Translations under genes and position numbers: made by a program
Shown here: piece by piece, positions 1 through 64,000 of the stretch
How positions within the stretch are numbered: the stretch's first letter is position 1
Layout: each line of letters starts with the position of its first letter
Source of the DNA: Allokutzneria sp. A3M-2-11 16
Lineage (GTDB): Bacteria; Actinomycetota; Actinomycetes; Mycobacteriales; Pseudonocardiaceae
NCBI RefSeq assembly: GCF_024213555.1
Contig: NZ_JANAVO010000008.1
Span: 1 to 64,000 of the forward strand
Direction of reading: 5' to 3'
Length of the DNA: 64,000 nucleotides
The notes under the pieces: model-generated
Database searches by the model: none
What the model was told of the DNA's origin: nothing
The model's input: only the letters and a program-made list of their open reading frames with translations

Positions 1-185
1 GGCCCAAGGGCACGCGCAAGGGGCCCCCAGGTCAAGCCGACCCCCACGCTGGAAGCCCAGCGCCCCCCGCTGGAAGCCCAGCGCCCCACGCTGGAAGCCC
101 AGCCACTCGAGCTGGAAGCCCAGGCTGGAAGTCCAGCCGACCCCGCTGGAAGCCCCGCTGGAAGTTCAGCCGACCCCGCTGGAAC
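1..185. repeat. Partial copy of the HNH-cassette repeat followed by an array of mini-hairpins
   Basis: Bases 1-47 match bases 36872-36916, the outer part of the inverted repeat beside the DUF222-HNH gene. They are followed by about seven or eight degenerate copies of a 14-base unit, GCTGGAAGCCCAGC and variants, each with GCTGG/CCAGC arms and a 4-base loop. The array runs into the 3' end of the monooxygenase gene, so one unit encodes part of its C-terminus. The element continues off the left edge of the window. Confidence 0.85.
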
Positions 186-1572
186 CCCACCCAAGCAACC
201 CAGAAAAAGCGTCCGACACCGACCCAGCCCCAGGCTCAGAAACCCAAGCCACATGCCCATCAGGCCGCACAAGAACCCCACCCCAAGGCAACCCCTCCAC
301 CCGCGTCACATCAACCCGCGACCCCAGCGAAGGCGCATCCCCCGTAGTCAAAAACACAAACCGCCCATCCCGCAACAAAGAAAAAACGCTAGTCCCACCC
401 ACGTCCAGGTCCGGCATTCGCCACCCAGAAGAGCCGTAAGAAACGCCGAGCCCGGAAACCTGCACCGCCAGCTCGTGATTCAGCGACGGATGCCCCGCCA
501 GCAGCTCGTTGAACCGGGCGCGCAGGGCTTTGTTCTCCGGTGACGTCGATACGACCAGCGCGGTCTGCGCGCGGGTGTCCTCGATGACGCGTGCGCCCAC
601 GGGGTGCCGCTCCGCCTCATAGGTGTCCAGCAACGTCGAGGGCGCCCAACCCTGGATCACCGCGGCGAGCTTCCACGCCAGGTTCGTCGCGTCCTGCATG
701 CCGAGGTTGAGTCCTTGACCGCCCAACGGCATGTGGATGTGCGCGGCGTCGCCGGCGAGGAGGACGCGGCCGTTGCGGTACCGCGCGGCCTGGAGCGTGG
801 CGTTGCCGAAGCGCGCCAGGTACGACGGGTCGTACATGCCGAAGTCGGTGCCGACGACGCGCCGGGTGCTCTCCTTCAGCTCCTCCAGCGTCAACGGCTC
901 GTCCTTCGGGACGTGCAGCATCGAGTGGTCAGTCGGCGAAACGCGATACCTGCCGTCTCCCAACGAAACCAGGAACAGCGCGCCGTTGTCCCCGTTGACC
1001 GTCAACGACACCGCCTCGGGCGGCTCGGCGAGGCGGACGTCGCCGAGCGGCACGCTCAGCGTTGACGGGGTCCCGACGAAGTCGATGCCCGCGGCCTTGC
1101 GCACGGTGCTGGACGGGCCGTCGCAGCCGACCACCCACCGAGCGCGGAAGGTCTCACCGGTGTCGGTTTCCACGGTGACCGAGTCACCACCAGGACGGAC
1201 CCCGGTCACGGCGCGGCCGCGCAGGATCTCCACGCCGAGGGCCGAGGCGTGCTCGGCGAGCAGCGCCTCGGTCCTCGACTGCGGGAGGAACAGCACGAAC
1301 TTGTACTTCGTGTCCAGGCCGGCGTAGCTCAACCTGTTGTCCAGCAAGGCGAAGTGCGTGCTGGGGATGCGCTTGCCCTCGTCGAGCCAGCGGTCGGCCA
1401 GCCCGCGCATCGCCAGCAGTTCGAGTGTGCGGGGGTGCATAGTCAACGACTTGGCGTGCGGCACGGGCTCGGTCAGCCGTTCCAGGACGGTCACCTCGAC
1501 CCCGGTCCGGCGCAGTTCCGCGGCCAGCCACAGACCGACCGGACCCGCCCCGACAATCACCACGTCACGCAT
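166..1572 (-). CDS. FAD-dependent aromatic monooxygenase (PHBH/Rox-like)
   Basis: Flavin monooxygenase expected to hydroxylate an aromatic or polyketide substrate with NAD(P)H and oxygen. The N-terminus has the dinucleotide motif GAGPVG. The middle has the DG motif (GCDGPSS) and the C-terminal third has the FAD motif GDAAHIHMPLGGQG. At about 468 residues it fits the group A family that includes rifampicin monooxygenases. ATG 1572 is preferred because GGGAG lies just upstream; a TTG 15 bases earlier is possible. It follows the ketosynthase gene by about 20 bases, so the two are probably one transcript and may tailor a polyketide-like product. The last residues (GSSGVG) are encoded inside the mini-hairpin array. 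Substrate unknown. Confidence 0.88.
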   Translation of the reverse strand: MRDVVIVGAGPVGLWLAAELRRTGVEVTVLERLTEPVPHAKSLTMHPRTLELLAMRGLADRWLDEGKRIPSTHFALLDNRLSYAGLDTKYKFVLFLPQSRTEALLAEHASALGVEILRGRAVTGVRPGGDSVTVETDTGETFRARWVVGCDGPSSTVRKAAGIDFVGTPSTLSVPLGDVRLAEPPEAVSLTVNGDNGALFLVSLGDGRYRVSPTDHSMLHVPKDEPLTLEELKESTRRVVGTDFGMYDPSYLARFGNATLQAARYRNGRVLLAGDAAHIHMPLGGQGLNLGMQDATNLAWKLAAVIQGWAPSTLLDTYEAERHPVGARVIEDTRAQTALVVSTSPENKALRARFNELLAGHPSLNHELAVQVSGLGVSYGSSGWRMPDLDVGGTSVFSLLRDGRFVFLTTGDAPSLGSRVDVTRVEGLPWGGVLVRPDGHVAWVSEPGAGSVSDAFSGLLGWGSSGVG

Positions 1573-1591
1573 GACACTCCCGCTCAAGCAG

Positions 1592-2902
1592 CTACACCGG
1601 CTCTTCGCCGCCGGACCATCCGCGGACCATGATGGCGGAGTTGTTCCCGCCCATGCCCACGCTGGTGGTGATCGCGGTCGGCACGGAGGCCGGGATGCCC
1701 TTGCCGACGACGTGGTTCAGGTCGGCGCAGCGCGGGTCGGGGTCCTCGAGGCCGTAGGTCGGCGGCACCCGGTTGTGGTGGCTGGCCAGCAGCGCGGTGA
1801 TGAACTCGACGCCGCCGGTGCCGCCGAGCATGTGCCCGGTGGCGCCCTTGGTGCCGCTGACCAGCGGGCTGGACGCGGGGTCGGAGCCGAAGACCTTGCG
1901 GATGGCGAAAGCCTCGGCCGGGTCGTTCATCTTGGTGCCGGTGCCGTGCACGTTGATGTAGCCGACCTCGCTGGTGCTGACGCCGGTGTCGAGCAGCGAC
2001 TCCTCAAGGCAGGCGCGCATCCCCGGAGCCTCGTCGGGCCGGATGTCGGACATGTCGTAGGCGTCGCCGCGCAGGCCGTAGCCCAGCATCTCGCCGTAGA
2101 TCCGGGCGCCGCGCGCCCTGGCGTGCTCCAGCTCCTCCAGCACCACGATGCCCGCGCCCTCGCCGAGGATCGTGCCGTCGCGCTTGTTGTCGAACGGGCG
2201 GCAGATGCCGATCCGGGAGCCGGTGCGGTTCTGCGCGAACGCGCCGATGGTGATCTCGTTGACCGCGGACTCCGCGCCGCCGGTGAGCATCAGCTCCGCC
2301 CGGCCGTACTTGATCTTGTCGAAGGCGGCGATCAGCGACTCGGCCCCGGAGGCCGACGCGCCGCTGACCGTGACCAGCGGGCCGGTCAGGCCGTGCCGGA
2401 TGGACACCGCCGAGGTCGGCGAGTTCGGCAGGGTCAGGTTGCACAGCCGCGCCGAGAGCGCCCGGCTGCCGCCCTGCTCCAGCAGTTTGTACTGGCGCTG
2501 CAGGATCTCCGCGTTGGAGTAGGCCACGCCGACGGCCACCCCGAAGCGGTCCAGCTTCTTCGGCGATCTTGTGGCGTCCGAGTGGATCTCGTTGCGCGGC
2601 AGGTCGATCCCGGCGTCGGCGGCCGCGGCCTGGGACGCCGCGATGGCCAGCCACTGGAACCGGGCCGTCACCCGGATGTCCCGCTCGGAGAGGCCGTGCT
2701 CGGCCGGATTGAAGTCCGGCAACTCGGCGGCCCGCTTGATCGGACAACGCGAGGTGTCGAAACGGGTCAGCTCGCCGACCCCGCTCTGACCATCGCACAG
2801 ATTGTTGAAGAACTCTTCAACCGTGTTGCCGAGTGCGCTGACAACACCGATTCCGGTCACCACGACGCGCCTGCCGCCGAGAGCGATCACGTTGCTCCTC
2901 AC
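1592..2902 (-). CDS. Beta-ketoacyl synthase family protein with Ser in place of catalytic Cys
   Basis: KAS II/type II ketosynthase fold, 436 residues, usual family length. The catalytic His residues (H319 in HGTGT, H357 in TGH) and Lys352 are present, as is the C-terminal GMGGNNSAI loop. The nucleophile position, normally in TACxSG, reads SGASASG, so residue 183 is Ser (codon TCG at 2356-2354). A Ser there should impair Cys-type condensation; it could give decarboxylase, acyltransferase or structural (chain-length-factor-like) behaviour, which is inference. GTG start. Downstream is a flavin monooxygenase. No acyl carrier protein or partner ketosynthase is in the window, so this is not a complete minimal PKS. 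Confidence 0.88.
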   Translation of the reverse strand: MRSNVIALGGRRVVVTGIGVVSALGNTVEEFFNNLCDGQSGVGELTRFDTSRCPIKRAAELPDFNPAEHGLSERDIRVTARFQWLAIAASQAAAADAGIDLPRNEIHSDATRSPKKLDRFGVAVGVAYSNAEILQRQYKLLEQGGSRALSARLCNLTLPNSPTSAVSIRHGLTGPLVTVSGASASGAESLIAAFDKIKYGRAELMLTGGAESAVNEITIGAFAQNRTGSRIGICRPFDNKRDGTILGEGAGIVVLEELEHARARGARIYGEMLGYGLRGDAYDMSDIRPDEAPGMRACLEESLLDTGVSTSEVGYINVHGTGTKMNDPAEAFAIRKVFGSDPASSPLVSGTKGATGHMLGGTGGVEFITALLASHHNRVPPTYGLEDPDPRCADLNHVVGKGIPASVPTAITTSVGMGGNNSAIMVRGWSGGEEPV

Positions 2903-3432
2903 AAGCCACTTGTACTGGTCTGCATTTGGCGGGCAGACCCTAGCGACACATTTCCCGGCGGCCTAGCTTGATCGATTAGTCACGCGCATAAGGGCTGCTC
3001 ATCCCGGTGGGGGAGCGGCCGGGAAGCACTCGTCGGGGTGATCACGGGCGCCGTTGCGGTGTGCACGTTCCACAAGATCGTCCGATCGGACCACATTCGG
3101 TGCTGGTCGAAACGTTCGTAGAAGAGTCATCACCGGTCAGGCCGGGTGAAATACGCACTGGTGAGAGGTGTGTCCAGGGGGAGGCGGGGCTATTCGGGCT
3201 GAGCGGAAACGACAGGTGGAGACTTGTCTATGTGGCCTGGTACCCCGGCCGAGGGGGCGTATTCGCGACGTGGAATCGCCCCGGTCCCGGTCACTCGTAT
3301 GGCGGAGGAGTGTGAATAGTTGAGACCGAGGGTGTTACATCCCCGTCCGGCTTGTCATCCGGCAATGCTCCCAGTTTCGCCTGGTATAACTCTCGCGATC
3401 ATTGAGGCCCCCCGTCGAAAGATAATGTAAAA
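2903..3432. promoter_or_regulatory. Divergent intergenic region, ketosynthase / substrate-binding protein
   Basis: About 530 bases without a convincing gene. It must hold the promoters of the leftward ketosynthase and the rightward lipoprotein. A TATAAC hexamer at 3385-3390 is a plausible -10 for the lipoprotein gene. A 102-codon open frame at 3007-3315 has no recognisable domain and was not accepted. Confidence 0.4.
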
Positions 3433-4440
3433 ATGTCGCGTAGTACCTGTGGACGAAAAGTGCGGGCGCTCCTCGCCGCTCTCTCACTGCTCCTCGTCAC
3501 GACGGGCTGCGGCCTGCTCGGCGGGGACACCGGAGCCGACGGAGACGGCACGTCCAAGCTGGAGAAACCCCGGATCAAGATCGGCGCGATGCCGATCATC
3601 GACTTCGCGCCGCTGCACATGGCGATCCAGAAGGGCTACTTCCGCGAGGAGGGCCTGGAGATCGAGACGGTGACCATCCCCGGCGGCGCCACCAGCGTGA
3701 CCGGCTTGGTGGGCAACCAGTTCGACGTCTCGGTCGGCAACTGGATGTCCTTCTTCGAGGCCCAGTCCAAGGGGGTGGCCGACCTCAAGCTGGTCGCCGA
3801 CGGCTACCAGGCCCGCCCGCACAACTTCGTCATCGTCGTGCCGCAGGGCTCCTCCATCACCAGCCCGCAGGACCTGGCGGGCAAGAAGATCGCGGTGACC
3901 ATCCGCGGCGCCATCGCCGAACTGCTGGCCAAGGCCTCGATGGACGCGCACAGCGTGAACCACGGCGGGGTGAGCTGGGTGGAGATCCCGTTCCCGGCCA
4001 TGCCCGCCGCGCTGAAGAACAAGCAGGTCGACGCGGCCGTGATGGTCGAGCCGTTCATCACCCAGGCCGAGCGCAACTTCGGCGCGCTGCCGGTGCTGGA
4101 CGTGGCCCAGGGCGCCACCGGCGACTTCCCGATCTCCGGCTACGCGACCACGGCGGCCTTCGCCAAGGACAACCCGAAGACGGTGAACGCCTTCCGCAAG
4201 GCGCTGCAGCGCGCCCAGAAGGAGGCGTCCGACCGCGGCAAGGTGGAGCAGATCCTGCCGAGCTACGCCAAGGGCATCGACCAGGTCACCGCGAGCCTGG
4301 TGCACCTCGGCGCGTTCCCGACGCGGCTGGACACCGTGCGCATCCAGCGGGTGGCCGACCTGATGACGGTGCACGGCCTGCTGCCGAAGCCGCTCAAGGT
4401 CGACGGCATGGTGATGGAGAACCTGCCGGACACCAACTGA
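3433..4440 (+). CDS. ABC transporter substrate-binding lipoprotein (NMT1/SsuA/TauA type)
   Basis: Extracytoplasmic solute-binding protein of the nitrate/sulfonate/taurine/riboflavin-precursor class, 335 residues. It has a lipoprotein signal with lipobox VTTGC near residue 26. The mature domain opens with the typical KIGAMPIIDFAPLHMA segment and carries PQDLAGKKIAV and VEPFITQAE motifs of the NMT1-like fold. It probably binds a small anion or an aromatic/pyrimidine ligand outside the membrane. No permease or ATPase gene lies beside it, so it must use a transporter encoded elsewhere or act as a sensor. GTG at 3460 is an alternative start, which would still leave the signal sequence. Confidence 0.88.
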   Translation: MSRSTCGRKVRALLAALSLLLVTTGCGLLGGDTGADGDGTSKLEKPRIKIGAMPIIDFAPLHMAIQKGYFREEGLEIETVTIPGGATSVTGLVGNQFDVSVGNWMSFFEAQSKGVADLKLVADGYQARPHNFVIVVPQGSSITSPQDLAGKKIAVTIRGAIAELLAKASMDAHSVNHGGVSWVEIPFPAMPAALKNKQVDAAVMVEPFITQAERNFGALPVLDVAQGATGDFPISGYATTAAFAKDNPKTVNAFRKALQRAQKEASDRGKVEQILPSYAKGIDQVTASLVHLGAFPTRLDTVRIQRVADLMTVHGLLPKPLKVDGMVMENLPDTN

Positions 4441-4588
4441 CCCGGCGGGTACACTGCCCGGAGGCGAGTTGGGTCGCCTCCGGGTCCGCGGAAAAGGCTG
4501 AGCCTGCCCAGCGGAAACGGGTAGTGCCCTGGTCACCACCTCCTTTCACCCCGTAACGCGGACCACGGGGCCATGGAAGGAGGTCGCG

Positions 4589-5971
4589 ATGTCGACCATT
4601 CCCCTGCCCGAACGCCCCGATCTGGGCCAGCTCCGCAAGCAGGCCAAGGAGCTGCGCCGGACCCTCCCGGGCGGCACTCTCGCCGACGCGCAGCGCGCGG
4701 TCGCCCGCCGCTACGGGTTCGCGAGCTGGACGCGGCTGGTGCGGCACGTCGAGGCGATCACCGCCCGCTCCTGGGTCTACGCCGAACCGAGCGGTGACGA
4801 GCCGCTCGCGGACCGCTTCCTGCGGCTGGCGTGCCTGAACTTCGCCGAGGACGCCCCGCCGCGCCGGGCCGAAGCCGCGCGGTTGCTCGAAGAACACCCC
4901 GACCTGCCCGCTGAGGGCATCGCGGTGGCCGCCGCGTGCGCGGACGTCGATCACCTCGGACGGCAGCTGGCCTCCGGTGCCTCGGCGACGAAGCCGACCG
5001 GTCCGTACGACTGGCCGCCGCTGATGTACCTCAGCTACGCCCGCGTGGACGTCGGGCTCGACGACACCCTCGCCGCGGCGCGAATGCTGCTCGCCGCCGG
5101 GGCCGATCCCAACGAAGGACGGTTCTTCCTCGGCCTGCCAACACCTTTCACGGTGCTGACCGGAGCGCTCGGCGGTGGCGAGGACGACCAGCCGCCGCAT
5201 CCGCACGCCATCCCGCTGGCGCGGCTGCTGCTCACCGCGGGCGCTGATCCCAATGACGGGCAGGCGCTCTACAACCGCATGTTCTCCGAGGCGGATGACG
5301 CGTTCGAGCTCCTGCTGGCGTTCGGCCTCGGGCGGGGCGACGGCGGGCCGTGGCGGCGGCTGCTGCCGGATCTCGTTGACTCACCACAGGATTCGGTGCG
5401 CAAGCTGTTGGCGTGGGCGGTCATGCACGATCAGCGCGATCGGGTGAAGTTGTTGGCCGACAACGGGATCGACGTGATCAGCCCGCTCGGCACCGGGTTC
5501 ACGCCGATCGAGACCGCGCTGCGCAACGGACGCCGTGAGATGGCGGAACTGTTGCGCGGCTTCGGTGCGCACGAGATCGAGCTGGCTCCCGTCGACGCGT
5601 TCATCTCCGCCGCACTCGCCGGGGACGAAGCCGTCGTCGAGGCCATGCCCGCGCATATCGTCGAGGCCGCGCGCAACGCCCGACCCGGGCTGCTGGTCTG
5701 GGCGGCGGCACAGGGTCGCCCGAACTCGGTGGAACTGTTGCTGCGCAAGGGTTTCGATGTCAACGCCCGCGCTCGCAGTGATCTGCCGATCGAAGAGCCC
5801 TGGCAGACCGCGCTGCACTCCGCGATCGAAATCGGTGACATCGACCTGGTCCGGCTGCTGTTGGACAACGGCGCCGATCCGGGCGTTCGCGACCACCGAT
5901 TCGGCGGTGACGCAAGGAGTTGGGCCGAGCACTTCGGGCGCGCCGACGTGATCGACCTGCTCGACAGGTAG
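4589..5971 (+). CDS. Ankyrin-repeat protein
   Basis: 460-residue cytoplasmic protein, probably a protein-interaction module. The first 60 residues carry the LGQLRKQAKELRR...YGFASWTRLVRHVE region common at the front of actinobacterial ankyrin proteins. Ankyrin-type units follow, for example LLAAGADPNEG, LLTAGADPNDG, LLRKGFDVNARA and LLDNGADPGVRD. ATG 4589 has a strong GAAGGAGG site ahead of it. No signal peptide or membrane segment. It ends at a strong hairpin shared with the convergent secreted-protein gene. The partner is not indicated by the context. Confidence 0.85.
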   Translation: MSTIPLPERPDLGQLRKQAKELRRTLPGGTLADAQRAVARRYGFASWTRLVRHVEAITARSWVYAEPSGDEPLADRFLRLACLNFAEDAPPRRAEAARLLEEHPDLPAEGIAVAAACADVDHLGRQLASGASATKPTGPYDWPPLMYLSYARVDVGLDDTLAAARMLLAAGADPNEGRFFLGLPTPFTVLTGALGGGEDDQPPHPHAIPLARLLLTAGADPNDGQALYNRMFSEADDAFELLLAFGLGRGDGGPWRRLLPDLVDSPQDSVRKLLAWAVMHDQRDRVKLLADNGIDVISPLGTGFTPIETALRNGRREMAELLRGFGAHEIELAPVDAFISAALAGDEAVVEAMPAHIVEAARNARPGLLVWAAAQGRPNSVELLLRKGFDVNARARSDLPIEEPWQTALHSAIEIGDIDLVRLLLDNGADPGVRDHRFGGDARSWAEHFGRADVIDLLDR

Positions 5972-5975
5972 GAGA

Positions 5976-6001
5976 GTGGGGGCGCTGTCGAGCGCCCCCA
6001 C
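5976..6001. terminator. Bidirectional hairpin terminator
   Basis: Perfect 11-base stem GTGGGGGCGCT/AGCGCCCCCAC with loop GTCG. It sits between the convergent ankyrin and M15-like genes, placed to end both transcripts. Confidence 0.8.
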
Positions 6002-6010
6002 CTTCCCTGA

Positions 6011-6541
6011 CTAACAGCCGCAGCTGTAGAAAACCACGTCCCAGTGGTCGCTCTCGCGGTAGTAGATGTTGCCCGACGGCGCCTTCCACTTGTTGCCACC
6101 GATGGAGGCGAAGTTCCCCGTGATGTAGTTGCCGAGGCAGGTGCTCAAGGCGAAGTCGAGCTTGTAGCCGTTCCAGTGGCTGTAGGTGCCCGAAGCGTGG
6201 CCGACCTCGGTCCCGCCGGTCACGTTGAGCGCGCACCGGGAGGCGTTCTTCAACGTGATCGCGCCCTGGATGGTGGCGGAGTTGACCTGTTCCAAGGACG
6301 TGCAGTTGTACTTGTAGCGGTCGCTGCACCCGCCACTGGAGGACCAGGTGATCCCGGCGGCGCGCAGCCTGCTGGTCGCGGTCGAGTGGGAGAGCTTGTT
6401 GACCATCGAGACCACGTCGCCGCGCTCGGGCGTGAAGACGGGATCCTGTCCGGACGGCGACGCGGTGGCGGCACCGGAACCCAGCAGCAGCCCGGCGGCC
6501 GCGATGAGGGTCGTCAGTCCGAGGGCAGGGATTTTCCTCAT
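6011..6541 (-). CDS. Small secreted protein with M15-like (VanX/VanY-type) metal motif
   Basis: 176 residues with a Sec signal peptide (AAAGLLLGSGAATASPS, cleavage near residue 28). The mature part contains SHWNGYKLD (His122, Asp129), matching the H-x2-G-x3-D zinc pattern of M15 D,D-peptidases, and a C-terminal ESDHWDV (Glu164, His167), matching the E-x2-H-W pattern. Six or more Cys residues (72, 80, 103, 135, 174, 176) suggest disulfides. An exported peptidoglycan- or peptide-cleaving enzyme is a reasonable inference, but the fold is shorter than usual and activity is unproven. It may be only an M15-derived binding module. Single gene with its own upstream region. Confidence 0.6.
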   Translation of the reverse strand: MRKIPALGLTTLIAAAGLLLGSGAATASPSGQDPVFTPERGDVVSMVNKLSHSTATSRLRAAGITWSSSGGCSDRYKYNCTSLEQVNSATIQGAITLKNASRCALNVTGGTEVGHASGTYSHWNGYKLDFALSTCLGNYITGNFASIGGNKWKAPSGNIYYRESDHWDVVFYSCGC

Positions 6542-6658
6542 GGCTGATCCTTCCTGGCACGCGTTGCAGGGGGAACGCGTGCCGGTTTCGCGAAGTTAGG
6601 CCGGATCGCCTAAGGCGGAGTAAAGAGCCACGTCAGTTCGGGCACTCCGGGGCCAACC

Positions 6659-6751
6659 GCCGATCCGGTACGCCTTCACCACGCTCAGCCGGACGGTGCT
6701 GCCCTCGGCGTCGGTGGCGTTGGCGCGCAGGGAGGCGAAGCCGGTCGCCAC
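6659..6751 (-). pseudogene. Remnant resembling the C-terminal tail of a secreted subtilase
   Basis: In one reverse frame this stretch reads ATGFASLRANATDAEGSTV then RLSVVKAYRIG. It closely resembles the last beta-strands of actinobacterial S8 proteases (pattern VSLRxxAxDAxGNxVxQTVxRAY). The frame is closed by a TGA about 80 bases upstream and no catalytic part is nearby. It looks like a relic of a deleted protease gene in the 320-base gap between two live genes. Confidence 0.4.
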
Positions 6752-6861
6752 GTGTGGAGGACACCGAACGGGAAGACCGCCGAGACGGAAGCCGAACCGA
6801 TCGCCGAACCCGCGCCCTTCTAGAGACGTTCAACGGCAATCCAGGCGGGTAGCCCTGCGCC

Positions 6862-7344
6862 ATGACAGACGACTACTGCGACGGCGAAGACATCAATCTG
6901 CGTGGCTACGCGTCCAGCGCTGCCGCGTACGCCGTGCTGGCGGGGGCGGTGGTGACTGCGGCGCGGCGCGGCGGGCGGCGGTTGCCGGAGCGGATTCACT
7001 GGGGCGACCTGGCGTTGCTCGGGGTGGCCACGCACAAGGCATCCCGGATGCTGTCGAAAGAACGCGTGACGAGTTTCCTGCGGGCGCCCTTCACCCGGTA
7101 CCAGGGGCCCGCCGGCTCGGCGGAGGTGCGGGAGGAGCCGCGCGGGAGCGGACTGCGGCGGACGGTGGGGGAGTTGCTGACGTGCCCGTTCTGCGTCGGG
7201 GCGTGGGCGGCCGGAGGGTTCGTGGCCGCGCTCGTGCTGGCGCCGAGGCCGACGCGGGTGGCGGCATCGGTGCTCACGGTGCTGACGGCCTCGGACTGGC
7301 TGCAGCTGGTGTGGACGATCACCGACGAGAAAGCCCGCGAGTAG
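6862..7344 (+). CDS. DUF1360 family membrane protein
   Basis: 160 residues. It matches the DUF1360 family (relatives of Bacillus YjcA) through HKASRMLSKERVTSFLRAPFTRY in the first half and GELLTCPFCVGAW in the second. Two or three hydrophobic segments (residues about 18-35, 110-130 and 130-150) make it a small integral membrane protein. The CPFC pair could be redox-active or bind metal. Function unknown. Single gene ending at a terminator hairpin. Confidence 0.82.
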   Translation: MTDDYCDGEDINLRGYASSAAAYAVLAGAVVTAARRGGRRLPERIHWGDLALLGVATHKASRMLSKERVTSFLRAPFTRYQGPAGSAEVREEPRGSGLRRTVGELLTCPFCVGAWAAGGFVAALVLAPRPTRVAASVLTVLTASDWLQLVWTITDEKARE

Positions 7345-7349
7345 CAGAA

Positions 7350-7377
7350 CGGGGCCGGTCCGAGTGGACCAGCCCCG
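7350..7377. terminator. Hairpin terminator between convergent genes
   Basis: Arms CGGGGCCGGTCC/GGACCAGCCCCG pair over 12 positions with one G-U pair around loop GAGT. It separates the DUF1360 gene from the convergent DUF397 gene. Confidence 0.7.
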
Positions 7378-7394
7378 ACGGGAACCCCCGATGG

Positions 7395-7604
7395 TCACCC
7401 CGCGTCGTGACAGCCCGCCTTGACCGCGCAGAGGAACCTGCTCCACGCGGCCGGGCCGAACGCCAGGGCCGGGCCGTCCGGGTGCTTCGAATCCCGGATC
7501 AGGATCCTGGCGCGCGCGAAGCCGATCTCCACGCACTCGTTGCCGCTGCCGTTGCTACGGCTGCTCTTGCGCCATAACACTCCCGAAGAATCCGGGACGC
7601 GCAT
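7395..7604 (-). CDS. DUF397 protein
   Basis: 69-residue DUF397 protein: WRKSSRSNGSGNECVEIGF, then IRDSKHPDGPALAF and a final WSRFLCAVK segment, all hallmark positions. DUF397 proteins are encoded beside XRE/DUF5753 regulators in Streptomyces and relatives, and some such pairs control development; the role of this one is unknown. It follows the XRE gene by 12 bases on the same strand, so the two are co-transcribed. Confidence 0.92.
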   Translation of the reverse strand: MRVPDSSGVLWRKSSRSNGSGNECVEIGFARARILIRDSKHPDGPALAFGPAAWSRFLCAVKAGCHDAG

Positions 7605-7616
7605 CTGGGGGCTCCC

Positions 7617-8492
7617 TCATGAGGATCGAAGTCCGCCCGCGATCTCGGTGATCTTGTCGATCGACCGGTCGGAGTCGAGCGCGGCCTCCTGTAGGCCGGC
7701 GAAACTGAGCTTATACCGCTCCACCGAAGCCTGTTCCTCCAGGTAGAAGCCGTAAACCAGGTTCTCGACGTACACCGTGTCCTGGTAGTGATCCTGGTCG
7801 AAGGACAGCACCGTGAACGGCGATCCGATGGCCGGGACGGCACCCGCGGAGAACGGGAGCACCTGGATCAGCACGGTCTCCAGCTCGGTCAGCTCCAACA
7901 ACCTCTCCAGCTGACCGAGCATCACCTTCGGGCCGCCGACCACCTGGCGCAGCGCGGCCTCACCGATCACCGCCGCGAAGCGCAGCGGGTTCTCACCGCG
8001 GATCCGGGCCTGCCGGGCGGTGCGCACCTCGGCGCGCTGCTTGGCGATCTCCTCGCTGACCTTCGGCAGATCGGCCAGCGCGAGCGCCTCGGCGTAGCCG
8101 TGGGTCTGCAACAGCCCGGGGATCAGGTCGGTCTTGAACGTCGACAGCCGCGCGGCCTCGGCCTCCTGCTCGACGAAGTCGTAGGCCACCTGCACCAGGG
8201 CCTCGGTGTTGTAGTCCTCCCACCACTGCCGCTCCTGCGCGGCCACCGCGTCCTGGAACAGCTGGTCCCGCTCGGGATCGGACACCCCGTAGATCAGCGC
8301 GAGGGCGATCACGTCCACCGGGGAGATGGGCTGCGCGGCGTTCTCGATCTTGCTGAGCTTCGCGGGGGACCAGCGCAGCTGCGGGGCGATGTCCTGCCCC
8401 TTCTTGCCCGCGGCGTCGCGCCACTGCCGCAACTGCCGCGCGATCCGCCGCAGGCGCACGCTCGCCCGGAAAGCCTCAGCCACGCCAAGCAC
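7617..8492 (-). CDS. XRE-family regulator with DUF5753 domain
   Basis: 291 residues. The N-terminal HTH (residues about 15-70; LRQWRDAAGKKGQDIAPQL, SPAKLSKIENA) is of the HTH_31 type. The remainder is DUF5753 (FKTDLIPGLLQTHGYAEAL and QVVGGPKVMLGQLERLLEL), the putative sensor domain. Upstream partner of the DUF397 gene. Both are transcribed away from the STAS-kinase gene, leaving about 100 bases for its own promoter. Confidence 0.92.
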   Translation of the reverse strand: MLGVAEAFRASVRLRRIARQLRQWRDAAGKKGQDIAPQLRWSPAKLSKIENAAQPISPVDVIALALIYGVSDPERDQLFQDAVAAQERQWWEDYNTEALVQVAYDFVEQEAEAARLSTFKTDLIPGLLQTHGYAEALALADLPKVSEEIAKQRAEVRTARQARIRGENPLRFAAVIGEAALRQVVGGPKVMLGQLERLLELTELETVLIQVLPFSAGAVPAIGSPFTVLSFDQDHYQDTVYVENLVYGFYLEEQASVERYKLSFAGLQEAALDSDRSIDKITEIAGGLRSS

Positions 8493-8592
8493 CCCATCCC
8501 TGATCGTCCGCGCGAGAAGCCTACGGGGGAACCGTTGTCATCTCCGATCACCTGACCAGGCGGAGCGGCGCTTCCGGCTCAGCGGGAAGCCG

Positions 8593-9324
8593 CTACACGG
8601 CGTCGAGCATGGCCCACACGCGTTTCCCGGCGGTGGTGACCTCGGCGCCCCACGCGATGCTGAGCCCCTCGACCAGGACCAGACCCCGGCCCCCGGTCAC
8701 CTCGGGAGTGCGTGGCTGAGGCCGGTGCCTGCTGCAGTCGCTGACCGCGAGGTGCAGGTGGCTGTCGCGCAGCGTCAGCGTCAGCACGGACTCGCTGTGC
8801 GCGTGCAGCACGGCGTTCGCGACCAGCTCACTGGCGACGGTGCGCGCCGCGTTGACGGTCTCGGTGAGTCCCCACGACCTACAAGCCCGGTCGACCAGGT
8901 CGCGGGCGCGCCGCGGGGCGCTCGTGCTCCGCGGAAGGCGTTGGCGGAACCGGGGCAGCACCGGCTGACCGCCTGCGATGTCCTTGGCCTGCTCCAGGGT
9001 GTGGCACACCGCGATGCGCTGGTGCGCGCCCTGGTGGGGCAACAGGGACAGCAGCTCGGATGAGGTCGTGCACAGCACCACCGCGCTGCCCGGCCACACG
9101 GCCGCGTTGACCGCGATCGTCGGCAGCACGGTCACGGCGCGGTCGTCGGCCAGCCGCAGTGCCGTGGCGTCGATGATCAGACAGGTCGGATGGGTGGCCA
9201 GCGCCTTGGCCGCCGCCGCCCACAGCAGCGGCGCGGTGCGCGTGTCCAGCACTCCGTGCAGTTCCACGATCGCGTGCGGCGGGTCGTCCTCGATGCGGCA
9301 GCGCAGCCCGTCCTCGCCGATCAT
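8593..9324 (-). CDS. STAS domain fused to anti-sigma-factor-type HATPase
   Basis: 243 residues from ATG 9324, which follows GGAAGG; a longer upstream reading has low-complexity basic residues and is less likely. Residues about 8-115 form a STAS/anti-anti-sigma fold (IVELHGVLDTRTA, CLIIDATALRLADD). Residues about 130-243 form an RsbW-like GHKL ATPase with N-box ELVANAVLHAH and G2-box GGRGLVLVEG. The STAS phospho-Ser position, normally in DSSG, reads DDRA, so it cannot be phosphorylated in the usual way. Partner-switch control of a sigma factor is the likely role; no sigma gene is adjacent. Confidence 0.82.
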   Translation of the reverse strand: MIGEDGLRCRIEDDPPHAIVELHGVLDTRTAPLLWAAAAKALATHPTCLIIDATALRLADDRAVTVLPTIAVNAAVWPGSAVVLCTTSSELLSLLPHQGAHQRIAVCHTLEQAKDIAGGQPVLPRFRQRLPRSTSAPRRARDLVDRACRSWGLTETVNAARTVASELVANAVLHAHSESVLTLTLRDSHLHLAVSDCSRHRPQPRTPEVTGGRGLVLVEGLSIAWGAEVTTAGKRVWAMLDAV

Positions 9325-9588
9325 CGCGGGCCTTCCCGCGCGGGTGGTTCCGCTCCGCCGGCATCGGTCATCCTGGTCATCCTGTCGATCGGCACGCACG
9401 GCCCGGCCAGTCTCCTCCCCGGCGCCGCGCGCCATCCACCGGGTGGGGTCGCGTCTTCCGCGTACCCGCGAGGTACCCGGTACGGGAGTCGTCCAATCGG
9501 GCGTTCGCCGCGAACCGGGTTTGACCGCGGTCTCGACGGGTTACCCGGTCCGGCCCACGGGTTCGCGGTGCGGGCTAAGGTCTGCGCC

Positions 9589-9858
9589 ATGCCCGAGAAG
9601 CAGGCCGCCGAGAAGCACAGCAGAGTCGCCGAGATCGAGCAGGCGGAGTTCGACGAGGTGGACAGCCCGCTGGACCTCGCGGTCCTGGTGCACGTGGAAC
9701 TGAGCCACGAGTTCGACGACACCCTCGACGTGGGTGCCGTCGCCGACTACTTCGCCGAGCGCGGCTGGGCGGCCGACCGCGACGAGGTCCGGGCGGCGCT
9801 GGCCCGGCTGGCCGACGCCGAGCTGCTGGAGTGGCTGGTCCTCCCGGCAGACCTGTAG
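9589..9858 (+). CDS. Conserved hypothetical, small acidic protein
   Basis: 89 residues, rich in Glu and Asp, cytoplasmic. The C-terminal half (DVGAVADYFAERGWAADRDE, then AALARLADAELLEWL) looks like a small winged-helix or helical unit. No family recognised with certainty. Divergent from the STAS-kinase gene, with about 260 bases between them holding both promoters. A large hairpin overlaps its stop codon. Confidence 0.7.
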   Translation: MPEKQAAEKHSRVAEIEQAEFDEVDSPLDLAVLVHVELSHEFDDTLDVGAVADYFAERGWAADRDEVRAALARLADAELLEWLVLPADL

Positions 9859-9909
9859 GGCCTGTGTGCGAGGCCCGTGTTCATCGAACGGGCCCCACAC
9901 GCAGGCCCT
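9857..9909 (+). terminator. Long hairpin terminator
   Basis: Outer arms AGGGCCTGTGTG/CACACGCAGGCCCT and an inner pair GGCCCGT/ACGGGCC make an extended stem starting in the stop codon of the 89-residue protein gene. Confidence 0.7.
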
Positions 9910-9982
9910 GAGCCGAACAGGTCAACCTGCTTGGGTGCTCGACGCTGTGCCGCGGCGTTGGCAACATCGTCGAGTGGAGTCG

Positions 9983-12019
9983 ATGAGCGGCGACGACCGG
10001 ACTGGGACATGCCGAACGGCGATGCGCCTGGACGCCTTCGCCTTCGGGGGTGACTACAACCCGGAGCAGTGGCCCGAGGCGGTGTGGGACTCCGACATGG
10101 AGCTGATGCGCCGCGCCGGGGTCACCATGGCCACGGTCGGCGTGTTCGGCTGGGCCCAGGTGCAGACCGGCCCGGACACCTTCGACTTCGGGTGGTGCGA
10201 CCGGGCGCTGGACAAGCTCGCGGACAACGGCGTCGGGGTCTGCCTGGCCACGATGACCGCGTCCCCGCCGCCGTGGCTGGCCCGGCTGCACCCGGAGACG
10301 CTGCCGGTCACCGCGGACGGCACCCGGCTGTGGCCCGGTGGGCGCCAGCACTACTGCCCGTCCAGCCCGGTCTACCGCGAGCACGCCGTCGCGCTCGTCG
10401 AGCGGATCGCGCAGCGCTACGCCCGGCACCCCGCGCTGCGGCTGTGGCACATCGGCAACGAGTACGGCTGCCACGTGTCCACCTGCTACTGCGACGTCTC
10501 CGCCGAGGCCTTCCGCGGCTGGCTGGCCCGCCGCTACGGCGACGTCGACGGGCTCAACGAGGCGTGGTCGACGGCGTTCTGGTCGCAGCGCTACTCCAGC
10601 TTCGACGAGGTGCTGCCGCCGCGCACCGTCCCGGCGATCCCCAACCCCGCGCAGAACCTGGACTTCCAGCGGTTCTCCTCCGACGCGATGCTGGAGTGCT
10701 TCCTGCTGGAGAAGGACGTGCTGCGCGCCCACACCCCGGGCGTTCCGGTCACCACCAACCTGCTCGGGCTGGCCAAGTCCGTCGACTTCTTCGAGTGGGC
10801 GCGGCACCAGGACGTGATCTCCCACGACTCCTACCCGGACCCGCACCGCGCGGACACCCACGTCGAGGTCGCGTTCAACTACGACCTGATGCGCTCGCTC
10901 GGCGACGGCCGCCCGTGGCTGCTGATGGAGCAGGCGCCGAGCGCGGTGAACTGGCGGGAACGCAACGCCCCCAAGGCTCCGGGGCAGATGCGGCTGTGGA
11001 GCTACCAGGCGGTGGCCCGCGGTTCGGACGCGGTGCTCTACTTCCAGTTCCGGCAGTCCCGCGGTGGCGCCGAGCGGTTCCACTCCGCGATCGTGCCGCA
11101 CGCCGGGCCGGAGACCCGGATCTTCCGCGAGGTCGCCGACCTGGGCGCCGAGCTGTCCAAGCTGCCGGAGATCCTCGGCTCGCGGGTGGAGGCGAACGCC
11201 GCGCTGCTGATGGACTGGTCCAGCTGGTGGGCGCTGGAGGCGGAGTCGCACCCGGCGACCGACCTCAGCCAGGTCGACGCCAACCTCGCGCACTACCACC
11301 CGCTGTGGGAGTCGCGGATCACCACCGACATCGTGCACCCCGCCGCCGACCTCAGCCGCTACCGGTTCGTCGTGGTGCCCAACCTGTACCTCGTCGACGC
11401 GGACGTGGCGGCCAACCTGATCGAGTACGTGCGCACCGGCGGCCACCTGGTGATGTCGTTCTTCTCCGGCATCGTCGACGGCAACGACCGCGTGCACCTC
11501 GGCGGCTACCCGGCGCCGTTCCGCGAACTGCTCGGCGTGCACGTGGAGGAGTTCTGGCCGCTGCCCCCGCACGGCGCGGTCGGCCTCGCCCTCACCGACG
11601 GCCACCACGGCACGGGCACCCTGTGGTCGGAGTGGATCAACCTGGAGGGCGCCGAGGCCCTCGCCACCTTCGCGGGCGGTGAGCTCTCCGGCCGCCCGGC
11701 GATCACCCGCCGCTCCTACGGCGCGGGCGTGGCCTACTACCTCGGCACGAAGCCCGACGCGACCACCATGGGCACCCTGCTGCGCAAGGCCGCCGCGGCG
11801 GCCGGTGCGGCCCCCGTCCTCCCGGGCGCCCCGGCGGGTGTGGAGGTGACGGTGCGCAGGACCGAGGACGGCACCCGGTTCCTCTTCCTGCTCAACCACA
11901 ACGTGTTCGCCGTCCCGGTGCCCGTCCCGCCGGACGCCACCGACGCGTTCACCGGCCAGGACCTCGGCGACCAGGTCACCCTCGACCGCCGCGGCGTCCT
12001 CATCGCCCGCCTACCCTGA
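9983..12019 (+). CDS. GH42 beta-galactosidase
   Basis: 678 residues, the full length of GH42 enzymes, probably cytoplasmic as no signal peptide is seen. Domain order is a TIM barrel (FGGDYNPEQWPEAVW, GVFGWAQ), a trimerisation domain and a C-terminal beta domain. The acid/base is Glu160 in HIGNEYG and the nucleophile Glu316 in LLMEQAPS. Cys125, Cys163, Cys168 and Cys170 match the zinc-binding cysteines of Thermus-type GH42. It should cleave beta-galactosides or related plant glycosides. ATG 9983 follows GGAG; ATG 10022 is the alternative. Single gene, followed by a palindromic repeat and a strong hairpin; no sugar transporter nearby. Confidence 0.93.
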   Translation: MSGDDRTGTCRTAMRLDAFAFGGDYNPEQWPEAVWDSDMELMRRAGVTMATVGVFGWAQVQTGPDTFDFGWCDRALDKLADNGVGVCLATMTASPPPWLARLHPETLPVTADGTRLWPGGRQHYCPSSPVYREHAVALVERIAQRYARHPALRLWHIGNEYGCHVSTCYCDVSAEAFRGWLARRYGDVDGLNEAWSTAFWSQRYSSFDEVLPPRTVPAIPNPAQNLDFQRFSSDAMLECFLLEKDVLRAHTPGVPVTTNLLGLAKSVDFFEWARHQDVISHDSYPDPHRADTHVEVAFNYDLMRSLGDGRPWLLMEQAPSAVNWRERNAPKAPGQMRLWSYQAVARGSDAVLYFQFRQSRGGAERFHSAIVPHAGPETRIFREVADLGAELSKLPEILGSRVEANAALLMDWSSWWALEAESHPATDLSQVDANLAHYHPLWESRITTDIVHPAADLSRYRFVVVPNLYLVDADVAANLIEYVRTGGHLVMSFFSGIVDGNDRVHLGGYPAPFRELLGVHVEEFWPLPPHGAVGLALTDGHHGTGTLWSEWINLEGAEALATFAGGELSGRPAITRRSYGAGVAYYLGTKPDATTMGTLLRKAAAAAGAAPVLPGAPAGVEVTVRRTEDGTRFLFLLNHNVFAVPVPVPPDATDAFTGQDLGDQVTLDRRGVLIARLP

Positions 12020-12030
12020 CCCCTCCGGTT

Positions 12031-12083
12031 GTACCCAATGTGACATTTGTTTCGCTGGACGTAACGAATGCCACATTGGTTAC
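12031..12083. repeat. Dispersed palindrome, family A, copy 1
   Basis: Imperfect inverted repeat with arms at 12031-12051 and 12063-12083 (about 18 of 21 positions pair), core words CCAATGTG and CCACATTGG. The same palindrome recurs at 27014-27062. Located after the galactosidase gene, between convergent genes. Confidence 0.8.
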
Positions 12084-12108
12084 CCCATCGTCCACAGTGG
12101 ACGATGGG
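12084..12108. terminator. Hairpin terminator after the galactosidase gene
   Basis: Perfect 11-base arms CCCATCGTCCA/TGGACGATGGG with loop CAG, immediately after the family A palindrome. Confidence 0.75.
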
Positions 12109-12234
12109 CCGCCCTGAGTGGAACTCCACCCACCCCGCCGCTGCGCTTGCCCCTTCATCACAGCCCAGGCAATGCTTGAAAGCGGGGGGTCCCTCGGAGC
12201 GTGCGAAAGCCACCCTCGCCCACCCGACGTCGTT

Positions 12235-12291
12235 ATGCCCTGAACGACCCGTTCGGGGAACTCAACGCCCGGAACGACCCGTTCAGGGCAT
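12235..12291. terminator. Hairpin overlapping the GNAT stop codon
   Basis: Perfect 12-base inverted repeat ATGCCCTGAACG/CGTTCAGGGCAT with 33 bases between the arms. A direct repeat GAACGACCCGTTC lies inside. The right arm contains the stop codon of the leftward acetyltransferase gene. Confidence 0.6.
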
Positions 12292-12825
12292 GAGCGCGGT
12301 GAACTCCTCGGTGGTCATGCCGAAGCGCACGAGGTCGTGGTGCGTGCCGCCGGTGAACACCTGGCGGCGCAGGCGGCCCTCCTCCGCGAACCCGAGTTTG
12401 TGGTGCAGCGCAAGGGAATCCTCGTTGAAGGCGTAGACGCCCACGTCGCACTTCTGGTACCTGCGCTCGCCGAACATGTAGCCGAGCAGCAGCGTGATCG
12501 CCTCGCGCGCGTAGCCCTTGCGGCGGTACCGGCGCAGCACGCCGAGGCCGTAGCTGAAGCAGCCGTCGAGCGGGCGGGCGTCGAAGGTGTTGATCGAGCC
12601 GACGAACGTGCTCCCGGCGATCGCCTCGATCACCAGGCGGAAGGCGTCGGAGTCGGTGGACTGCTCCTGCGCCCACGCGCGGTAACCGGCCTCCGAGCGC
12701 GGCGGGAAGACGCGGTCGGTGGCGCGCTGGTCGGCGGTGTCGCGGTCGAAGGCGGCGAAGGCGGCCCAGTCCTCGGGCTCGACGGCGCGCAACCGGACGA
12801 GCTCTCCGCTCCACAGCGAGGTCAT
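12283..12825 (-). CDS. GNAT acetyltransferase (RimJ/RimL-like)
   Basis: About 180 residues. GNAT fold of the RimJ/L type: WSGELVRLRAVEPEDW at the start, acetyl-CoA loop RRYRRKGYAREAI in the middle, and NEDSLALHHKLGFAEEG in the last third. It transfers an acetyl group to an unidentified amine, either a protein N-terminus or a small molecule. ATG 12825 is preferred over the in-frame start five codons upstream. Its start lies 16 bases after the stop of the mannosyltransferase-like gene, so it probably shares that transcript. Confidence 0.88.
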   Translation of the reverse strand: MTSLWSGELVRLRAVEPEDWAAFAAFDRDTADQRATDRVFPPRSEAGYRAWAQEQSTDSDAFRLVIEAIAGSTFVGSINTFDARPLDGCFSYGLGVLRRYRRKGYAREAITLLLGYMFGERRYQKCDVGVYAFNEDSLALHHKLGFAEEGRLRRQVFTGGTHHDLVRFGMTTEEFTALMP

Positions 12826-12841
12826 GGCCGACCGAACCACG

Positions 12842-14068
12842 TCAGGACGGTCGCGCGACAGTGGTTTTCCGTAGCCGCAACACGATCCACACCGAGGAGA
12901 GCGCGAACACGAGCAGGTAGACGTTGCTGGTGACCGCTTCGAGCCACGGCCACGAACGCAGCGCGAACAACCCGATCTCCGGCTGCGTCCTGCCCCCGGC
13001 GGGCGGGAAGCTGACGATCCACGCGAAGGTCAGCGCGTACACCCCGCCGACCACCCACCACCCGGGCCGTCCGGCCGTGCGCGCGAGGTGCACCAGGTAC
13101 ACCAGCAGCGGGACGAACCACACCCAGTGGTGCTCCCAGGAGAACGGCGACACCGCCGTCCCGGTCATGCCGACCACCGTCACCGCGAGCAGCTCCTCGC
13201 CGCGCCGGTGCGCCCACACCGCGAGGCCCATCCCGAGCCCGCCGACGATCAGGGCGAGCACCAGCCACGTCGCCGACGTCGCGTTGTTGTTCCCGGTCAG
13301 CCGCGCCAGCATCCCGCTGATCGACTGGTTGCTGTACGAGGCGGTGTCGCCGATCCGGTTGGAGGACAGGAAAACCCCGCCCCAGTACCGGGCGGCGTCG
13401 CGGGGCAGCAGCAGGAACCCGAGCCCGATGGTGGCGGCGAACGTGGCCAGCGCGGTGGCCGCCGCGCGGAACCGCCCGGTGACCACGAGGTAGCCGACGA
13501 AGATCAGCGGGGTGAGCTTGATCCCGGCGGCGATCCCGACGCACACGCCCTGCCAGCGGGAGTCGCGGAACCGGCTGACGTCCAGCAGCACCAGCATCAT
13601 CAGCACCAGGTTGACCTGGCCGAGCGCGGTGGTCAGCCACACCGAGTCCAGCCACAGCGCCGCGCCCGCCATGAGCACCGACGTCGCGACGAGCGCGCGG
13701 TCCCGCTTGTAGCCCAGCGTGCGCCACGACAGCATCACCGCGGGGATCACCAGCAGGAAGTGCGCCGGGGTGACCACCGCGGCCAGCGGGATCACCGGGA
13801 CCACGCCGAACGGCACGAACACGAGGGCGGCGAACGGCGTGTAGGTCCACTCCATCTGGAAGGTGATCGGCCCCTCGTAGAGCGGGCGGCCGGCGAGCAC
13901 CGTCTCCCCGGCCGCCCGGTACACGTTCAGGTCCACGCCGACCGGAGCCGCCTTCGGCCAGATCAGAAATGTCAGCGCGTGCAGCAGGATCGCGGCGCCG
14001 AAAACGCTCCACGCGATCCGGGGCGTGATCCACGCGCGTTCCTGCCGAATGTCGGTGCCGGTGCTCAC
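12842..14068 (-). CDS. GT87/DUF2029-type membrane mannosyltransferase
   Basis: 408 residues with about ten hydrophobic segments, a GT-C glycosyltransferase. The first extracytoplasmic loop has VDLNVYRAAGETVLAGRPLY and a nearby acidic region. The middle has GIAAGIKLTPLIF and the late loop has SPFSWEHHWVW, all typical of alpha-mannosyltransferases that use polyprenyl-phosphate-mannose, such as the mycobacterial PimE relatives. Likely role is adding mannose to phosphatidylinositol mannosides or lipomannan in the membrane. Followed by the GNAT gene and preceded 7 bases away by the hydrolase-fold gene, all on the same strand. Confidence 0.85.
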   Translation of the reverse strand: MSTGTDIRQERAWITPRIAWSVFGAAILLHALTFLIWPKAAPVGVDLNVYRAAGETVLAGRPLYEGPITFQMEWTYTPFAALVFVPFGVVPVIPLAAVVTPAHFLLVIPAVMLSWRTLGYKRDRALVATSVLMAGAALWLDSVWLTTALGQVNLVLMMLVLLDVSRFRDSRWQGVCVGIAAGIKLTPLIFVGYLVVTGRFRAAATALATFAATIGLGFLLLPRDAARYWGGVFLSSNRIGDTASYSNQSISGMLARLTGNNNATSATWLVLALIVGGLGMGLAVWAHRRGEELLAVTVVGMTGTAVSPFSWEHHWVWFVPLLVYLVHLARTAGRPGWWVVGGVYALTFAWIVSFPPAGGRTQPEIGLFALRSWPWLEAVTSNVYLLVFALSSVWIVLRLRKTTVARPS

Positions 14069-14075
14069 CGGCGAA

Positions 14076-14828
14076 TTATCGCAGGCAGTGCCCGGCGACC
14101 GCGCGCACCAGTGGCCCGCGATTGGATTCGGTGAACTCCAGGCCCAGATCGGCGATCTCCACGAAATCGGCCCCGCTGATCCGGTCCGCGAGGTGGCGGC
14201 CGTGCGGCGGCGGGCAGATCGGGTCGAGCGCGCCCTGCACGACCAGCGTCCTGGTGGTGATCCGGGCCAGGTCAGGGCCGCGTTCGAGGAGCGTGTCGGG
14301 CAGGTGCGCGTGCGGGTGGTCCTCGTGATCGCCGCCCGCGACGGCGTCCAGGAACTCCATGCGGGGCGGCGGAAGACCGTCGGCGGACGGTTCCCCGTTC
14401 AGCGCCCGTTCCCAGTTCCCGAAGAAGTCCACGCCGAGCGCGAAACTCCCCGCCAGCGTCACCGAAAGAAGCCGATCGGCGTGCTCGATCGCGAGGAGTT
14501 GTCCGATCGCCCCACCCATCCCGAAACCGAAAACGTGAGCGCGGTTTATCCCCCAGTCGTCGAGGATTCGAATCGCGTCCTTGACGAGCGTGTCGATCGT
14601 GTACGGGTGCTGTTCGAAGTCCCGCCGGGTGGACCGCCCGGTGTCGCGCTGGTCGTAGCGCAGCACCCGGAACCCGGCCGCGGCGAACCCGGCGAGCAGA
14701 TCGTCGGGCCAGTGCTCCGACGACGACACGTCCGGCGTGATCAACAACAGCGGGGGAGCGGCGGGATCACCGAGATCTTGGCTCCACAGAAGGACATCGG
14801 CTTCGGCTTCGACGAGGAGTTCCGGCAT
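14076..14828 (-). CDS. Alpha/beta-hydrolase fold protein lacking the nucleophile Ser
   Basis: About 250 residues from ATG 14828. The fold is clear: YDQRDTGRST after strand 4, the nucleophile-elbow region VFGFGMGGAIG, and GALDPICPP for the acid. The elbow is normally G-x-S-x-G, but here the Ser is Gly (codon GGG at 14522-14520). The usual C-terminal GxGH His is also absent (DLGLEFTES). It is probably a catalytically dead or repurposed hydrolase, perhaps a binding protein. It precedes the mannosyltransferase gene on the same strand by 7 bases, which suggests shared expression. Confidence 0.82.
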   Translation of the reverse strand: MPELLVEAEADVLLWSQDLGDPAAPPLLLITPDVSSSEHWPDDLLAGFAAAGFRVLRYDQRDTGRSTRRDFEQHPYTIDTLVKDAIRILDDWGINRAHVFGFGMGGAIGQLLAIEHADRLLSVTLAGSFALGVDFFGNWERALNGEPSADGLPPPRMEFLDAVAGGDHEDHPHAHLPDTLLERGPDLARITTRTLVVQGALDPICPPPHGRHLADRISGADFVEIADLGLEFTESNRGPLVRAVAGHCLR

Positions 14829-14870
14829 GCCGACGACGGTAGGAGGCCGGGGACCCCATACGCACATAAC

Positions 14871-15806
14871 TCATTGCTTTTGCAAACCCGGCAGCTCGGC
14901 ATTGATCTCCAGCAGCCAGTGCGCGATCTCCGCCGTGTCGTCGAAGGTCGCGTGGTCGGGCGCGTCCGGCGACCAGGAGCCGTCCGGTGACTGGAGGCTG
15001 AGCAGGTGCTCGGCGATGTCCGTGGCCAGCTCCGCGTAGTTCTCCGAGCCGGTCGCCCTCGCGAGCAGCGCGGCGCCCCACGCCACCTTGTGGCTGAACA
15101 GGCAGCTCCGCAGGTTCTCGCCGCACCGCAGCGCGTAGTCGGCGAACGCCTCGGCCGTGGCGAGGGCGTCCGCCGAGCCGGTGGCGTCGTGCAGCTTGGC
15201 GAGGAACGCCATCGGATACCCGATCATGAAGTACGGCTGGTCGGGCTTTCCGGTACTCAGTACCTGGAGGGCCCCGGTCCCGTTGGCGCGCAGCAGGAAC
15301 TCCTGCCCCCGCTCGGGCCCCGACGCGAGGAACCGCGACAGCCATCGGCCCGCCGCGCGAGCCGTGTCGAGGTCGCCGAGCTGGAGTGCGACCAGCCCGA
15401 TGTGCGCCGTGGTCAGCACATCCGGCTCGGCGGCGGGATTCGACCGGAACCCGCCATCGGCACCGCGGTAGCCGAGCAGGTGCCGGTAGGTGGCTTGGGC
15501 GACGCCGAAACGTCCCAATCGCTGAGCGGCCAACGCGATCCAGCCGTTCGGATAGGACCAGAACTCGGTGAAGATCGCGTTGTGGCTCTTCACGCCCGCC
15601 GCCGTCGCGAAGTCACCGTCCGCGGTGCCGAACTTCGCGACCGCCTCGTCGAGCACGTCCCGGGCTTCACGCGGATGCCCGGCGAGACCGAGTACCGCGG
15701 GGGACTTGTAGTAGCACGCGAGGTCGTCCGGCCGCCGCCGCTCCAACAGCCAGGCGACTGCCCGGTGCGCGGCGTCCTCGTAGCGGAGGGTCATCATCAA
15801 CGTCAT
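14871..15806 (-). CDS. Alpha-alpha barrel (prenyltransferase/squalene-cyclase-like) protein
   Basis: About 311 residues from ATG 15806; ATGs at 15797 and 15794 are alternatives. It is made of repeated helical hairpins with Gly-rich turns (YRGADGGFRSNP, LLSLQSPDGSWSPDAPD) and a DDTAEIAHWLLE end, as in alpha/alpha toroids of terpene cyclases and glycosidases. No QW or DXDD signature proves cyclase chemistry. No signal peptide. Its start codon overlaps that of the divergent RraA-like gene, so the two share control DNA inside each other's coding sequence. Substrate unknown. Confidence 0.65.
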   Translation of the reverse strand: MTLMMTLRYEDAAHRAVAWLLERRRPDDLACYYKSPAVLGLAGHPREARDVLDEAVAKFGTADGDFATAAGVKSHNAIFTEFWSYPNGWIALAAQRLGRFGVAQATYRHLLGYRGADGGFRSNPAAEPDVLTTAHIGLVALQLGDLDTARAAGRWLSRFLASGPERGQEFLLRANGTGALQVLSTGKPDQPYFMIGYPMAFLAKLHDATGSADALATAEAFADYALRCGENLRSCLFSHKVAWGAALLARATGSENYAELATDIAEHLLSLQSPDGSWSPDAPDHATFDDTAEIAHWLLEINAELPGLQKQ

Positions 15807-16497
15807 GTTGGACGCTTTCGCAGACCTGTCAACGCCATTGGTGGCAGACGCATGCCTTCGGGCTAACGTGCCGCTCAGATCCGCCCCTTCGGGCATTCGC
15901 GCCGTGGTCCCGGGACACCGCCTCGCGGGCCGCGCGCTCCCGGTGCGGCACTACGGCAGCGTCGACGTCTTCCTGGAGGCCTTCGGCAACGCCGCGCCGG
16001 GCGACGTCCTCGTGATCGACAACGGCGGGCGTGAGGACGAGGCGTGCGTCGGCGACCTCGCCGTCCTCGAAGCCGCGGCGGCGGGCGTGTCCGGCCTCGC
16101 CGTCTGGGGCCTGCACCGGGACACGCCGGAGCTGGTCGAGATCGGCCTGCCGGTGTTCAGCTACGGCAGCTACCCGCCCGGCCCCGTGCGGCTGGACGAG
16201 CAGGAGCCCGACGCGCTGAGCACCGCGCGGTTCGGCCCGCACCTGATCTCCGCGGCGGACGTCGTCTTCGGTGATCCCGACGGCGTGGTGTTCGTTCCGG
16301 CCGAGCGCGTCGACGAGGTGCTGGCCGTCGCCGCTCGGATCCGGCGGACCGAGCGCGACCAGGCCGATCTCATCCGGGCGGGCCGGACCCTGCGGCAGCA
16401 GACCCGTTTCGACGACTACCTGGCCCGGCGCGCGGCGGACCCGGCGCACACCTTCCGCAGGCACCTGCGCGAGATTGGCGGCGCCATCGAGGAATGA
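15805..16497 (+). CDS. RraA-like / HMG aldolase family protein
   Basis: 230 residues. RraA/4-hydroxy-4-methyl-2-oxoglutarate aldolase fold: STPLVADACLRA at the start, a substrate loop GDVLVIDNGGREDEACVGDL, and DVVFGDPDGVVFVPAERVDEV in the last third, which is the conserved D-x-DGV-V-P element. The family includes metal-dependent pyruvate aldolases and RNase E inhibitors; the GGR...D residues are compatible with an aldolase. The start at 15805 agrees with family alignments. Divergent with overlapping start to the alpha-barrel gene, suggesting linked regulation. Confidence 0.85.
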   Translation: MLDAFADLSTPLVADACLRANVPLRSAPSGIRAVVPGHRLAGRALPVRHYGSVDVFLEAFGNAAPGDVLVIDNGGREDEACVGDLAVLEAAAAGVSGLAVWGLHRDTPELVEIGLPVFSYGSYPPGPVRLDEQEPDALSTARFGPHLISAADVVFGDPDGVVFVPAERVDEVLAVAARIRRTERDQADLIRAGRTLRQQTRFDDYLARRAADPAHTFRRHLREIGGAIEE

Positions 16498-16506
16498 GTG
16501 CGGGGC

Positions 16507-17328
16507 TCAGCCCGCGAGCCGCAGCATGAGCTCGACGCTCTCGTCCCGGCTCAACGCCGCGTCCCGCAACCGGTCGAAGTCCCTCGCGTTGTCGTCCACA
16601 TAGGACTCGTCGTCCTCGTAGTCGCCGCGGCCGCTGGGCTCCACGTAGACGCAATCCCCGTGGGCGTCGGGGAAACGCATCACCGCGAAGCCCTGCGGCA
16701 GATCGGGGAACTCACCGTCGCGGGTAAGGATTCGCACCGTGACGGAGGGAAACTTCTCCATCAGCGCGACGATGTGCAGGAGCTGTTCCGTGGCGATCGC
16801 CGCCTCGAACGCCCGGTGCAGGCGGCGCACGGCGTTCTCGTGCAGGACGACCTCGTACCGCGGCGGGTCCTCCTGTTCGAACAGCCGCTGCCTGCCGAGC
16901 CGGGCGGCGGCGAGCGCCTCGGCCTTCTCCGGATCGTGGTCCTCGGCGAACAGGGCGCGCATGTAGCCCGGTGCCTGGATCAGCCCGGGGATGCGGTTGT
17001 CCTGCCACTGCAGGATGGCCACGGCCCAGATCTCCTGCGCCATGAAGTAGCGGAAGTAGGTCGGGACGCTCTCGTGCTCGCCGCGCCACTCGCGCATCGT
17101 CGTGGGCGTCTGGCACAGCCGGTCCATCATGGCGGCGGTGCCGGGATCAACGCCGAAGAAGACCTTGAGGTCCGCGACGTAGCGGGGCAGGGCGGCGTTG
17201 TCGATCTTGCCGGACTCCAGGTCGCAGACGAACTTCTGGCTCATCTTCTTCGCGAACGCCTGCTCGCCGACGGCCTTCTGGACCAGGCCGCGCGCCTTGC
17301 GCAGGTCCTGAAGGATCTTGCGCTCCAC
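16507..17328 (-). CDS. XRE-family regulator with DUF5753 domain, shortened N-terminus
   Basis: About 273 residues from GTG 17328. HTH begins almost at once (KILQDLRKARGL, KMSQKFVCDLESGK), followed by DUF5753 (AILQWQDNRIPGLIQAPGYMRALF, RRLHRAFEA). Other members carry 10-20 residues before the HTH, so the front end looks trimmed. The start lies inside the upstream DUF397 frame, giving an 88-base overlap in a different frame. This differs from the other two pairs in the window, where DUF397 lies downstream. Confidence 0.78.
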   Translation of the reverse strand: MERKILQDLRKARGLVQKAVGEQAFAKKMSQKFVCDLESGKIDNAALPRYVADLKVFFGVDPGTAAMMDRLCQTPTTMREWRGEHESVPTYFRYFMAQEIWAVAILQWQDNRIPGLIQAPGYMRALFAEDHDPEKAEALAAARLGRQRLFEQEDPPRYEVVLHENAVRRLHRAFEAAIATEQLLHIVALMEKFPSVTVRILTRDGEFPDLPQGFAVMRFPDAHGDCVYVEPSGRGDYEDDESYVDDNARDFDRLRDAALSRDESVELMLRLAG

Positions 17329-17513
17329 TCGTCGTCGGTGAAGCTCAGGACCGGGCCGTCGGGCCGCTTGGTGTCGCGCACCCCCACCCAGCCGGTCCGG
17401 CCCAGGTTCACGGCGACGCAGTCGTCGCCCTTGCCGGAGCAGTCGGCCGAGGTGCGCCATTCCGATTCCGGGAACGCGGCCTCGGTAACAACGGGTTTTC
17501 CGGTTCTGTACAT
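17241..17513 (-). CDS. DUF397 protein joined out of frame to the XRE gene
   Basis: 90 residues. The first 62 are a good DUF397: SEWRTSADCSGKGDDCVAV, then VRDTKRPDGPVLSFTDDEW. After DDEWSA the normal ending is lost and the frame runs 29 basic residues into the XRE gene. The best explanation is a deletion that removed the end of DUF397 and the front of the XRE gene. A programmed overlap is possible but less likely. Confidence 0.7.
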   Translation of the reverse strand: MYRTGKPVVTEAAFPESEWRTSADCSGKGDDCVAVNLGRTGWVGVRDTKRPDGPVLSFTDDEWSARSFRTCARRAAWSRRPSASRRSRRR

Positions 17514-17836
17514 CGCTGGACCCCCGAATCCATCCGCGGCTGTCCGAGTGGACAGTGGATGACCGTCTGGACACCCGTGTTAATCCTTGGATAGCCTTGC
17601 CGAGGGCGCAATGTGCTTGTGACGGTATCGGTGGGGTTCTCTAGCGAGATAGCTGGAGTTCGCCACCTGCGCTGTCACCGGGTCGGGGGACTGTCGGGGG
17701 ACTGGAGGCGCTGCGGGTGTGACGGCAGCTCGGGTGGAATCCTATTCTTGTTTCGCTGCGAAATACGAGTCTTTTTCCGCTGGGTCCTTTCTTCGGCCAG
17801 GTGGCAGTGTGTCCCTGGTGCGCCGGGACGGGTCCC

Positions 17837-18337
17837 ATGGCTGAGCACCCGCCCCGGCTTTACGGGCAGCAGCGGCGCGAGATCGCCCTGGAACTCGCCG
17901 CCCGTTTCCTGCGCAGCCGGAGCCCGATCCAGGAACTGGCCAGCGAGGTCAACCGCCGCCCCGCCCAGGTGCGTCAGCTGCTACTGGAGGCGGGGGTGCG
18001 CACGAGTGACGCGACCTGCCTGCGTGAGACGGTGGACGAGACGGCCGAGGCCGTCGCGAGCGCGTACGGCCGGGGTCGCTCGATGCGCGAGCTGGCCCAC
18101 GAGACCGGGATCGACCGGCGCACGCTGCGGCTGCTGCTCGCCCAGGCCGGGGTCGAACCGGTCCTCGCGCCCGCCGCCACCTACTCCGTCGACGTGGCCC
18201 CGCTGGCCGACGCCTACCTGGCCGGGGAGACGCTGCGCGCCCTCTCCGCCAGCTCGGGGCTGTCCTACCACGTCATCCGGACCATCCTGCTCGATGCCGG
18301 GGTGCCACTGCGCAAGCGGGGCGGCGCGCAGCCGTGA
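17837..18337 (+). CDS. Protein with three tandem helix-turn-helix units
   Basis: 166 residues from ATG 17837; an ATG 12 codons earlier is possible. Three units of about 45-50 residues repeat the same plan. They are PIQELASEVNRRPAQVRQLL, SMRELAHETGIDRRTLRLLL and TLRALSASSGLSYHVIRTIL, each followed by xAGV. Each is a Myb/HTH_38-like DNA-binding helix pair. No sensor domain. A compact multi-site DNA binder is the likely role, perhaps a regulator or a recombinase-accessory protein. Single gene; target unknown. Confidence 0.72.
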   Translation: MAEHPPRLYGQQRREIALELAARFLRSRSPIQELASEVNRRPAQVRQLLLEAGVRTSDATCLRETVDETAEAVASAYGRGRSMRELAHETGIDRRTLRLLLAQAGVEPVLAPAATYSVDVAPLADAYLAGETLRALSASSGLSYHVIRTILLDAGVPLRKRGGAQP

Positions 18338-18532
18338 CCGCGTCCCGGCGGGGAAGGTCTCGACGGTGGTGCGGGACAGCCTCGGCCTGCCGAGCAGGTC
18401 CCGGCCGATCGTGACCTGCTCCAGCGCCGGACCGCCGTGCGGCGCGGCGCTATTGCTCCGTAGTGGTGAACGGGTAGCTCGGATGGGGTGACCTGGTGAA
18501 ATGGTTCCCCGGTTCTGCGGTATACTCATTTT

Positions 18533-18605
18533 GCGTTTACAACCTTCGATGTTCGCATCGGGGGAATCAGGGCCTCCCGCGGGAACGGGAGGCCCTGATT
18601 TGTGT
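18533..18605 (+). ncRNA. Candidate small RNA with UUCG tetraloop and terminator
   Basis: A TATACT hexamer at 18521-18526 predicts transcription from about 18533. The transcript would hold CGATG-TTCG-CATCG (18547-18560), a 5-base stem closed by a UUCG tetraloop. Next comes a perfect 15-base terminator stem at 18565-18579/18586-18600 followed by TTGTGTG. No open frame fits between. A clear -35 was not found. It matches no RNA family I recognise. Confidence 0.45.
18565..18600. terminator. Strong hairpin, perfect 15-base stem
   Basis: AATCAGGGCCTCCCG and its exact complement around a 6-base loop CGGGAA. It ends the candidate small RNA and stops read-through from the triple-HTH gene. Confidence 0.8.
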
Positions 18606-18981
18606 GTGGCCATCGTACAACCCGACCGTGTGCGCGGGGGCGGGTTGAGACGCGGGCACTCGTGGACGCCGTGGCAAGTTTTGGCGTTATACCGCATGCT
18701 TGATGCGCCACCTAATTCTTACCGGCGGAAGGCTTCTCAGCAGGTCTTTCGTGTTCCGTAAACGGCGTGACATGATCATTAATTACCGTTGCCGGTATAT
18801 CTTCGGCACGGGGGCCGCTGTTAGGCATTCGGCCAGGCGGCCACTCTAACGAAGGAATTGCCCCGGGGGCGCGTCACCGAGCGCATCGTTCGGCGTGCCG
18901 AAAGGTCGCGCTGAACACGATCGGGTCGCATGGCGACACGGAAGAGTGAAGATTGCGGGGGTGGGGCGGTGACGGTCGCTG
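18606..18981. other. Intergenic region without a supported gene
   Basis: About 375 bases between convergent transcripts, visibly more AT-rich than the surroundings near 18680-18800. No open frame with recognisable similarity and no convincing RNA structure beyond short repeats were found. Confidence 0.5.
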
Positions 18982-20802
18982 CTAGACCTTCTCGATCATC
19001 CCGTCGTAGAAGCCGTCCAGCAGGTCCCGGTAGTGCTCCTCGACCACCCGCCGCCGCAGCTTCATGCTCGGCGTCAGCTCGCCGCGCTCCACGGTGAAGT
19101 CGTCCCTGAGGATCGCGAAGGCCTTCACGGTCTCGTGCTTGGCCAGCGTCGCGTTGACCGCGTCGATGCCCTCCTGGACCGCGGCGCGCAGCTCGGGGTT
19201 GGGGGTCAGCTCGGCCATGTCGCAGGACAGCCCGCGCGCGCCCGCCCACTTCGCCACCAGGTCGGGGTCCAGGGTCACCAGCGCGACGCAGAAGTTCCGC
19301 CGGTCGCCGTGCACCAGCGCGTTGGCCACGTACGGGCAGGCCGCCTTGATCTTGCCCTCCACCGCCTGCGGCGCGACGTACTTGCCGCCGGAGGTCTTGA
19401 TCAGCTCCTTCTTCCGGTCGGTGATCCGCAGCCTGCCGCGCTCGTCCAGCTCGCCGATGTCGCCGGTGTGCAGCCAGCCGTCCTCCAGCGCGGCGGCGGT
19501 GGCCTCCGGCAGCCCTCGGTAGCCCCGCATGACGCCCCTTCCTTTGATCAGCACCTCGCCGTCGTCGGCGATGCGGACCTCCGTGCCGGGCAGCGGCCTG
19601 CCGATGGCGCCGAAGCTCAGCTCGTCCGGCCGGGCCAGGAACGAGGCGGCCGAGGTCTCGGTCAGGCCGTAGCCCTCGCGGATCTGCAGGCCCGCCGCGT
19701 CGAAGAACTCGCCGATCTCCGGGGACAGCGGGGCGGAGCCGGAGACGAAGTAGCGCACCCGCCCGCCGAAGCGCGCCCGCAGCTTGGCGAAGACGAGCTT
19801 GTCGGCGACCGCGAACCGGGCGCGCAGCCACAGCGGGGACCGGCGGCCCGCGCGGCGGTCAGCGGCGTGGCGCAGGCCGATCCCGCGCGCCCAGCGGAAC
19901 AGCCGCAGCTTCACCCCGCCCTCGGCGCGCACGGTGGCCAGCACGGTGTTGTAGATCTTCTCGAAGATGCGCGGGGCCGCGCCGAGCACGGTCGGCCGCA
20001 GCTCGGCCATGTTCGCCGCGATCCGGTCGACCGCCCCGTCGACGGCGGTCGGCGTGCCCCCGTTGATCATGGCGATCTCGATGGCCTTGCCGAACACGTG
20101 CGACATCGGCAGCCACAGCAGGTGCAGGTCGTCGGGGCGCATCAGGTCGAGCGGGTCGACGGCCTCGGCGATGTAGAGCCAGTTGTCGTGGGTCAGCTCG
20201 ACGCCCTTGGGCCTGCCCGTGGTGCCCGAGGTGTAGATCAGCGTGGCCAGCCGGTCGGGCGTGATCGCCTCGACGGCCCGGTCGTAGCCGGCGGGGTGCG
20301 ACTCGCGGCCGAGCTCGACGACGTCGTCGAGGGTGAGCACCCAGTCGTCGTCCGCGCCCGCCGTCCCGTCGATGACGATCACCTTGGCGACGCCGGGAAT
20401 CCGCTCCCGCACCGAGCGGAGTTTCGCGACCTGGCCCTCGTCCTCGGCGAAGACCACCGCGCTGCCGGAGTCGGCGAGCACGTAGGCGCACTCGTCCGCG
20501 GTGTTGGACGGGTAGATCGTGGTGGTGGCGGCCCCGGTGGCGAGCACGCCGAGGTCGGCGAGCAGCCACTCCACCCTGGTGCCGGACAGGATCGCCGCCG
20601 TGCGGCCCTCGCCGACGCCGAGCGCGAGCAGCCCGAGCGCCAGCTCGCGGACCCGGACGCCGGTCTCGGCCCAGGTCAGGGACTCCCAGCCGGACGCGCC
20701 GCGGAAGCGCAACGCCTCGGCGTCCGGGGTGCTGCGGATCCTGGCGTGCAGGAGGCCGGGGATCGAACGGATCCCGGGTTCACTGATGATCCCTGCCATC
20801 AC
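18982..20802 (-). CDS. Long-chain fatty-acid--CoA ligase (FadD15-like)
   Basis: 606-residue AMP-forming acyl-CoA synthetase, cytoplasmic or membrane-associated. It activates fatty acids to acyl-CoA with ATP. The P-loop-like motif LIYTSGTTGRPKG is at about residues 188-200, GYGLTETSAA at about 395, the hinge DGWLHTGDIGELDERG follows, then TDRKKELIKTSGGKYVAPQ. The length and the KYVAPQAVEGKIKA segment fit the FadD15 group. No operon partner. The upstream 300 bases are shared with a divergent hypothetical gene. Confidence 0.93.
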   Translation of the reverse strand: MMAGIISEPGIRSIPGLLHARIRSTPDAEALRFRGASGWESLTWAETGVRVRELALGLLALGVGEGRTAAILSGTRVEWLLADLGVLATGAATTTIYPSNTADECAYVLADSGSAVVFAEDEGQVAKLRSVRERIPGVAKVIVIDGTAGADDDWVLTLDDVVELGRESHPAGYDRAVEAITPDRLATLIYTSGTTGRPKGVELTHDNWLYIAEAVDPLDLMRPDDLHLLWLPMSHVFGKAIEIAMINGGTPTAVDGAVDRIAANMAELRPTVLGAAPRIFEKIYNTVLATVRAEGGVKLRLFRWARGIGLRHAADRRAGRRSPLWLRARFAVADKLVFAKLRARFGGRVRYFVSGSAPLSPEIGEFFDAAGLQIREGYGLTETSAASFLARPDELSFGAIGRPLPGTEVRIADDGEVLIKGRGVMRGYRGLPEATAAALEDGWLHTGDIGELDERGRLRITDRKKELIKTSGGKYVAPQAVEGKIKAACPYVANALVHGDRRNFCVALVTLDPDLVAKWAGARGLSCDMAELTPNPELRAAVQEGIDAVNATLAKHETVKAFAILRDDFTVERGELTPSMKLRRRVVEEHYRDLLDGFYDGMIEKV

Positions 20803-21060
20803 AACCTCCTCGCGCGGTCCGGACTCGGACTACGTGGCTCGGACTTAGGTAGGGAGTACCGGTCGCGCGGCCCCGCGTCGAGGAGGACGGCCTCGATTGG
20901 ACACGGATCGTGGCCGGTCCGTCACCGTCGAGCACCTCCGTCAAATGCATCGGGCTAATGCACGCAGGTCGGTACTTTTGTGCAAATTTCATCGCTTTGA
21001 GAGCGTTAATAACCGGTTGACGGTCGAATGGTGGAACCAGATGCTTTCCTTGGTGGAAGT

Positions 21061-21079
21061 GAGGTACATCACGTACCTC
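21061..21079. promoter_or_regulatory. Possible operator, 7-base inverted repeat
   Basis: GAGGTAC-ATCAC-GTACCTC lies 22 bases upstream of the start of the 148-residue protein gene, well placed for a repressor. The protein that would bind it is not known. Confidence 0.45.
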
Positions 21080-21101
21080 GCCACACGAGGGGATAGAAGC
21101 C

Positions 21102-21548
21102 ATGACGCTCATCTCGGAGCCTCCCGCCTCAGTCCAGCTGCCCGCTCTGGCCCCGGGGTTCGCCCCCGGCCCGGCCGAGCTCGTCGTCGGGGACGCCGTC
21201 GGCGCGATCTCGATGCGCGCCGGGCTCGGCGCCGAGACGAACGCGATGCTCTCCCTCCACCTGCTCACCGGCCCGGTCCTCGGCATCCCCGGACACCCCG
21301 AGCGCTGGGTTTTCCTCACCGGCCCGGTCACCCCCGTGCGCGTGGACACGGTGCTGGACCTGGTCCGGATAGACGTCCAGCTGCTCGCGCCCGGCACCCG
21401 GCTGGCCCTGCCGCCGCGCACCTCCGGCGAGCCCGGCTCGCGCTGGGTGGTGCGCCCGCGCCCCGGCCACGACCTCCCGCCGTGGCAGGCCGTGGTCTCC
21501 GCCGCCCGTTCGACTTCCTCGATGTGCCGCAACTGGGCGAATTCCTAA
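21102..21548 (+). CDS. Conserved hypothetical protein
   Basis: 148 residues, no signal peptide or membrane segment. Contains GPAELVVGDAVGAISMRAGL, RWVFLTGPVTPVR and a C-terminal RWVVRPRPGHDLPPW. The last motif is reminiscent of the C-terminal part of actinobacterial primase-polymerase-like proteins, but the catalytic residues of that family are not visible, so no function is assigned. The final 19 residues look out of character; a neighbouring frame continues PFDFLDVPQLGEFL, so a late frameshift is possible. Preceded by the inverted repeat at 21061-21079. Confidence 0.6.
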   Translation: MTLISEPPASVQLPALAPGFAPGPAELVVGDAVGAISMRAGLGAETNAMLSLHLLTGPVLGIPGHPERWVFLTGPVTPVRVDTVLDLVRIDVQLLAPGTRLALPPRTSGEPGSRWVVRPRPGHDLPPWQAVVSAARSTSSMCRNWANS

Positions 21549-21691
21549 GAAAACGTCAAATCCTAAGCGGGCATCAAGCCCAGGCTACGAATTCCGGTAC
21601 GTGTTTGGTTCCCCGCGGGTAACGGATTATGTTCCGCGGACAGGCACAGCCGTGATTCGCACGGTGGCGCACGGTAATCGAAAGGTTCCCC

Positions 21692-24253
21692 ATGGTGCTC
21701 GCAGCAACGCCCGCGCCGGCCCCGGCCGGGGCCGCGGCGCTGCCCGCCGAGCTGCGCCGGGCCCTGGTGCAGCTCGCCAGAACCCCCAGGCTGCTCGTGG
21801 CCTGCGACTACGACGGGACGCTGTCGCCGATCGTCGCCGACCCGGAGCAGGCCCGTCCGCTGCCGGAGTCGGTGAACGCGCTGCGGTCGCTGGCCGCGCT
21901 GTCCTCCACGACGGTCGCTGTGATCTCCGGGCGTGCCCTGCGCGACCTCGCCACGCTGTCCCGGCTGCCTTCCGAGGTGCACCTGGTCGGCAGCCACGGC
22001 TCGGAGTTCGACGTCGGCTTCGTGCACGCGCTCGAAGGCCCGACCCGCCAGTTGCTCCAGCGGATGCGCGCCGAACTGGAGCAGCTCGCCGCCGGGCTCG
22101 AAGGCGTCTACCTGGAGCACAAGCCCGCCAGCGTCGCCGTGCACGTGCGCCGCGCCGCGCCCGAGGTGGGCGAGCGGTTGCTGGCCGCGGTGCGCAGCGG
22201 CCCGTGCACCTGGGACGGTGTCCAGGTCACCGAGGGCAAGGCCGTGGTCGAGCTGGCCGTCGTGCGCACCGACAAGGGCGACGCCCTGAACGTGCTGCGC
22301 CGCCAGGTCGGCGCGACCGCCGCGATCTTCCTCGGCGACGACGTGACCGACGAGAAGGCGTTCGCCACGCTGGCCGGCCCGGACCTGGGCATCAAGGTCG
22401 GCGAAGGCGAGACCGTGGCGCCGTTCCGCGTCACCGAGACCGCCGATGTCGCCGCGGTGCTGGCGTTCCTGGTCGAGGTGCGCCGGACCTGGCTGCACGG
22501 CGAGCAGGCGGTGCCGATCGAGCGCATCTCCATGCTGGCCAACGAGCGCTCGGTCGCGCTGCTGACACCGGACGCCAAGGTCACCTGGCTGTGCCACCCC
22601 GAGCCGGACTCCGGCGCGGTGTTCGCCGACCTGCTCGGCGGCCCGACCGCAGGCGTCTTCGGCATCAAGCCGGAGCGCAACGGCCTGCCGCTGGGCCAGC
22701 GCTACCTGCCGGGCACCATGACGGTGGAGACCCGCTGGTCGAAGCTGCTGGTCACCGACTACCTCGACCACTACGCGCCGCCGCACCGCACGGAGATCGT
22801 CCGGGTCATTTCGGGCAACACCCGCGCCGTGATCGACTTCGCGCCGCGTCCCGAGTTCGGCCAGGTCCCGGTCAGCCTGGTCGCCGAGCCGGAGGGCTTG
22901 CGCGTGGTCGGCATGTCCGACCCGATGGTGCTGCGCGCGCCGGGCGTGGAGTGGACGATCACCTCCGACGGCCAGCACGAGTCCGCGCGGGCCGTGGTCG
23001 AGGTGACCCCCGAAAGACCCTTTGTGCTGGAACTTCGTTGTGGCAGCGACGATCTTTCAGCCAGTCCGCGGAGCGAGCCTGAGCGCCGCGTCGCCGCCGG
23101 GACCTACTGGTCCGACTGGCTGGCGACGTTGAGGCTGCCCGAGGTCCAACGTGACCTCGTGGCTCGCTCCGCCCTTACCTTGAAGGGCCTTCAGCACGAC
23201 GAGACCGGGGCGTTCCTCGCCGCGGCGACGACGTCGCTGCCGGAGGAGATCGGCGGGGTCCGCAACTGGGACTACCGCTACTGCTGGATTCGTGACGCGG
23301 CCCTGTCCGCGCAGGCGTTGGTCTCCCTCGGTTCCACGGCCGAGGCCGAGAACTACTTGAAGTGGCTGCACGGCGTGCTCGCGACGCTGCCGGGGCCGGA
23401 GCGGCTGCACCCGCTGTACACGTTGCACGGCACGCACTTGGGGCCGGAAGCGGTCATCGACACGCTTCCCGGCTACGCGGGCTCGCGCCCGGTGCGCGTG
23501 GGCAACCTGGCCAACCAGCAGGTCCAGCTCGACGTGTTCGGCCCGGTCGTCGACCTCGTCGCGCAGCTGGCCGAAGTGCGCGGCGCGCTCACCGACGACG
23601 ACTGGCGGATGGTCGAGGCGATGGCCGAGGCCGTCACGCGGCGGTGGGACGAGGCCGACCACGGCATCTGGGAGGAGCGGCACGCGCCGCGGCACCGGGT
23701 GTACTCGCGGGTCATGGGCTGGGTGACGCTGGACCGCGCGATCAAGCTCGCCGAGACCTACGGCCGCGGCATCGACCCCGGTTGGGCGGTCCTGCGCGAC
23801 ACCATCGCCCAGGACGTGCTGAAGAACGGCTGGAACGTCGAGGCGCAGTCGTTCACCACCGCTTACGACGGCGTGGACCTGGACGCGGCGACTCTCCACA
23901 TCGGACTGTCCGGGCTGATCGACCCCCAGGACGAGCGCTTCCAAGCCACCGTCACCGCCACCGAAGCCGAACTCCGCTCCGGCGTCACCGTCTACCGCTA
24001 CCACCGCGACGACGGACTCCCCGGAACCGAAGGCGGCTGGCACATCTGCGCCGCCTGGATGATCGAGTCCTACCTGCTCACCGGACGCCGCACCGAAGCA
24101 GAAGAACTCTTCCAACAAATGGTCGACTGCGCCGGACCCACCGGCCTGCTCCCCGAGGAATACGACCCCATCGCCGAACGCTCCCTGGGCAACCACCCCC
24201 AGGCGTACTCCCACATCGGACTCATCCGCTGCGCACAGCTCCTCTCGAGCTAG
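21692..24253 (+). CDS. Trehalose-6-phosphate phosphatase fused to GH15 hydrolase
   Basis: 853 residues, two enzymes in one chain. Residues about 30-265 are an HAD trehalose-phosphatase (ACDYDGTLSPIV with Asp39/Asp41, VISGR, FLGDDVTDEKAF). Residues about 275-853 are a GH15 glucoamylase/trehalase-type (alpha/alpha)6 barrel. That part has an N-terminal beta domain (VTWLCHPEPDSGAVFADLLGG), then RNWDYRYCWIRDA near residue 525 and GLLPEEYDP near 820. The chain could convert trehalose-6-phosphate to trehalose and then to glucose, or the GH15 part may use another glucoside. No otsA nearby. Confidence 0.9.
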   Translation: MVLAATPAPAPAGAAALPAELRRALVQLARTPRLLVACDYDGTLSPIVADPEQARPLPESVNALRSLAALSSTTVAVISGRALRDLATLSRLPSEVHLVGSHGSEFDVGFVHALEGPTRQLLQRMRAELEQLAAGLEGVYLEHKPASVAVHVRRAAPEVGERLLAAVRSGPCTWDGVQVTEGKAVVELAVVRTDKGDALNVLRRQVGATAAIFLGDDVTDEKAFATLAGPDLGIKVGEGETVAPFRVTETADVAAVLAFLVEVRRTWLHGEQAVPIERISMLANERSVALLTPDAKVTWLCHPEPDSGAVFADLLGGPTAGVFGIKPERNGLPLGQRYLPGTMTVETRWSKLLVTDYLDHYAPPHRTEIVRVISGNTRAVIDFAPRPEFGQVPVSLVAEPEGLRVVGMSDPMVLRAPGVEWTITSDGQHESARAVVEVTPERPFVLELRCGSDDLSASPRSEPERRVAAGTYWSDWLATLRLPEVQRDLVARSALTLKGLQHDETGAFLAAATTSLPEEIGGVRNWDYRYCWIRDAALSAQALVSLGSTAEAENYLKWLHGVLATLPGPERLHPLYTLHGTHLGPEAVIDTLPGYAGSRPVRVGNLANQQVQLDVFGPVVDLVAQLAEVRGALTDDDWRMVEAMAEAVTRRWDEADHGIWEERHAPRHRVYSRVMGWVTLDRAIKLAETYGRGIDPGWAVLRDTIAQDVLKNGWNVEAQSFTTAYDGVDLDAATLHIGLSGLIDPQDERFQATVTATEAELRSGVTVYRYHRDDGLPGTEGGWHICAAWMIESYLLTGRRTEAEELFQQMVDCAGPTGLLPEEYDPIAERSLGNHPQAYSHIGLIRCAQLLSS

Positions 24254-24442
24254 CTAGACGGGTGGGAGGAGACCGGGCAGCGCCCCGATACCGGAGCACG
24301 TGCGGCACGCGCGCGGCACGGCGACGGTCGCCCCGGTCTCTCCGTTGAGCCGTAGGCACTCGCGGGCCGCGTGTTGTGCGCCCGCGCAGTCGTGGCACAC
24401 CGTGGTGCTCTCACCGATCGCGACGCTCTCGGGTTCGGTCAC
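24254..24442 (-). CDS. Small zinc-ribbon-like protein
   Basis: 62 residues from GTG 24442. Two CxxC pairs (VCHDCAGAQH at residues 16-19 and ACRTCSG at 46-49) about 27 residues apart suggest one bound zinc ion, as in short zinc-ribbon proteins. The start overlaps the stop of the upstream secreted-protein gene by 4 bases (GTGA), so translation is coupled. Function unknown. Confidence 0.6.
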   Translation of the reverse strand: MTEPESVAIGESTTVCHDCAGAQHAARECLRLNGETGATVAVPRACRTCSGIGALPGLLPPV

Positions 24443-24855
24443 CGCTCGGCCTTGCACTCGATGTCGTAGAGCTTCATCGGCTGGCTCGCGTCCAGGCCCA
24501 CGTACGCGGTGAACCGTTGTGACGGGCCGCTCCACCGCGTGGTCACCGTCGCCCAGCCGACGCCCGCGGACTGCGCCGTGGTGACCCGGCCGATGCCGAT
24601 TCGGCGCGGTTCGTTTTGCGCACACAGCAACAAGTCGTAGTCCGGAGTCTCCGCGGCCTTCTTCTTCAGCTCGGGCGTGACGCGGTGCTCGCGGTCGTGC
24701 TGGCTCGGGCCGTGCTTGCCGTAGAACCCGACAAGGAAACTCCGTACCTGGTCAGCGGTGTACTGCTGGGGCTGGGCGGTAGCCGTGCTCGCGCCGAGGA
24801 TGAGCCCGAGCACACACCCGGCGGCAGTGACCGCGGGGCGCGTCTTGATCACCAT
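24439..24855 (-). CDS. Secreted protein of unknown function (DUF3828-like)
   Basis: 138 residues from ATG 24855. A Sec signal (AAGCVLGLILGASTATAQ) ends near residue 26. The mature part starts QVRSFLVGFYGKHGP and has VTPELKKKAAETPDYDLLLCAQNEP and VGWATVTTRW. This order (helix for chain length, DYD plus Cys, late beta-strand) resembles the DUF3828 group of exported proteins. Coupled to the zinc-ribbon gene. Divergent from the WYL regulator, which may control it. Confidence 0.68.
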   Translation of the reverse strand: MVIKTRPAVTAAGCVLGLILGASTATAQPQQYTADQVRSFLVGFYGKHGPSQHDREHRVTPELKKKAAETPDYDLLLCAQNEPRRIGIGRVTTAQSAGVGWATVTTRWSGPSQRFTAYVGLDASQPMKLYDIECKAER

Positions 24856-24972
24856 GCGGTCGAGGCTGGCGATCGCTGCCCACCTTGGCAAGGAAAGCCA
24901 CTCGACGCAGTGATTCAGAGTTGAACCGGCTTGAGGACAGGAGCTGTCCGGATCGGGTGCCAGACTCCTCGC

Positions 24973-25935
24973 ATGCTGCAAACCTCCGCGCGCCTGCTCC
25001 GCCTGCTTTCGCTGTTGCAGATCCGCCGTGAGTGGTCCGGCTCGGACCTCGCGGAGCGACTGGAGGTCGATGTGCGGACTGTGCGCCGCGACATCGACAA
25101 GCTGCGCAACCTGGGTTACCCGGTCAACGCCACGACCGGGACCGCGGGCGGCTACCGGCTGGGCGCGGGGGCCGCGTTGCCGCCGCTGCTGCTTGATGAC
25201 GACGAGGCCGTCGCTGTCGCGGTCAGTCTCCGCACCGCGACCAACGGCCCGATCTCCGGGATCGAGGACACGTCGCTGCGCGCGCTGACCAAGCTCGAAC
25301 AGGTCCTGCCGTCGCGACTGCGCCGTCGTGTCAACGCATTGCAGTCCTACACCGTCCCGATCCCGCTGCGGCCGGGGCCGACCGTGGACGCCGCCGTGCT
25401 CACCACGATCGCGAGCGCGTGCCGTGACAACGAGCGTCTCCGCTTCGACTATCGCGACCACAACGGCACCGCGAGCTTGCGTGTGGTGGAACCGCACAGC
25501 ATGGCCAACTGGGGTCGTAGGTGGTACCTCGTCGCGTGGGACGTGGATCGCGCGGACTGGCGCACGTTCCGCGTAGACCGCATCGAACCGCGCACGCCCA
25601 CAGGTCCGCGCTTCACCCCGCGCGAACTCCCTGATGGCGCGGACGTCGCCACCTACGTGTCCGCACGTGTTAATTCGGCGACGTGGCGGTTCCGCGCGCG
25701 CATCCTGATGCACGCGTCCGCCGAAGCCCTGTCGGATGGGCTCAAGTCCTACGGCGCCCTGGAACCGATCGACGACAACAACTGTGTGTTCGTGACCGGA
25801 GCCGATTCGCTGGAGTCCTTGGCTGTGTACCTGGGAATGACGGGCGTGGACTTCGAGGTGCAGGAGCCGCCCGAGCTGGTCGAGCACATCCGCGAACTCG
25901 GTCGCCGCTACATGCGCGCGTCAGGTACCGAGTAG
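24973..25935 (+). CDS. WYL-domain transcriptional regulator (DeoR-like HTH)
   Basis: 320 residues from ATG 24973. The N-terminal HTH_11 (LLSLLQIRREWSGSDLAERL, DVRTVRRDIDKLRNLGYP) is followed by GTAGGYRLGAGAALPPLLLDDDEAVAVAV, the PafC-like linker. Next is a WYL domain with WGRRWYLVAWDVDR and FRVDRI, and a C-terminal extension. WYL domains sense nucleic acids or small ligands; this one is likely an activator or repressor of neighbouring genes. Its 3' end overlaps the convergent asparaginase gene by 15 bases. Confidence 0.92.
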   Translation: MLQTSARLLRLLSLLQIRREWSGSDLAERLEVDVRTVRRDIDKLRNLGYPVNATTGTAGGYRLGAGAALPPLLLDDDEAVAVAVSLRTATNGPISGIEDTSLRALTKLEQVLPSRLRRRVNALQSYTVPIPLRPGPTVDAAVLTTIASACRDNERLRFDYRDHNGTASLRVVEPHSMANWGRRWYLVAWDVDRADWRTFRVDRIEPRTPTGPRFTPRELPDGADVATYVSARVNSATWRFRARILMHASAEALSDGLKSYGALEPIDDNNCVFVTGADSLESLAVYLGMTGVDFEVQEPPELVEHIRELGRRYMRASGTE

Positions 25936-26907
25936 CGCGGGCAGCAACGCACGGCACTGCTCCGGGCTGTCGGTGTGCATCAAGGCGCTCAGCAGCGCGA
26001 TGCGCGTCTGGCTCGCCCGCAAGTGCCCCGTGAGGATCGCGCCCGCCGCGAGCAGGTCACCACCCGATGCGTAGACAGGAGCGACCGGACCCGCCGCACA
26101 CCGCGAGGTCACCGCGACGACGACTCCCGCGAGGGTCGCTTCGCGGACAGCCTCCGCGATCTCCGGCGTGGCGTTGCCCGTGCCCGCGCCGACCAGGACG
26201 ATCCCGCGCGCGCCCGCCGCGATCGACGCGCGCAGCAACACGGAGTCCCCGTCGCTGTGGTGCGTCACGATGTCCACGCGGGGTGTGGCGCCGCGCGGCA
26301 TCGGAAGCGGAGTGCTCCGGCGCTGCACATCCGGCCGCAACAGCAGTTCGCCGCCGAGGATGCGGCCCAGTGGCTCGTGCGAGGGGTCACCGAAGGCGTG
26401 CGCGTCCAGGGTGTGCCGCTTCACCGTGCCGCGCGCGGCGTGCACGTGGCCGTTGAAGACGATCAGGACGCCGAGGTCGCGCGCCTGCTGTGCGACGAGG
26501 AACGCGTCGGAGAGGTTGCGCGGCGCGTCAGAGCCCTCGTGCCCCAACGGCAGCTGTGAGCCGGTGAGGACGACCGGGCGCGGGTCGTCGTGGTGCAGGT
26601 CGAGCAGGAAAGCGGACTCCTCCAAGGTGTCCGTGCCGTGCGTGACCACGACGCCGGTGACCTCGGGGTCGGCCAGCGCGACGCGCACCTGCTCCACCAG
26701 GTCGAGCTGGTGCCCGATCGTCAGGCACGAGCTGTCGACGGTGCACAGGTCGATCACGTCCACCCGCAGCCCCGCGGTGGGCGGGAGCGCGCTGATCACC
26801 GAGCGCCCCTGGAGGCTGGCGGCCAGCCCGCTCATCGTCGGCTGACTGGCGATCGTGCCCCCCGTGGCGATCATGACAACCCGCTCCACACCAACCCCCT
26901 CACGCAC
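25921..26907 (-). CDS. L-asparaginase (type II-like)
   Basis: 328 residues, hydrolyses asparagine to aspartate and ammonia. The first catalytic Thr lies in IATGGTIAS (near residue 16) and the second in VVTHGTDTLEESA (Thr-Asp pair near residue 92). VVLTGSQLPLG and HVHAARGTVKRH complete the signature. No signal peptide, so cytoplasmic. The 240 bases upstream contain a GCGAACGTTCGC palindrome and a family A palindrome. The product name is clear; ansA as a symbol is only likely. Confidence 0.92.
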   Translation of the reverse strand: MREGVGVERVVMIATGGTIASQPTMSGLAASLQGRSVISALPPTAGLRVDVIDLCTVDSSCLTIGHQLDLVEQVRVALADPEVTGVVVTHGTDTLEESAFLLDLHHDDPRPVVLTGSQLPLGHEGSDAPRNLSDAFLVAQQARDLGVLIVFNGHVHAARGTVKRHTLDAHAFGDPSHEPLGRILGGELLLRPDVQRRSTPLPMPRGATPRVDIVTHHSDGDSVLLRASIAAGARGIVLVGAGTGNATPEIAEAVREATLAGVVVAVTSRCAAGPVAPVYASGGDLLAAGAILTGHLRASQTRIALLSALMHTDSPEQCRALLPALLGT

Positions 26908-26949
26908 CAGGCACGCGCCCGCCCCCCCCCCGTCAGAACGAACGATCGC

Positions 26950-26961
26950 GCGAACGTTCGC
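26950..26961. promoter_or_regulatory. Possible operator upstream of asparaginase
   Basis: Perfect 12-base palindrome GCGAACGTTCGC, about 43 bases upstream of the asparaginase start, next to GAACGATCG. A run of ten C residues (about 26922-26931) lies between it and the gene. Confidence 0.4.
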
Positions 26962-27013
26962 TCAACTGTCCGTCATGCGCCCCCGCCACGTCAATCCCCA
27001 GCCGCGCTTGTGA

Positions 27014-27062
27014 ACCCAATGCGGCATTCGTTACGTCTGACGTAACCGATGCCACATTGGGT
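27014..27062. repeat. Dispersed palindrome, family A, copy 2
   Basis: Near-perfect 49-base palindrome: arms 27014-27037 and 27039-27062 pair at 21 of 24 positions. Its sequence is clearly related to 12031-12083 (shared words ACCCAATG, GACGTAAC and GATGCCACATTGG). It lies downstream of the hydrolase gene and upstream of asparaginase. Confidence 0.85.
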
Positions 27063-27153
27063 ACGTAGCCCGGTCGGGAGGTTGGGGGCGGTTAAAGACG
27101 GCTGGAGAGGGGGTTGGTGGTACTTGAAGACGCCCGAACCTGGCGGCGGAGGG

Positions 27154-28026
27154 TCAGTGGCGGGCCAGGAAGTCGGTGATGCGGGTGTTGACGGCTTCCG
27201 GGTTCTCGGTGGGGAGGGCGTGGCCCGTGCCGGGGATCACCGTGACCTCCGCGTTCGGGATGAGCGCGGCCCGCCCCGCCGCCTTCTGCACGCGCTGGAC
27301 GGGGCTCTTGGCGCCCAGCAGGACGAGCGTGGGCACGGTGATGCCGACCAGCTGCTTCTTGCTGAGCTTGCGCGGGGGCATGAGGCGCTTGCGGAAGCGC
27401 ATGCTGCCCATCACCTGGAGGTCGCGCACGGCGGGCGCGGTCCGCGAGGACCACTCCAGGTACTCGCGCCACAGGCTCTCCGCGCCGAGCAGGCGGTTCC
27501 ACACCGTGCGCACGGCGAAGATCGGCCGCACCTCCGCGAGCACCCGGGACGGCTCGATCAGCGTGATCGAGGCGAGCCGGTCCGGCGTGTGCAGCGCCTG
27601 GTTCGCGGCGATCCAACCGCCGTAGGACATGCCGATCAGGTGCACCCGCTCCAGCCCGAGGCCGTCCAGGACCGCGGTCAGCCACTCCGCGGTGTCCGCG
27701 GACTTGATCATCGGCGCGGTCTGGGTGCTCCTGCCGGGCTCGCCGAGCACGTCCACCGCGTAGACCGCCCGACCCTCCGCCAGCGCGGCCACGTTCGGGT
27801 GCCAGGTCGCCGGGGTGGTGTTGCCGCCGTGCAGCAGCACCACTGGCGTGCCGTCGCCGTCGCCGTGGCGGTGCACGTGGGTGCTGCCGAACCGAGTGTC
27901 CACATCGGACTCGACGCGGTCCTGCGGCCACGCGCCCATCGCCTCGCCGTAGCGGGCGAGGAACTCCTCGCGGGACTCCTCGTCCACGAAGCGGCTGAGC
28001 ACGGCGGTCTTGGTCATGCCGGTCAA
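27154..28026 (-). CDS. Alpha/beta hydrolase
   Basis: 290 residues. Complete catalytic set: VLLHGGNTTPATW (oxyanion loop), nucleophile in LIGMSYGGWIA, and final His in GTGHALP; the acid is probably in the LLGAKSP region. Similar to proline-iminopeptidase/esterase-like actinobacterial hydrolases. Cytoplasmic, substrate unknown. Its start falls within two bases of the stop of the upstream methyltransferase gene, so the two form a tight operon. ATG 28017 is an alternative start. Confidence 0.88.
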   Translation of the reverse strand: MTGMTKTAVLSRFVDEESREEFLARYGEAMGAWPQDRVESDVDTRFGSTHVHRHGDGDGTPVVLLHGGNTTPATWHPNVAALAEGRAVYAVDVLGEPGRSTQTAPMIKSADTAEWLTAVLDGLGLERVHLIGMSYGGWIAANQALHTPDRLASITLIEPSRVLAEVRPIFAVRTVWNRLLGAESLWREYLEWSSRTAPAVRDLQVMGSMRFRKRLMPPRKLSKKQLVGITVPTLVLLGAKSPVQRVQKAAGRAALIPNAEVTVIPGTGHALPTENPEAVNTRITDFLARH

Positions 28027-28027
28027 C

Positions 28028-29095
28028 TTACCGCCGCTGGGTGATGCGCTGACCAGCCGGTCCCACCGTGAATCGCCAGCCCGTCGCGCGTGTGCTCCCC
28101 GCGTCGGCCCACGAGCGGTAGGCCGCTTCGACCTCGTCCCACAGCCGCCGCCCGCCGAGCTGTCGCACCTCGCCGTCGAACTGGCACGCCCACGACCGCG
28201 AGCCGGGGTCGACCAGCCACAACCCGTCCGCGGTTGGCAGCGCGTGACAGTCCGGCACGAGCACCGCGAGCGCGATGTTCGCGTCGTAGGTGCCGATCAC
28301 GTCCGCAGTGCGCAGCGAGGTGCGCGTGACGACCGCGCGGTCTTCGTCATAGATGTCGGAGTCCAGGTCGATCGCGCTCACCCGCTGCGCCCGCAGGTCC
28401 ATGAAGGACGCTCGCCCGGCGATGCCGCCGTGCGCCACTCCGTCAGCACCGACCGCCAGTGACACCAGTGCTCCGGAGAAGAACGCCGTGCCCCACGGGC
28501 TGACGATCCGGCCGCCGGTCTTGGTCTGCTCCACCCACGCGTAGGGGATGCGTTGCGCGTTGGCGGTCGCGATGACCCGGTCGAACGGAGCCCGGTCCGG
28601 GCAGCCTTGAAGCCCGTCGCCCTGCACCACGGTCACTCCTCCGTAGCCAGCGGCATCGAGGGCCATGCGGGCGCGACGGGCCAGAACCGGGTCCACCTCG
28701 ACCGTCGTCACGTTGTCCGCGCCGAGGCGGTGGGCGAGCAGGGCCGCGTTGTAGCCGGTGCCGGTGCCGATCTCGCAAACAGTCATGCCGGGTTCCACGT
28801 CCAGCAGGTCGAGCATCGTGGCCACCACCGCGGGCATGCTCGCGGAGCTGGTCGCCAGCCGGGGGCCGTCCGGCGCACCGTCGTCGAGCTGCGTCACCAC
28901 GCAGTCGTCGGCATAGGCAACCGCCAGCCACTTCGCGGGGTCCTCGTTGCGCGACAAGCGGTTCAGCGACTCGGAGTGCCAGACGGTGTCGGGGAGGAAC
29001 GCGTGCCTCGGCACCGCGAGGAACGCCTCCCGCCACTGCTCGGTGAGGTCGCCGCTGTCGGTCAGTGCCCGCACCAGGTCCTCACGCAGCCGCAT
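28028..29095 (-). CDS. PCMT-like protein methyltransferase
   Basis: 355 residues from ATG 29095. The first 200 residues follow protein-L-isoaspartate O-methyltransferases: AFLAVPRHAFLPDTVW, a substrate loop TSSASMPAVVATMLDLL and SAM motif I VCEIGTGTGYNAALLA. The remaining 150 residues are an extension typical of actinobacterial PCMT-like proteins rather than of housekeeping repair enzymes. It may methylate aspartates in proteins or peptides. No RiPP precursor is visible nearby. A much longer open reading upstream antisense to the LacI gene is a shadow. Confidence 0.85.
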   Translation of the reverse strand: MRLREDLVRALTDSGDLTEQWREAFLAVPRHAFLPDTVWHSESLNRLSRNEDPAKWLAVAYADDCVVTQLDDGAPDGPRLATSSASMPAVVATMLDLLDVEPGMTVCEIGTGTGYNAALLAHRLGADNVTTVEVDPVLARRARMALDAAGYGGVTVVQGDGLQGCPDRAPFDRVIATANAQRIPYAWVEQTKTGGRIVSPWGTAFFSGALVSLAVGADGVAHGGIAGRASFMDLRAQRVSAIDLDSDIYDEDRAVVTRTSLRTADVIGTYDANIALAVLVPDCHALPTADGLWLVDPGSRSWACQFDGEVRQLGGRRLWDEVEAAYRSWADAGSTRATGWRFTVGPAGQRITQRR

Positions 29096-29179
29096 GCGCT
29101 CCAGGGTGCCCCAAAGTGCGCTGTGCCAGACGTGCGGCACGATGGACGATCCGCAGCCGCACCAGCGACGGGAGTTGCC

Positions 29180-30175
29180 GTGACCTCCAGGCCGAGGGTG
29201 ACCCTGCGCGCGGTCGCGGAGGCGACCAACCTCCACGTGTCCACAGTGGCCAGGGTGCTCAACGGAACCGCCCAGGTCACCAAGGAGACCGAGGAACGGG
29301 TGCGGGCCGCGGCGCGCAGACTCGGCTACATCCGAAACGAGTACGCGGCCAGCCTGCGCACACAACGCACGCGCATCCTCGGCGTGCTGGTCCCCACGCT
29401 GACCGACTACGTGCTCGCCGCCGTGTACGAGGGCATCCAGGAGGCCGCCCTGGACCGCGGCTACCGGACCTTCGTCACCAACACCCACGACAGCGCCGAG
29501 CAGCACATCGCCGGGCTCGACGCGCTGCTGTCCTGGGGCGTGGACGGGCTGATCATCGGCGACGCGCGGCTGGACGGGAACGGCCTGGATTCGTTGGTGG
29601 CCAACGACATCCCGTTCGTCCTGGTCAGCAGGCGGTCCGGGGGGCACCCGGCCGTCACCTGCCACGACGAGCGCGGCGGCGAGCTCGCGGCGGAGCACCT
29701 GCTGGGCATGGGGCGCACCAGGATCGCGGTCCTCGCGGGACAGCCCTACGCGAGCACGTGCGCCGACCGGACCGAGGGCTTCCTGCGCGCCTGCGCCGCC
29801 GCGGGGCACCCGGTGCCGGAGGAGCTGGTGGTGCACAGCGGCTACGACTCGCGGGGCGGGGAACAGGCGATGAGCGAGGTGCTGGGCCTGGGCCGCGAGC
29901 TGGACGCGGTGTTCGCGGTGAACGACGTGGCGGCGATGGGCGCCGCCGGGGTGCTGCGGGCCAACGGCATCGGGGTGGGGGAGCGGATCGCGCTGGTCGG
30001 GTTCAACGACATCCCGCTGGCGTCCTCGCTCACCGTGCCGCTGACCACCGTTCGCAGCCCGATACGGGAAATGGGCGCGGCCGCCGTCGAGGAGTTGCTC
30101 GCCCGTATCGACGGCGGCCGCGCCCGGTCCCGGTTGCTGGCGCCCGAACTCGTCGTCCGGGCATCATCGCGTTAG
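29180..30175 (+). CDS. LacI-family transcriptional regulator
   Basis: 331 residues from GTG 29180, preceded by GGGAG. N-terminal LacI HTH (TLRAVAEATNLHVSTVARVLNG, VRAAARRLGYIRNEYA) and a periplasmic-binding-protein-like sensor (ILGVLVPTLTDYVLAAVYEGIQ, DAVFAVNDVAAMGAAGVL, LVGFNDIPLASSL, TTVRSPIREMG). Normally a sugar- or purine-responsive repressor. No catabolic operon adjoins; it is divergent from the methyltransferase-hydrolase pair with only about 85 bases between. Its stop overlaps the convergent DUF397 gene by 4 bases. Confidence 0.92.
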   Translation: MTSRPRVTLRAVAEATNLHVSTVARVLNGTAQVTKETEERVRAAARRLGYIRNEYAASLRTQRTRILGVLVPTLTDYVLAAVYEGIQEAALDRGYRTFVTNTHDSAEQHIAGLDALLSWGVDGLIIGDARLDGNGLDSLVANDIPFVLVSRRSGGHPAVTCHDERGGELAAEHLLGMGRTRIAVLAGQPYASTCADRTEGFLRACAAAGHPVPEELVVHSGYDSRGGEQAMSEVLGLGRELDAVFAVNDVAAMGAAGVLRANGIGVGERIALVGFNDIPLASSLTVPLTTVRSPIREMGAAAVEELLARIDGGRARSRLLAPELVVRASSR

Positions 30176-30354
30176 CGCATTGTACGCAAAAAAACTATGA
30201 AGCGAGTGAAAGCCAAGGGGGTGAATGTGAGGACTGGTCCATTCGGCTGCTTGCTGTCACGGATAGCAGACTCGAACTCTGTCAAGGACAGTTCCACACA
30301 GTTGTTGTCATTTCCGGTATAGCTGCTCTTTCTCCAGGTTCGCGATGGGGTCAT
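30172..30354 (-). CDS. DUF397 protein
   Basis: 60 residues: TWRKSSYTGNDNNCVELSL, then IRDSKQPNGPVLTFTPLAF, the full DUF397 signature in short form. ATGA overlap with the upstream XRE gene couples their translation. Base composition is more AT-rich than neighbours at the 3' end. Confidence 0.92.
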   Translation of the reverse strand: MTPSRTWRKSSYTGNDNNCVELSLTEFESAIRDSKQPNGPVLTFTPLAFTRFIVFLRTMR

Positions 30355-31211
30355 CGTCCCTCAAGTGCGTCGACGTGTGCGCGGATCACCGCCGCCGACT
30401 CCTCGGGCGTCAGGGTTTCGGTCGAGATGTCGGCGAAGGTCGCCCGGAACTTCCGAACGTCGTCGTCATTCTCTACCCATTCCCCGCCGCCTGGGTACTC
30501 CAAATAGACCGCGTCCGGATAGCCGTCGTCGGCGAAGCCCAGGATCGTCGCCGAGCCGGACATCGTGCCGTACGCCCCAAAATCGAATGGAATTATCTGA
30601 ACGGTGATGTTGTCCTGTTCCGCGGCGACCAGCAGGTGCACCAGTTGCTCCCGCTGCACCCTCGGCCCGCCGACCAGCCGCCGGACCACCGCCTCGTCGA
30701 TCAGCGCGTGCAGGGTCAGCGCGCCCGGCCCGTGCAGCCGTTTCTGCCTGCTCAGCCGCGCGGCGACGGCCCGCTCCAGGCCCACGGCCGGATCGCTGAA
30801 CCCGCGCGCGGCCCTGCGCACCGCCGCCGCGTAATCTGCGGTTTGCAACAATCCCGGAATGCCGGTGGACTCCAACGTTTGTACGGACGTGGCGTCCGCC
30901 TCGGCGCGCAGAAACGTACGGAACTTGGGTGGAACCGCAGAAGAGTGTTCGATACGGGTCGCGTCCTGTTTGGCGTCGTCCCACAGGGCCTCGGCCTCCC
31001 GGCGTTGCTCCTCGCAGGCGGCGTAGAGGGCCAGCATGGCGCCCAGCTCGGCGAAGCCGCAGAGCACGTGACCGTTCTCTATCTTCGAAATCGTTGGTTG
31101 GGACTTGCGCAGCCGGGCCGCGACCTCCTCGGCCCCGATCCCGGCGCGTTCCCGCAGCTCCTTGAGGAAGGCACCGAGTTTGCGCTTGCGGCGGGTCCTG
31201 GTGCCGGGCAT
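30351..31211 (-). CDS. XRE-family regulator with DUF5753 domain
   Basis: 286 residues. HTH at about 10-65 (GAFLKELRERAGIGAEEVAARL, SQPTISKIENG), then DUF5753 (ESTGIPGLLQTADYAAAV, RLVGGPRVQREQLVHLL, VQIIPFDFGAYGTM). Upstream partner of the DUF397 gene by a 4-base overlap. The divergent RbpA-like operon starts about 190 bases away, with a GTGAATATTCAC palindrome between them that may serve both. Confidence 0.92.
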   Translation of the reverse strand: MPGTRTRRKRKLGAFLKELRERAGIGAEEVAARLRKSQPTISKIENGHVLCGFAELGAMLALYAACEEQRREAEALWDDAKQDATRIEHSSAVPPKFRTFLRAEADATSVQTLESTGIPGLLQTADYAAAVRRAARGFSDPAVGLERAVAARLSRQKRLHGPGALTLHALIDEAVVRRLVGGPRVQREQLVHLLVAAEQDNITVQIIPFDFGAYGTMSGSATILGFADDGYPDAVYLEYPGGGEWVENDDDVRKFRATFADISTETLTPEESAAVIRAHVDALEGR

Positions 31212-31254
31212 TCAGGTGCCTCCTTGTGCACGTTTGCGCTCAGCCTAAGACAGG

Positions 31255-31266
31255 GTGAATATTCAC
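31255..31266. promoter_or_regulatory. Palindromic operator candidate
   Basis: Perfect 12-base palindrome GTGAATATTCAC, AT-rich in a GC-rich setting, 44 bases upstream of the XRE start and within the region divergent to the RbpA-like gene. It could be the XRE autoregulatory site. Confidence 0.5.
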
Positions 31267-31404
31267 TCCGGTGGTGTATGGGCAACGGGAACGGCTGCCC
31301 ATACGCTTCGCACCCGCGGATCGCTGCTGACGCTCGACCCCGCAGGCGAGTCGCAGCGCCACCCTCGCACGACTCGCAAGCCCCCAACACGTCGAGGAGG
31401 CGTC

Positions 31405-31752
31405 GTGATCCGCGCGATCCGGGCCGGTGGCGGCCCGCAGTACCCGCAGCCCGCCACCGAGGCCCCCGCTGCGCGGCGAACCGTGGTGTTCGTCTGCCCG
31501 CAGGGCCACAACGTAGAGCTGACCTTCGCGGCCGATGCCGAGACCCCCGAGGTGTGGGAGTGCCCGAAACACGGGACGGAGAGCCGGGTCTGGTACTCCG
31601 ACACCAGCGGCGGCGGCGAGCAGAACGCGGTGCCGCGCACCGGCAAGACGCACTGGGAGCAGCTGTGCTCCCGCCGCTCCGAACCCGAACTGGAGCAACT
31701 GCTGGCGGAGCGGCTCAGCGTGCTGCGCGCCGGCCGCGTGTCCGTCGGCTGA
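31405..31752 (+). CDS. RbpA-like RNA polymerase-binding protein
   Basis: 115 residues from GTG 31405, which follows GAGGAGG. RbpA core: VVFVCPQGHNVELTFAADAE, then WECPKHG, and the sigma-interacting C-terminus THWEQLCSRRSEPELEQLLAERL. RbpA binds RNA polymerase and principal sigma factors in actinobacteria and helps open promoters. Compared with housekeeping RbpA, it has a CPQGH/CPKHG Cys pair (a possible zinc site) and an altered front. It is a divergent paralogue rather than the main copy. Its stop is 14 bases from the STAND regulator start: one operon. Confidence 0.8.
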   Translation: MIRAIRAGGGPQYPQPATEAPAARRTVVFVCPQGHNVELTFAADAETPEVWECPKHGTESRVWYSDTSGGGEQNAVPRTGKTHWEQLCSRRSEPELEQLLAERLSVLRAGRVSVG

Positions 31753-31766
31753 ACGCGTGGAGTGAC

Positions 31767-33989
31767 ATGATCAGCGGCCCCCTCCAGGACGAGACGTCAC
31801 TGGTGGAGCTCGGCACGGCGCTGCGGCACTGGCGCACGGCCTCCGGCCTGTCGCTGCGGCGGCTGGCCAGGACCATCGGCCTCAGCGCGCACAGCGCGCT
31901 CGCCGACTACGAACGCGGCAGGCGGATCATCCCGGAGGGGCTGGTCCCGCGCTTCGCCGAGGCGGTCGGTGACGCCGACGGCGCGATCGCCGCCGCCCTC
32001 GGCGCGCTGCGGGCGCGGGCCGCGGCCGAGCTCGCCGAGCTGGCCGAGGAGCGCCAGGCGGTGGCCGAACGCGAACCCGCCCCGACCGAACCGTCGCCGG
32101 TGTCCCCGCCCCCGGCCGCGGTGCCGCCGCCCCCCGAGGACTTCGTCGGCAGGGACGCGGAGCTGGACGGGCTGTGCGGCCTGCTCACCGGCGGTGCGCT
32201 CGTGGTGCTCAGCGGGCCACCGGGATCGGGCCGGTCCACCCTGGCCGCGCGGGTCGCCGTCGAGGTGGCCGACGAGTTCCCCGACGGCGCGATCCTGCTC
32301 GGCCTGTGCGATCCCAACCCGGTCGAGGCGATGCGCAAGGCCCTGCGCGCCTGCGGGGTCGCCGACCGCGCCCTTCCGTCCGATGTGGACGAACTCGGCG
32401 CGCGCTACCGCGCGGTGCTCGCCGAGCGGCGGATGCTGGTGGTGCTCGACCACATCGCGCACGAGGACCAGGTGCTGCCGCTGCTGGCCCCGGCGCCCGG
32501 CTGCGCCCTGCTGGTCACCAGCCGCAGCCCGCTGCACGGCCTGGACGCCCGGCGCGCGGTGCGGCGCTGCCGGATCGGGGCGCTGCCCGAGGACGACGCC
32601 GTCGAGCTGATCGCCGCCGTGCTCGGGCGGGCCCGGGTGGACGCCGAACCCGCCGCGGCGCGCCGGATGGCGGGGCTGTGCGACCGCTGGCCGCTGGCGC
32701 TGCGCATCGCGGCGGCCCGCCTCGTCGACTGGCCCGGCGGGCTGCTCGCCGACGCCGCCGACGACCTGGAGCGGGAGCAGGCCCGGCTGGCCTGGCTGCC
32801 CGCGGACAACCGCGCCGTCCGCAGCGTGCTGGAGGTGTCCTACCGGCAGCTCGACGATCCGGCGCGCAGGCTGCTGCGGCGCCTGGCCCTGGCGCCGGGC
32901 AAGTGCTTCACCGTGGAGACCGCGGCCAGCGCGCTCGGCGTCCCGCCGCGCTCGGCCCGCCGCGAGCTGGATCGGCTGTGCGCGGCCGGATTCCTCCTGC
33001 CCACCGCGAGCGAGGGACGCGCTCGGATGCACGGCATCGTCCGCAGCTTCGCGCGGTTCTGCGCCGACCAGGACGAGCCCGCTCGGGACGAGGTGGAGCT
33101 GCGCCTGGTGCGGACCCTGCTGGACACCGCGGCCGACGCGGCGAGCTGGCTCGACCCCACGGCGGTGAGCGGGCGCGAGTCGGCCTTCCCCGGGCTCCGG
33201 GCCGCGGTGTGCTGGCTCGACACCGAGCGGCCCGCCATCCTCGCCGCCGTGGAACGGAGTTCCCGCCTGGACCCCGGCCGCGGACTGGCCCCCCTGCTGC
33301 GGATGGTCTGGTACTACGAACTGCGGTGCGCGTGGCCGGATCTGCGGGCGCTGGCCCAGCTCGTCCTCGAACAGGCCCAGCTGCAACAGGACACCGAGCA
33401 CAAGGCCTACGCGCTCGCCGCGCTGTCCTTGGCGGCGGTCAAGTCGGGGCAGCCGGACACCGGGCGCGAGCTGGCCGAGACCGCCGCGGGCCTCGCCCAC
33501 GGTGACGGGATGGCCGTCGCGGAGATCGCCGCGCTCGACTGCCTCGGCCGCGCCCTGCTCGTGCTGGACCGCCCGGACGCGGCCCGGCAGGCGCTCGCGC
33601 GGGCCGTGTCCCTGCGCGGTGACTGGTGGCAGCACGCCACCTGCTCCAGCCGGCTCGGCAAAGCGCTGACGCGGCTGGGCGAGCCCGCGCGGGGCCTGGA
33701 ACTCGAGCAGCACGCCCTGTTGCTGTTCGAGCGGCACGGCGACGACCGCGGTGCGGCGCGGACCCGCATCCGGCTCGGCCTCGCCCTCGCCGCCCTCGAC
33801 CGCCACGCCGAGGCCGTCGAGCAGTACGACCGCGCCGCCAAGGTCTTCGAGCACTACGGCGACACGTGGAGCCAGGCGAAGGCGTTGCGCGAGGTCGGCA
33901 ACGGCAGGAAGGCGCTCGGCGAGGACGAGCTGGCCGCCGAGGATCTGCGGCGCGCCGAGGCGCTGCTCGCCGCGCAGGGTTGCCGGTGA
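31767..33989 (+). CDS. HTH-STAND ATPase-TPR transcriptional regulator
   Basis: 740 residues. XRE-type HTH at about 10-65 (LRHWRTASGLSLRRLARTIGL), a Pro-rich linker, then an NB-ARC/STAND NTPase. The NTPase has P-loop LSGPPGSGRSTLA near 150 and Walker B-like LVVLDH near 230, followed by RHD-like winged helix. TPR-type helical repeats fill the last 250 residues (LAALSLAAVKSGQ, LGLALAALDRHAEAVEQYDRAAK). Such proteins are signal-operated switches that oligomerise with ATP. Operon partner of an RbpA-like protein, suggesting direct tuning of transcription initiation; that link is inference. Confidence 0.85.
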   Translation: MISGPLQDETSLVELGTALRHWRTASGLSLRRLARTIGLSAHSALADYERGRRIIPEGLVPRFAEAVGDADGAIAAALGALRARAAAELAELAEERQAVAEREPAPTEPSPVSPPPAAVPPPPEDFVGRDAELDGLCGLLTGGALVVLSGPPGSGRSTLAARVAVEVADEFPDGAILLGLCDPNPVEAMRKALRACGVADRALPSDVDELGARYRAVLAERRMLVVLDHIAHEDQVLPLLAPAPGCALLVTSRSPLHGLDARRAVRRCRIGALPEDDAVELIAAVLGRARVDAEPAAARRMAGLCDRWPLALRIAAARLVDWPGGLLADAADDLEREQARLAWLPADNRAVRSVLEVSYRQLDDPARRLLRRLALAPGKCFTVETAASALGVPPRSARRELDRLCAAGFLLPTASEGRARMHGIVRSFARFCADQDEPARDEVELRLVRTLLDTAADAASWLDPTAVSGRESAFPGLRAAVCWLDTERPAILAAVERSSRLDPGRGLAPLLRMVWYYELRCAWPDLRALAQLVLEQAQLQQDTEHKAYALAALSLAAVKSGQPDTGRELAETAAGLAHGDGMAVAEIAALDCLGRALLVLDRPDAARQALARAVSLRGDWWQHATCSSRLGKALTRLGEPARGLELEQHALLLFERHGDDRGAARTRIRLGLALAALDRHAEAVEQYDRAAKVFEHYGDTWSQAKALREVGNGRKALGEDELAAEDLRRAEALLAAQGCR

Positions 33990-34024
33990 CGCCCGCTCCG
34001 GCCGCTCCGATTAGGCTTTCCGCC

Positions 34025-34603
34025 ATGCGGAAGACCGCGGCGATGACCGCTCTCCTGATCAGCACCGTCCTCGCGGTGACGGGCTGCACGCCCAGCGAGC
34101 GCCCCTCCGACCTGCCCGAAGGCGGGGCGGGTTCGAGCCAGGCCGCTTCCTCGGCCGCCGCCCCGACCTCGACCACGCCCGCCGGTCCGCCGTGCACGAT
34201 CGACCAGGTCACCGCGACCGGCGCCGCGGGCCAGAAGCCCACAGTCACCATCCCGGCCACCTGTTCGCCGCCCGCGGAGCTGCTGACCAAGGACCTCATC
34301 CCGGGCACCGGCGCCGCCATCAAGACGGGCGACCAGCTGCAGATGCACTACGCGCTCTACACCTGGTCGACCAAGAAGGAGAACCAGGCCTCCTTCGGTG
34401 ACGCCCCGTTCTCGGCGACCCTGGCGAAGGGCCAGCTCATCGACGGCTGGGTCGAGGGCCTCGTCGGCATGAAGCAGGGCGGCCGCCGCCTGCTCGTCGT
34501 GCCGCCCGCCAAGGGCTACAAGGAGAAGGGCACTTCGGACGGTTCGATCAAGGGCAACGAGACCCTGGTCTTCGTCGTCGATGCGGTCAAGGTCGGCGCG
34601 TAA
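34025..34603 (+). CDS. FKBP-type peptidyl-prolyl isomerase lipoprotein, copy 1
   Basis: 192 residues. Lipobox AVTGC near residue 21, a Ser/Thr/Pro-rich tether to about 55, then an FKBP domain. The domain shows KDLIPGTGAAIKTGDQLQMHYALYTW, GQLIDGWVEGLVGMKQGGRRLLVVPPAKGY and NETLVFVVDAVKV. Membrane-anchored, extracytoplasmic protein-folding role. The next gene is a diverged duplicate overlapping its end by 23 bases. Confidence 0.88.
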   Translation: MRKTAAMTALLISTVLAVTGCTPSERPSDLPEGGAGSSQAASSAAAPTSTTPAGPPCTIDQVTATGAAGQKPTVTIPATCSPPAELLTKDLIPGTGAAIKTGDQLQMHYALYTWSTKKENQASFGDAPFSATLAKGQLIDGWVEGLVGMKQGGRRLLVVPPAKGYKEKGTSDGSIKGNETLVFVVDAVKVGA

Positions 34604-35201
34604 CACCCGGCACCCCGGCGCCGTCCGCTCGACGGCGCCGGGGTTTCTGCTGGCCGTGTCCCTGCTGGCGGGCTGTTCCCCGCCCGCTGAAGCTCCTTCG
34701 GACCTCCCTGACGGCGGCGCGAGCCTCGGCACCACCCGCCCCAGCCCGACGCGGCCCCGGCAGTCCGCTCCGCCCATCACCCCCGCGGGCCCGGTGTGCT
34801 CCACTGCCGAGATCTCCGTGCGGCTCAACGGTTCTGATCGCCCCAGCATCACCGTCCCGTCCGGTTGCGCCCCGCCCGCCAACCTCGCCACGAAGAACCT
34901 GTCTCCCGGCTCGCGCTCGTCGTTCGTCGGCCGCGGCACCGCTGTGCGGATGCACTACGCGCTCGCCACCTGGTCCGACCGGCGGGAGCTGGAGAGTTCC
35001 TTCGGCGGTGAGCCCGTGTCTTTCGTCGTCGGCGACAACACCGGCATCCCCGGCTGGCACGAGGGCGTGATCGGGATGAGCACCGGCGAGATGCGGCTGG
35101 TCGTCGTGCCGCCCGCCAAGGGGTATGGCGCTCGCGGGCAGCAGGAGATCAAGGCCAACGAGACGCTGGTTTTCGTCCTCTCCGTCGTGCAGGTCGGCTA
35201 G
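34581..35201 (+). CDS. FKBP-type peptidyl-prolyl isomerase lipoprotein, copy 2
   Basis: 206 residues, tandem duplicate of the preceding gene: lipobox SLLAGC near residue 32, low-complexity tether with the same SDLPDGGA word, and an FKBP domain (RMHYALATWSDRRELESSF, GWHEGVIGMSTGEMRLVVVPPAKGY). The domain differs more from consensus than copy 1 (FVVGDNTGIPGW), so isomerase activity may be weaker. The start inside copy 1 implies translational coupling. The inverted repeat of the HNH cassette begins within a few bases of its stop. Confidence 0.83.
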   Translation: MRSRSARNTRHPGAVRSTAPGFLLAVSLLAGCSPPAEAPSDLPDGGASLGTTRPSPTRPRQSAPPITPAGPVCSTAEISVRLNGSDRPSITVPSGCAPPANLATKNLSPGSRSSFVGRGTAVRMHYALATWSDRRELESSFGGEPVSFVVGDNTGIPGWHEGVIGMSTGEMRLVVVPPAKGYGARGQQEIKANETLVFVLSVVQVG

Positions 35202-35207
35202 TTCCGG

Positions 35208-35343
35208 CGCGGGGTCGGCTTGACCTGGGGTCCCTCGCGCGTGCCGAGGGCCTGCCGGGCGGGCACGGGAGGAACCCGGCCCTCGCGCGCGAGCGTATGG
35301 CACGCGCACCCCAGGTAAAGCCTCGGTTGCGTTGCGCCCCTTA
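35208..35343 (-). repeat. Left inverted repeat of the HNH cassette
   Basis: About 136 bases whose reverse complement matches 36781-36918 almost throughout. Long shared blocks include GAGGCTTTACCTGGGG, GCGCGTGCCATACGCTC and CCCCAGGTCAAGCCGACCCC. Internally it is an imperfect palindrome: the first ~25 bases can pair with the last ~28, so it can fold into one long hairpin. A small TTCCAGC/GCTGGAA hairpin follows at 35346-35363. Confidence 0.88.
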
Positions 35344-35391
35344 CCTTCCAGCCTGCGCTGGAACGTCCGTCTACTCTGGACGTCCCGGGGT

Positions 35392-36612
35392 CTATAGCTT
35401 CAGTGGGTGATCCACCCTGATGTTCCGTAGAGGTTCCTGGTCAGGGTCGATCCACTTTGGTGGGATGAACGCCGGTATCCCGTGGTCGAAAACGATCTCC
35501 CAGTCCTGATCATGGATCACATGATGGTGATGCACGCACAGCAGGACGAGGTTGTCGAGGTCGGTCGGCCCGCCGTCGATCCAATGCACCACATGATGAG
35601 CTTCTGTCCAGGAGGGTGGCCGATCACATCCGGGGAAGGCGCATCCCTTGTCCCGCACCGCGAGCGCCCGTTTCTGAGCGAGGGAAGCCAGGCGCCGCTC
35701 CCGTCCGTAGGCGAGGGGTTCACCTTCCTCGCCGAGCACCATCGGGATGACTCCGGTGTCGCAGGCGGTCTGCCGCAGCAGCTCCGCGCTCATCGGCTGC
35801 CCGGTCTGGGTTTCCCCGCAACCGGTCCTGCGCTCCAGGTCGTCCAACCCCATGGTGACGATCAACAGGGTACGCGGCAGTCCGGGCATGTCCTGGACCG
35901 ACATCGCCATGGTCATCGCCTCGATGAAGGCATCAGCCAACCGCTGCTCCGAGGTACGGGGGTCCTTCTCCCCGTTGACGGACTTCGGCTTGGCCAACGC
36001 CGAGAGGAAGTTCCACACCTTCTCACCGTTGATCGGATCAATCATCGCCTTCAGATGCAGACACCCGTCCTGATCCCGACCCATCCGCACCGATCGCCGC
36101 GCGATCGCCTCCTGCTCATCCCGGTAGACACCATCAGGGTCGACGTGCTGCCGCACGCGTTTACCGACCACCATCAGATCACGCGGGTTCAGATTCGGCG
36201 CCGCCTTCGCCAACGCCGCATCGGCCTTGCCCGCATATTCCTCCGGGATGCGCTTGATCGCATCGGAGATCACCAGCGCGTGCTCACCACTGATCACACC
36301 GGTGTAGACGGCTTGCCGAGTGCGGGGCAGCTTCGGTAGTTCGTGGACCAATCGCTTGCGGCGGTTGGCTTCGGCAGGGGTGATGTTGAGTTCGCTGCGC
36401 AGCAGGATCGCGAGATCCTTACACCCACGCGAGGCATGTAGTCCGCGTTCCTCAGCCTGGGTGGCGACATCGGTCTTCACGGCGGTGAGCAGATTACTGA
36501 TCCGCTCCAGCTCCTTCAACAGCGCGACATGGTCCTTCTCGGAGAGTCGGTAGGAGTCGTTGACTTCGATCTCGGTCGTCAGCATGTCTGTGATTGCTTT
36601 GGTATCCAACAT
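35392..36612 (-). CDS. DUF222 HNH endonuclease (13E12 family)
   Basis: 406 residues. The N-terminal ~270 residues are DUF222 (LNITPAEANRRKRLVHELPKL, TGVISGEHALVISDAI, IDPINGEKVWNFLSAL). The C-terminal HNH nuclease has CAFPGC (Cys324, Cys329), EAHHVVHW (His339/340), NLVLLC and HHHHVIH (His361-367). Metal-dependent DNA cleavage is expected. In mycobacteria such genes are carried by REP13E12 repeats. Codon use looks less GC-biased than neighbours, supporting horizontal arrival. Flanked by the cassette's inverted repeats; no other gene inside. Confidence 0.93.
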   Translation of the reverse strand: MLDTKAITDMLTTEIEVNDSYRLSEKDHVALLKELERISNLLTAVKTDVATQAEERGLHASRGCKDLAILLRSELNITPAEANRRKRLVHELPKLPRTRQAVYTGVISGEHALVISDAIKRIPEEYAGKADAALAKAAPNLNPRDLMVVGKRVRQHVDPDGVYRDEQEAIARRSVRMGRDQDGCLHLKAMIDPINGEKVWNFLSALAKPKSVNGEKDPRTSEQRLADAFIEAMTMAMSVQDMPGLPRTLLIVTMGLDDLERRTGCGETQTGQPMSAELLRQTACDTGVIPMVLGEEGEPLAYGRERRLASLAQKRALAVRDKGCAFPGCDRPPSWTEAHHVVHWIDGGPTDLDNLVLLCVHHHHVIHDQDWEIVFDHGIPAFIPPKWIDPDQEPLRNIRVDHPLKL

Positions 36613-36780
36613 GATTCACCCCCTCTCCGTGGATACCTCCATTATCTCAAGACGCAAGATCGACATCCAAGTACCAGTGGGTGAATCCCTGCACGTCAAC
36701 GGTTCCAGCGTGTCACCGAATTCGGCATTCGGGGAGGGTCCCGCAAGTGGGCGACACCAATCGCAAGTCCCAGCGAAACA
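36613..36780. promoter_or_regulatory. Upstream region of the HNH gene inside the cassette
   Basis: 168 bases, less GC-rich than the surroundings, between the HNH start and the right inverted repeat. Presumably holds the gene's promoter; no clear hexamers were assigned. Confidence 0.4.
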
Positions 36781-36918
36781 TAAGGGGCGCAACGGGATCG
36801 AGGCTTTACCTGGGGTGCGCGTGCCATACGCTCCCCCGCGAGGGCCGGGGTTTCATCCCGTGCCCCTGAGAGGCCCAAGGGCACGCGCAAGGGGCCCCAG
36901 GTCAAGCCGACCCCACGC
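36781..36918 (+). repeat. Right inverted repeat of the HNH cassette
   Basis: Reverse-complement partner of 35208-35343. Its last 45 bases also match the first 47 bases of the window in the same orientation. Internal arms AGGCTTTACCTGGGG... and ...CCCCAGGTCAAGCC with GCGCGTGCC/GGCACGCGC make a long hairpin with a 5-base bulge. Confidence 0.88.
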
Positions 36919-37018
36919 AGGAAGCCCTGCGGGCCACGCTGGAAGTCCAGCCGACTCCGCTGGAAGTCCAGCCCGCGCAAGCAGGAAGCCCAGCCGCGCA
37001 AGCAGGAAGCCCAGTCAC
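36919..37018. repeat. Mini-hairpin array beside the right repeat
   Basis: About five units of the GCAGGAAGCCCTGC / GCTGGAAGTCCAGC type, each a small stem with a 4-base loop, in the same relation to the large repeat as at bases 48-185. The array ends 12 bases before the TetR stop codon. Confidence 0.8.
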
Positions 37019-37029
37019 GCGAGACTCAG

Positions 37030-37602
37030 CTAAACCCCATAAGCCCGAACGAAAGTGTCCACCCCGGCCTCGACAACGGCCCGAAGATCCACAGTGGACT
37101 CACGCAGCGCCCGTGCCTCCCAAGGGCCGGTGAGCAGCGCGAGGAACTGCTCCGCGGCCACGGCCGGATCGCACTGCCGCAACGCCCCGGCCAGGCACAG
37201 CCGCGCGAACCGATCCGCGAGCGCCTCGCCGACCCAGCAGGCCGACCCGGTCAGCCGTCGCAGCGCGGTGGAACGCGGGTCGGAGTAGATCCGGAGCAGT
37301 CCGAGAGCGACCTCCTCCAGTGCCGCGCGGAGGTCGCCGGGATCGCGCAGCCGCTCGACGATCGCGAGGCTGTCCGCCCGCACCGCGTCGGCGACGGCCT
37401 CGGTCGCGTGGCGGAACAGGTTCTCCTTGTCGGTGAGGTGGTTGTACACGGTCGGCTTGGCCACACCGGCCTCGTCGGCGATCTCCTGCACGCACGCCTG
37501 GTCGTAGCCGCGGCGCGCGAAGACGGTGAACGCGGCGTCGAGGATCGCCTTGCGCTTGTCGATCCGTCCGCGTGCGGTTCGCCCGGTTGAGGTCACCCGC
37601 AC
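37030..37602 (-). CDS. TetR-family regulator
   Basis: About 190 residues. HTH at residues about 15-60: KRKAILDAAFTVFARRGYDQACVQEIADEAGVAKPTVYNHLTDK region with the expected TVYNHL recognition helix. The ligand-binding part is of the AefR-like C-terminal type (RRLTGSACWVGEALADRFARL). There is no in-frame ATG; GTG 37602 is preferred over TTG 37620 and GTG 37596. Divergent from the secreted protease gene, with about 145 bases between, so it may regulate it. Confidence 0.88.
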   Translation of the reverse strand: MRVTSTGRTARGRIDKRKAILDAAFTVFARRGYDQACVQEIADEAGVAKPTVYNHLTDKENLFRHATEAVADAVRADSLAIVERLRDPGDLRAALEEVALGLLRIYSDPRSTALRRLTGSACWVGEALADRFARLCLAGALRQCDPAVAAEQFLALLTGPWEARALRESTVDLRAVVEAGVDTFVRAYGV

Positions 37603-37746
37603 ATGGTATTCCGCGAGCAACGGGCCGGGGCCGAACGGCCTAGCGCGCCCCGCTGTTTGTGAAACTTGTCCGGCTTTCGGCGGATGGTCGAAATGCCTTG
37701 CCGCTCAATAGATTCCGCTGGGGAAGGTCCCCGGTGGGAGTGGGTG

Positions 37747-39744
37747 GTGCGAGTGCGCTCGTCGTTGTCGAGGCTGCTGGTCCTCGCCGCTGCCACGGTG
37801 GTGGCCTTCACGGTCCCGCCCGCGGCCGCGGCCCCTGGGAACCGGCTGGCGCCGATCGACCCGAAGAACTGGGAGAACCCCCAGGACATGACGTGGTCGG
37901 ACTACCGGAAGGTACCCGGTACCAACTGGTCCGACCCCGCAGGGAAACCGACGAAGCGGACGTTCAAGGGCGCGCTGGTGCTCGCGGACTACCCCGACCA
38001 GGACTTCGTGGTCACCAAGCCGCCGCGCTCGGACGTCTTCGGCAACCCGTCGCAGCTGGCCAACAACATCCCGCGCGCGCAGGTCGGGAAGTTCTACCAG
38101 GACTTCCTGAACAAGCCGAACGCGGTGAACCGCGGGCACACGCTGCACGAGTACTGGATGGAAGCCTCCGGTGGCCGGATCGGGGTCGAGCTGACCGCGT
38201 TCGGCGCCTACCGGCTGCCGGGCAAGTCCTACGAGTACGGCATGGAGTTCCAGGGCGCCGGGGCGTGCCCGGAGGGCTCGACCTGCAACCGCAACCTGCG
38301 CACGGACGCGGGCAACGCGTGGCGGGCCGAGGTCGGCAACGAGGTGCCCAAGCAGTTCGACTTCGTGTTCTTCCTCAGCGCGGGCCAGGACGAGTCGTCG
38401 ACCTGGCAGGAGTTCGGCGAGATGTTGTTCCAGCGCAAGGAGGACGTGCCGGACTCGTTCGGCCCGCCGGACCCGAAGCTGCCGAACTGGGCGAAGACGC
38501 GCTACGTCGAGTGGACCTCCTGGAAGGCGGCGTCGGCGATCTGGCCGAACGCGGGCGGCGGGTCCTCGACGCAGGCGGAGAGCTCGGGGCACGGCACGTT
38601 CGCGCACGAGCTGAGCCACATCCTGGGCATCGGTGACAACTACAACAACCCCTTCGGCAAACCGCCCGTGCGGGCCTACACCGGTCCGTGGGAGATGATG
38701 AGCCGCGGCACGTTCAACGGTCCCGGTGGCACGCACACCCGCTGGAAGATCCCGCCGGACGCGGGCGGCGCGATGGGCTCGCACCACATGCTGCGCACCA
38801 AGGCGAAGCTCGGCATGATCGACCCGGCGCACGTCCTGCAGCTGGAGCGCGACGCGCTGGCCAAGTCCGGGATCATCACCGCCCGGGTCACCGCCCGCGA
38901 GGTGCAGCCGGGCAAGAACGGGCTGATGGGCCTCAACGTCGCGTTGAAGACCGGGGACAAGTCGCCGAGGTGCAGCCAGAGCACCGATCCGTTCTGCGAC
39001 GGCGGCGGGTACAACAACTACACCGTCGAGGTCGTCGACCGGATGGGCGCGGACTCGTTCACCCCGGACAGCGGCGTGCTGTTCACCAAGACCAAGAACA
39101 CCGACGCCGCGCCGTTCGAGTGGATCATCGACGCGAACCCGGCCGACATCGACCTGGTGGACTTCTACCGCCCGGACGGCACCCCGGTGAAGGTCACCAT
39201 CGGCGACCCGCGCCAGCTCGCCGACGCGCCGTTCCGCGCGGGCACCGGTTCCGGCAGCAAGTACGAGTACGTGGACACCGCGAACCGGCTGCACCTCTAC
39301 GTCACCGACATCCACCGCGACCAGCAGGGCGTGTTGTCCTACACCGTCGCGGTGCGCTCGCTCGACGGAGCCGGGCCACACACCCGCGGACTGGTACTCG
39401 GTCCCTCGGGGGCCTCGCGCCCGGATCGCGCGGGCGTCGCGCAGTGCACGTTCCCGCTCTCCAACACCGGGCGAACGCTGCCGGTGACCGGCCAGCCGCA
39501 GGACGTGTCGTCCTATGTGGACGGTGACGTGTACCGGCTGCGCGCGACCGCTCCCGCCGGGTACGAGGTGCAGCTGCCCAACGAGCTCGCCGCGGTCAAG
39601 GTGGGCAAGAAGGTCGACATCCCGCTCAACGTTGTCCGCACCGGCAACCCGGCGGGCGTGCTCGCCGAGGCCACGCTCACGGCCACGTCGGAGAGCGACC
39701 CCACCAAGACCGCGACCGCCAAATGCCTCATCCCCGCTCGGTAA
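37747..39744 (+). CDS. Secreted M6-like metalloprotease
   Basis: About 665 residues from GTG 37747 behind GGGAG. Signal peptide (LVLAAATVVAFTVPPAAAAPG) at the front. The zinc site is FAHELSHILGIGDNY (His287, Glu288, His291), with the third ligand or Met-turn probably in GPWEMMSRG, as in immune-inhibitor-A/M6-like proteases. The C-terminal 300 residues are beta-rich, ending in an Ig-like region (YVDGDVYRLRATAPAGYEV). An exported protein-degrading enzyme. Its stop overlaps the following lipoprotein gene by 22 bases. Confidence 0.85.
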   Translation: MRVRSSLSRLLVLAAATVVAFTVPPAAAAPGNRLAPIDPKNWENPQDMTWSDYRKVPGTNWSDPAGKPTKRTFKGALVLADYPDQDFVVTKPPRSDVFGNPSQLANNIPRAQVGKFYQDFLNKPNAVNRGHTLHEYWMEASGGRIGVELTAFGAYRLPGKSYEYGMEFQGAGACPEGSTCNRNLRTDAGNAWRAEVGNEVPKQFDFVFFLSAGQDESSTWQEFGEMLFQRKEDVPDSFGPPDPKLPNWAKTRYVEWTSWKAASAIWPNAGGGSSTQAESSGHGTFAHELSHILGIGDNYNNPFGKPPVRAYTGPWEMMSRGTFNGPGGTHTRWKIPPDAGGAMGSHHMLRTKAKLGMIDPAHVLQLERDALAKSGIITARVTAREVQPGKNGLMGLNVALKTGDKSPRCSQSTDPFCDGGGYNNYTVEVVDRMGADSFTPDSGVLFTKTKNTDAAPFEWIIDANPADIDLVDFYRPDGTPVKVTIGDPRQLADAPFRAGTGSGSKYEYVDTANRLHLYVTDIHRDQQGVLSYTVAVRSLDGAGPHTRGLVLGPSGASRPDRAGVAQCTFPLSNTGRTLPVTGQPQDVSSYVDGDVYRLRATAPAGYEVQLPNELAAVKVGKKVDIPLNVVRTGNPAGVLAEATLTATSESDPTKTATAKCLIPAR

Positions 39745-40124
39745 AGCTCGCAGGCGTGCTCGCGCTGGTCCTGGCGGCGGGGTGCGGCAACGCCAGCGCG
39801 GAGGTGAAGTTGCTCGTGCGGGACGGCACGGTGCGGGCTGTGGGCTCGGAGTGCTCCGGAACCGGCGCCTACGCCGCGCTGCACCGATCGGCGAAGTTCA
39901 CGGTGCGCGGTGCGGAGGGCAAACAGGTCGCCGAGGGCGTGCTGCCCGCGGGTAAAGCCGTTGCGGCGCTTGAGGAGGATCTCAAGGTGCCGCGCGTGCC
40001 GACGTTCTGCGAGCTGACCTTCGCGGTTTCACTGCCTGTGGCCGACACCTATGACCTCGTCGTTGAGGGAGAGCCGATTCGCTTGCAGCGCAAGGACAAC
40101 CAGCTCGTGGGGATGGTGCCGTGA
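39723..40124 (+). CDS. Hypothetical lipoprotein
   Basis: 133 residues. Signal peptide with lipobox LAAGC (Cys21). The mature part has two Cys (SECSGTG and FCELTF) and a beta-rich pattern (AKFTVRGAEGKQVAEGVL, YDLVVEGEPIRLQ). It begins inside the end of the protease gene and overlaps the next gene by GTGA, forming a three-gene exported set. No family recognised. Confidence 0.78.
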   Translation: MPHPRSVKLAGVLALVLAAGCGNASAEVKLLVRDGTVRAVGSECSGTGAYAALHRSAKFTVRGAEGKQVAEGVLPAGKAVAALEEDLKVPRVPTFCELTFAVSLPVADTYDLVVEGEPIRLQRKDNQLVGMVP

Positions 40125-40666
40125 AGCGCGCCGCGGTGGCGCTCCTCGCGCTCGTCCTGGTGGCCTGCTCGTCGGAGCCGCCGCGCGGCGGGAAGCAGGC
40201 GTTGCCCGGCCCGGTGCCCGCCGGGGTGAGCTACCGCGACGCGACCGGAGCGGCCGCGCCGAAGCTCACGCTGTCCCTTGTGGACGGAACCCGAGTGTCC
40301 ACAGAGGACCTGTGGCGGGACCGCCCGCTGGTGCTGGTGTTCTTCAGCTCCTGGTGCGGCCAGTGCGGACAGACGCAGGCGGAGTTCACCGCGCTCGCCG
40401 AGAAACACCGGGATGCGGTCACCTTCCTCGGCGTCGCCGGTCGGGACTCCGAGGCGGACCTGCGCCGCTACCTCGACGAGCACCGGGTGAACTACCCGGT
40501 GGCCCGCGACGACGAGGGGCAGAGCGCCGGGCGCGCGTTCGCGTTGCGGGAACCGCCGCTGGTCGCCCTGGTGGCCAAGGGCGGTGCCCTGGTCAGGGGC
40601 TGGCCGGGCGGGACGAACGCGGACGCGCTCTCGTCGGAGCTGTCCAATCTGGTCCAGCGGCGGTGA
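40121..40666 (+). CDS. TlpA-type thioredoxin-fold lipoprotein
   Basis: 181 residues. Lipobox VLVAC (Cys16), then a redoxin domain with active site SWCGQCGQTQAEF (Cys79, Cys82) and FLGVAGRDSEADLRRYLDEH, the pattern of TlpA/ResA-like reductases. It should reduce disulfides outside the membrane, perhaps for the preceding lipoprotein, whose two Cys could be the substrate. GTG start overlapping the previous stop. Confidence 0.88.
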   Translation: MKRAAVALLALVLVACSSEPPRGGKQALPGPVPAGVSYRDATGAAAPKLTLSLVDGTRVSTEDLWRDRPLVLVFFSSWCGQCGQTQAEFTALAEKHRDAVTFLGVAGRDSEADLRRYLDEHRVNYPVARDDEGQSAGRAFALREPPLVALVAKGGALVRGWPGGTNADALSSELSNLVQRR

Positions 40667-40729
40667 AGTGGATTGCCCGATCGGTGAAATCGAGTGCCGC
40701 GCCCCGCCCACCTGGCTACTGTCGCGCCC

Positions 40730-41464
40730 GTGGGCAGTGACGCGACAGTCAGCAGCGGGACCACGGCGGCCGCCGGGTGGGAGGAGCAGGCCCGCAACTG
40801 GGTGGCCTGGGTGCGCAAGCCGGACTTCGACTCCTACTGGTACTACCGCGACGGCTTCTTCGACCTGGTCGGCGAGCCCGGCGCGGCCACCCTCGACCTC
40901 GGCTGCGGCGAGGGCCGGGTCAGCCGGGACCTGCGGGCGCGCGGGCACCGGGTGACCGGGGTCGACGTCTCGCAGACGATGATCGATTTCGCGGCCGAGG
41001 CCGACCCTGACGGCGACTACCGGGTCTGCGACGCGCGAGAGCTGCCCTTCGCCGACGGCGCCTTCGACATCGTGATCGCCTACAACACGCTGATGGACGT
41101 GGACGACCTCGCCGGATCGATGGCCGAGGCGGCCCGCGTGCTCGCGCCAGGCGGCCGGATGTGCGTCGCCACCACGCATCCGCTCAACGACGCCGGGCGC
41201 TTCGAGACCGGTCCGGACGGGCGGCGGCGCTTCGTGATCGAGGAGTCCTACTTCGCCCGCAAGCGCGTCGAGGACACCATCGAGCGGGACGGGATGCTGA
41301 TGACCTTCCACGGCTGGACCAATCCGCTCAGCGCCTACACGCGGGCGCTGGAGACGGCGGGGCTGGTGATCGAGGCGATGCGGGAGCCGGTCTTCGAGAT
41401 GAAGGGCAGGCGGGACGACCTGATCCCTTACCACCTCTGGACGAGGGCGGTGCGTCCGGCATGA
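40730..41464 (+). CDS. Class I SAM-dependent methyltransferase
   Basis: 244 residues from GTG 40730; GTG 40694 is an alternative. SAM-binding motif I TLDLGCGEGRVSRDL near residue 45, the motif II acidic loop VTGVDVSQTMID, then CDARELPFADGAFDIVIAYN (motif IV) and AARVLAPGGRM. Small-molecule methyltransferase of the UbiE/Methyltransf_11 type, substrate unknown. ATGA overlap with the downstream acetyltransferase gene. Confidence 0.9.
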   Translation: MGSDATVSSGTTAAAGWEEQARNWVAWVRKPDFDSYWYYRDGFFDLVGEPGAATLDLGCGEGRVSRDLRARGHRVTGVDVSQTMIDFAAEADPDGDYRVCDARELPFADGAFDIVIAYNTLMDVDDLAGSMAEAARVLAPGGRMCVATTHPLNDAGRFETGPDGRRRFVIEESYFARKRVEDTIERDGMLMTFHGWTNPLSAYTRALETAGLVIEAMREPVFEMKGRRDDLIPYHLWTRAVRPA

Positions 41465-42045
41465 GCCTGCGCATCACCGGGGACCGCGCCACGCTGCGCG
41501 ACTGGGCGCCCGAGGACGAGGCCGTGCTGCCGGACCTGCTCGCCCCGCACCGGCCGTGGCACGACACCAACGGCCCGTACCTGGGCAGGCCGACCGAGGA
41601 GCAGCTGGCCGCCAAGGTCCGGCGGATCGCCGAGCGGGCCCGCTCGCTGCCCGAGGACCTGCCCGAGCCCCGGACCTCGCTCGCCGTGCTGGACACCGGC
41701 TCCAACCGGCTGATCGGCGAGGTCAGCTGGTACTGGGAGGCCGAGCCCGCCAGCTGGCGCCGGATGGGTGTGGTGATCTTCGACGAGGTCTACTGGGGCG
41801 GCGGCTACGGCACCGACGCGCTGCGGCTGTGGACCGGCTACCTCTTCGAGACCACCGACGCGCTGCGGCTGGACTTCGCCACCTACTCCGGGAACCCGGG
41901 CATGGCCGCGGTCGGGCGCAAGCTCGGGTTCACGGAGGAGGCGCGGTTCCGCAACGGCCGCGTGCTGGACGGGGTGGCCTACGACGGACTCGTTTTCGGG
42001 GTGTTGCGCGAGGAATGGCTCGCGCGCCGCGACGGGCTCGGCTGA
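41461..42045 (+). CDS. GNAT acetyltransferase (RimJ/RimL-like)
   Basis: 194 residues. GNAT fold with LRDWAPEDEAVLPDLL at the front, SNRLIGEVSWYW strand pair, acetyl-CoA loop region YWGGGYGTDALRLW, and GNPGMAAVGRKLGFTEEARFRNG. Start overlaps the methyltransferase stop by 4 bases, so the two are translationally coupled and may modify the same substrate; that is inference. Confidence 0.88.
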   Translation: MSLRITGDRATLRDWAPEDEAVLPDLLAPHRPWHDTNGPYLGRPTEEQLAAKVRRIAERARSLPEDLPEPRTSLAVLDTGSNRLIGEVSWYWEAEPASWRRMGVVIFDEVYWGGGYGTDALRLWTGYLFETTDALRLDFATYSGNPGMAAVGRKLGFTEEARFRNGRVLDGVAYDGLVFGVLREEWLARRDGLG

Positions 42046-42048
42046 GCC

Positions 42049-42840
42049 TTATCGCGAGGCCGAGACGGTGAAGTTCGAGAAATGGGCGTGCACCGTCGAC
42101 TTCGGTCCCCAACTGGTGTCGTGGCCGCCGAAGAAGGTGGAGAAGAAAACGCCGCGGAAGGGAATCGAGCCGATTCCGTCCACCTCGTTGGCGGAGAGCA
42201 CCTGGCGGCCGTCGTACCAGACGGTCACGTTGCCGGTCGAGCGCGTGATCGCCTGCTCGATGGTGTGCGTCCGGCCGTCCGCGGCGAAGCTCCAGCTGCC
42301 CAGCCCGACGTCCTTGCCGTAGCCGTTGCCCTTGGGCGTGTACACGTAGACCTCGCCCTTGCCGCCGCCGCGCCACATGAACCTGGTCGACCAGCCGCCG
42401 TGGTTGCCGCCGCTCTGGCTGCCCGGGTCACCGCCGTAGAAGCCGGGCAGCTTGCCGCCCTTGCCGAAGTCGTAGCCGGTCGGGAAGCGCACCTGGTAAC
42501 GCAGGTACAGCGTGTTCGCGCGTTGCAGGTCGGCCCGCCCGACGCGGTTGAGGTCCTGGTAGAACTGCCCGCCGCCGGTGGTCGGGCAGTTCTTGCACGA
42601 GGGCGCCGAGGACCCCTTGCCGTAGGTGACGTCGAGGGTGCTCCCGGAGGCTTTCATGTCGTTGAAGCCCCATTTGCCGCGGTGGTCGATGCCCCAGCCC
42701 GCCGACCACGAGGTCGAGGGGAAGCCGGAGAACCCGCCGCTCCACGGTGCGGGTGCCGCGGTGGCGGGTGTTCCCGTCGTCATTCCGGCGAGCACCGCGA
42801 AAGCGAGAAGACCTCCGCGCAGCCGAGAACCCAGAGACAT
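42049..42840 (-). CDS. Secreted PL14-like polysaccharide lyase
   Basis: 263 residues. Signal peptide (LLAFAVLAGMTTGTPATAAPAP), cleaved near residue 29. Beta-jelly-roll pattern of polysaccharide lyase family 14 / alginate-lyase-like proteins: LYLRYQVRFPTGYDFGKGGKLPGFYGG, then NHGGWSTRFMWR and VTVWYDGRQV. A CKNC pair near residue 83 may form a disulfide or bind metal. Likely cleaves or binds a uronate-containing polymer outside the cell. Its end meets the GNAT gene tail-to-tail with only three bases between. Confidence 0.78.
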   Translation of the reverse strand: MSLGSRLRGGLLAFAVLAGMTTGTPATAAPAPWSGGFSGFPSTSWSAGWGIDHRGKWGFNDMKASGSTLDVTYGKGSSAPSCKNCPTTGGGQFYQDLNRVGRADLQRANTLYLRYQVRFPTGYDFGKGGKLPGFYGGDPGSQSGGNHGGWSTRFMWRGGGKGEVYVYTPKGNGYGKDVGLGSWSFAADGRTHTIEQAITRSTGNVTVWYDGRQVLSANEVDGIGSIPFRGVFFSTFFGGHDTSWGPKSTVHAHFSNFTVSASR

Positions 42841-42955
42841 GGTCGTTCCCTTCGGTCGACGAGCGTCACTGCCGCGGCGGTCCGAAATGAACGGTAGGGG
42901 TCCTGCGCGAATTGTTCAAGAATGTCTTCGGAATTCATGAATGTGAATATCGGCG

Positions 42956-43396
42956 TTATCCGGAATGCTCGGCGACCGAGGTGGTCAGCTTCCGCAACAA
43001 CGACCGCAGCTGGTCGAACTCGGCGTCCTCCAGCCCCATTGCCGCGCCGATCGCGGGCGGCAGCTCCAGCGCCCGCTCGCGCAGGGCGGCGCCCTCCTCG
43101 GTGACCGTCACCAGCACCGAGCGCTCGTCGTCCCGCCTGCGCTCCCTGCGCACCAGCCCGGCCTTCTCCAGCCGCTTGAGCAGCGGGGAGAGGGTGCCGT
43201 AGTCCAGCTGGAGCGCCGCGCCGAGGTCCTTCACCGGGCACGCGCCGTTCTCCCACAGCGCCAGCAGCACCAGGTACTGCGGGTAGGTCAGCCCGAGCTT
43301 GTCCAGCACCGGCCGGTAGAAGCCGGTGACCGCCCTGGACGCCGCGTAGAGCGCGAAGCAGACCTGGTCGTCGAGGCGCAGTGAGGGCTCGGTCAT
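42956..43396 (-). CDS. ohrR: OhrR-like MarR regulator
   Basis: 146 residues. MarR fold of the OhrR type: LDDQVCFALYAASRAVTGFY with redox Cys13 in the conserved place, LTYPQYLVLLALWE, and the recognition region DYGTLSPLLKRLEKAGLV plus the RRDDERSV wing. OhrR is a repressor released when its Cys is oxidised by organic hydroperoxides. No ohr gene is adjacent; the divergent thioredoxin gene, about 110 bases away, is the nearest candidate target. Confidence 0.88.
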   Translation of the reverse strand: MTEPSLRLDDQVCFALYAASRAVTGFYRPVLDKLGLTYPQYLVLLALWENGACPVKDLGAALQLDYGTLSPLLKRLEKAGLVRRERRRDDERSVLVTVTEEGAALRERALELPPAIGAAMGLEDAEFDQLRSLLRKLTTSVAEHSG

Positions 43397-43507
43397 GACC
43401 CGAGTTTAGTGCGACGGCGATCAGATCGCGGGCGAGCTAAACGTGAGGAATAGCGACCCCCGGTCGCGGGTTACCCCAGGGGGACCGACGAGCGAGGAGC
43501 CGGACAC

Positions 43508-43882
43508 ATGGCAACTGTCGAACTGACCACCGAGAACTTCGAGCAGGTAGTCAGCGGGGACGGCACGGTGCTCGTCGATTTCTGGGCGTCGTGGTGCGGG
43601 CCGTGCCGGATGTTCGCGCCGGTCTACGAGGCCGCGTCGGAACGGCACGATGACATCGTGTTCGGCTCGGTGAACACCGAGGAGCAGGTGCAGATCGCCT
43701 CCGCGTTCAACATCTCCTCGATCCCCACGCTCATGGTCTTCCGCGAGGGCGTCGTGCTCTACGCGCAGCCCGGCGCGCTGCCGGAGGCGAGCCTGGAGGA
43801 GCTGATCTCCCAGGCGCGCGCCGTCGACATGGCCGACGTGCACCGCAAGGTCGCCGACCACCAGGCCAAGCAGGAGTCCTGA
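43508..43882 (+). CDS. trxA: Thioredoxin
   Basis: 124 residues, with active site FWASWCGPCRMFAP (Cys30, Cys33), cis-Pro in SIPTLMVFREG, and LEELISQARAVDM at the end. Cytoplasmic disulfide reductase. The front of the fold (VELTTENFEQVV) is complete; the C-terminus is about 15 residues longer than E. coli thioredoxin. GAGGAG precedes the start. Divergent from OhrR, suggesting peroxide-linked expression. Confidence 0.92.
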   Translation: MATVELTTENFEQVVSGDGTVLVDFWASWCGPCRMFAPVYEAASERHDDIVFGSVNTEEQVQIASAFNISSIPTLMVFREGVVLYAQPGALPEASLEELISQARAVDMADVHRKVADHQAKQES

Positions 43883-43899
43883 CCCAGCCCCACATTTCG

Positions 43900-43962
43900 C
43901 CCGTTTCGTACTCTTGGCCGTCTTTGGGAGCGCTCTCTTTCCCGTTAAGAGTACGAAACGGG
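43900..43962 (+). repeat. Dispersed palindrome, family B, copy 1
   Basis: Perfect 16-base arms CCCGTTTCGTACTCTT/AAGAGTACGAAACGGG around a 31-base centre containing GGGAGCGCTCTCTTTCCC. Reverse complement of the element at 55326-55390. It lies between the convergent thioredoxin and response-regulator genes. Confidence 0.88.
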
Positions 43963-44023
43963 AGTTCTCTAGCCAGCCCGGCCGATGTGGAGGGCGGGGG
44001 CGGAGTGCGGCATGGGGGCGAGT

Positions 44024-44647
44024 TTAGCCGTCGAGCAGGCCGTCGCGCCCCGCGAGCGCGGCGGCCTGGGTCCTGCTGCGCACACCGAGTCGCCGCAACA
44101 GCGCCGCGGTCATGCGCTTCACCGTGCGCGGGGAGACGCTGAGCGCGACGGCGATCTCCGTGGTGCTGCGGTCCTCCGCGAGGTACCGCCACAGTCGCAG
44201 CTCCGAGGTGTTCAGCCGGGGAGTCCCCGGCGCGGGCAACGGGGCGATTTCCCTTGGTAGCAAAAGCCATCCGTGCGCGAGCGCGAGCAGTCCCTGAACC
44301 AGGACGTCCGGCGCGCAGCTGCGGGGGAGCACGCCGCTGGCGCCCGCCCGCAAAGCCTGCGTCACAAGGCCGCGGTCGTTGCGCGCGGTGGTGGCGGCGA
44401 CCGCCAGCGACGGCGCCCTGCGCCGGATCGCGGTGATCGCCGACAGCGCCCCGGGCGGCGCCAGCCCGAGATCCACGACCACGACGTCCGGGCGGGCCTC
44501 GCGCACCAGCCACACCGCCGCCGACGCCGCGTCCGTGCTCGCGACGAGGTCGATCGGCGCGTCCGGAGCGGAGGACAGCATCTCCAGCCCCTTGGCGAAA
44601 GTCGGCTCGGTGTCGATCACTGCCAGTCGTACCCGCGCCCTCGTCAT
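44024..44647 (-). CDS. LuxR-family response regulator
   Basis: 207 residues from ATG 44647. Receiver domain with phosphoacceptor in DVVVVDLG (Asp59), then a LuxR HTH at about 145-200 (LNTSELRLWRYLAEDRSTTEIAVALSVSPRTVKRM region). No histidine kinase lies beside it, so it is an orphan here. Divergent from the manganese catalase gene with about 120 bases between, which makes that gene a plausible target. Confidence 0.85.
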   Translation of the reverse strand: MTRARVRLAVIDTEPTFAKGLEMLSSAPDAPIDLVASTDAASAAVWLVREARPDVVVVDLGLAPPGALSAITAIRRRAPSLAVAATTARNDRGLVTQALRAGASGVLPRSCAPDVLVQGLLALAHGWLLLPREIAPLPAPGTPRLNTSELRLWRYLAEDRSTTEIAVALSVSPRTVKRMTAALLRRLGVRSRTQAAALAGRDGLLDG

Positions 44648-44769
44648 GGCCCAGGAATGCCCGTCCCGGCAACGGATACGCGTGGCCCCGCGAGGTCTTC
44701 CTTGGCACACCGGGGTCACCGGCACGGGTATCCCGGAGGGGCCCTGAACCCCCGACCTCGGGAGCGCTC

Positions 44770-45579
44770 GTGTTCTACCACGCCCAGGACCTCCAGTTCG
44801 AAGCCCGTCCCGACGCACCGGACGCCGCGTTCGCCGCGCGGTTGCAGGAGGTGCTCGGTGGCAAGTGGGGCGAGATGACGGTGGCGATGCAGTACCTCTA
44901 CCAGGGGTGGAACTGCCGCCTGCCGGGCAAGTACAAGGACCTGCTGCTGGCCACCGGCACCGAGGAGCTGGCCCACGTCGAGATGATCTGCACGATGATC
45001 GCGCGGTTGCAGGAGGGTGCCCCGCTCAGCGTCCGGGAGGCGGCGCAGACGGAGAACCCGATGCTGGCGGCCGTGTACGGCGCGGCCAACCCGCAGCACG
45101 CGATCGTCAACGGCGGCGGCGCCTATCCGCACGACAGCCAGGGCGTTCCGTGGACCGGCGCGTACATCACGGCCAGCGGCAACCTGATGGCCGACTTCCA
45201 CCTCAACGCCACCGCCGAGATGCAGGGCCGCGTCCAGGTCGCCCGGCTCTACGAGATGACCGACGACACCGGAGTGCGGAAGATGATCAAGTTCCTGCTC
45301 GCCCGCGACCACGTGCACCAGAAGCAGTGGCTGGCCGCGGTGGAGGAGCTGAAGGCGGACGGGCTCGACGGGATGCCGGTGCCCGAGGCCTTCCCGGTCG
45401 AGGAGGAGAACGGCGCCTTCAACAAGCAGATCATCAACTTCACCGACGGGACGGCGCTCGGCGACGGCGGCTGGACGTCCGCGCTCGACGTCGACAAGCC
45501 CACCGCGCACGGGCAGGCGCCGGTGCTGCCGCTCGGTGACCCGAGGCTGTACGGCACCCCGCCGCCGGAGAAGTCGTAG
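44770..45579 (+). CDS. Manganese catalase family protein
   Basis: 269 residues from GTG 44770. Dinuclear-Mn ferritin-like four-helix bundle: GEMTVAMQYLYQGWN (Glu35), GTEELAHVEMI (Glu66, His69), NLMADFHLNATAEMQGRVQVARLYEM and ARDHVHQKQW for the second half-site. Breaks down hydrogen peroxide without haem. The ArsR-family gene starts 10 bases after its stop. Cytoplasmic. Confidence 0.92.
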   Translation: MFYHAQDLQFEARPDAPDAAFAARLQEVLGGKWGEMTVAMQYLYQGWNCRLPGKYKDLLLATGTEELAHVEMICTMIARLQEGAPLSVREAAQTENPMLAAVYGAANPQHAIVNGGGAYPHDSQGVPWTGAYITASGNLMADFHLNATAEMQGRVQVARLYEMTDDTGVRKMIKFLLARDHVHQKQWLAAVEELKADGLDGMPVPEAFPVEEENGAFNKQIINFTDGTALGDGGWTSALDVDKPTAHGQAPVLPLGDPRLYGTPPPEKS

Positions 45580-45588
45580 TCTCCTCGT

Positions 45589-46569
45589 GTGCTCGAACTC
45601 GGCTTCACGGCGCAGGACCTGGCGCGGACGCGCTTCGCGTTCTCCCCGCTGTGGGAGGTCGTGGCGAGCGTCCGGGTGCTGAAGGAACCCGCCGCGCACG
45701 CGCTGCACCTGCCGTGGATCTCCACCGCCGCGGAGCGGGTCCGGGCGCTCGACCTGAGCCTGCTCGACGCGCTGATCCCGGTGCCCGCGCGGCGGTTGCC
45801 CGCCTTCCTCGCGCCCACGCCGACGACGCCCGTCCCGGACATCGCCGACGAGCTCGACGCCTTGCGCGCCGTGGCCGCCGACGAGGTCAGGGCGGGCGTC
45901 GAGCTGCTCAACCGCCCGCCCGTGCTCGACGAGCTCTACGACGATCCGCCAACGGGATTGGCGAAGCTGGCTGAAACCGTTGCGGTGTATTGGGAAACCG
46001 CGTTGCTCCCGCACTGGCCGCGGATTCGCGCGCTGCTGGAGGGAGAAGTGCTGCACCGCTCCCGGCGGCTCGCGGAGGGCGGGGCGCAACGGCTGTTCGC
46101 GGATCTGGACCCCGCGGTCAGCTGGGCCGGTGACACCCTTGTGGTGCAACGAAAAACGTCCGAGCGACTGCGACTGGAGGGGCGCGGTCTGGTGCTCGTC
46201 CCCTCGGTTTTCGTCTGGCCCAAGGTGTTCTCCAAGATCACCGACTCCTGGCAGCCGGTGCTGCGCTATCCGCCGCGCGGGATCGCCACGCTCTGGGAGC
46301 GGGGCCGCGATCCCGTTCCGGACGCGCTCGCGGCGGTGCTCGGGCCTTCTCGCGCCCAGCTGCTCGCCGAGCTGGACGCGCCCGCCTCGACCTCGGAGCT
46401 GGCCCGCCGCACGGGGATCACCGCGGGCGGGGTGTCGCAGCAGCTGACCCTGTTGCGCGAGGCCGGGCTGGTCACCTCGCACCGGACCGGGCGTTTCGTG
46501 CTCTACCAGCGGACCCCGGCCGCCGATGTCCTGCTCGGGGCCGGGGTCCCCGGGCTCAGCTCGTCGTGA
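45589..46569 (+). CDS. ArsR-family regulator with DUF5937
   Basis: 326 residues. The first ~240 residues are DUF5937 (FSPLWEVVASVRVLKEPAAH, a long helical part, then LVLVPSVFVWPKVF). The C-terminus is an ArsR-type winged helix (ASTSELARRTGITAGGVSQQLTLLREAGLV). A one-component regulator of unknown ligand. Follows the Mn-catalase gene by 10 bases, so it may be co-expressed with it. Its end overlaps the convergent quinone-reductase gene by 14 bases. Confidence 0.88.
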   Translation: MLELGFTAQDLARTRFAFSPLWEVVASVRVLKEPAAHALHLPWISTAAERVRALDLSLLDALIPVPARRLPAFLAPTPTTPVPDIADELDALRAVAADEVRAGVELLNRPPVLDELYDDPPTGLAKLAETVAVYWETALLPHWPRIRALLEGEVLHRSRRLAEGGAQRLFADLDPAVSWAGDTLVVQRKTSERLRLEGRGLVLVPSVFVWPKVFSKITDSWQPVLRYPPRGIATLWERGRDPVPDALAAVLGPSRAQLLAELDAPASTSELARRTGITAGGVSQQLTLLREAGLVTSHRTGRFVLYQRTPAADVLLGAGVPGLSSS

Positions 46570-47527
46570 GCAGCAGCTTGCCGGTGGTCTTGCGGCCCTG
46601 GAGGTCCTCGTGGGCCCGCCGTGCGTCGTCGAGGGCGTAGCGCCCGCCGATGGCGATGTCCAGCTTGCCCGCCTGGATCGCGTCGAAGACCTCACCGGCC
46701 CGCCACAGCAGCTCTTCGCGCGTCGCGGTGTGGTGCCCGAGCGAAGGACGGGTCAGGAACAGCGAACCGCCGGAGTTGAGGCGCTGCGCGTCGAAGGCCG
46801 GGACCGCGCCGCTGGCCGCGCCGTAGAGGGCCAGCAGGCCGCGCGGGCGGAGGCTGGCCAGGCTCGCGTCGAAGGTGTCCTTGCCGACGCCGTCGTAGAC
46901 CACGTGCACGCCGACGCCGTCGGTCAGCTCGCGCACCCGCTCCGCGACGTCCTGCTCGGTGTAGCGGATGATCTCGTCCGCCCCGGCCTCGCGGGCCAGC
47001 TTCTCCTTGTCCTCGGTGGAGACCGTGCCGATCACCCGTCCGCCGCGGGCCTTGATCATCTGGGTGAGCAGCAGGCCCATGCCGCCCGCGGCCGCGTGCA
47101 CCAGCGCGACGTCGCCCTCGGCGACCGGGTGCGTTGAGGCGGTCAGGTAGTGGGCCGTCATGCCCTGGAGCATCGCGCCCGCCGCCGTCTCCAGGTCCAC
47201 AGTGGACGGAACGGGGACGAGCTGCGCCGCTGGGGCGACGACCTGCTGGGCGTAGCTGCCGATCGCCGAGGCCCACGCGACCCTGTCGCCCACGGCGAAC
47301 TCGGTGACGCCCTCGCCGAGCGCGGCCACGGTGCCCGCGCCCTCAAGGCCGAGGGTGAACGGCGTCGGGATCGGGTACGCGCCGGTGCGGTGGTAGGTGT
47401 CGATGTAGTTCACCCCGGCCGCGGCCACGTCCACCAGCACCGCGCCCGGTCCCGGCTCCGGCCGGTCCAGCTCCTCGGCGACGAGAACCTCCGGTCCACC
47501 GTGCGATCGAACGACTACCGCCCGCAT
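46556..47527 (-). CDS. NADPH:quinone reductase (zeta-crystallin-like MDR)
   Basis: 323 residues from ATG 47527. GroES-like N-domain (GVNYIDTYHRTGAYP, FTLGLEGAGTVAALG) and a Rossmann domain (VALVHAAAGGMGLLLTQMIKARGGRVIGTV). The YIDTYHRTG word marks the Qor subgroup, which lacks the structural zinc cysteines. Reduces quinones with NADPH. The desaturase gene lies about 60 bases upstream on the same strand. Confidence 0.92.
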   Translation of the reverse strand: MRAVVVRSHGGPEVLVAEELDRPEPGPGAVLVDVAAAGVNYIDTYHRTGAYPIPTPFTLGLEGAGTVAALGEGVTEFAVGDRVAWASAIGSYAQQVVAPAAQLVPVPSTVDLETAAGAMLQGMTAHYLTASTHPVAEGDVALVHAAAGGMGLLLTQMIKARGGRVIGTVSTEDKEKLAREAGADEIIRYTEQDVAERVRELTDGVGVHVVYDGVGKDTFDASLASLRPRGLLALYGAASGAVPAFDAQRLNSGGSLFLTRPSLGHHTATREELLWRAGEVFDAIQAGKLDIAIGGRYALDDARRAHEDLQGRKTTGKLLLTTS

Positions 47528-47590
47528 GCTGCCTCCTCGATAGGACACGTCACCAGGGCCAACACTCCCGCCCCGCGCGGTGTTCCCGGC

Positions 47591-48520
47591 TCAGGGAGCG
47601 GTCCGCAGCTTGGCCAGCCTGCGCTCGGTCGGCCAGCGCGCGTCCCACACCCAGCCCAGCTTCTCGAAGATCCAGATCGTCCGCGCGGAGATGTCGATCT
47701 GCCCGCGCAGCACGCCGTGCCGGGCGCAGGTCGGGTCGGAGTGGTGCAGGTTGTGCCAGGACTCGCCGAAGGAGAAGATCGCCAGCGGCCACACGTTGGC
47801 GGCCTTGTCCTTGGACTTGAACGGCCGCTCGCCGATCAGGTGGCAGATCGAGTTCACCGACCACGTCACGTGGTGCAGGAACGCGACCCGGACCAGGCCC
47901 GCCCAGAAGAACGCGGTGAGCGCGCCCCACCACGACCACGTCAGCAGGCCGCCGAGCAGCGCGGGCAGCAGGAAACTCGCGGCGGTCAGGAACGGCAGCA
48001 GCCGGTCGATGCGCTGAATGTCCTTGTCCGCCACCAGGTCCGGGGCGAACCGCTCCGCGTTGGTGACCTCGTTGTTGAACATCCAGCCCATGTGCGCGTG
48101 CCAGAAGCCCTTCGCCAGCGCGGCCGGAGTGGTGCCGTAAGCCCACGGCGAGTGCGGGTCGCCCTCCTTGTCGGAGAACGCGTGGTGCCTGCGGTGGTCG
48201 GCGACCCACGCGGTGACCTCGCCCTGCACCGCGAGGTGGCCGCACAGCGCCAGTGCGATCTTGAGGCCGCGCTTGGCCTTGAACGAGCCGTGGGTGAAGT
48301 GGCGGTGGTAGCCGATGGTGATGCCGAGCCCGGCGACCACCCAGAACAGCACGAACAGCGCGACGTCCACCCAGCCGAGGCCCCAGCCCCAGGCCAGCGG
48401 CGCGGCGACCAGGAAGGCCAGCGTCGGCGGGATCAGCACGAACAGCCGCACCGCGAGGTGGGCGGCCGGGGTGCCCTCCAGCAGCGGCTTCGGACCGTTC
48501 TCGGTCGAGGTCATCGTCAT
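47591..48520 (-). CDS. Acyl-CoA / fatty-acid desaturase
   Basis: 309 residues from ATG 48520. Three His boxes of membrane di-iron desaturases: HRHFTH (72-77), DHRRHHAF (108-115) and ESWHNLHHS near residue 255. Four or more membrane segments (about 23-60, 88-100, 165-195). Introduces a double bond into acyl chains, adjusting membrane fluidity. The divergent TetR gene about 100 bases away is the likely regulator, an arrangement common for desaturases. Confidence 0.93.
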   Translation of the reverse strand: MTMTSTENGPKPLLEGTPAAHLAVRLFVLIPPTLAFLVAAPLAWGWGLGWVDVALFVLFWVVAGLGITIGYHRHFTHGSFKAKRGLKIALALCGHLAVQGEVTAWVADHRRHHAFSDKEGDPHSPWAYGTTPAALAKGFWHAHMGWMFNNEVTNAERFAPDLVADKDIQRIDRLLPFLTAASFLLPALLGGLLTWSWWGALTAFFWAGLVRVAFLHHVTWSVNSICHLIGERPFKSKDKAANVWPLAIFSFGESWHNLHHSDPTCARHGVLRGQIDISARTIWIFEKLGWVWDARWPTERRLAKLRTAP

Positions 48521-48623
48521 ACCGACGACCCTGCCGGGGCCGGGCCGCGACCGCATTGGTGCACGCCCCCGGACCAGGCCTCGGGAACGCACCCCTTTGG
48601 CCCACGGGCGATAGAGTCGCGGC

Positions 48624-49202
48624 GTGACGCGGTTGGAGGCTTCGCGACGACGCGAGCAGATCGTGGCCGCGGCGCACCAGGTGCTCGTCGAGCAGGGCGT
48701 GCCGGCCGCGACCACCAGGCGCATCGCGGCGGAGGCCGGGGTCACCGTCGGGCTGATCCACTACCACTTCGCCACCAAGGACGAGCTGTTCGCCGAGGTG
48801 CTCGCCCGGTCGACCGGCGCGCTGGTGGAGGCGGTGCGCACCACCTCCGCCGAGGGCAGCAGCCTCGAGGACTGCGTGCGCGACCTGCTGGCGCGCGCCG
48901 TGCGGCGCTCCGGGGTGCTGCTCGGGCAGCTCCAGCTCACGATCGCGGTGATGCGCAGCCCGGAGCTGGCGCCGCTGGCCACCGCGAAGTACCGGGACGT
49001 GGTCGGCGCGCTGGCCCAGCGGTTCCGGGTGACGCCGAACCCTCCGGCCGACCCCGAAGCGCTGGCATTGGCGTTCCTGACGGTGGCGGACGGCCTCGTG
49101 GTGATCGCTTCGGCGCTACCGGAGGCGAGCGGGTTGGTGGCCGCGGCCGAACGAACGATTCTCTCGGGTGCCGCTCTGGGGCCCGGGAGCCCCGGCAATT
49201 AA
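48624..49202 (+). CDS. TetR-family regulator
   Basis: 192 residues. HTH at about 8-55: REQIVAAAHQVLVEQGVPAA, TRRIAAEAGVTVGLIHYHFATKDEL with the GLIHYHF recognition helix. The C-terminal domain is of the general ligand-binding kind. Positioned head-to-head with the desaturase gene and ahead of the PSD-like/amidinotransferase-like pair (about 120-base gap), so it may control either or both. Confidence 0.9.
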   Translation: MTRLEASRRREQIVAAAHQVLVEQGVPAATTRRIAAEAGVTVGLIHYHFATKDELFAEVLARSTGALVEAVRTTSAEGSSLEDCVRDLLARAVRRSGVLLGQLQLTIAVMRSPELAPLATAKYRDVVGALAQRFRVTPNPPADPEALALAFLTVADGLVVIASALPEASGLVAAAERTILSGAALGPGSPGN

Positions 49203-49320
49203 CTCGAACGGGTTAGTGGAAACCCGGATTCTTGCGTTTCCCACGCCCGTATTTGACGATTCCTTCAGTGACCCCCTGCACCACGTTGATCATCCCTGTG
49301 AAAACCGGAAGCTGCGTGTG

Positions 49321-50070
49321 ATGGCCCAATCCCTGGAGTCGTGGATCGAATCCGACGTCCGGCCCTTCGAGGACAAATCGCTGTCGTATTTGTCTCAATA
49401 TCATTTCTTTCGGGATCCGACAAGGCCGGTGTCCAGCGACCCCGGCGTGTTCTTCTCCCCGGCCGATGGCATCCTGCTCTACCAGGGCGTCGTCAAGCCG
49501 GACGAGCCGGTCATGGAGATCAAGGGCGTGCCGTACACGCCCCGCGTGGCGTTACGTGAGCCGGATTTCGACCGGCTCAGCCTCGTCATCGGGATCTTCA
49601 TGACGTTTTTCGACGTCCACGTCAACAGAATTCCTTATTCTGGAAGGCTGTCCTGGCGGGCGGTCGAGCCGATCGACACGCTCAACCATCCGATGCTGGC
49701 GATGGAGCAGGACCTGTTGACGGAGTTGCGCATCGATCCGGACCGGGCCGGATACCTGCATCACAACCAGCGCATGGTGAACCGGATCGACGTGCCCGCG
49801 CTGCGCCAGTCCTACTACGTCCTGCAGATCGCCGACCACGACGTCGACGCCATCACCCCGTTCGGCCTGCGCCAGCACCGGCCGGTGTTCCAGGGGCGGC
49901 GGTTCTCCCAGATCCGCTACGGCTCCCAGGTGGAGCTGGTCATCCCGCTGTCGGAGCACGTGGAGTTCGTGCCGCTGCAGCGGACCGGGACGCACGTGCA
50001 GGCCGGGGTCGACCCCCTGGTCCGCGTGCGCTTCCCCGACCACGAGCAGGAAGGAGGCACAGCGGCATGA
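49321..50070 (+). CDS. Phosphatidylserine decarboxylase-like pyruvoyl proenzyme
   Basis: 249 residues. PSD fold: FFSPADGILLYQGVVK (Asp49), FMTFFDVHVNRIPYSG (His100) and the self-cleavage site RYGSQVEL (Gly201-Ser202). The Asp-His-Ser processing triad of PSDs is therefore intact, but the usual LGST/GSS is GSQ. Self-cleavage would give a pyruvoyl beta/alpha pair able to decarboxylate an amino-acid-like substrate. Housekeeping PSDs have a membrane-associating front; here the front is short and soluble. ATGA overlap with the next gene. Substrate unknown; decarboxylation of free amino acids is possible. Confidence 0.82.
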   Translation: MAQSLESWIESDVRPFEDKSLSYLSQYHFFRDPTRPVSSDPGVFFSPADGILLYQGVVKPDEPVMEIKGVPYTPRVALREPDFDRLSLVIGIFMTFFDVHVNRIPYSGRLSWRAVEPIDTLNHPMLAMEQDLLTELRIDPDRAGYLHHNQRMVNRIDVPALRQSYYVLQIADHDVDAITPFGLRQHRPVFQGRRFSQIRYGSQVELVIPLSEHVEFVPLQRTGTHVQAGVDPLVRVRFPDHEQEGGTAA

Positions 50071-51017
50071 TCGCCGTTGTCCCACCGCAGCCCTCCCTGG
50101 ACCCGTGGGAGCCCGCGCTGCTGCCCGCCAACCCCAGCCAGCTGACGCGGCCCGCGTTCCTGATGAACGCGCCGTTCTCCTGGCCGGTGCCGAGGGCGCA
50201 GCCCGCGGAGCGGGTGCCCCGGCCGCGGCGGGCGTTCGCGCAGTTCTTCGACCTCTACCACCTGGTCGCGGCCGAGGCGCTGGTGACGGTCCTGCCGACG
50301 CCGGGCCTGACCGGCGTGCCCGACCTGGTCTTCACCGCGAACCTCGGTGTGGTGCTCGAACACCTCAATGAGCGCGACACGGTGGTGATCTCCAACCAGG
50401 CAGACGAGGTCCGGCGCGCGGAGGCGGCCGTGGGGGCCGACTTCTTCCGCGCGATGGGTTACCGCACGCACGTGCCGGAGGGGCGCTTCGGCGGCGAGGC
50501 GGACCTGAAACACCTGCGCGGCAACGTCTACGCCGGTGGTCACGGCCGGTTCTCGGAGCCCGAGACCTACGACTGGATGGAAGGCGCCTTCGAGATGGAG
50601 GTGGTCCGGCTCGCGCTCACCGATCCCGGGCTGTCCCGCCTCGACCAGGTGCTCTTCCCGCTGACCAAGGAGAAGACGCTGGTGTGCACCGAGCTCTTCG
50701 AGCGGGCGGAGCTCGCCGCGCTGGAGCGGCACACCGAGATCGTTCAAGTGTCCATTGAGGACTGTCGAGCGGGGGCGTGCGGCTCGGTCCGGCTGCACAA
50801 CGTCTGGCTGAACTCCTCGCACGTGCACGACCTGCGGGCGGGAACCGAGGAGTACCAACGGGAAGTCGCCAAGAACCGGCGCATCGAGGACATCGCGGCC
50901 ACGCTGGCCTTCGAGGTGAACTACGTGAACCTCTCCGAGTACCGCGACCACGGCGCGCAGCTCTCGGCGCTGCTGCTGCACCTCAACCGGTTCTCGTACG
51001 CGTTCCAGCTGCTGTGA
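50067..51017 (+). CDS. Amidinotransferase/DDAH-fold protein lacking catalytic His and Cys
   Basis: 316 residues of the guanidine-modifying pentein fold: VPDLVFTANLGVVL, FGGEADLKHLRGNVYAGGHG (Glu144, Asp146 kept), then SRLDQVLFPL where HLD is expected, and a C-terminal DHGAQLSALLL where GGxxxC is expected. By this alignment the catalytic His is Arg191 and the Cys nucleophile is Ser300. It is probably not a standard arginine deiminase or DDAH, and may be a pseudoenzyme or use new chemistry. Start overlaps the PSD-like stop by 4 bases. Confidence 0.8.
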   Translation: MIAVVPPQPSLDPWEPALLPANPSQLTRPAFLMNAPFSWPVPRAQPAERVPRPRRAFAQFFDLYHLVAAEALVTVLPTPGLTGVPDLVFTANLGVVLEHLNERDTVVISNQADEVRRAEAAVGADFFRAMGYRTHVPEGRFGGEADLKHLRGNVYAGGHGRFSEPETYDWMEGAFEMEVVRLALTDPGLSRLDQVLFPLTKEKTLVCTELFERAELAALERHTEIVQVSIEDCRAGACGSVRLHNVWLNSSHVHDLRAGTEEYQREVAKNRRIEDIAATLAFEVNYVNLSEYRDHGAQLSALLLHLNRFSYAFQLL

Positions 51018-51022
51018 GCGTG

Positions 51023-51050
51023 GTGGGGGCGTCGGCGCCGACGCCCCCAC
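51023..51050. terminator. Bidirectional hairpin terminator
   Basis: Perfect 28-base palindrome GTGGGGGCGTCGGC/GCCGACGCCCCCAC between the convergent amidinotransferase-like and DUF885 genes. Confidence 0.8.
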
Positions 51051-51056
51051 GCGGCT

Positions 51057-52676
51057 CTAGCTCCCGAGCGCGACCCTGCGCGCCAGCCCGAGCGGCAGCG
51101 CACCCGATCCCGCGATCGTGGCGTTGAAGGACCGCACGTCGCCCCGCCCCGCGGCGAGGTAGTCGGCGCGGATCTTCTCGATCTCCAGGCTGCCGGTGAG
51201 GTAGGACGGGGCCTGCGTCGGCCACGCGCAGTACCGGTTGACCTCGCCGACCGCGGTGCCCGGCGTGAGCGAGGCCTTCGTGGCCATGTGCCGCTCGGCC
51301 TCCTCGATGCTCATGTCACCGCAGTGCAGCGCGGTGTCGACCACGATCCGCGCGGCCCGGAAGATCCGCGCGTCCAGGTGCGCCAGCTCGTGCGCCGGGT
51401 CGGCGAAGTACCCGTTCTCGTTGAGCAGCCGCTCCGCGTAGAGGGCCCAGCCCTCGGAGAAGTACGGGGTGCGGAACAGCTTGCGCACGGTGCGCTCGCC
51501 GCCCGCCATCCACGACAGGTGCCAGTGGTGCCCGGGGTACGCCTCGTGCACGGCGATGGTCGGCATCTGCGCCCGCGCGTTGGTGGCCAGCCGCTGCCGC
51601 ACCTGCTCCTCGGTGAAGTCCTCCGGTGTGAAGGGCACGAAGAAGTGGCCCAGCCGCGAGGTGGTCAGCGGCGGCGGGGCGATGTAGAAGGCCACCGACA
51701 GGATCGGCCGCTGGAAACCGGGGGAGGGCACCACGCGGCAGTCCTCGCCCTCGGCGAAGGGCACCAGGTCGTTGTCGATCAGGAACCGCCGCGCGCGCTC
51801 GGTCTCGGCCGCGTACTCCTCCCGCATCGCCTCCAGCGTCGGCGGGTGATCGTTCTGCAACGCGGTCATCACGGCGTGCCAGTCCTCGGAACCACCGGGC
51901 ACCTTGGTGGCCAGCTGGCGCATCTCGGCGTCCAGGTCGGCGTAGACGGCCTTGCCGCGCTCGTGCAGCTCGGTCGCGCCGTAGCCCAGCAGCTCCCGCT
52001 CCCGCAGCAGCGCCGAGTACTTCCGCTCGCCCAGCCGCCAGTCGCCCCCGGCGCGCTCGGCGAACTCCGCCAGCCAGGTCGCGAACTCGTCGAACGCGTC
52101 GGCGGCGGGCCCGGCGGCCTCAACGAGCCTCCCGCGCAGCGACTCGTCGGAGACCTCGCCCGGCAGCGCCGTGGTGAGGAAGGTCCGCGCGCTGCGCGCC
52201 TGCCCGAGCGCCCGCTTCACCACCAGCGCGGGGGAGATCGAGGCGTCCAGGTTCGCCTTGGCCGCGGCCAGCGCGCCCGGGACCTCGCGCAGCCGCGCCA
52301 CGGCGGAGGAGACCAGCTCCGCCTCGGGCCGCAGCCGGTGCAGGAACAGGGTGAACAGCCCGGACAGGATCGGCCCGACGTAGACGGCCGGGTCGCGGCG
52401 CCAGTCGGGTTCGTCGGACAGGATCACCTCGCCGCGCAGCGTCGCGAGCACCAGGTCGCGGTCAACGGAGTCGTCCAGGGACAGTCCGGCGGCGTCCACC
52501 GCGGCGAAGCGGTCCAGCCACGCCCGGGTCTCGGCGTCGCGGCGGTTCCACGCGGCCGCCGACTGGTCGCCGAGGGTGTCCTCGCGACCGGTGGCGCCCA
52601 GCAGCGTGGCGCGGACCGGGTAGGCGTCCAGGTGCCACTCGACGAAGGAGTCAAGGAGGGTTCGGAGTTCGGTCAC
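51057..52676 (-). CDS. DUF885 family metallopeptidase-like protein
   Basis: 539 residues, usual for DUF885. The HExxH-like motif is AVHEAYPGHHWHLSW near residue 375, with SEGWALYAERL about 30 residues later providing the third ligand, and YCAWPTQAPSYLTGSLEI near the end. Related to zinc carboxypeptidases of the M32/M3 type. No signal peptide, so a cytoplasmic peptidase is inferred. Single gene; its own promoter is in the 125 bases before the divergent small gene. Confidence 0.9.
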   Translation of the reverse strand: MTELRTLLDSFVEWHLDAYPVRATLLGATGREDTLGDQSAAAWNRRDAETRAWLDRFAAVDAAGLSLDDSVDRDLVLATLRGEVILSDEPDWRRDPAVYVGPILSGLFTLFLHRLRPEAELVSSAVARLREVPGALAAAKANLDASISPALVVKRALGQARSARTFLTTALPGEVSDESLRGRLVEAAGPAADAFDEFATWLAEFAERAGGDWRLGERKYSALLRERELLGYGATELHERGKAVYADLDAEMRQLATKVPGGSEDWHAVMTALQNDHPPTLEAMREEYAAETERARRFLIDNDLVPFAEGEDCRVVPSPGFQRPILSVAFYIAPPPLTTSRLGHFFVPFTPEDFTEEQVRQRLATNARAQMPTIAVHEAYPGHHWHLSWMAGGERTVRKLFRTPYFSEGWALYAERLLNENGYFADPAHELAHLDARIFRAARIVVDTALHCGDMSIEEAERHMATKASLTPGTAVGEVNRYCAWPTQAPSYLTGSLEIEKIRADYLAAGRGDVRSFNATIAGSGALPLGLARRVALGS

Positions 52677-52803
52677 CCCCGGGAATTTAGCTTCTCTAAC
52701 GAGTTATGTCTCGGCCGCTCTGCTGAAGAGCACAACGCCAGCCCGGTTTTGTTGTACTTCAAGACACATCTGCTGCGGCGATCACGGCCTTAGGCTCTTC
52801 GAG

Positions 52804-53112
52804 ATGAGCGAGCAGACTGTCACCGCCGCCCCTTCCAAGACGGTCGCGGTGGTCAACGCCTTCGTCGCCGAGCACGGTGACCCCACCCGTGCCGTCATCC
52901 AGTACATGGGCAACGCGGGGGTCCGGCTGACCCTCGTCGGCTCCGACGGCGCGCTCGGTGACGTGGTCGTCGCCGACGTGGCCACCGCCGAGGCGGTCTG
53001 CGCCGCTGTCGACGGGGTCCGGGTCTCGGAGTGGGACCGCGAGACCGTCGCAGCCACCGTGATCGGCCCCGAGCACCGCCGCAAGATGGCCGGTTCCAGA
53101 GCCCGCCGGTGA
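52804..53112 (+). CDS. Conserved hypothetical protein
   Basis: 102 residues. VAVVNAFVAEHGDPTRAVIQYMG, RLTLVGSDGALGDVVVADV and VSEWDRETVAATVIGPEHR give an alternating alpha-beta pattern, with a basic tail. Not recognised; no signal, membrane segment or metal motif. Overlaps the ATP-grasp gene by GTGA, so the two are co-translated. Confidence 0.75.
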   Translation: MSEQTVTAAPSKTVAVVNAFVAEHGDPTRAVIQYMGNAGVRLTLVGSDGALGDVVVADVATAEAVCAAVDGVRVSEWDRETVAATVIGPEHRRKMAGSRARR

Positions 53113-53978
53113 GCCCTCGCGTCCTGCTGGCCTCGTGTGCGGAACTCCCGGAAAGCGACGGCGATGACACGCCGCTCCCCGCGGTGCTCGCCGAGGTCGG
53201 CATCAAGGCCGAGTGGATGCCGTGGGATGCCATCCGTGAGCCTGCGAACCTCGTGGTACTCCGTTCCACTTGGGACTACCCACTGCGCCGCGACGAGTTC
53301 CTGACGTGGTGCGACAGCATTCCCGCTCTGTCCAACAGTGCAGATTTGGTGCGGTGGAACACCGACAAGGCGTACATGGCGGACCTCGCCGCGACGGGCC
53401 TTCCCGTGGTGCCGACGCGCTTGCTGCCGCCCGGTGCGGAGCTGGAGCCATACGACACCGAGATCGCGCTGAAGCCTGCCGTGGGCGCGGGTTCGCAGGG
53501 CGCGGGCCGGTTCTTGCCGGAGGAGCGTGAACGCGCGGTGGCACACGTCGCCGCACTGCACGCTCAGGGCCGCACCGTGGTCCTCCAGCCCTATCAGCCC
53601 GCGGTGGATCAGGAGGGGGAGACGGCGCTCGTCTTCTTCGGCGGCCGGTACTCGCACGGGTTCGTGAAGGGGCCGATGCTGCCGCGCGGTGAAGTCGAGA
53701 TGTCCACGTTGTTCGTGGACGAGCGGCTCAAGCCGGTCATCCCGGACGCTGCCCGGCGCGTGCTCGCCGAGGACGCGTTGGACGCCGCGTGCGGCGTCCA
53801 CGGCATCGAGCGCTCGGAGCTGCTGTACGCGCGAGTGGACGTGCTGACCGGCACGGAGGGTGCCCCGGTGCTGCTCGAACTGGAGCTGGCGGAGCCTTCG
53901 CTCGGGTTCCGGCAGGCCGATCCGGGCGCGCTGTTGCGCTTCGCCTCCGCCGTGCGGGCGGAGCTCGCGCGCCGCTGA
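53109..53978 (+). CDS. ATP-grasp ligase-like protein
   Basis: 289 residues from GTG 53109. ATP-grasp layout: NLVVLRSTWDYPLRRDEFL and the N(S)xxxxxWNTDKAYM stretch, IALKPAVGAGSQGAGRF (nucleotide-binding loop), VVLQPYQPAVDQEGETALVFFGG and ELLYARVDVL...LLELELAEPSLGF (metal-binding Glu). Members ligate an amino acid or carboxylate to an amine using ATP. Substrate unknown. Co-translated with the preceding small protein, which lacks precursor-peptide features. Confidence 0.85.
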   Translation: MSPRVLLASCAELPESDGDDTPLPAVLAEVGIKAEWMPWDAIREPANLVVLRSTWDYPLRRDEFLTWCDSIPALSNSADLVRWNTDKAYMADLAATGLPVVPTRLLPPGAELEPYDTEIALKPAVGAGSQGAGRFLPEERERAVAHVAALHAQGRTVVLQPYQPAVDQEGETALVFFGGRYSHGFVKGPMLPRGEVEMSTLFVDERLKPVIPDAARRVLAEDALDAACGVHGIERSELLYARVDVLTGTEGAPVLLELELAEPSLGFRQADPGALLRFASAVRAELARR

Positions 53979-54000
53979 ACCCGCTTCCGATACCATCGTG

Positions 54001-54020
54001 GCTTCAGTGCAGACTGAAGC
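54001..54020. promoter_or_regulatory. Operator candidate before the GbsR-like gene
   Basis: GCTTCAGT-GCAG-ACTGAAGC: perfect 8-base arms, 12 bases before the GTG start and just ahead of the AGGGGG ribosome site. Its position fits autorepression by the MarR/GbsR product. Confidence 0.65.
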
Positions 54021-54032
54021 TAGGGGGAAGCG

Positions 54033-54515
54033 GTGTCAGACACGAGCCGAGTCGGCGGGCGGCAGCCGTCGGACTGGATCGAGTCGTTCGCGGCGCGGTT
54101 CGAGGCGCAGGAAGGGATGCCGCTGATCGCCGGTCGCATCCTGGCGTTCCTGCTGATCTGCGATCCCGTGGAGCGCACGGCGGCCGAGCTGGGCGCGGCG
54201 CTGTCCGCGAGCAGCGGATCGATCAGCACGAACGTCCGCCTGCTGCTGGCGCGCGGCCTGATCAGCAAGACCACGCGCCGCGGTCGCGAGGCGGCGGTCT
54301 ACCAGGTCCGCGAGGACGCGTGGGCGAACGTGATGCTGCGCCGCCTGGAATCGGTCGCCGAAGTCAGTGAGCTGACCACGGGCGGCCTGCGCATGCTCAG
54401 CGGCCAGGGCGACCGCGCCGACCGCATGCGCAAAGTGGACGAGTTCTACTCGTGGCTCTCCGGGGAGCTCTCCCAGCTGCGGGGCCGTTGGGAAGCCCAT
54501 TCCCGCCGCCGATGA
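54033..54515 (+). CDS. GbsR/MarR-family regulator
   Basis: 160 residues from GTG 54033. Winged helix: GMPLIAGRILAFLLICDPVERTAAELGAAL, SASSGSISTNVRLLLARGLI and wing KTTRRGREAAVYQV, as in GbsR-type MarR proteins of actinobacteria that often control transporters. A helical C-terminal dimerisation part follows. Overlaps the downstream nucleotidyltransferase gene by ATGA. The inverted repeat at 54001-54020 probably lets it repress its own operon. Confidence 0.88.
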   Translation: MSDTSRVGGRQPSDWIESFAARFEAQEGMPLIAGRILAFLLICDPVERTAAELGAALSASSGSISTNVRLLLARGLISKTTRRGREAAVYQVREDAWANVMLRRLESVAEVSELTTGGLRMLSGQGDRADRMRKVDEFYSWLSGELSQLRGRWEAHSRRR

Positions 54516-55219
54516 GCACTCCGCAGGATTCGGCCCGCTCCTTCGTCGCGGCCCATCACCCCACGGCTGTCGCGGCGATCCTGGGCGGCGGCGCGACCTC
54601 GGGTCTTCGGACGGCCACCTCGGACCTGGACATCGTGGTGTTCCTGACCGACCCACCGCCCCCGTTCCGCGAGACCGCCGAACACGACGGGTGGCCGGTC
54701 GAGCTGTTCGCGCACACTCCGGAGACCTTCGAGTCCTATGTGGACCGTGAAGTGGCGCTGCGTCGGTCGCCGCTGTTGCACATGTGCGCCAAGGGAACGC
54801 TGCTCTTCGACCACTCCGGTGTCGGCGAGTGGGCGTGTTCGACCGCGCGGGACCGCCTTGCCGCCGGTCCGCCGCCGCTGAGCCCGACCGAGCTGGAGGA
54901 CATCCGGTACCGCGTCACCGACCTCCTCGACGACCTCGCTGGCGCGACCGACCCCGACGAGCTGTTGTTCATCGCCGACCGCCTGCTCACGAGCACCGCG
55001 GAGCTGGTGCTCAGCGTGCGCGGAAAGTGGCTGGGCAACGGCAAATGGCTCCTGCGCAGGCTCCGCGAGGCCGACCCGGCCGTCTGCTCCGCGCTCCTGT
55101 CCACCTACCGCACCCTCGTCACCACCAACGCCCCGGAACCCTTCCACCGCACCAACTCCGACGTCCTCGACACCGTCGGAGGCCGCCTCCTCGTCGGCTA
55201 CCGCCGCCCGCCGGTCTAG
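54512..55219 (+). CDS. Nucleotidyltransferase-domain protein
   Basis: 235 residues. Polymerase-beta-type nucleotidyltransferase site: AILGGGATSGLRTATSDLDIVVFL, with the GG...SDxD pattern and the metal aspartates near residues 40-42. A helical C-terminal half follows (LLFIADRLLTSTAELVLSVRG). Could transfer a nucleotide to a small molecule such as an antibiotic, or to a protein. Co-translated with the GbsR-like regulator, so its production is probably induced by a ligand. Confidence 0.85.
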   Translation: MSTPQDSARSFVAAHHPTAVAAILGGGATSGLRTATSDLDIVVFLTDPPPPFRETAEHDGWPVELFAHTPETFESYVDREVALRRSPLLHMCAKGTLLFDHSGVGEWACSTARDRLAAGPPPLSPTELEDIRYRVTDLLDDLAGATDPDELLFIADRLLTSTAELVLSVRGKWLGNGKWLLRRLREADPAVCSALLSTYRTLVTTNAPEPFHRTNSDVLDTVGGRLLVGYRRPPV

Positions 55220-55325
55220 CCCGGGTCCTGCAAGCCCCCGCCCGCACTCCGCCCACCAAGTAAACTCTGTCCCATGCCCCGCACCCGCCCGCTCACCCCA
55301 TCCTCGGCGGACGCCGTCTAGAGAA

Positions 55326-55390
55326 CCCCGTTTCGTACTCATAACGGGAAAAAGAGCGCTCCAAAATCCCGACAAGAGTACGAAACGGGG
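55326..55390 (-). repeat. Dispersed palindrome, family B, copy 2
   Basis: Arms CCCCGTTTCGTACTC (55326-55340) and GAGTACGAAACGGGG (55376-55390), perfect over 15 bases. The centre ACGGGAAAAAGAGCGCTCC matches the reverse complement of copy 1's centre. It sits between convergent nucleotidyltransferase and TetR genes. Confidence 0.88.
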
Positions 55391-55468
55391 ATTTGGGCTG
55401 CGCTGGTGATGTTCTGGGGGAGAGCACGGTGGCGTCGCGGTCGTTCCGGACCGCTTGCGGGACGCGGC

Positions 55469-56143
55469 CTAGCGGGAGAGGCGGGTCAGCCAGTCGCGGA
55501 GGAGCGCGGTCTCGGCCTCGGTGAGCGCGGTCGTGGACGAGTCGGCCAGGAGCGCGTTGAGGTGGGCGGCCACCGGGGCGACGGCGGAGAGCACCGGGGC
55601 GGGGCCGGAGAGGATGCGGGCGTGCACGGCGTCGCGGACCCGGTGGGACAGCTCGGGATCGTCGAAGTTCTCCGGGCGCGTGATCAACATCAGGGCCACG
55701 CCGACGTTCGCCGACATCACCATCCGCGCCGCGACCACGGGGGGCACCCGCAGGCGACCGGCCGCCGCGCAGCGCTCCAGGGTTCGCTCAAGGAGGCGGA
55801 ACGCCTCGGCGCCCGCGGTGGGCGAGGACGTGGCCGACGTGGAGTACATCAGGCGGTAGAAGCTCTTGTGCGCCAAGGCGAACTCGATGTGGCCGTCCCA
55901 CCCGTCGCGGAGGTCGCCGACCGGGTCCTCGGAGGGCACGCGCGCCCGCTTCGCCTCCAGGTACTGCTCGAATCCGTAGTCGACCACCGCGGCGAGCAGG
56001 CCGGCCTTGTCGCCGAACTGGCGGTACAGCACCGGTTGCCCGACCCCGGCCGCCTGGCAGATCGCCCGCGTGGACACCTCACCGGACGGCGAGCTCGCCA
56101 GCAGTTCAGCCGTGGCCTCCAGGATGCGGGTCCGCGTGCTCAT
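55469..56143 (-). CDS. TetR-family regulator
   Basis: 224 residues. HTH with ILEATAELLASSPSGEVSTRAICQAAGVGQPVLYRQFGDK region; recognition helix QPVLYRQF. The effector domain is unclassified (SFYRLMYSTSATSS). Its start overlaps the stop of the next TetR gene upstream by 4 bases, an unusual coupling of two TetR regulators that suggests they act together on the divergent SDR gene. Confidence 0.9.
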   Translation of the reverse strand: MSTRTRILEATAELLASSPSGEVSTRAICQAAGVGQPVLYRQFGDKAGLLAAVVDYGFEQYLEAKRARVPSEDPVGDLRDGWDGHIEFALAHKSFYRLMYSTSATSSPTAGAEAFRLLERTLERCAAAGRLRVPPVVAARMVMSANVGVALMLITRPENFDDPELSHRVRDAVHARILSGPAPVLSAVAPVAAHLNALLADSSTTALTEAETALLRDWLTRLSR

Positions 56144-56724
56144 CGCCGTTGCTTCCCCACCAGGCGCTCGAAGGCGGCATCGACCTCGCCGACGAGCTGG
56201 GTGGGGTCGAAGCCCGCGAGCCTGCGTCCCGCGTGGAAGCAGCCGAGTGCCAACTGCGCCGCGAGCACCGCCACCTCACGCGGCGTCCCCCGGTCGATCA
56301 GGACACCCTCGATGGTCTCGGTGTAGCGCTGGAGCTTGCGGACGCTGCGGTCGTGCAGCTCCGGGGTCCGCTCAAGCAGCTGTTCGTGCACCACGTAGTG
56401 CTTCTCGTCCTTGGTGATCGCCGTGCACAGCGCGAGCACGGTTCCGCGGAGCTGGCGCAGCGCGGTGATCACGTCCTGGGCGGAGATCATGCCGAGCGAG
56501 CGTTGGTGCTCGGTCATCTCCTCCAGCAAGCCCTGCTCATCGGCGAAGACGACCTCCTGCTTGTCGCCGAAGTAGCGGAAGAACGTCGTCCTGCCCACTT
56601 CGGCGCGCTCGGCGATCTCGGTCACCGTCACGTCGGCGAAACCGCGCTCCGCGAACAGCGCGAAGGCGGCTTCCACGATCTTCTCCCGTGCGCGCTGGCG
56701 CTTGCGGTCCCGGAGGTCAGCCAC
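56140..56724 (-). CDS. TetR-family regulator
   Basis: 194 residues. HTH: ARSEKI-like KIVEAAFALFAERGFADVTV, TEIAERAEVGRTTFFRYFGDK with the TTFFRYF recognition helix. The C-terminal part is a MftR-like fold (QRSLGMISAQDVITALRQL). Divergent from the SDR gene with about 80 bases between, which contain GGTACTAAGTACC and GAACCTGGTTC palindromes, so it probably represses the SDR gene and itself. Confidence 0.9.
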   Translation of the reverse strand: MADLRDRKRQRAREKIVEAAFALFAERGFADVTVTEIAERAEVGRTTFFRYFGDKQEVVFADEQGLLEEMTEHQRSLGMISAQDVITALRQLRGTVLALCTAITKDEKHYVVHEQLLERTPELHDRSVRKLQRYTETIEGVLIDRGTPREVAVLAAQLALGCFHAGRRLAGFDPTQLVGEVDAAFERLVGKQRR

Positions 56725-56760
56725 GTCACCAGCCTAGACGACCGGAACCTGGTTCGCTGT

Positions 56761-56773
56761 GGTACTAAGTACC
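56761..56773. promoter_or_regulatory. TetR operator candidate
   Basis: GGTACT-A-AGTACC, perfect 6-base arms around one base, midway between the divergent TetR and SDR genes. A second palindrome GAACC-T-GGTTC lies at 56744-56754. Confidence 0.6.
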
Positions 56774-56805
56774 AAAAGGAATCGAGTTCCAAGAAGGAGC
56801 TGGGC

Positions 56806-57672
56806 ATGGAACGCACGTTGCTGATCACCGGGGGCAGTCGCGGTCTGGGCGCGCACGCGGTGCGGAGCCTGCGCCGGGACCACCCCGGCCTGCACCTGGT
56901 GCTGCTGACCCGCGAGGACTGCGACCTCACCTCGCTCGACGAGGTCCGCCGCGCCGCGAGGAGGGTCAACGAGCAGGTCGGCCGCGGGGACATCCCGCCG
57001 CTGCACGGTTTCCTCGGCAATGCGGGCGTGCAGCTGACCAGGGCGGACACCGCGACGGTCGACGGGTTCGAGACCACCTTCGCCGTCAACGTGCTCGCCA
57101 ACTACGTGCTGCTCACCGAACTGGAGTTCGCCGCGCCCGCCCGGATCGTAATCACGGGCAGCGATACGCACTTCGGCGACCTCCGGCACAACCTGGGCCT
57201 GGTACCGGGGCCCAAATGGGACCGTGTCGAACGACTCGCGACGCCGGGGACCCAGGGCAAGGGGCGAAGGGCGTACGCCACGAGCAAGCTGGCCGTGATC
57301 TACCTGGTCCACGCGCTCGCACGGCGCCTGCCGCCGGGTGTGGACATCTACACCCACAACCCCGGTCTGGTGCCCGGCACCGGCTTGGCGCGGGACGCGA
57401 ACGCCTTGGGGCGCTTCGTTTTCCGCTCAGTCCTGCCGCTGCTGCGGGCGACACCGTTCGCGTCCGACCCCAGGACCGCCGGAGAGCTGCTCGCCGCCGC
57501 CGTCGCCGGTCCGCGACCGGGCGAGTCCGGGAGCTACCTCGACCGCGGAGCGGTCACAGCGTCGTCGCGGGAGTCTTACGACGAGGCTCGTTCGGAAGCT
57601 CTGCTGCTTGATCTCGCTGAACTGGTACGCGTTCCCCGCACATCGTCCACAACCCCGCCATCACGGCCGTGA
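56806..57672 (+). CDS. Short-chain dehydrogenase/reductase
   Basis: 288 residues. Nucleotide-binding motif TLLITGGSRGLGAHAV, GFLGNAGVQLT (NAG motif) and the catalytic YATSK near residue 165 (Tyr and Lys), with Ser upstream in IVITGSD. Similar to retinol-dehydrogenase/light-dependent protochlorophyllide-reductase-like SDRs. NADPH-linked reduction of an unknown carbonyl. AAGAAGGAG site before ATG 56806. Its last 119 bases overlap the convergent ctaA gene; the overlap covers the variable tails of both. Confidence 0.9.
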   Translation: MERTLLITGGSRGLGAHAVRSLRRDHPGLHLVLLTREDCDLTSLDEVRRAARRVNEQVGRGDIPPLHGFLGNAGVQLTRADTATVDGFETTFAVNVLANYVLLTELEFAAPARIVITGSDTHFGDLRHNLGLVPGPKWDRVERLATPGTQGKGRRAYATSKLAVIYLVHALARRLPPGVDIYTHNPGLVPGTGLARDANALGRFVFRSVLPLLRATPFASDPRTAGELLAAAVAGPRPGESGSYLDRGAVTASSRESYDEARSEALLLDLAELVRVPRTSSTTPPSRP

Positions 57673-58516
57673 CCGCCGCGGCGCCGAGGACGTGGAAGGA
57701 CACCAGCGTCTCCGGAACGCCGGTCCAGTACTGCACCATCCCCAGCGAGCCCTGAGCAAGGACCGTCGCCACGAGAACCCAGTACCAGCGGCGCATCAGC
57801 CGGGTCCAGCCCGTGGAGTGCAGGGCGAAACCGAGCGCGATCAGCATGCCCAGGAACAGGAACAACGCGTCAGCGTGGAACTGCGCGAGCGGGGCGATCG
57901 GCAGGTTCAGCCGCGGCGTCTCCGGGTCGCCCGCGTGCGGACCGGCCCCGGTGACCATGGTGCCCAGCACCAGGACCACGGCCAGCGCCGCGGTGGCGAC
58001 GATCAGCAGCTTGCGCAGCGAACCCGGCACCAGCGAGCGGTACTCGCCCTCGACGCCCTCGACCACGGAGTGCAGGAACAGCACGGAGGCCCACACCAGC
58101 GCCATGGACACGAGCAGGTGGAACGCGACCGTCCACCAGACCAGGCCGAGCAGCACCACGATGCCGCCGACCACGCCCTGCGCGAGCACGCCGACGAGGA
58201 CGATCACGGCGAGGCGGACTTGCCTGGTGCCCCGCGGCCGGCGCTTCCACGCCAGGTAGAGGCAGGCCAGCGCGACCACGCCGACCAGGCCGGAGAGCAG
58301 CCGGTTGCCGAACTCGATCCACTGCTGCACCTGGTCGAACTCGGGGTGCGGCACCGGGACCAGGCTGCCGGGCTGGCAGTTCGGCCACGTCGGGCAGCCG
58401 AGACCGGAGCCGGTCACCCGGACCACCGAGCCGGTCACCGCGATGATCGACTGCATCACCACGTTGACGATCGCGGCGACGCGGAGCAGAGGCGTTGCTG
58501 AACCCGAACCCGGCAC
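57554..58516 (-). CDS. ctaA: Heme A synthase
   Basis: About 320 residues from GTG 58516. CtaA/COX15 membrane protein with eight hydrophobic segments. Haem ligands: IEFGNRLLSG region following EFDQVQQW, TVAFHLLVSM, APLAQFHADALFLFLG and VSFHVLGAAA, each with its His; the CPTWPNC Cys pair in the first loop is the conserved extracytoplasmic disulfide. Oxidises haem O to haem A for cytochrome aa3 oxidase. In mycobacteria this gene lies near the mptB/ABC genes, as it nearly does here. Confidence 0.93.
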   Translation of the reverse strand: MPGSGSATPLLRVAAIVNVVMQSIIAVTGSVVRVTGSGLGCPTWPNCQPGSLVPVPHPEFDQVQQWIEFGNRLLSGLVGVVALACLYLAWKRRPRGTRQVRLAVIVLVGVLAQGVVGGIVVLLGLVWWTVAFHLLVSMALVWASVLFLHSVVEGVEGEYRSLVPGSLRKLLIVATAALAVVLVLGTMVTGAGPHAGDPETPRLNLPIAPLAQFHADALFLFLGMLIALGFALHSTGWTRLMRRWYWVLVATVLAQGSLGMVQYWTGVPETLVSFHVLGAAAVTAVMAGLWTMCGERVPVQRDQAAELPNEPRRKTPATTL

Positions 58517-58723
58517 CCCCCGATGGTAGGTCGGCGCGCGCGGGCGGCCCCGCCCGGCCCGGCCGAGTGCAACGTGCAGATATCCGCATTGCATTCCAGG
58601 AGTCACCGTCAAACGTTTGCTTTATTGGCAAGCCTGATCGTGATCATCTCGTCGGTGATATTTCCCTATCCTGGCCCTGACCCCCTCTGTTCTGCGAGTA
58701 CGCGGGAAAGGCGGCTGGTGCGA

Positions 58724-60190
58724 ATGTGGAACATGATTCGTAAAATGTCCTCGTTTCGCGTTGGTCGGCGCGCCGAGAAAGCCTTCCTGCGGCGCTATCC
58801 GGCCTATTCCGGTACCGCCGTCCTGGACCGGCTGCGTGGTACCGAGTACCGGCACCTGGACGCCGAGGAGCACTGCTACCTCGACTACACCGGCTCGGGG
58901 CTGGTCTCCGACGCGCAGTTACGGGCGCAGCTGACCCGGCTGCGCTCCAGCGTCTACGGCAACCCGCACTCCGACAGCCCGTCCTCCACCCGCTCCACCG
59001 AGCTGGTCGAGGCCGTCCGCGGCGACGTGCTGCGGTTCTTCCGCGCCGACCCGGACGAATACGTGGTGATCTTCACCTCGAACGCCACCGGCGCGTGCCG
59101 CCTGGTCGGCGAGGCGTTCCCGTTCGGCCCGAACGGGCGGCTGCTGCTGACCCAGGACAACCACAACTCGGTGGTGGGCATCCGCGAGTACGCCCGCAAC
59201 CGCGGCGCCGCGCTGGGCCTGGTGCACCTCGCCGGGCCGGAGATGCGCATCCCGGACGAGGCCGTGCTCGCCGCGCTCGACAGCGAGCGGAGGGGCCCGC
59301 GGCTGTTCGCCTACCCCGCGCAGAGCAACTTCACCGGCGTGCGGCACCCGCTCGAATGGGCCCAGCAGGCGCAGCGCCTCGGCTGGCGGGTGCTGCTGGA
59401 CGCGGCGGCCTTCGCGCCGACCAACCCGCTGGACCTCTCGGTGCACAAGCCGGACTTCGTCCCGGTCAGCTGGTACAAGGTCTTCGGCTACCCCACCGGC
59501 GTCGGCGCGCTGGTCGCCCGCAGGGACGCGGTGGAGGAGCTGATCCGCCCGTGGTTCTCCGGCGGCACCATCTGGGGCGCGAGCACGCTCGGCGACTGGC
59601 ACCGGCTCGACCCCGCCCCCGGCGCCTTCGAGGACGGCACGCTGAACTTCCTGCAACTGCCCGACGTCTCGGTCGGGCTGCGGTGGATCAGCCAGATCGG
59701 CATGGGCACCATCCACACCCGCGTCCGCTGCCTGACCGGGTGGCTGCTCGACGCGCTCGGCGAGCTGCGCCACGGCAACGGCGCGCCGATGGTGCTCGTC
59801 TACGGACCCCGCACGACCGAGGGGCGCGGCGGCACGATCGCCTTCAACTTCCTCACCCCGGACGGCGAACTCGTCGACGAGCGACTGGTCAGCCGGGAAT
59901 CGGCCGCGGCCGGGATCTCCTTGCGCACCGGGTGTTTCTGCAATCCCGGGGCGGGCGAGGCGGCGCTGTCGCTCTCGGTGAACCAGCTCGCCACGCTGAC
60001 CGAGAGCAGGATGTCCACCGTGGACGACTACCTGGACGCGATGGGCGTGCCCAACGGCGGCGGCGTCCGGGTCTCGCTCGGGCTGGCGAGCACCTTCGCC
60101 GACGTCCGCCGCTTCGTCGACTGGTCGGTGAGCACCTATCGGGACCGAGTACCGGATCGTGCCGGGTTGCCGCCGAGGTTGCACTGCTGA
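58724..60190 (+). CDS. Class V aminotransferase / MOCOS-like PLP enzyme
   Basis: 488 residues from ATG 58724. Cys-desulfurase-like fold: YLDYTGSGLVSDAQLR, GNPHSDSPSSTRSTELVE, IFTSNATGACRLV, DNHNSVVGIREYA, the PLP lysine in SWYKVFGYPTG (Lys252) and RTGCFCNPGAGE (Cys404, Cys406). The last motif is that of the Mo-cofactor sulfurase group, where the Cys carries persulfide. No MOSC domain follows, unlike full MOCOS. It may mobilise sulfur for a cofactor or modify an amino acid. It lies between ctaA and the ABC/mptB genes. Confidence 0.87.
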   Translation: MWNMIRKMSSFRVGRRAEKAFLRRYPAYSGTAVLDRLRGTEYRHLDAEEHCYLDYTGSGLVSDAQLRAQLTRLRSSVYGNPHSDSPSSTRSTELVEAVRGDVLRFFRADPDEYVVIFTSNATGACRLVGEAFPFGPNGRLLLTQDNHNSVVGIREYARNRGAALGLVHLAGPEMRIPDEAVLAALDSERRGPRLFAYPAQSNFTGVRHPLEWAQQAQRLGWRVLLDAAAFAPTNPLDLSVHKPDFVPVSWYKVFGYPTGVGALVARRDAVEELIRPWFSGGTIWGASTLGDWHRLDPAPGAFEDGTLNFLQLPDVSVGLRWISQIGMGTIHTRVRCLTGWLLDALGELRHGNGAPMVLVYGPRTTEGRGGTIAFNFLTPDGELVDERLVSRESAAAGISLRTGCFCNPGAGEAALSLSVNQLATLTESRMSTVDDYLDAMGVPNGGGVRVSLGLASTFADVRRFVDWSVSTYRDRVPDRAGLPPRLHC

Positions 60191-60219
60191 TCTTGACGGT
60201 TTGGGTGCACTATCGGTCG

Positions 60220-60579
60220 ATGACAGCCGACCCGCTGGAGCAGCTGCGCAAGCTGTGCCTCGCCCTCCCCGAGACCACCGAGCGCCTCAGCCACGGCGAG
60301 CCGACCTGGTTCGTCCGCGACCGCAAGACCTTCGTCATGTACGCGAACCACCACCACGACGACCGCCTCGGCTTCTGGTGCGCGGCGCCGCCCGGGGTGC
60401 AGGAGGAGATGGTCGCCGAGGAGCCCGAACGCTTCTTCCGGCCGCCCTACGTCGGCCACCGCGGCTGGCTCGGCGTCTACCTCGACGTGGAGGTGGAGTG
60501 GGTGGAGATCGGCGAGATCGTCGAGGAGGCCTACCGCATGGTCGCCCCGAGAACCCTCGTCGCCCGCCTGGACCCCTAG
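60220..60579 (+). CDS. MmcQ/YjbR family protein
   Basis: 119 residues. YjbR fold: LALPETTERLSHGEPTWFVRDRKTFVMYANHHHDDRLGF region, FRPPYVGHRGWLGVYL and IVEEAYRMVAPRTLVA. These CyaY-like small proteins are often DNA-binding-like by fold but their role is unknown. Follows the PLP-enzyme gene by about 30 bases on the same strand. Overlaps the convergent ABC permease gene by 4 bases. Confidence 0.88.
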   Translation: MTADPLEQLRKLCLALPETTERLSHGEPTWFVRDRKTFVMYANHHHDDRLGFWCAAPPGVQEEMVAEEPERFFRPPYVGHRGWLGVYLDVEVEWVEIGEIVEEAYRMVAPRTLVARLDP

Positions 60580-61355
60580 GCGAGCTTGGTGGTGCGGCTG
60601 GCGAGCAGACCCGCTGCGGCGCCCCAGGCGGCGAGCACGGCGACGGGGTGCCAGCCCGGCCAGCCGCCCGCCGCCAGCGCGGACTGGAGCCCCTGGGCCA
60701 GCGCGCCGGAGGGCAGCCAGCTCACCACGGCGCTCAGCCCGGCGGGGAGCTGGTCCAGCGGCACGATGATGCCGCCCGCGAGCAGCAGCACGAACCACAC
60801 CACGTTGGCCAGCGCCAGCACGACCTCCGCGCGCAGCGCGCCGCCGAGCAGCACCCCGAGCGCGCCGAAGGCCAACGTGCCCAGCACCACCAGCACGACG
60901 GCGGCGACCAGGCCGGAGGCCGCGGGCTGCCACCCGAGCAGGAGCGCGAGCACGCCGAGCACCACCAGCTGCGCCGCGACGACGATCAACGCCGCCGCCA
61001 CCCGGCCCACCACGAGCAGCCAGCGCGGCAGCGCGGTCGCCGCGAGGCGCTTGATCACGCCGTAGCGGCGGTCGAAGCCCAGCGAGATCGCCTGCCCGGT
61101 GAACGCCGAGGACATCACCGCCAGCGCCAGGATGCGCGGGGCGACCGAGTCGACCCTGGGCTCGGGCAGGGACAGCAGCGGCAGCAGGCTCAGGCCCACC
61201 AGCAGCGCCATCGGGATCAACAGGTTGAGCAGCAGCTGTTCCGGGTGCCGCAGCACCAGGCGGGTCTCCGCGCGGGTCTGCGCCAGCAGCATCGAGCCCA
61301 GCGGCGCACGGCCGGGGGCGGGGCGGAACGCGCCCTCCGCGAACCTGCCGCTCAT
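60576..61355 (-). CDS. ABC-2 type transporter permease
   Basis: 259 residues with six hydrophobic segments and the ABC-2 motif pattern (AETRLVLRHPEQLLLNLLIPMALL, FDRRYGVIKRLAATALPRW, SWLPSGALAQGL). Membrane half of the exporter whose ATPase is encoded just upstream with a 4-base overlap. In mycobacteria the matching genes lie beside mptB. Substrate unknown; a cell-envelope glycolipid is possible from the neighbourhood. Confidence 0.9.
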   Translation of the reverse strand: MSGRFAEGAFRPAPGRAPLGSMLLAQTRAETRLVLRHPEQLLLNLLIPMALLVGLSLLPLLSLPEPRVDSVAPRILALAVMSSAFTGQAISLGFDRRYGVIKRLAATALPRWLLVVGRVAAALIVVAAQLVVLGVLALLLGWQPAASGLVAAVVLVVLGTLAFGALGVLLGGALRAEVVLALANVVWFVLLLAGGIIVPLDQLPAGLSAVVSWLPSGALAQGLQSALAAGGWPGWHPVAVLAAWGAAAGLLASRTTKLA

Positions 61356-62323
61356 GACCGCAGCTCCCGTCCGGTCAGCTCCAGGAACACGTCCTCAAGG
61401 CCGCGCCTGCCCACGCGCAGCTCGTCGGCGAGCACTCCCTGCTGCGCGCACCAGGAGGTCACCGTGGACACCACCTGCGGGTCGATCTCGCCCTCCACCA
61501 GGTAGTTGCCGGGACTCGGTTCCACCGCCGTGCAGGACTCCGGCAGCGCGCCGGAGAGCAGCTCCAGGCTCAGCCCGGCGCGGGAGCGGAAGGTCAGCGT
61601 CCGGCAGCTGGCGTCGCGGCTGGTCAGCTCGTTCGGGCTGCCCTCGGTCAGCACCCGGCCGCTGTCGATGATCATGACCCGGTCGGCCAGCTGCTCCGCC
61701 TCGTCCATCAGGTGCGTGGTCAGCAGCACCGTCACCCCGTCGGCGCGCAGCGCCCCGATCAGCTCCCAGACCAGGCGACGCGCCTGCGGGTCCATCCCCG
61801 CGGTCGGCTCGTCCAGGAACACCAGCTCCGGGCGGCCGACGAGCGCGCAGGCCAGGGACAACCGCTGCTGCTGGCCACCGGAGAGCCGCTTGAAGATCGT
61901 CCGCCGCGCGTCCCACAACCCCAGCTCGTGCAGCAGCCAGTCGACGCCGAGCGGACTGGCGGCGTAGGAGGCGGCCAGCTCCAGCATCTCCTGGGCGCGC
62001 AGGCCAGGGTAGGCGCCGCCGCCCTGCGGCATCACACCGATCCGGGGGCGCAGCCGCGCGGAGTCGGCGACCGGGTCCAGGCCGAGCACGCGCACCGTGC
62101 CGGAGTCGGGGCGCTGGAAGCCCTCGCAGATCTCCACGGTGGTCGTCTTGCCCGCGCCGTTCGGGCCGAGCAGGGCGAACACGGTGCCGCGGGCCACCCG
62201 CAGGTCGAGCCCGTCGACGGCGGTGGTCGAGCCGAAGCGCTTGACCAGCCCGCTGACGTCCAGCGCGGCGGAGTCGGCTCTGGGATCCACGAAAGCAGAG
62301 CCTAAGCGGGTGAGCTGGCGCAC
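61352..62323 (-). CDS. ABC transporter ATP-binding protein
   Basis: 323 residues. Walker A LLGPNGAGKTTT, Q-loop VMPQGGG, signature LSGGQQQRLSLA, Walker B LVFLDEPTAG and switch TTHLMDEAEQ; a DrrA/CcmA-type C-terminal extension of about 90 residues follows. Drives the ABC-2 permease encoded downstream. GTG start; a GTG 11 codons in is an alternative. Starts three bases after the mptB stop, so mptB, ATPase and permease form one operon. Confidence 0.93.
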   Translation of the reverse strand: MRQLTRLGSAFVDPRADSAALDVSGLVKRFGSTTAVDGLDLRVARGTVFALLGPNGAGKTTTVEICEGFQRPDSGTVRVLGLDPVADSARLRPRIGVMPQGGGAYPGLRAQEMLELAASYAASPLGVDWLLHELGLWDARRTIFKRLSGGQQQRLSLACALVGRPELVFLDEPTAGMDPQARRLVWELIGALRADGVTVLLTTHLMDEAEQLADRVMIIDSGRVLTEGSPNELTSRDASCRTLTFRSRAGLSLELLSGALPESCTAVEPSPGNYLVEGEIDPQVVSTVTSWCAQQGVLADELRVGRRGLEDVFLELTGRELRS

Positions 62324-62326
62324 TCG

Positions 62327-63889
62327 CTACTGGGACCGGGTTGCCCGCACCCGCCCCGGCATCCGCTTGCGCACGGCCAGCAGCAGCGGCCCGGCGATCG
62401 CGAGCCCGGCGAGGATCGCCCACGGCACCACGAACTCCCGGCCGCCGTAGTTCGCGCCCGGCGGGGTGTCCACCACGGACATCGCGATACTCAGTACCAC
62501 CGCGACCACCCGGAACCGCAGCGAGTTCGTGGACGCGGCCAGCGGGACCACCGCCCACACCAGGTACCACGGGTGCACGATGGGACCGAGTACCACCATC
62601 GTGCCCAGCGCGATGCCCAGGCCGGTGATCGGGTGCAGGTACTTCTCGCCCCGGCGGAAGCACGTCCACAGCAGCCACACCAGCACCGCCACGGCGCCGA
62701 TCGCGCCCGCGACGCGCCACGCCTCGGTCACCGCCACGGTGTGGTCGCCGAAGCCCAGCAGCACGCCGAGCGAGCCGCCGAGGCCGCCGAGCCAGGTCAT
62801 CGGCGACTTCCAGGACTGGATCTTCTCCAGCGCGACGAGCGAGTCCTCCCAGCCCAGCGCGAGGCCGCTGCCGAGGACGATGACCGCCAGCACGCCCGCG
62901 AACACCGCGATCAGCAACCCGGCCGCGCGGAAGAGGTCCTTGAAGGTGCCGCCCCAGCGCAGCGCCAGCGCGACGCCGAGGAAGCCCAGCGCGGGCGCGG
63001 CGCTGACCTTCACCGCGGCGGCGCAGGTCATCAACGTGGCGCCGATCAGGATCCAGCGCAGCCCCGGGCGCAGCGCGATCTCCAGCCCGGCGAGCATCAG
63101 GCCGACCATCAGCGCCTCGTTGTGCACGCCGCTGACCAGGTGGAACAGCACCAGCGGGTTGGCGGGGCCGAGCCAGAGCGCGGTCACCGGCCGGACCCCG
63201 CAGCGGCGGGCGAGGCGGGGGACCGCCCAGAGCATCATCGCGATGCCCGCCAGCGCGATCACCCGGTGCAGCAGCACGCTGGTGACCACGTGGTCCCCGG
63301 CGATCCAGCTGATCAGCTTGCCCAGGGTGAGGAAGAACGGGCCGTAGGGCGCAGGCGTGTCCCGCCAGACGTTGGGCACGCCCCTGGTCAGCGGGTCGTC
63401 CACGCCGAGCGCCTGGGCGGGGCCGACCTCGTACGGGTCGAGGCCGAGGAAGGCGATCTTGCTCTGGGCCAGGTAGCTGTAGACGTCGCGGGAGAACATC
63501 GGCGGGGCGACGGCCAGCGGGATCATCCACATGACCAGCGTGCGGTCCATCTGCGAGCGGGAGATCACCCTCGGCCGCCCGGACGCGGTGAGCCTGCCCA
63601 GCCACAGCCAGGAGACGATCACCAGGAACATGCCGGTGTAGACGATCGCCATCGAGACCGTCGGCACCCTCGGCAGCAGGCCGATCAGCGGCACCCTGGG
63701 CACCGGGTTGAACACCGGCGCCGCGCCCGCGCCCGCCGCCCCGACCGCCATGAGCAGCGCGCCGAGGGTCCCGAGCCGCCGGACCCAGTCGAGCTGACGA
63801 AGCTCGGCGGTGTCCAGAGGTCCAGCGTCCAGCCCGCCGGTGTCAACCGCCGGTGGTGTTCTCTCGCCCGCCCTCACGCCGCTGAACAC
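62327..63889 (-). CDS. mptB: Polyprenyl-phosphomannose-dependent alpha-1,6-mannosyltransferase
   Basis: 520 residues, about 13 hydrophobic segments, GT-C fold of the MptA/MptB group. The first extracytoplasmic loop has FSRDVYSYLAQSKIAFLGLDPYE with the catalytic-type Asp, followed by WRDTPAPYGPFFLTLGKLI and LFHLVSGVHNEALMVGLMLAG. In mycobacteria and corynebacteria MptB builds the alpha-1,6-mannan core of lipomannan. GTG start at 63889. Gene order with the ABC genes and ctaA is as in Mycobacterium Rv1459c-Rv1456c, supporting the assignment. Confidence 0.9.
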   Translation of the reverse strand: MFSGVRAGERTPPAVDTGGLDAGPLDTAELRQLDWVRRLGTLGALLMAVGAAGAGAAPVFNPVPRVPLIGLLPRVPTVSMAIVYTGMFLVIVSWLWLGRLTASGRPRVISRSQMDRTLVMWMIPLAVAPPMFSRDVYSYLAQSKIAFLGLDPYEVGPAQALGVDDPLTRGVPNVWRDTPAPYGPFFLTLGKLISWIAGDHVVTSVLLHRVIALAGIAMMLWAVPRLARRCGVRPVTALWLGPANPLVLFHLVSGVHNEALMVGLMLAGLEIALRPGLRWILIGATLMTCAAAVKVSAAPALGFLGVALALRWGGTFKDLFRAAGLLIAVFAGVLAVIVLGSGLALGWEDSLVALEKIQSWKSPMTWLGGLGGSLGVLLGFGDHTVAVTEAWRVAGAIGAVAVLVWLLWTCFRRGEKYLHPITGLGIALGTMVVLGPIVHPWYLVWAVVPLAASTNSLRFRVVAVVLSIAMSVVDTPPGANYGGREFVVPWAILAGLAIAGPLLLAVRKRMPGRVRATRSQ

Positions 63890-64000
63890 TATCGATCCCG
63901 GACCGGGTGAGCAGGCTCCGGGGTATGCCGGTCTTCAAGTACAGCCAACCCCGGCCGCCGCGACCGCGAACGACGGCACACCCCCGCCGCCGCCGGAGGA
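63890..64000. other. Right edge, presumed start of a divergent gene
   Basis: The last 110 bases include open rightward frames with GTG at 63907 and ATG at 63925, but none long enough to identify. In mycobacteria the gene divergent from mptB is the SUF regulator, so the same gene may begin here; this cannot be shown from the window. Confidence 0.25.

Follow-up and report, generated by a model that had tools for sequence, protein, structure and literature searches.

Why should a bacterium translate a pentein-fold protein that has lost its catalytic residues together with a pyruvoyl proenzyme that looks intact? The question is raised by two genes in the 64,000-nucleotide stretch of Allokutzneria sp. 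A3M-2-11 16 analysed here (the window). The first gene (49321..50070, + strand) encodes a 249-residue proenzyme with the phosphatidylserine decarboxylase (PSD) fold, and the second (50067..51017, +) a 316-residue pentein-fold, ArgZ-like protein whose sequence and AlphaFold2 fold identify it as a catalytically inactivated copy. The stop and start codons of the two genes overlap as ATGA (50067..50070, +); both reading frames and the overlap, as described in an earlier note on this DNA, are borne out by the sequence. A 4-base overlap was also found in 8 of 11 paired relatives, for which the start codons were chosen by script, and the PSD-like gene begins with ATG in 12 of 12, window copy included. 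Upstream, on the same strand, lies a gene for a TetR-family protein (48624..49202, +; Pfam TetR_N). It occupies the same place in both other Allokutzneria genomes, conservation of the link was seen only within the genus, and its product is a possible regulator of the pair.

The first protein is a member of Pfam family PF02666 (81.4 bits, gathering cut-off 22) that missed every listed NCBIfam PSD equivalog cut-off, its best score being 66.1 against 183. Its structural model (pLDDT 82.5) gave ten fold matches at E <0.001, all of them to E. coli PSD and with modest TM-scores (0.40-0.46). The residues of the predicted self-processing set, which the earlier note had listed as Asp-His-Ser, are all present: Asp49 (codon 49465-49467, +), His100 (49618-49620, +) and Ser202 of the YGSQ motif (49924..49926, +), the GS of which is found in 69/69 aligned family members. 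As in PSDs, Ser202 would be the site of self-cleavage and the source of the pyruvoyl group, and cleavage there is predicted for the window protein. The same note had remarked that GSQ replaces GST. GSQ is indeed present, but it is not unusual: in the aligned set (four fragments left out) 63 of 69 members carry GSQ and the other six GSM, and ten of ten ordinary PSDs of related genomes carry GSR, not GST. We thus ruled out GSQ as a defect, and the PSD-like partner looks intact. An alignment with the same ten PSDs, inspected by eye, shows that the N-terminal hydrophobic segment of ordinary PSDs is absent from the PSD-like protein.

For the second protein, the amidinotransferase or pentein fold proposed earlier was confirmed by a high-confidence AlphaFold2 model (pLDDT 90.1), whose top PDB matches are the ArgZ entries 6jv1 and 6jv0 (6jv1: E 2e-20, TM 0.74/0.85). 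ArgZ and AgrE were also found in the PDB by sequence, and AgrE bound to ornithine appears among the PDB titles of the fold matches. Matches of the window copy to curated families are all weak, the best being to arginine dihydrolase (NF052232; 56 bits, cut-off 450). To place its residues we used an alignment of 89 pentein sequences, of which six fragments (L089, L113, L127, L128, L141, L146) were left out; among the remaining 83, 79 of them different, 76 keep both the catalytic His and the catalytic Cys. These 76 are defined as intact by His191 and Cys301 (window numbering), and the other columns are independent of that division. ArgZ residue numbers come from counting along a sequence alignment in which PDB titles fix N71 and C264; the functional roles assigned to the columns of N22, R90, E118, R139 and H168 are our assumption.

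Five of the seven ArgZ columns (N22, N71, R90, E118, R139, H168, C264) are lost in the window pentein. Arg191 (50637..50639, +) stands in the catalytic-His column (H168; His in 76/76 intact members), as had been noted, and Gly142 (50490..50492, +) in the E118 column (Glu in 76/76). Two further losses had been missed: Phe162 (50550..50552, +) replaces the equivalent of R139 (Arg in 76/76), and the NNxWM loop, which carries the N22 equivalent and whose second Asn is found in all 76 intact members, is deleted. The earlier note had also put Ser300 in the catalytic-Cys column, which is the wrong column: HMM alignment to 6jv0 places C264 opposite Ala301 (Ser300-Ala301, 50964..50969, +), where 76/76 intact members have Cys, and Ser300 is the invariant Ser that precedes it. 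Ser300 was accordingly rejected as an alternative nucleophile, being invariant beside the Cys of intact enzymes; neither an intact His/Cys pair elsewhere in the protein nor another Cys special to dead copies was seen in the alignment, inspected by eye. Pro85, Gly239 and Asp294 occupy positions that are Gln, Asn and Lys in 76/76 intact members. The window copy retains Asn92 (the N71 column, Asn in 75/76), Arg116 (the R90 column), Asp86, Glu144 and Asp193, so that the statement that the acidic pentein residues are kept holds for the last three and fails for the equivalent of E118. In sum, the window pentein has lost its nucleophile, its base and its substrate-binding residues.

That a dead pentein is the nature of the system, as had been supposed, is not supported: 76 of 83 full-length relatives keep His and Cys. 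All seven degenerate copies come from the window organism's own family: the three Allokutzneria copies (window, L052, L053) have R191 and A301, L056 has R191 and keeps the Cys, and L059, L061 (S301) and L060 (R301) keep the His. Among the 83 aligned sequences Arg191 occurs in the Allokutzneria copies and L056, GSQ is conserved in the partner, and Ser300 is invariant, but beside the Cys. The residue losses of the window copy are shared by three Allokutzneria species, which is above chance. In the tree the dead state requires at least two origins, L056 lying apart from the other six; these six join on long branches and may themselves represent more than one origin. Of 51 highly conserved columns, 38 are kept in the window copy, 36-43 in each of the other dead copies and 48-51 in each of eleven intact controls. 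Distances of the PSD-like and pentein proteins correlate over 62 loci (r 0.79, species history uncorrected), a result to which we give no weight. PSD Tyr173 was considered as a co-varying position (changed in 6/7 dead pairs against 2/58) and dropped, because 108 of 121 phage members have Glu there and the phage penteins keep the Cys.

We then asked how general the pairing is. In a sample of 150 genomes of relatives, the window's own included, there were strong matches to 14 pentein and 12 PSD-like genes, and all 12 PSD-like genes adjoin a pentein gene, which is above chance. The two lone penteins (L062, L063) are intact, belong to a related actinobacterial genus and stand in a row with an Orn/Arg/DAP-type PLP decarboxylase (L062:7029-10325, L063:9638-12934), together with a GNAT acetyltransferase identified by scanning L062. 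In the phylum sample the genes are rare: at E 1e-30 the pentein was found in 3 and the PSD-like protein in 2 of 396 genomes, again with the window's own counted. Across named genomes, the best 80 of 92 relatives were kept as loci, many of them in metagenome bins and seven (L064, L083, L086, L097, L112, L119, L125) also present in the relatives sample. Loci were sought with peptide patterns that surround the Cys and Glu sites, so that strongly degenerate copies may have escaped and the share of dead copies may be underestimated; partners were called from phmmer searches with selected queries (E 1e-10), a setting at which remote ones can be missed. These 80 of 92 loci span Actinomycetota, Acidobacteriota, Verrucomicrobiota, Gemmatimonadota, Pseudomonadota (among them Xenorhabdus and Photorhabdus), Campylobacterota, Bacteroidota, Cyanobacteriota and others. 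A PSD-like gene stands alongside the pentein on the same strand in 67 of these best 80. The homologues therefore do occur as a pair, and the claim that the two co-translated genes form a functional unit is supported. In 4/80 of the same set, all cyanobacterial (L129 and L138 by Pfam scan, L136 and L137 by similarity), a PLP decarboxylase of the LysA/ODC type is found instead; three loci (L087, L113, L114) lack a decarboxylase at or near a contig edge, and in six (L079, L090, L124, L140, L142, L143) neither type was found in the fetched flank. A gene for a MATE (46) or ABC (19) transporter lies within 1.6 kb at 65 of these 80 loci, on the same strand in 53 and on the opposite strand in 12.

Several loci depart from this arrangement in their neighbours or gene order. 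At the cyanobacterial loci L129, L136 and L138, the pentein and LysA/ODC-type decarboxylase genes are accompanied by an agmatine-deiminase-like gene and ABC transporter genes. In Prevotella (L140, L142, L143) the pentein gene has on one side the gene of a MATE protein that carries a HATPase domain and on the other that of a condensation-domain protein (domains scanned in L140, the others by similarity), and no PSD-like gene was found at these three loci. At the Bacteroides-type loci the gene order is reversed, and in L130-L135 a penicillin-amidase-type protein gene precedes the pentein gene and a MATE-like gene follows the PSD-like gene (L130 scanned, the others by similarity). The condensation-domain or penicillin-amidase neighbours suggest other end products in Prevotella, Cylindrospermum and Bacteroides. 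In Photorhabdus tasmaniensis (L116:592-2435) an opposite-strand ORF of 345 aa separates two pieces of the PSD-like gene, and the pentein and ABC exporter genes are open. L126, which has a gene for a Gp23 capsid protein, is likely to be a phage contig.

The pair is also found in phages. With Xenorhabdus queries, 45 of 50,697 phage records matched the pentein and 45 the PSD-like protein, both in 44 and either in 46. These are Campylobacter phages, some of them represented by both a GenBank and a RefSeq record, together with six Bacteroides phages, and thus amount to few independent lineages. A second pentein query recovered one Xanthomonas phage record (25% identity, annotated DDAH), which is absent from the PSD-like records. 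In the ten Campylobacter phage records measured, the shorter of the two distances between the genes is about 39-47 kb; in the one Bacteroides phage measured they are adjacent. From IMG/VR, the best 80 were kept of 185 and of 198 relatives, and 30 same-contig loci were removed by hand from 152 to leave 122 contigs. Within that best-80 selection both genes were present on 120 of the 122 contigs, the two exceptions lying at a contig edge; a Gp23-type major capsid cluster lies upstream in 104/120 and a PhoH cluster downstream in 100/120, each cluster being named from one scanned example. Ten scanned examples of phage neighbours included no exporter and no further pathway enzyme. Phage penteins have the Cys in 121/121 and the His in 117/121, the remainder being gaps. 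In PHROGs, where one example of each family was looked up, both are entered as having unknown function.

We propose that the intact family catalyses a route from arginine to an amine. The ArgZ-like pentein would convert arginine to ornithine, since the ArgZ active-site columns are kept, and would act before the decarboxylase, since two Arg columns that we presume to bind carboxylate are kept. The soluble PSD-fold pyruvoyl enzyme would decarboxylate the product, in the simplest case ornithine to putrescine. Its substrate is likely to be a soluble amino acid because it is without the hydrophobic N-terminal segment of ordinary PSDs, and because an unrelated Orn/Arg/DAP-type PLP decarboxylase takes its place beside the same pentein, both in the four cyanobacterial loci of the best 80 of 92 and in L062/L063. 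Most bacterial loci add an exporter gene of the MATE or ABC type; in phages, a DNA-neutralising diamine would serve among the late head genes. In the window, the decarboxylase would remain active, its substrate coming from elsewhere in the cell, and the dead pentein would be retained as a structural or activating subunit. Of the two readings offered earlier, a pathway acting on arginine or another amino acid fits the family, and a dead partner subunit fits the window copy. Taken as a whole, an arginine-to-amine family with a window pair made of a working decarboxylase and a retained dead pentein is an explanation that we consider about evenly balanced between right and wrong.

Two other readings of the intact family have to be weighed against this route. 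The pentein might be a deiminase or an amidinotransferase, with the PSD-like protein acting on citrulline, a guanidino acid or arginine to give N-carbamoylputrescine, agmatine or another guanidino amine. Many phage records do name the gene an amidinotransferase, and the agmatine-deiminase-like gene adjoins three of the four cyanobacterial loci; the closest relative in both fold and sequence is nevertheless ArgZ rather than any amidinotransferase, and the Asn of the N71 column is kept in all but one intact member. We regard this reading as possible but on the unlikely side. Much less probable is a phospholipid pathway, in which the PSD-like protein would be a phosphatidylserine or archaetidylserine decarboxylase and the pentein would modify the headgroup. 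It draws on the Pfam membership and on a marine phage psd gene that, in the available part of PMC11360552, is treated as belonging to the phosphatidylethanolamine and phospholipid pathway, with negligible abundance. Against it stand the missed equivalog cut-offs and the existence of a separate ordinary PSD candidate in the window genome (G000:C11, 35% identity, E 9.8e-4), and the missing hydrophobic segment makes the lipid headgroup chemistry that had been suggested unlikely.

If the intact family is arginine-directed, what has become of the window copy? A further pair, of the intact type, lies elsewhere in the window genome (L051; G000:C33:153775-155500), directly followed by an ABC exporter gene. 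The window-type pair is present in 3/3 Allokutzneria genomes and the intact type in 1/3, one of the three genomes being a 480-contig draft; in two of the three the window-type pair is the only copy found. The window pair is a paralogue of the intact system, a pseudoenzyme variant. We rejected a plasmid home, since the pair matched no plasmid and nothing more than a 5% match was found outside the pair. The DUF885 and ATP-grasp genes downstream were considered as pathway members and rejected, as they lie beside the pair only within the genus (13 loci tested). The ATP-grasp protein (53031-53978, +) resembles DcsG, a D-cycloserine synthetase, though at 223 bits it stays under the cut-off of 360. 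A small ORF (52804-53109), 95% identical in another Allokutzneria genome, overlaps the start of this gene, whose true start is probably further in because matches begin at residue 18.

We next estimated selection on both genes by the Nei-Gojobori method. In three Allokutzneria comparisons dN/dS was 0.21, 0.33 and 0.32 for the dead pentein and 0.32, 0.25 and 0.23 for the PSD-like partner; single ratios are rough, since in the window/L052 comparison the dS values of the overlapping genes (0.06 and 0.22) differ fourfold. The window pentein is under purifying selection in the three genomes. For the other dead lineages, the comparisons L059/L061 and L056/L057 gave 0.58 and 0.585 for the pentein and 0.13 and 0.21 for the PSD-like gene, and intact penteins gave 0.245 (L062/L063) and 0.13 (L054/L055, at saturated dS). 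By this comparison the window pentein is under constraint, more so than the other dead penteins, which are nearer to relaxation. The dead copies also differ in their surroundings. In the best 80 of 92 named-genome loci, a MATE or ABC gene within 1.6 kb accompanies 0/4 dead and 65/76 intact penteins (Fisher p 0.0009, relatedness uncorrected). Within the window organism's family, a tally by hand gave 0/7 dead, the window copy itself among those with no exporter gene beside the pair, against 6/11 intact (p 0.04, relatedness likewise uncorrected; exporter at L051, L054, L055, L070, L080 and L082, none at L057, L058, L062, L063 and L067).

Because its catalysis is lost, a role as a partner or slow decay remain for the window pentein. 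The main rival is the latter: the decarboxylase alone would be useful, and the second gene would persist only through co-transcription. Consistent with decay, 12-13 of the 51 highly conserved columns are lost in the three Allokutzneria copies, no transporter gene lies near any of the seven dead loci, and the pentein dN/dS of the other dead lineages approaches relaxation. On the other hand, the reading frame is open in all seven dead copies, the Allokutzneria ratios are low, the fold of the window protein is predicted with high confidence, and the losses, while most of the conserved columns are kept, include most of the mapped active-site columns. Decay is therefore a reading that we find rather unlikely. 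A further alternative, that the protein has gained a new activity or senses a ligand, for instance by binding an arginine-like effector that controls the decarboxylase, would fit the retained fold, Asn92 and Arg116, and the fact that Allokutzneria and L056 show H191R, N239G and Q85P/R in parallel. However, with neither the substrate loop nor an equivalent of R139, the protein would bind a conventional guanidine ligand poorly, and we hold this alternative to be distinctly improbable. Constraint in three species favours a role over decay, and the loss of the active site in a protein kept by selection suggests that it may serve as a helper subunit. The dead pentein is thus probably kept as a structural or activating partner of the decarboxylase.

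Genes so far annotated separately, as PSD and as amidinotransferase or of unknown function, can now be seen as one unit, carried by bacteria, by phages of Campylobacter and Bacteroides and by many phage contigs that have a Gp23-type capsid gene. By supplying a natural pair with a dead pentein to set against those with a working one, the window copy makes it possible to ask if the pentein has a structural role as well. If the amine reading is true, the unit would add a new fold for amino-acid decarboxylation in polyamine metabolism, and the bacterial and phage genes of this family now annotated as phosphatidylserine decarboxylase, phage psd genes included, would have to be reread as polyamine enzymes. 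In the available part of PMC8503589, ornithine decarboxylase was then known only from two PLP folds, and the available parts of PMC10407285 and PMC9992855 describe SpeD-derived pyruvoyl ornithine and arginine decarboxylases in bacteria, archaea and phages. The term 'phosphatidylserine decarboxylase' was not found in the available text of PMC10407285, nor 'phosphatidylserine' or 'amidinotransferase' in that of PMC9992855, and a search of the CC-licensed PMC literature by titles and abstracts found no paper describing the PSD-like/pentein pair. The broadest claim, an unrecognised route from arginine to putrescine or a similar amine across many phyla and phages, many of them T4-like, with one Allokutzneria copy in which the decarboxylase has an obligate dead pentein, is tentative, and we think it somewhat less likely than its opposite.

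How does this system compare with those already described? ArgZ/AgrE of the cyanobacterial ornithine-ammonia cycle share the pentein fold, are the closest PDB relatives, and have the seven active-site columns that intact members keep. ArgZ couples the step from arginine to ornithine to the use of ornithine by a fused cyclodeaminase, whereas the family pentein stands alone beside a decarboxylase; the window copy differs further in falling below the curated cut-off and lacking five of the seven residues. The retention of a catalytically dead relative beside a working enzyme recalls the trypanosome prozymes, dead paralogues that activate the enzyme beside which they are kept, and RESC5, a pentein-fold protein among the fold matches of the window pentein that we take to be catalytically inactive. 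Unlike these, the window pentein is not a paralogue of the enzyme that it accompanies, which it would activate under our proposal. With phosphatidylserine decarboxylase (PF02666) the PSD-like protein shares the fold and the PADG, DVHxNR and GS self-processing motifs; it differs in its soluble-looking N-terminus, GSQ, extra internal segments and missed equivalog cut-offs, and in having an arginine-type enzyme as its genetic partner. A further analogy is with the SpeD-derived ornithine and arginine decarboxylases, which, as far as the available parts of PMC10407285 and PMC9992855 describe them, are pyruvoyl enzymes recruited to polyamine chemistry in bacteria and phages. Those enzymes have the AdoMetDC fold, whereas the PSD-like enzyme would reach its proposed polyamine product from the fold of a phospholipid enzyme.
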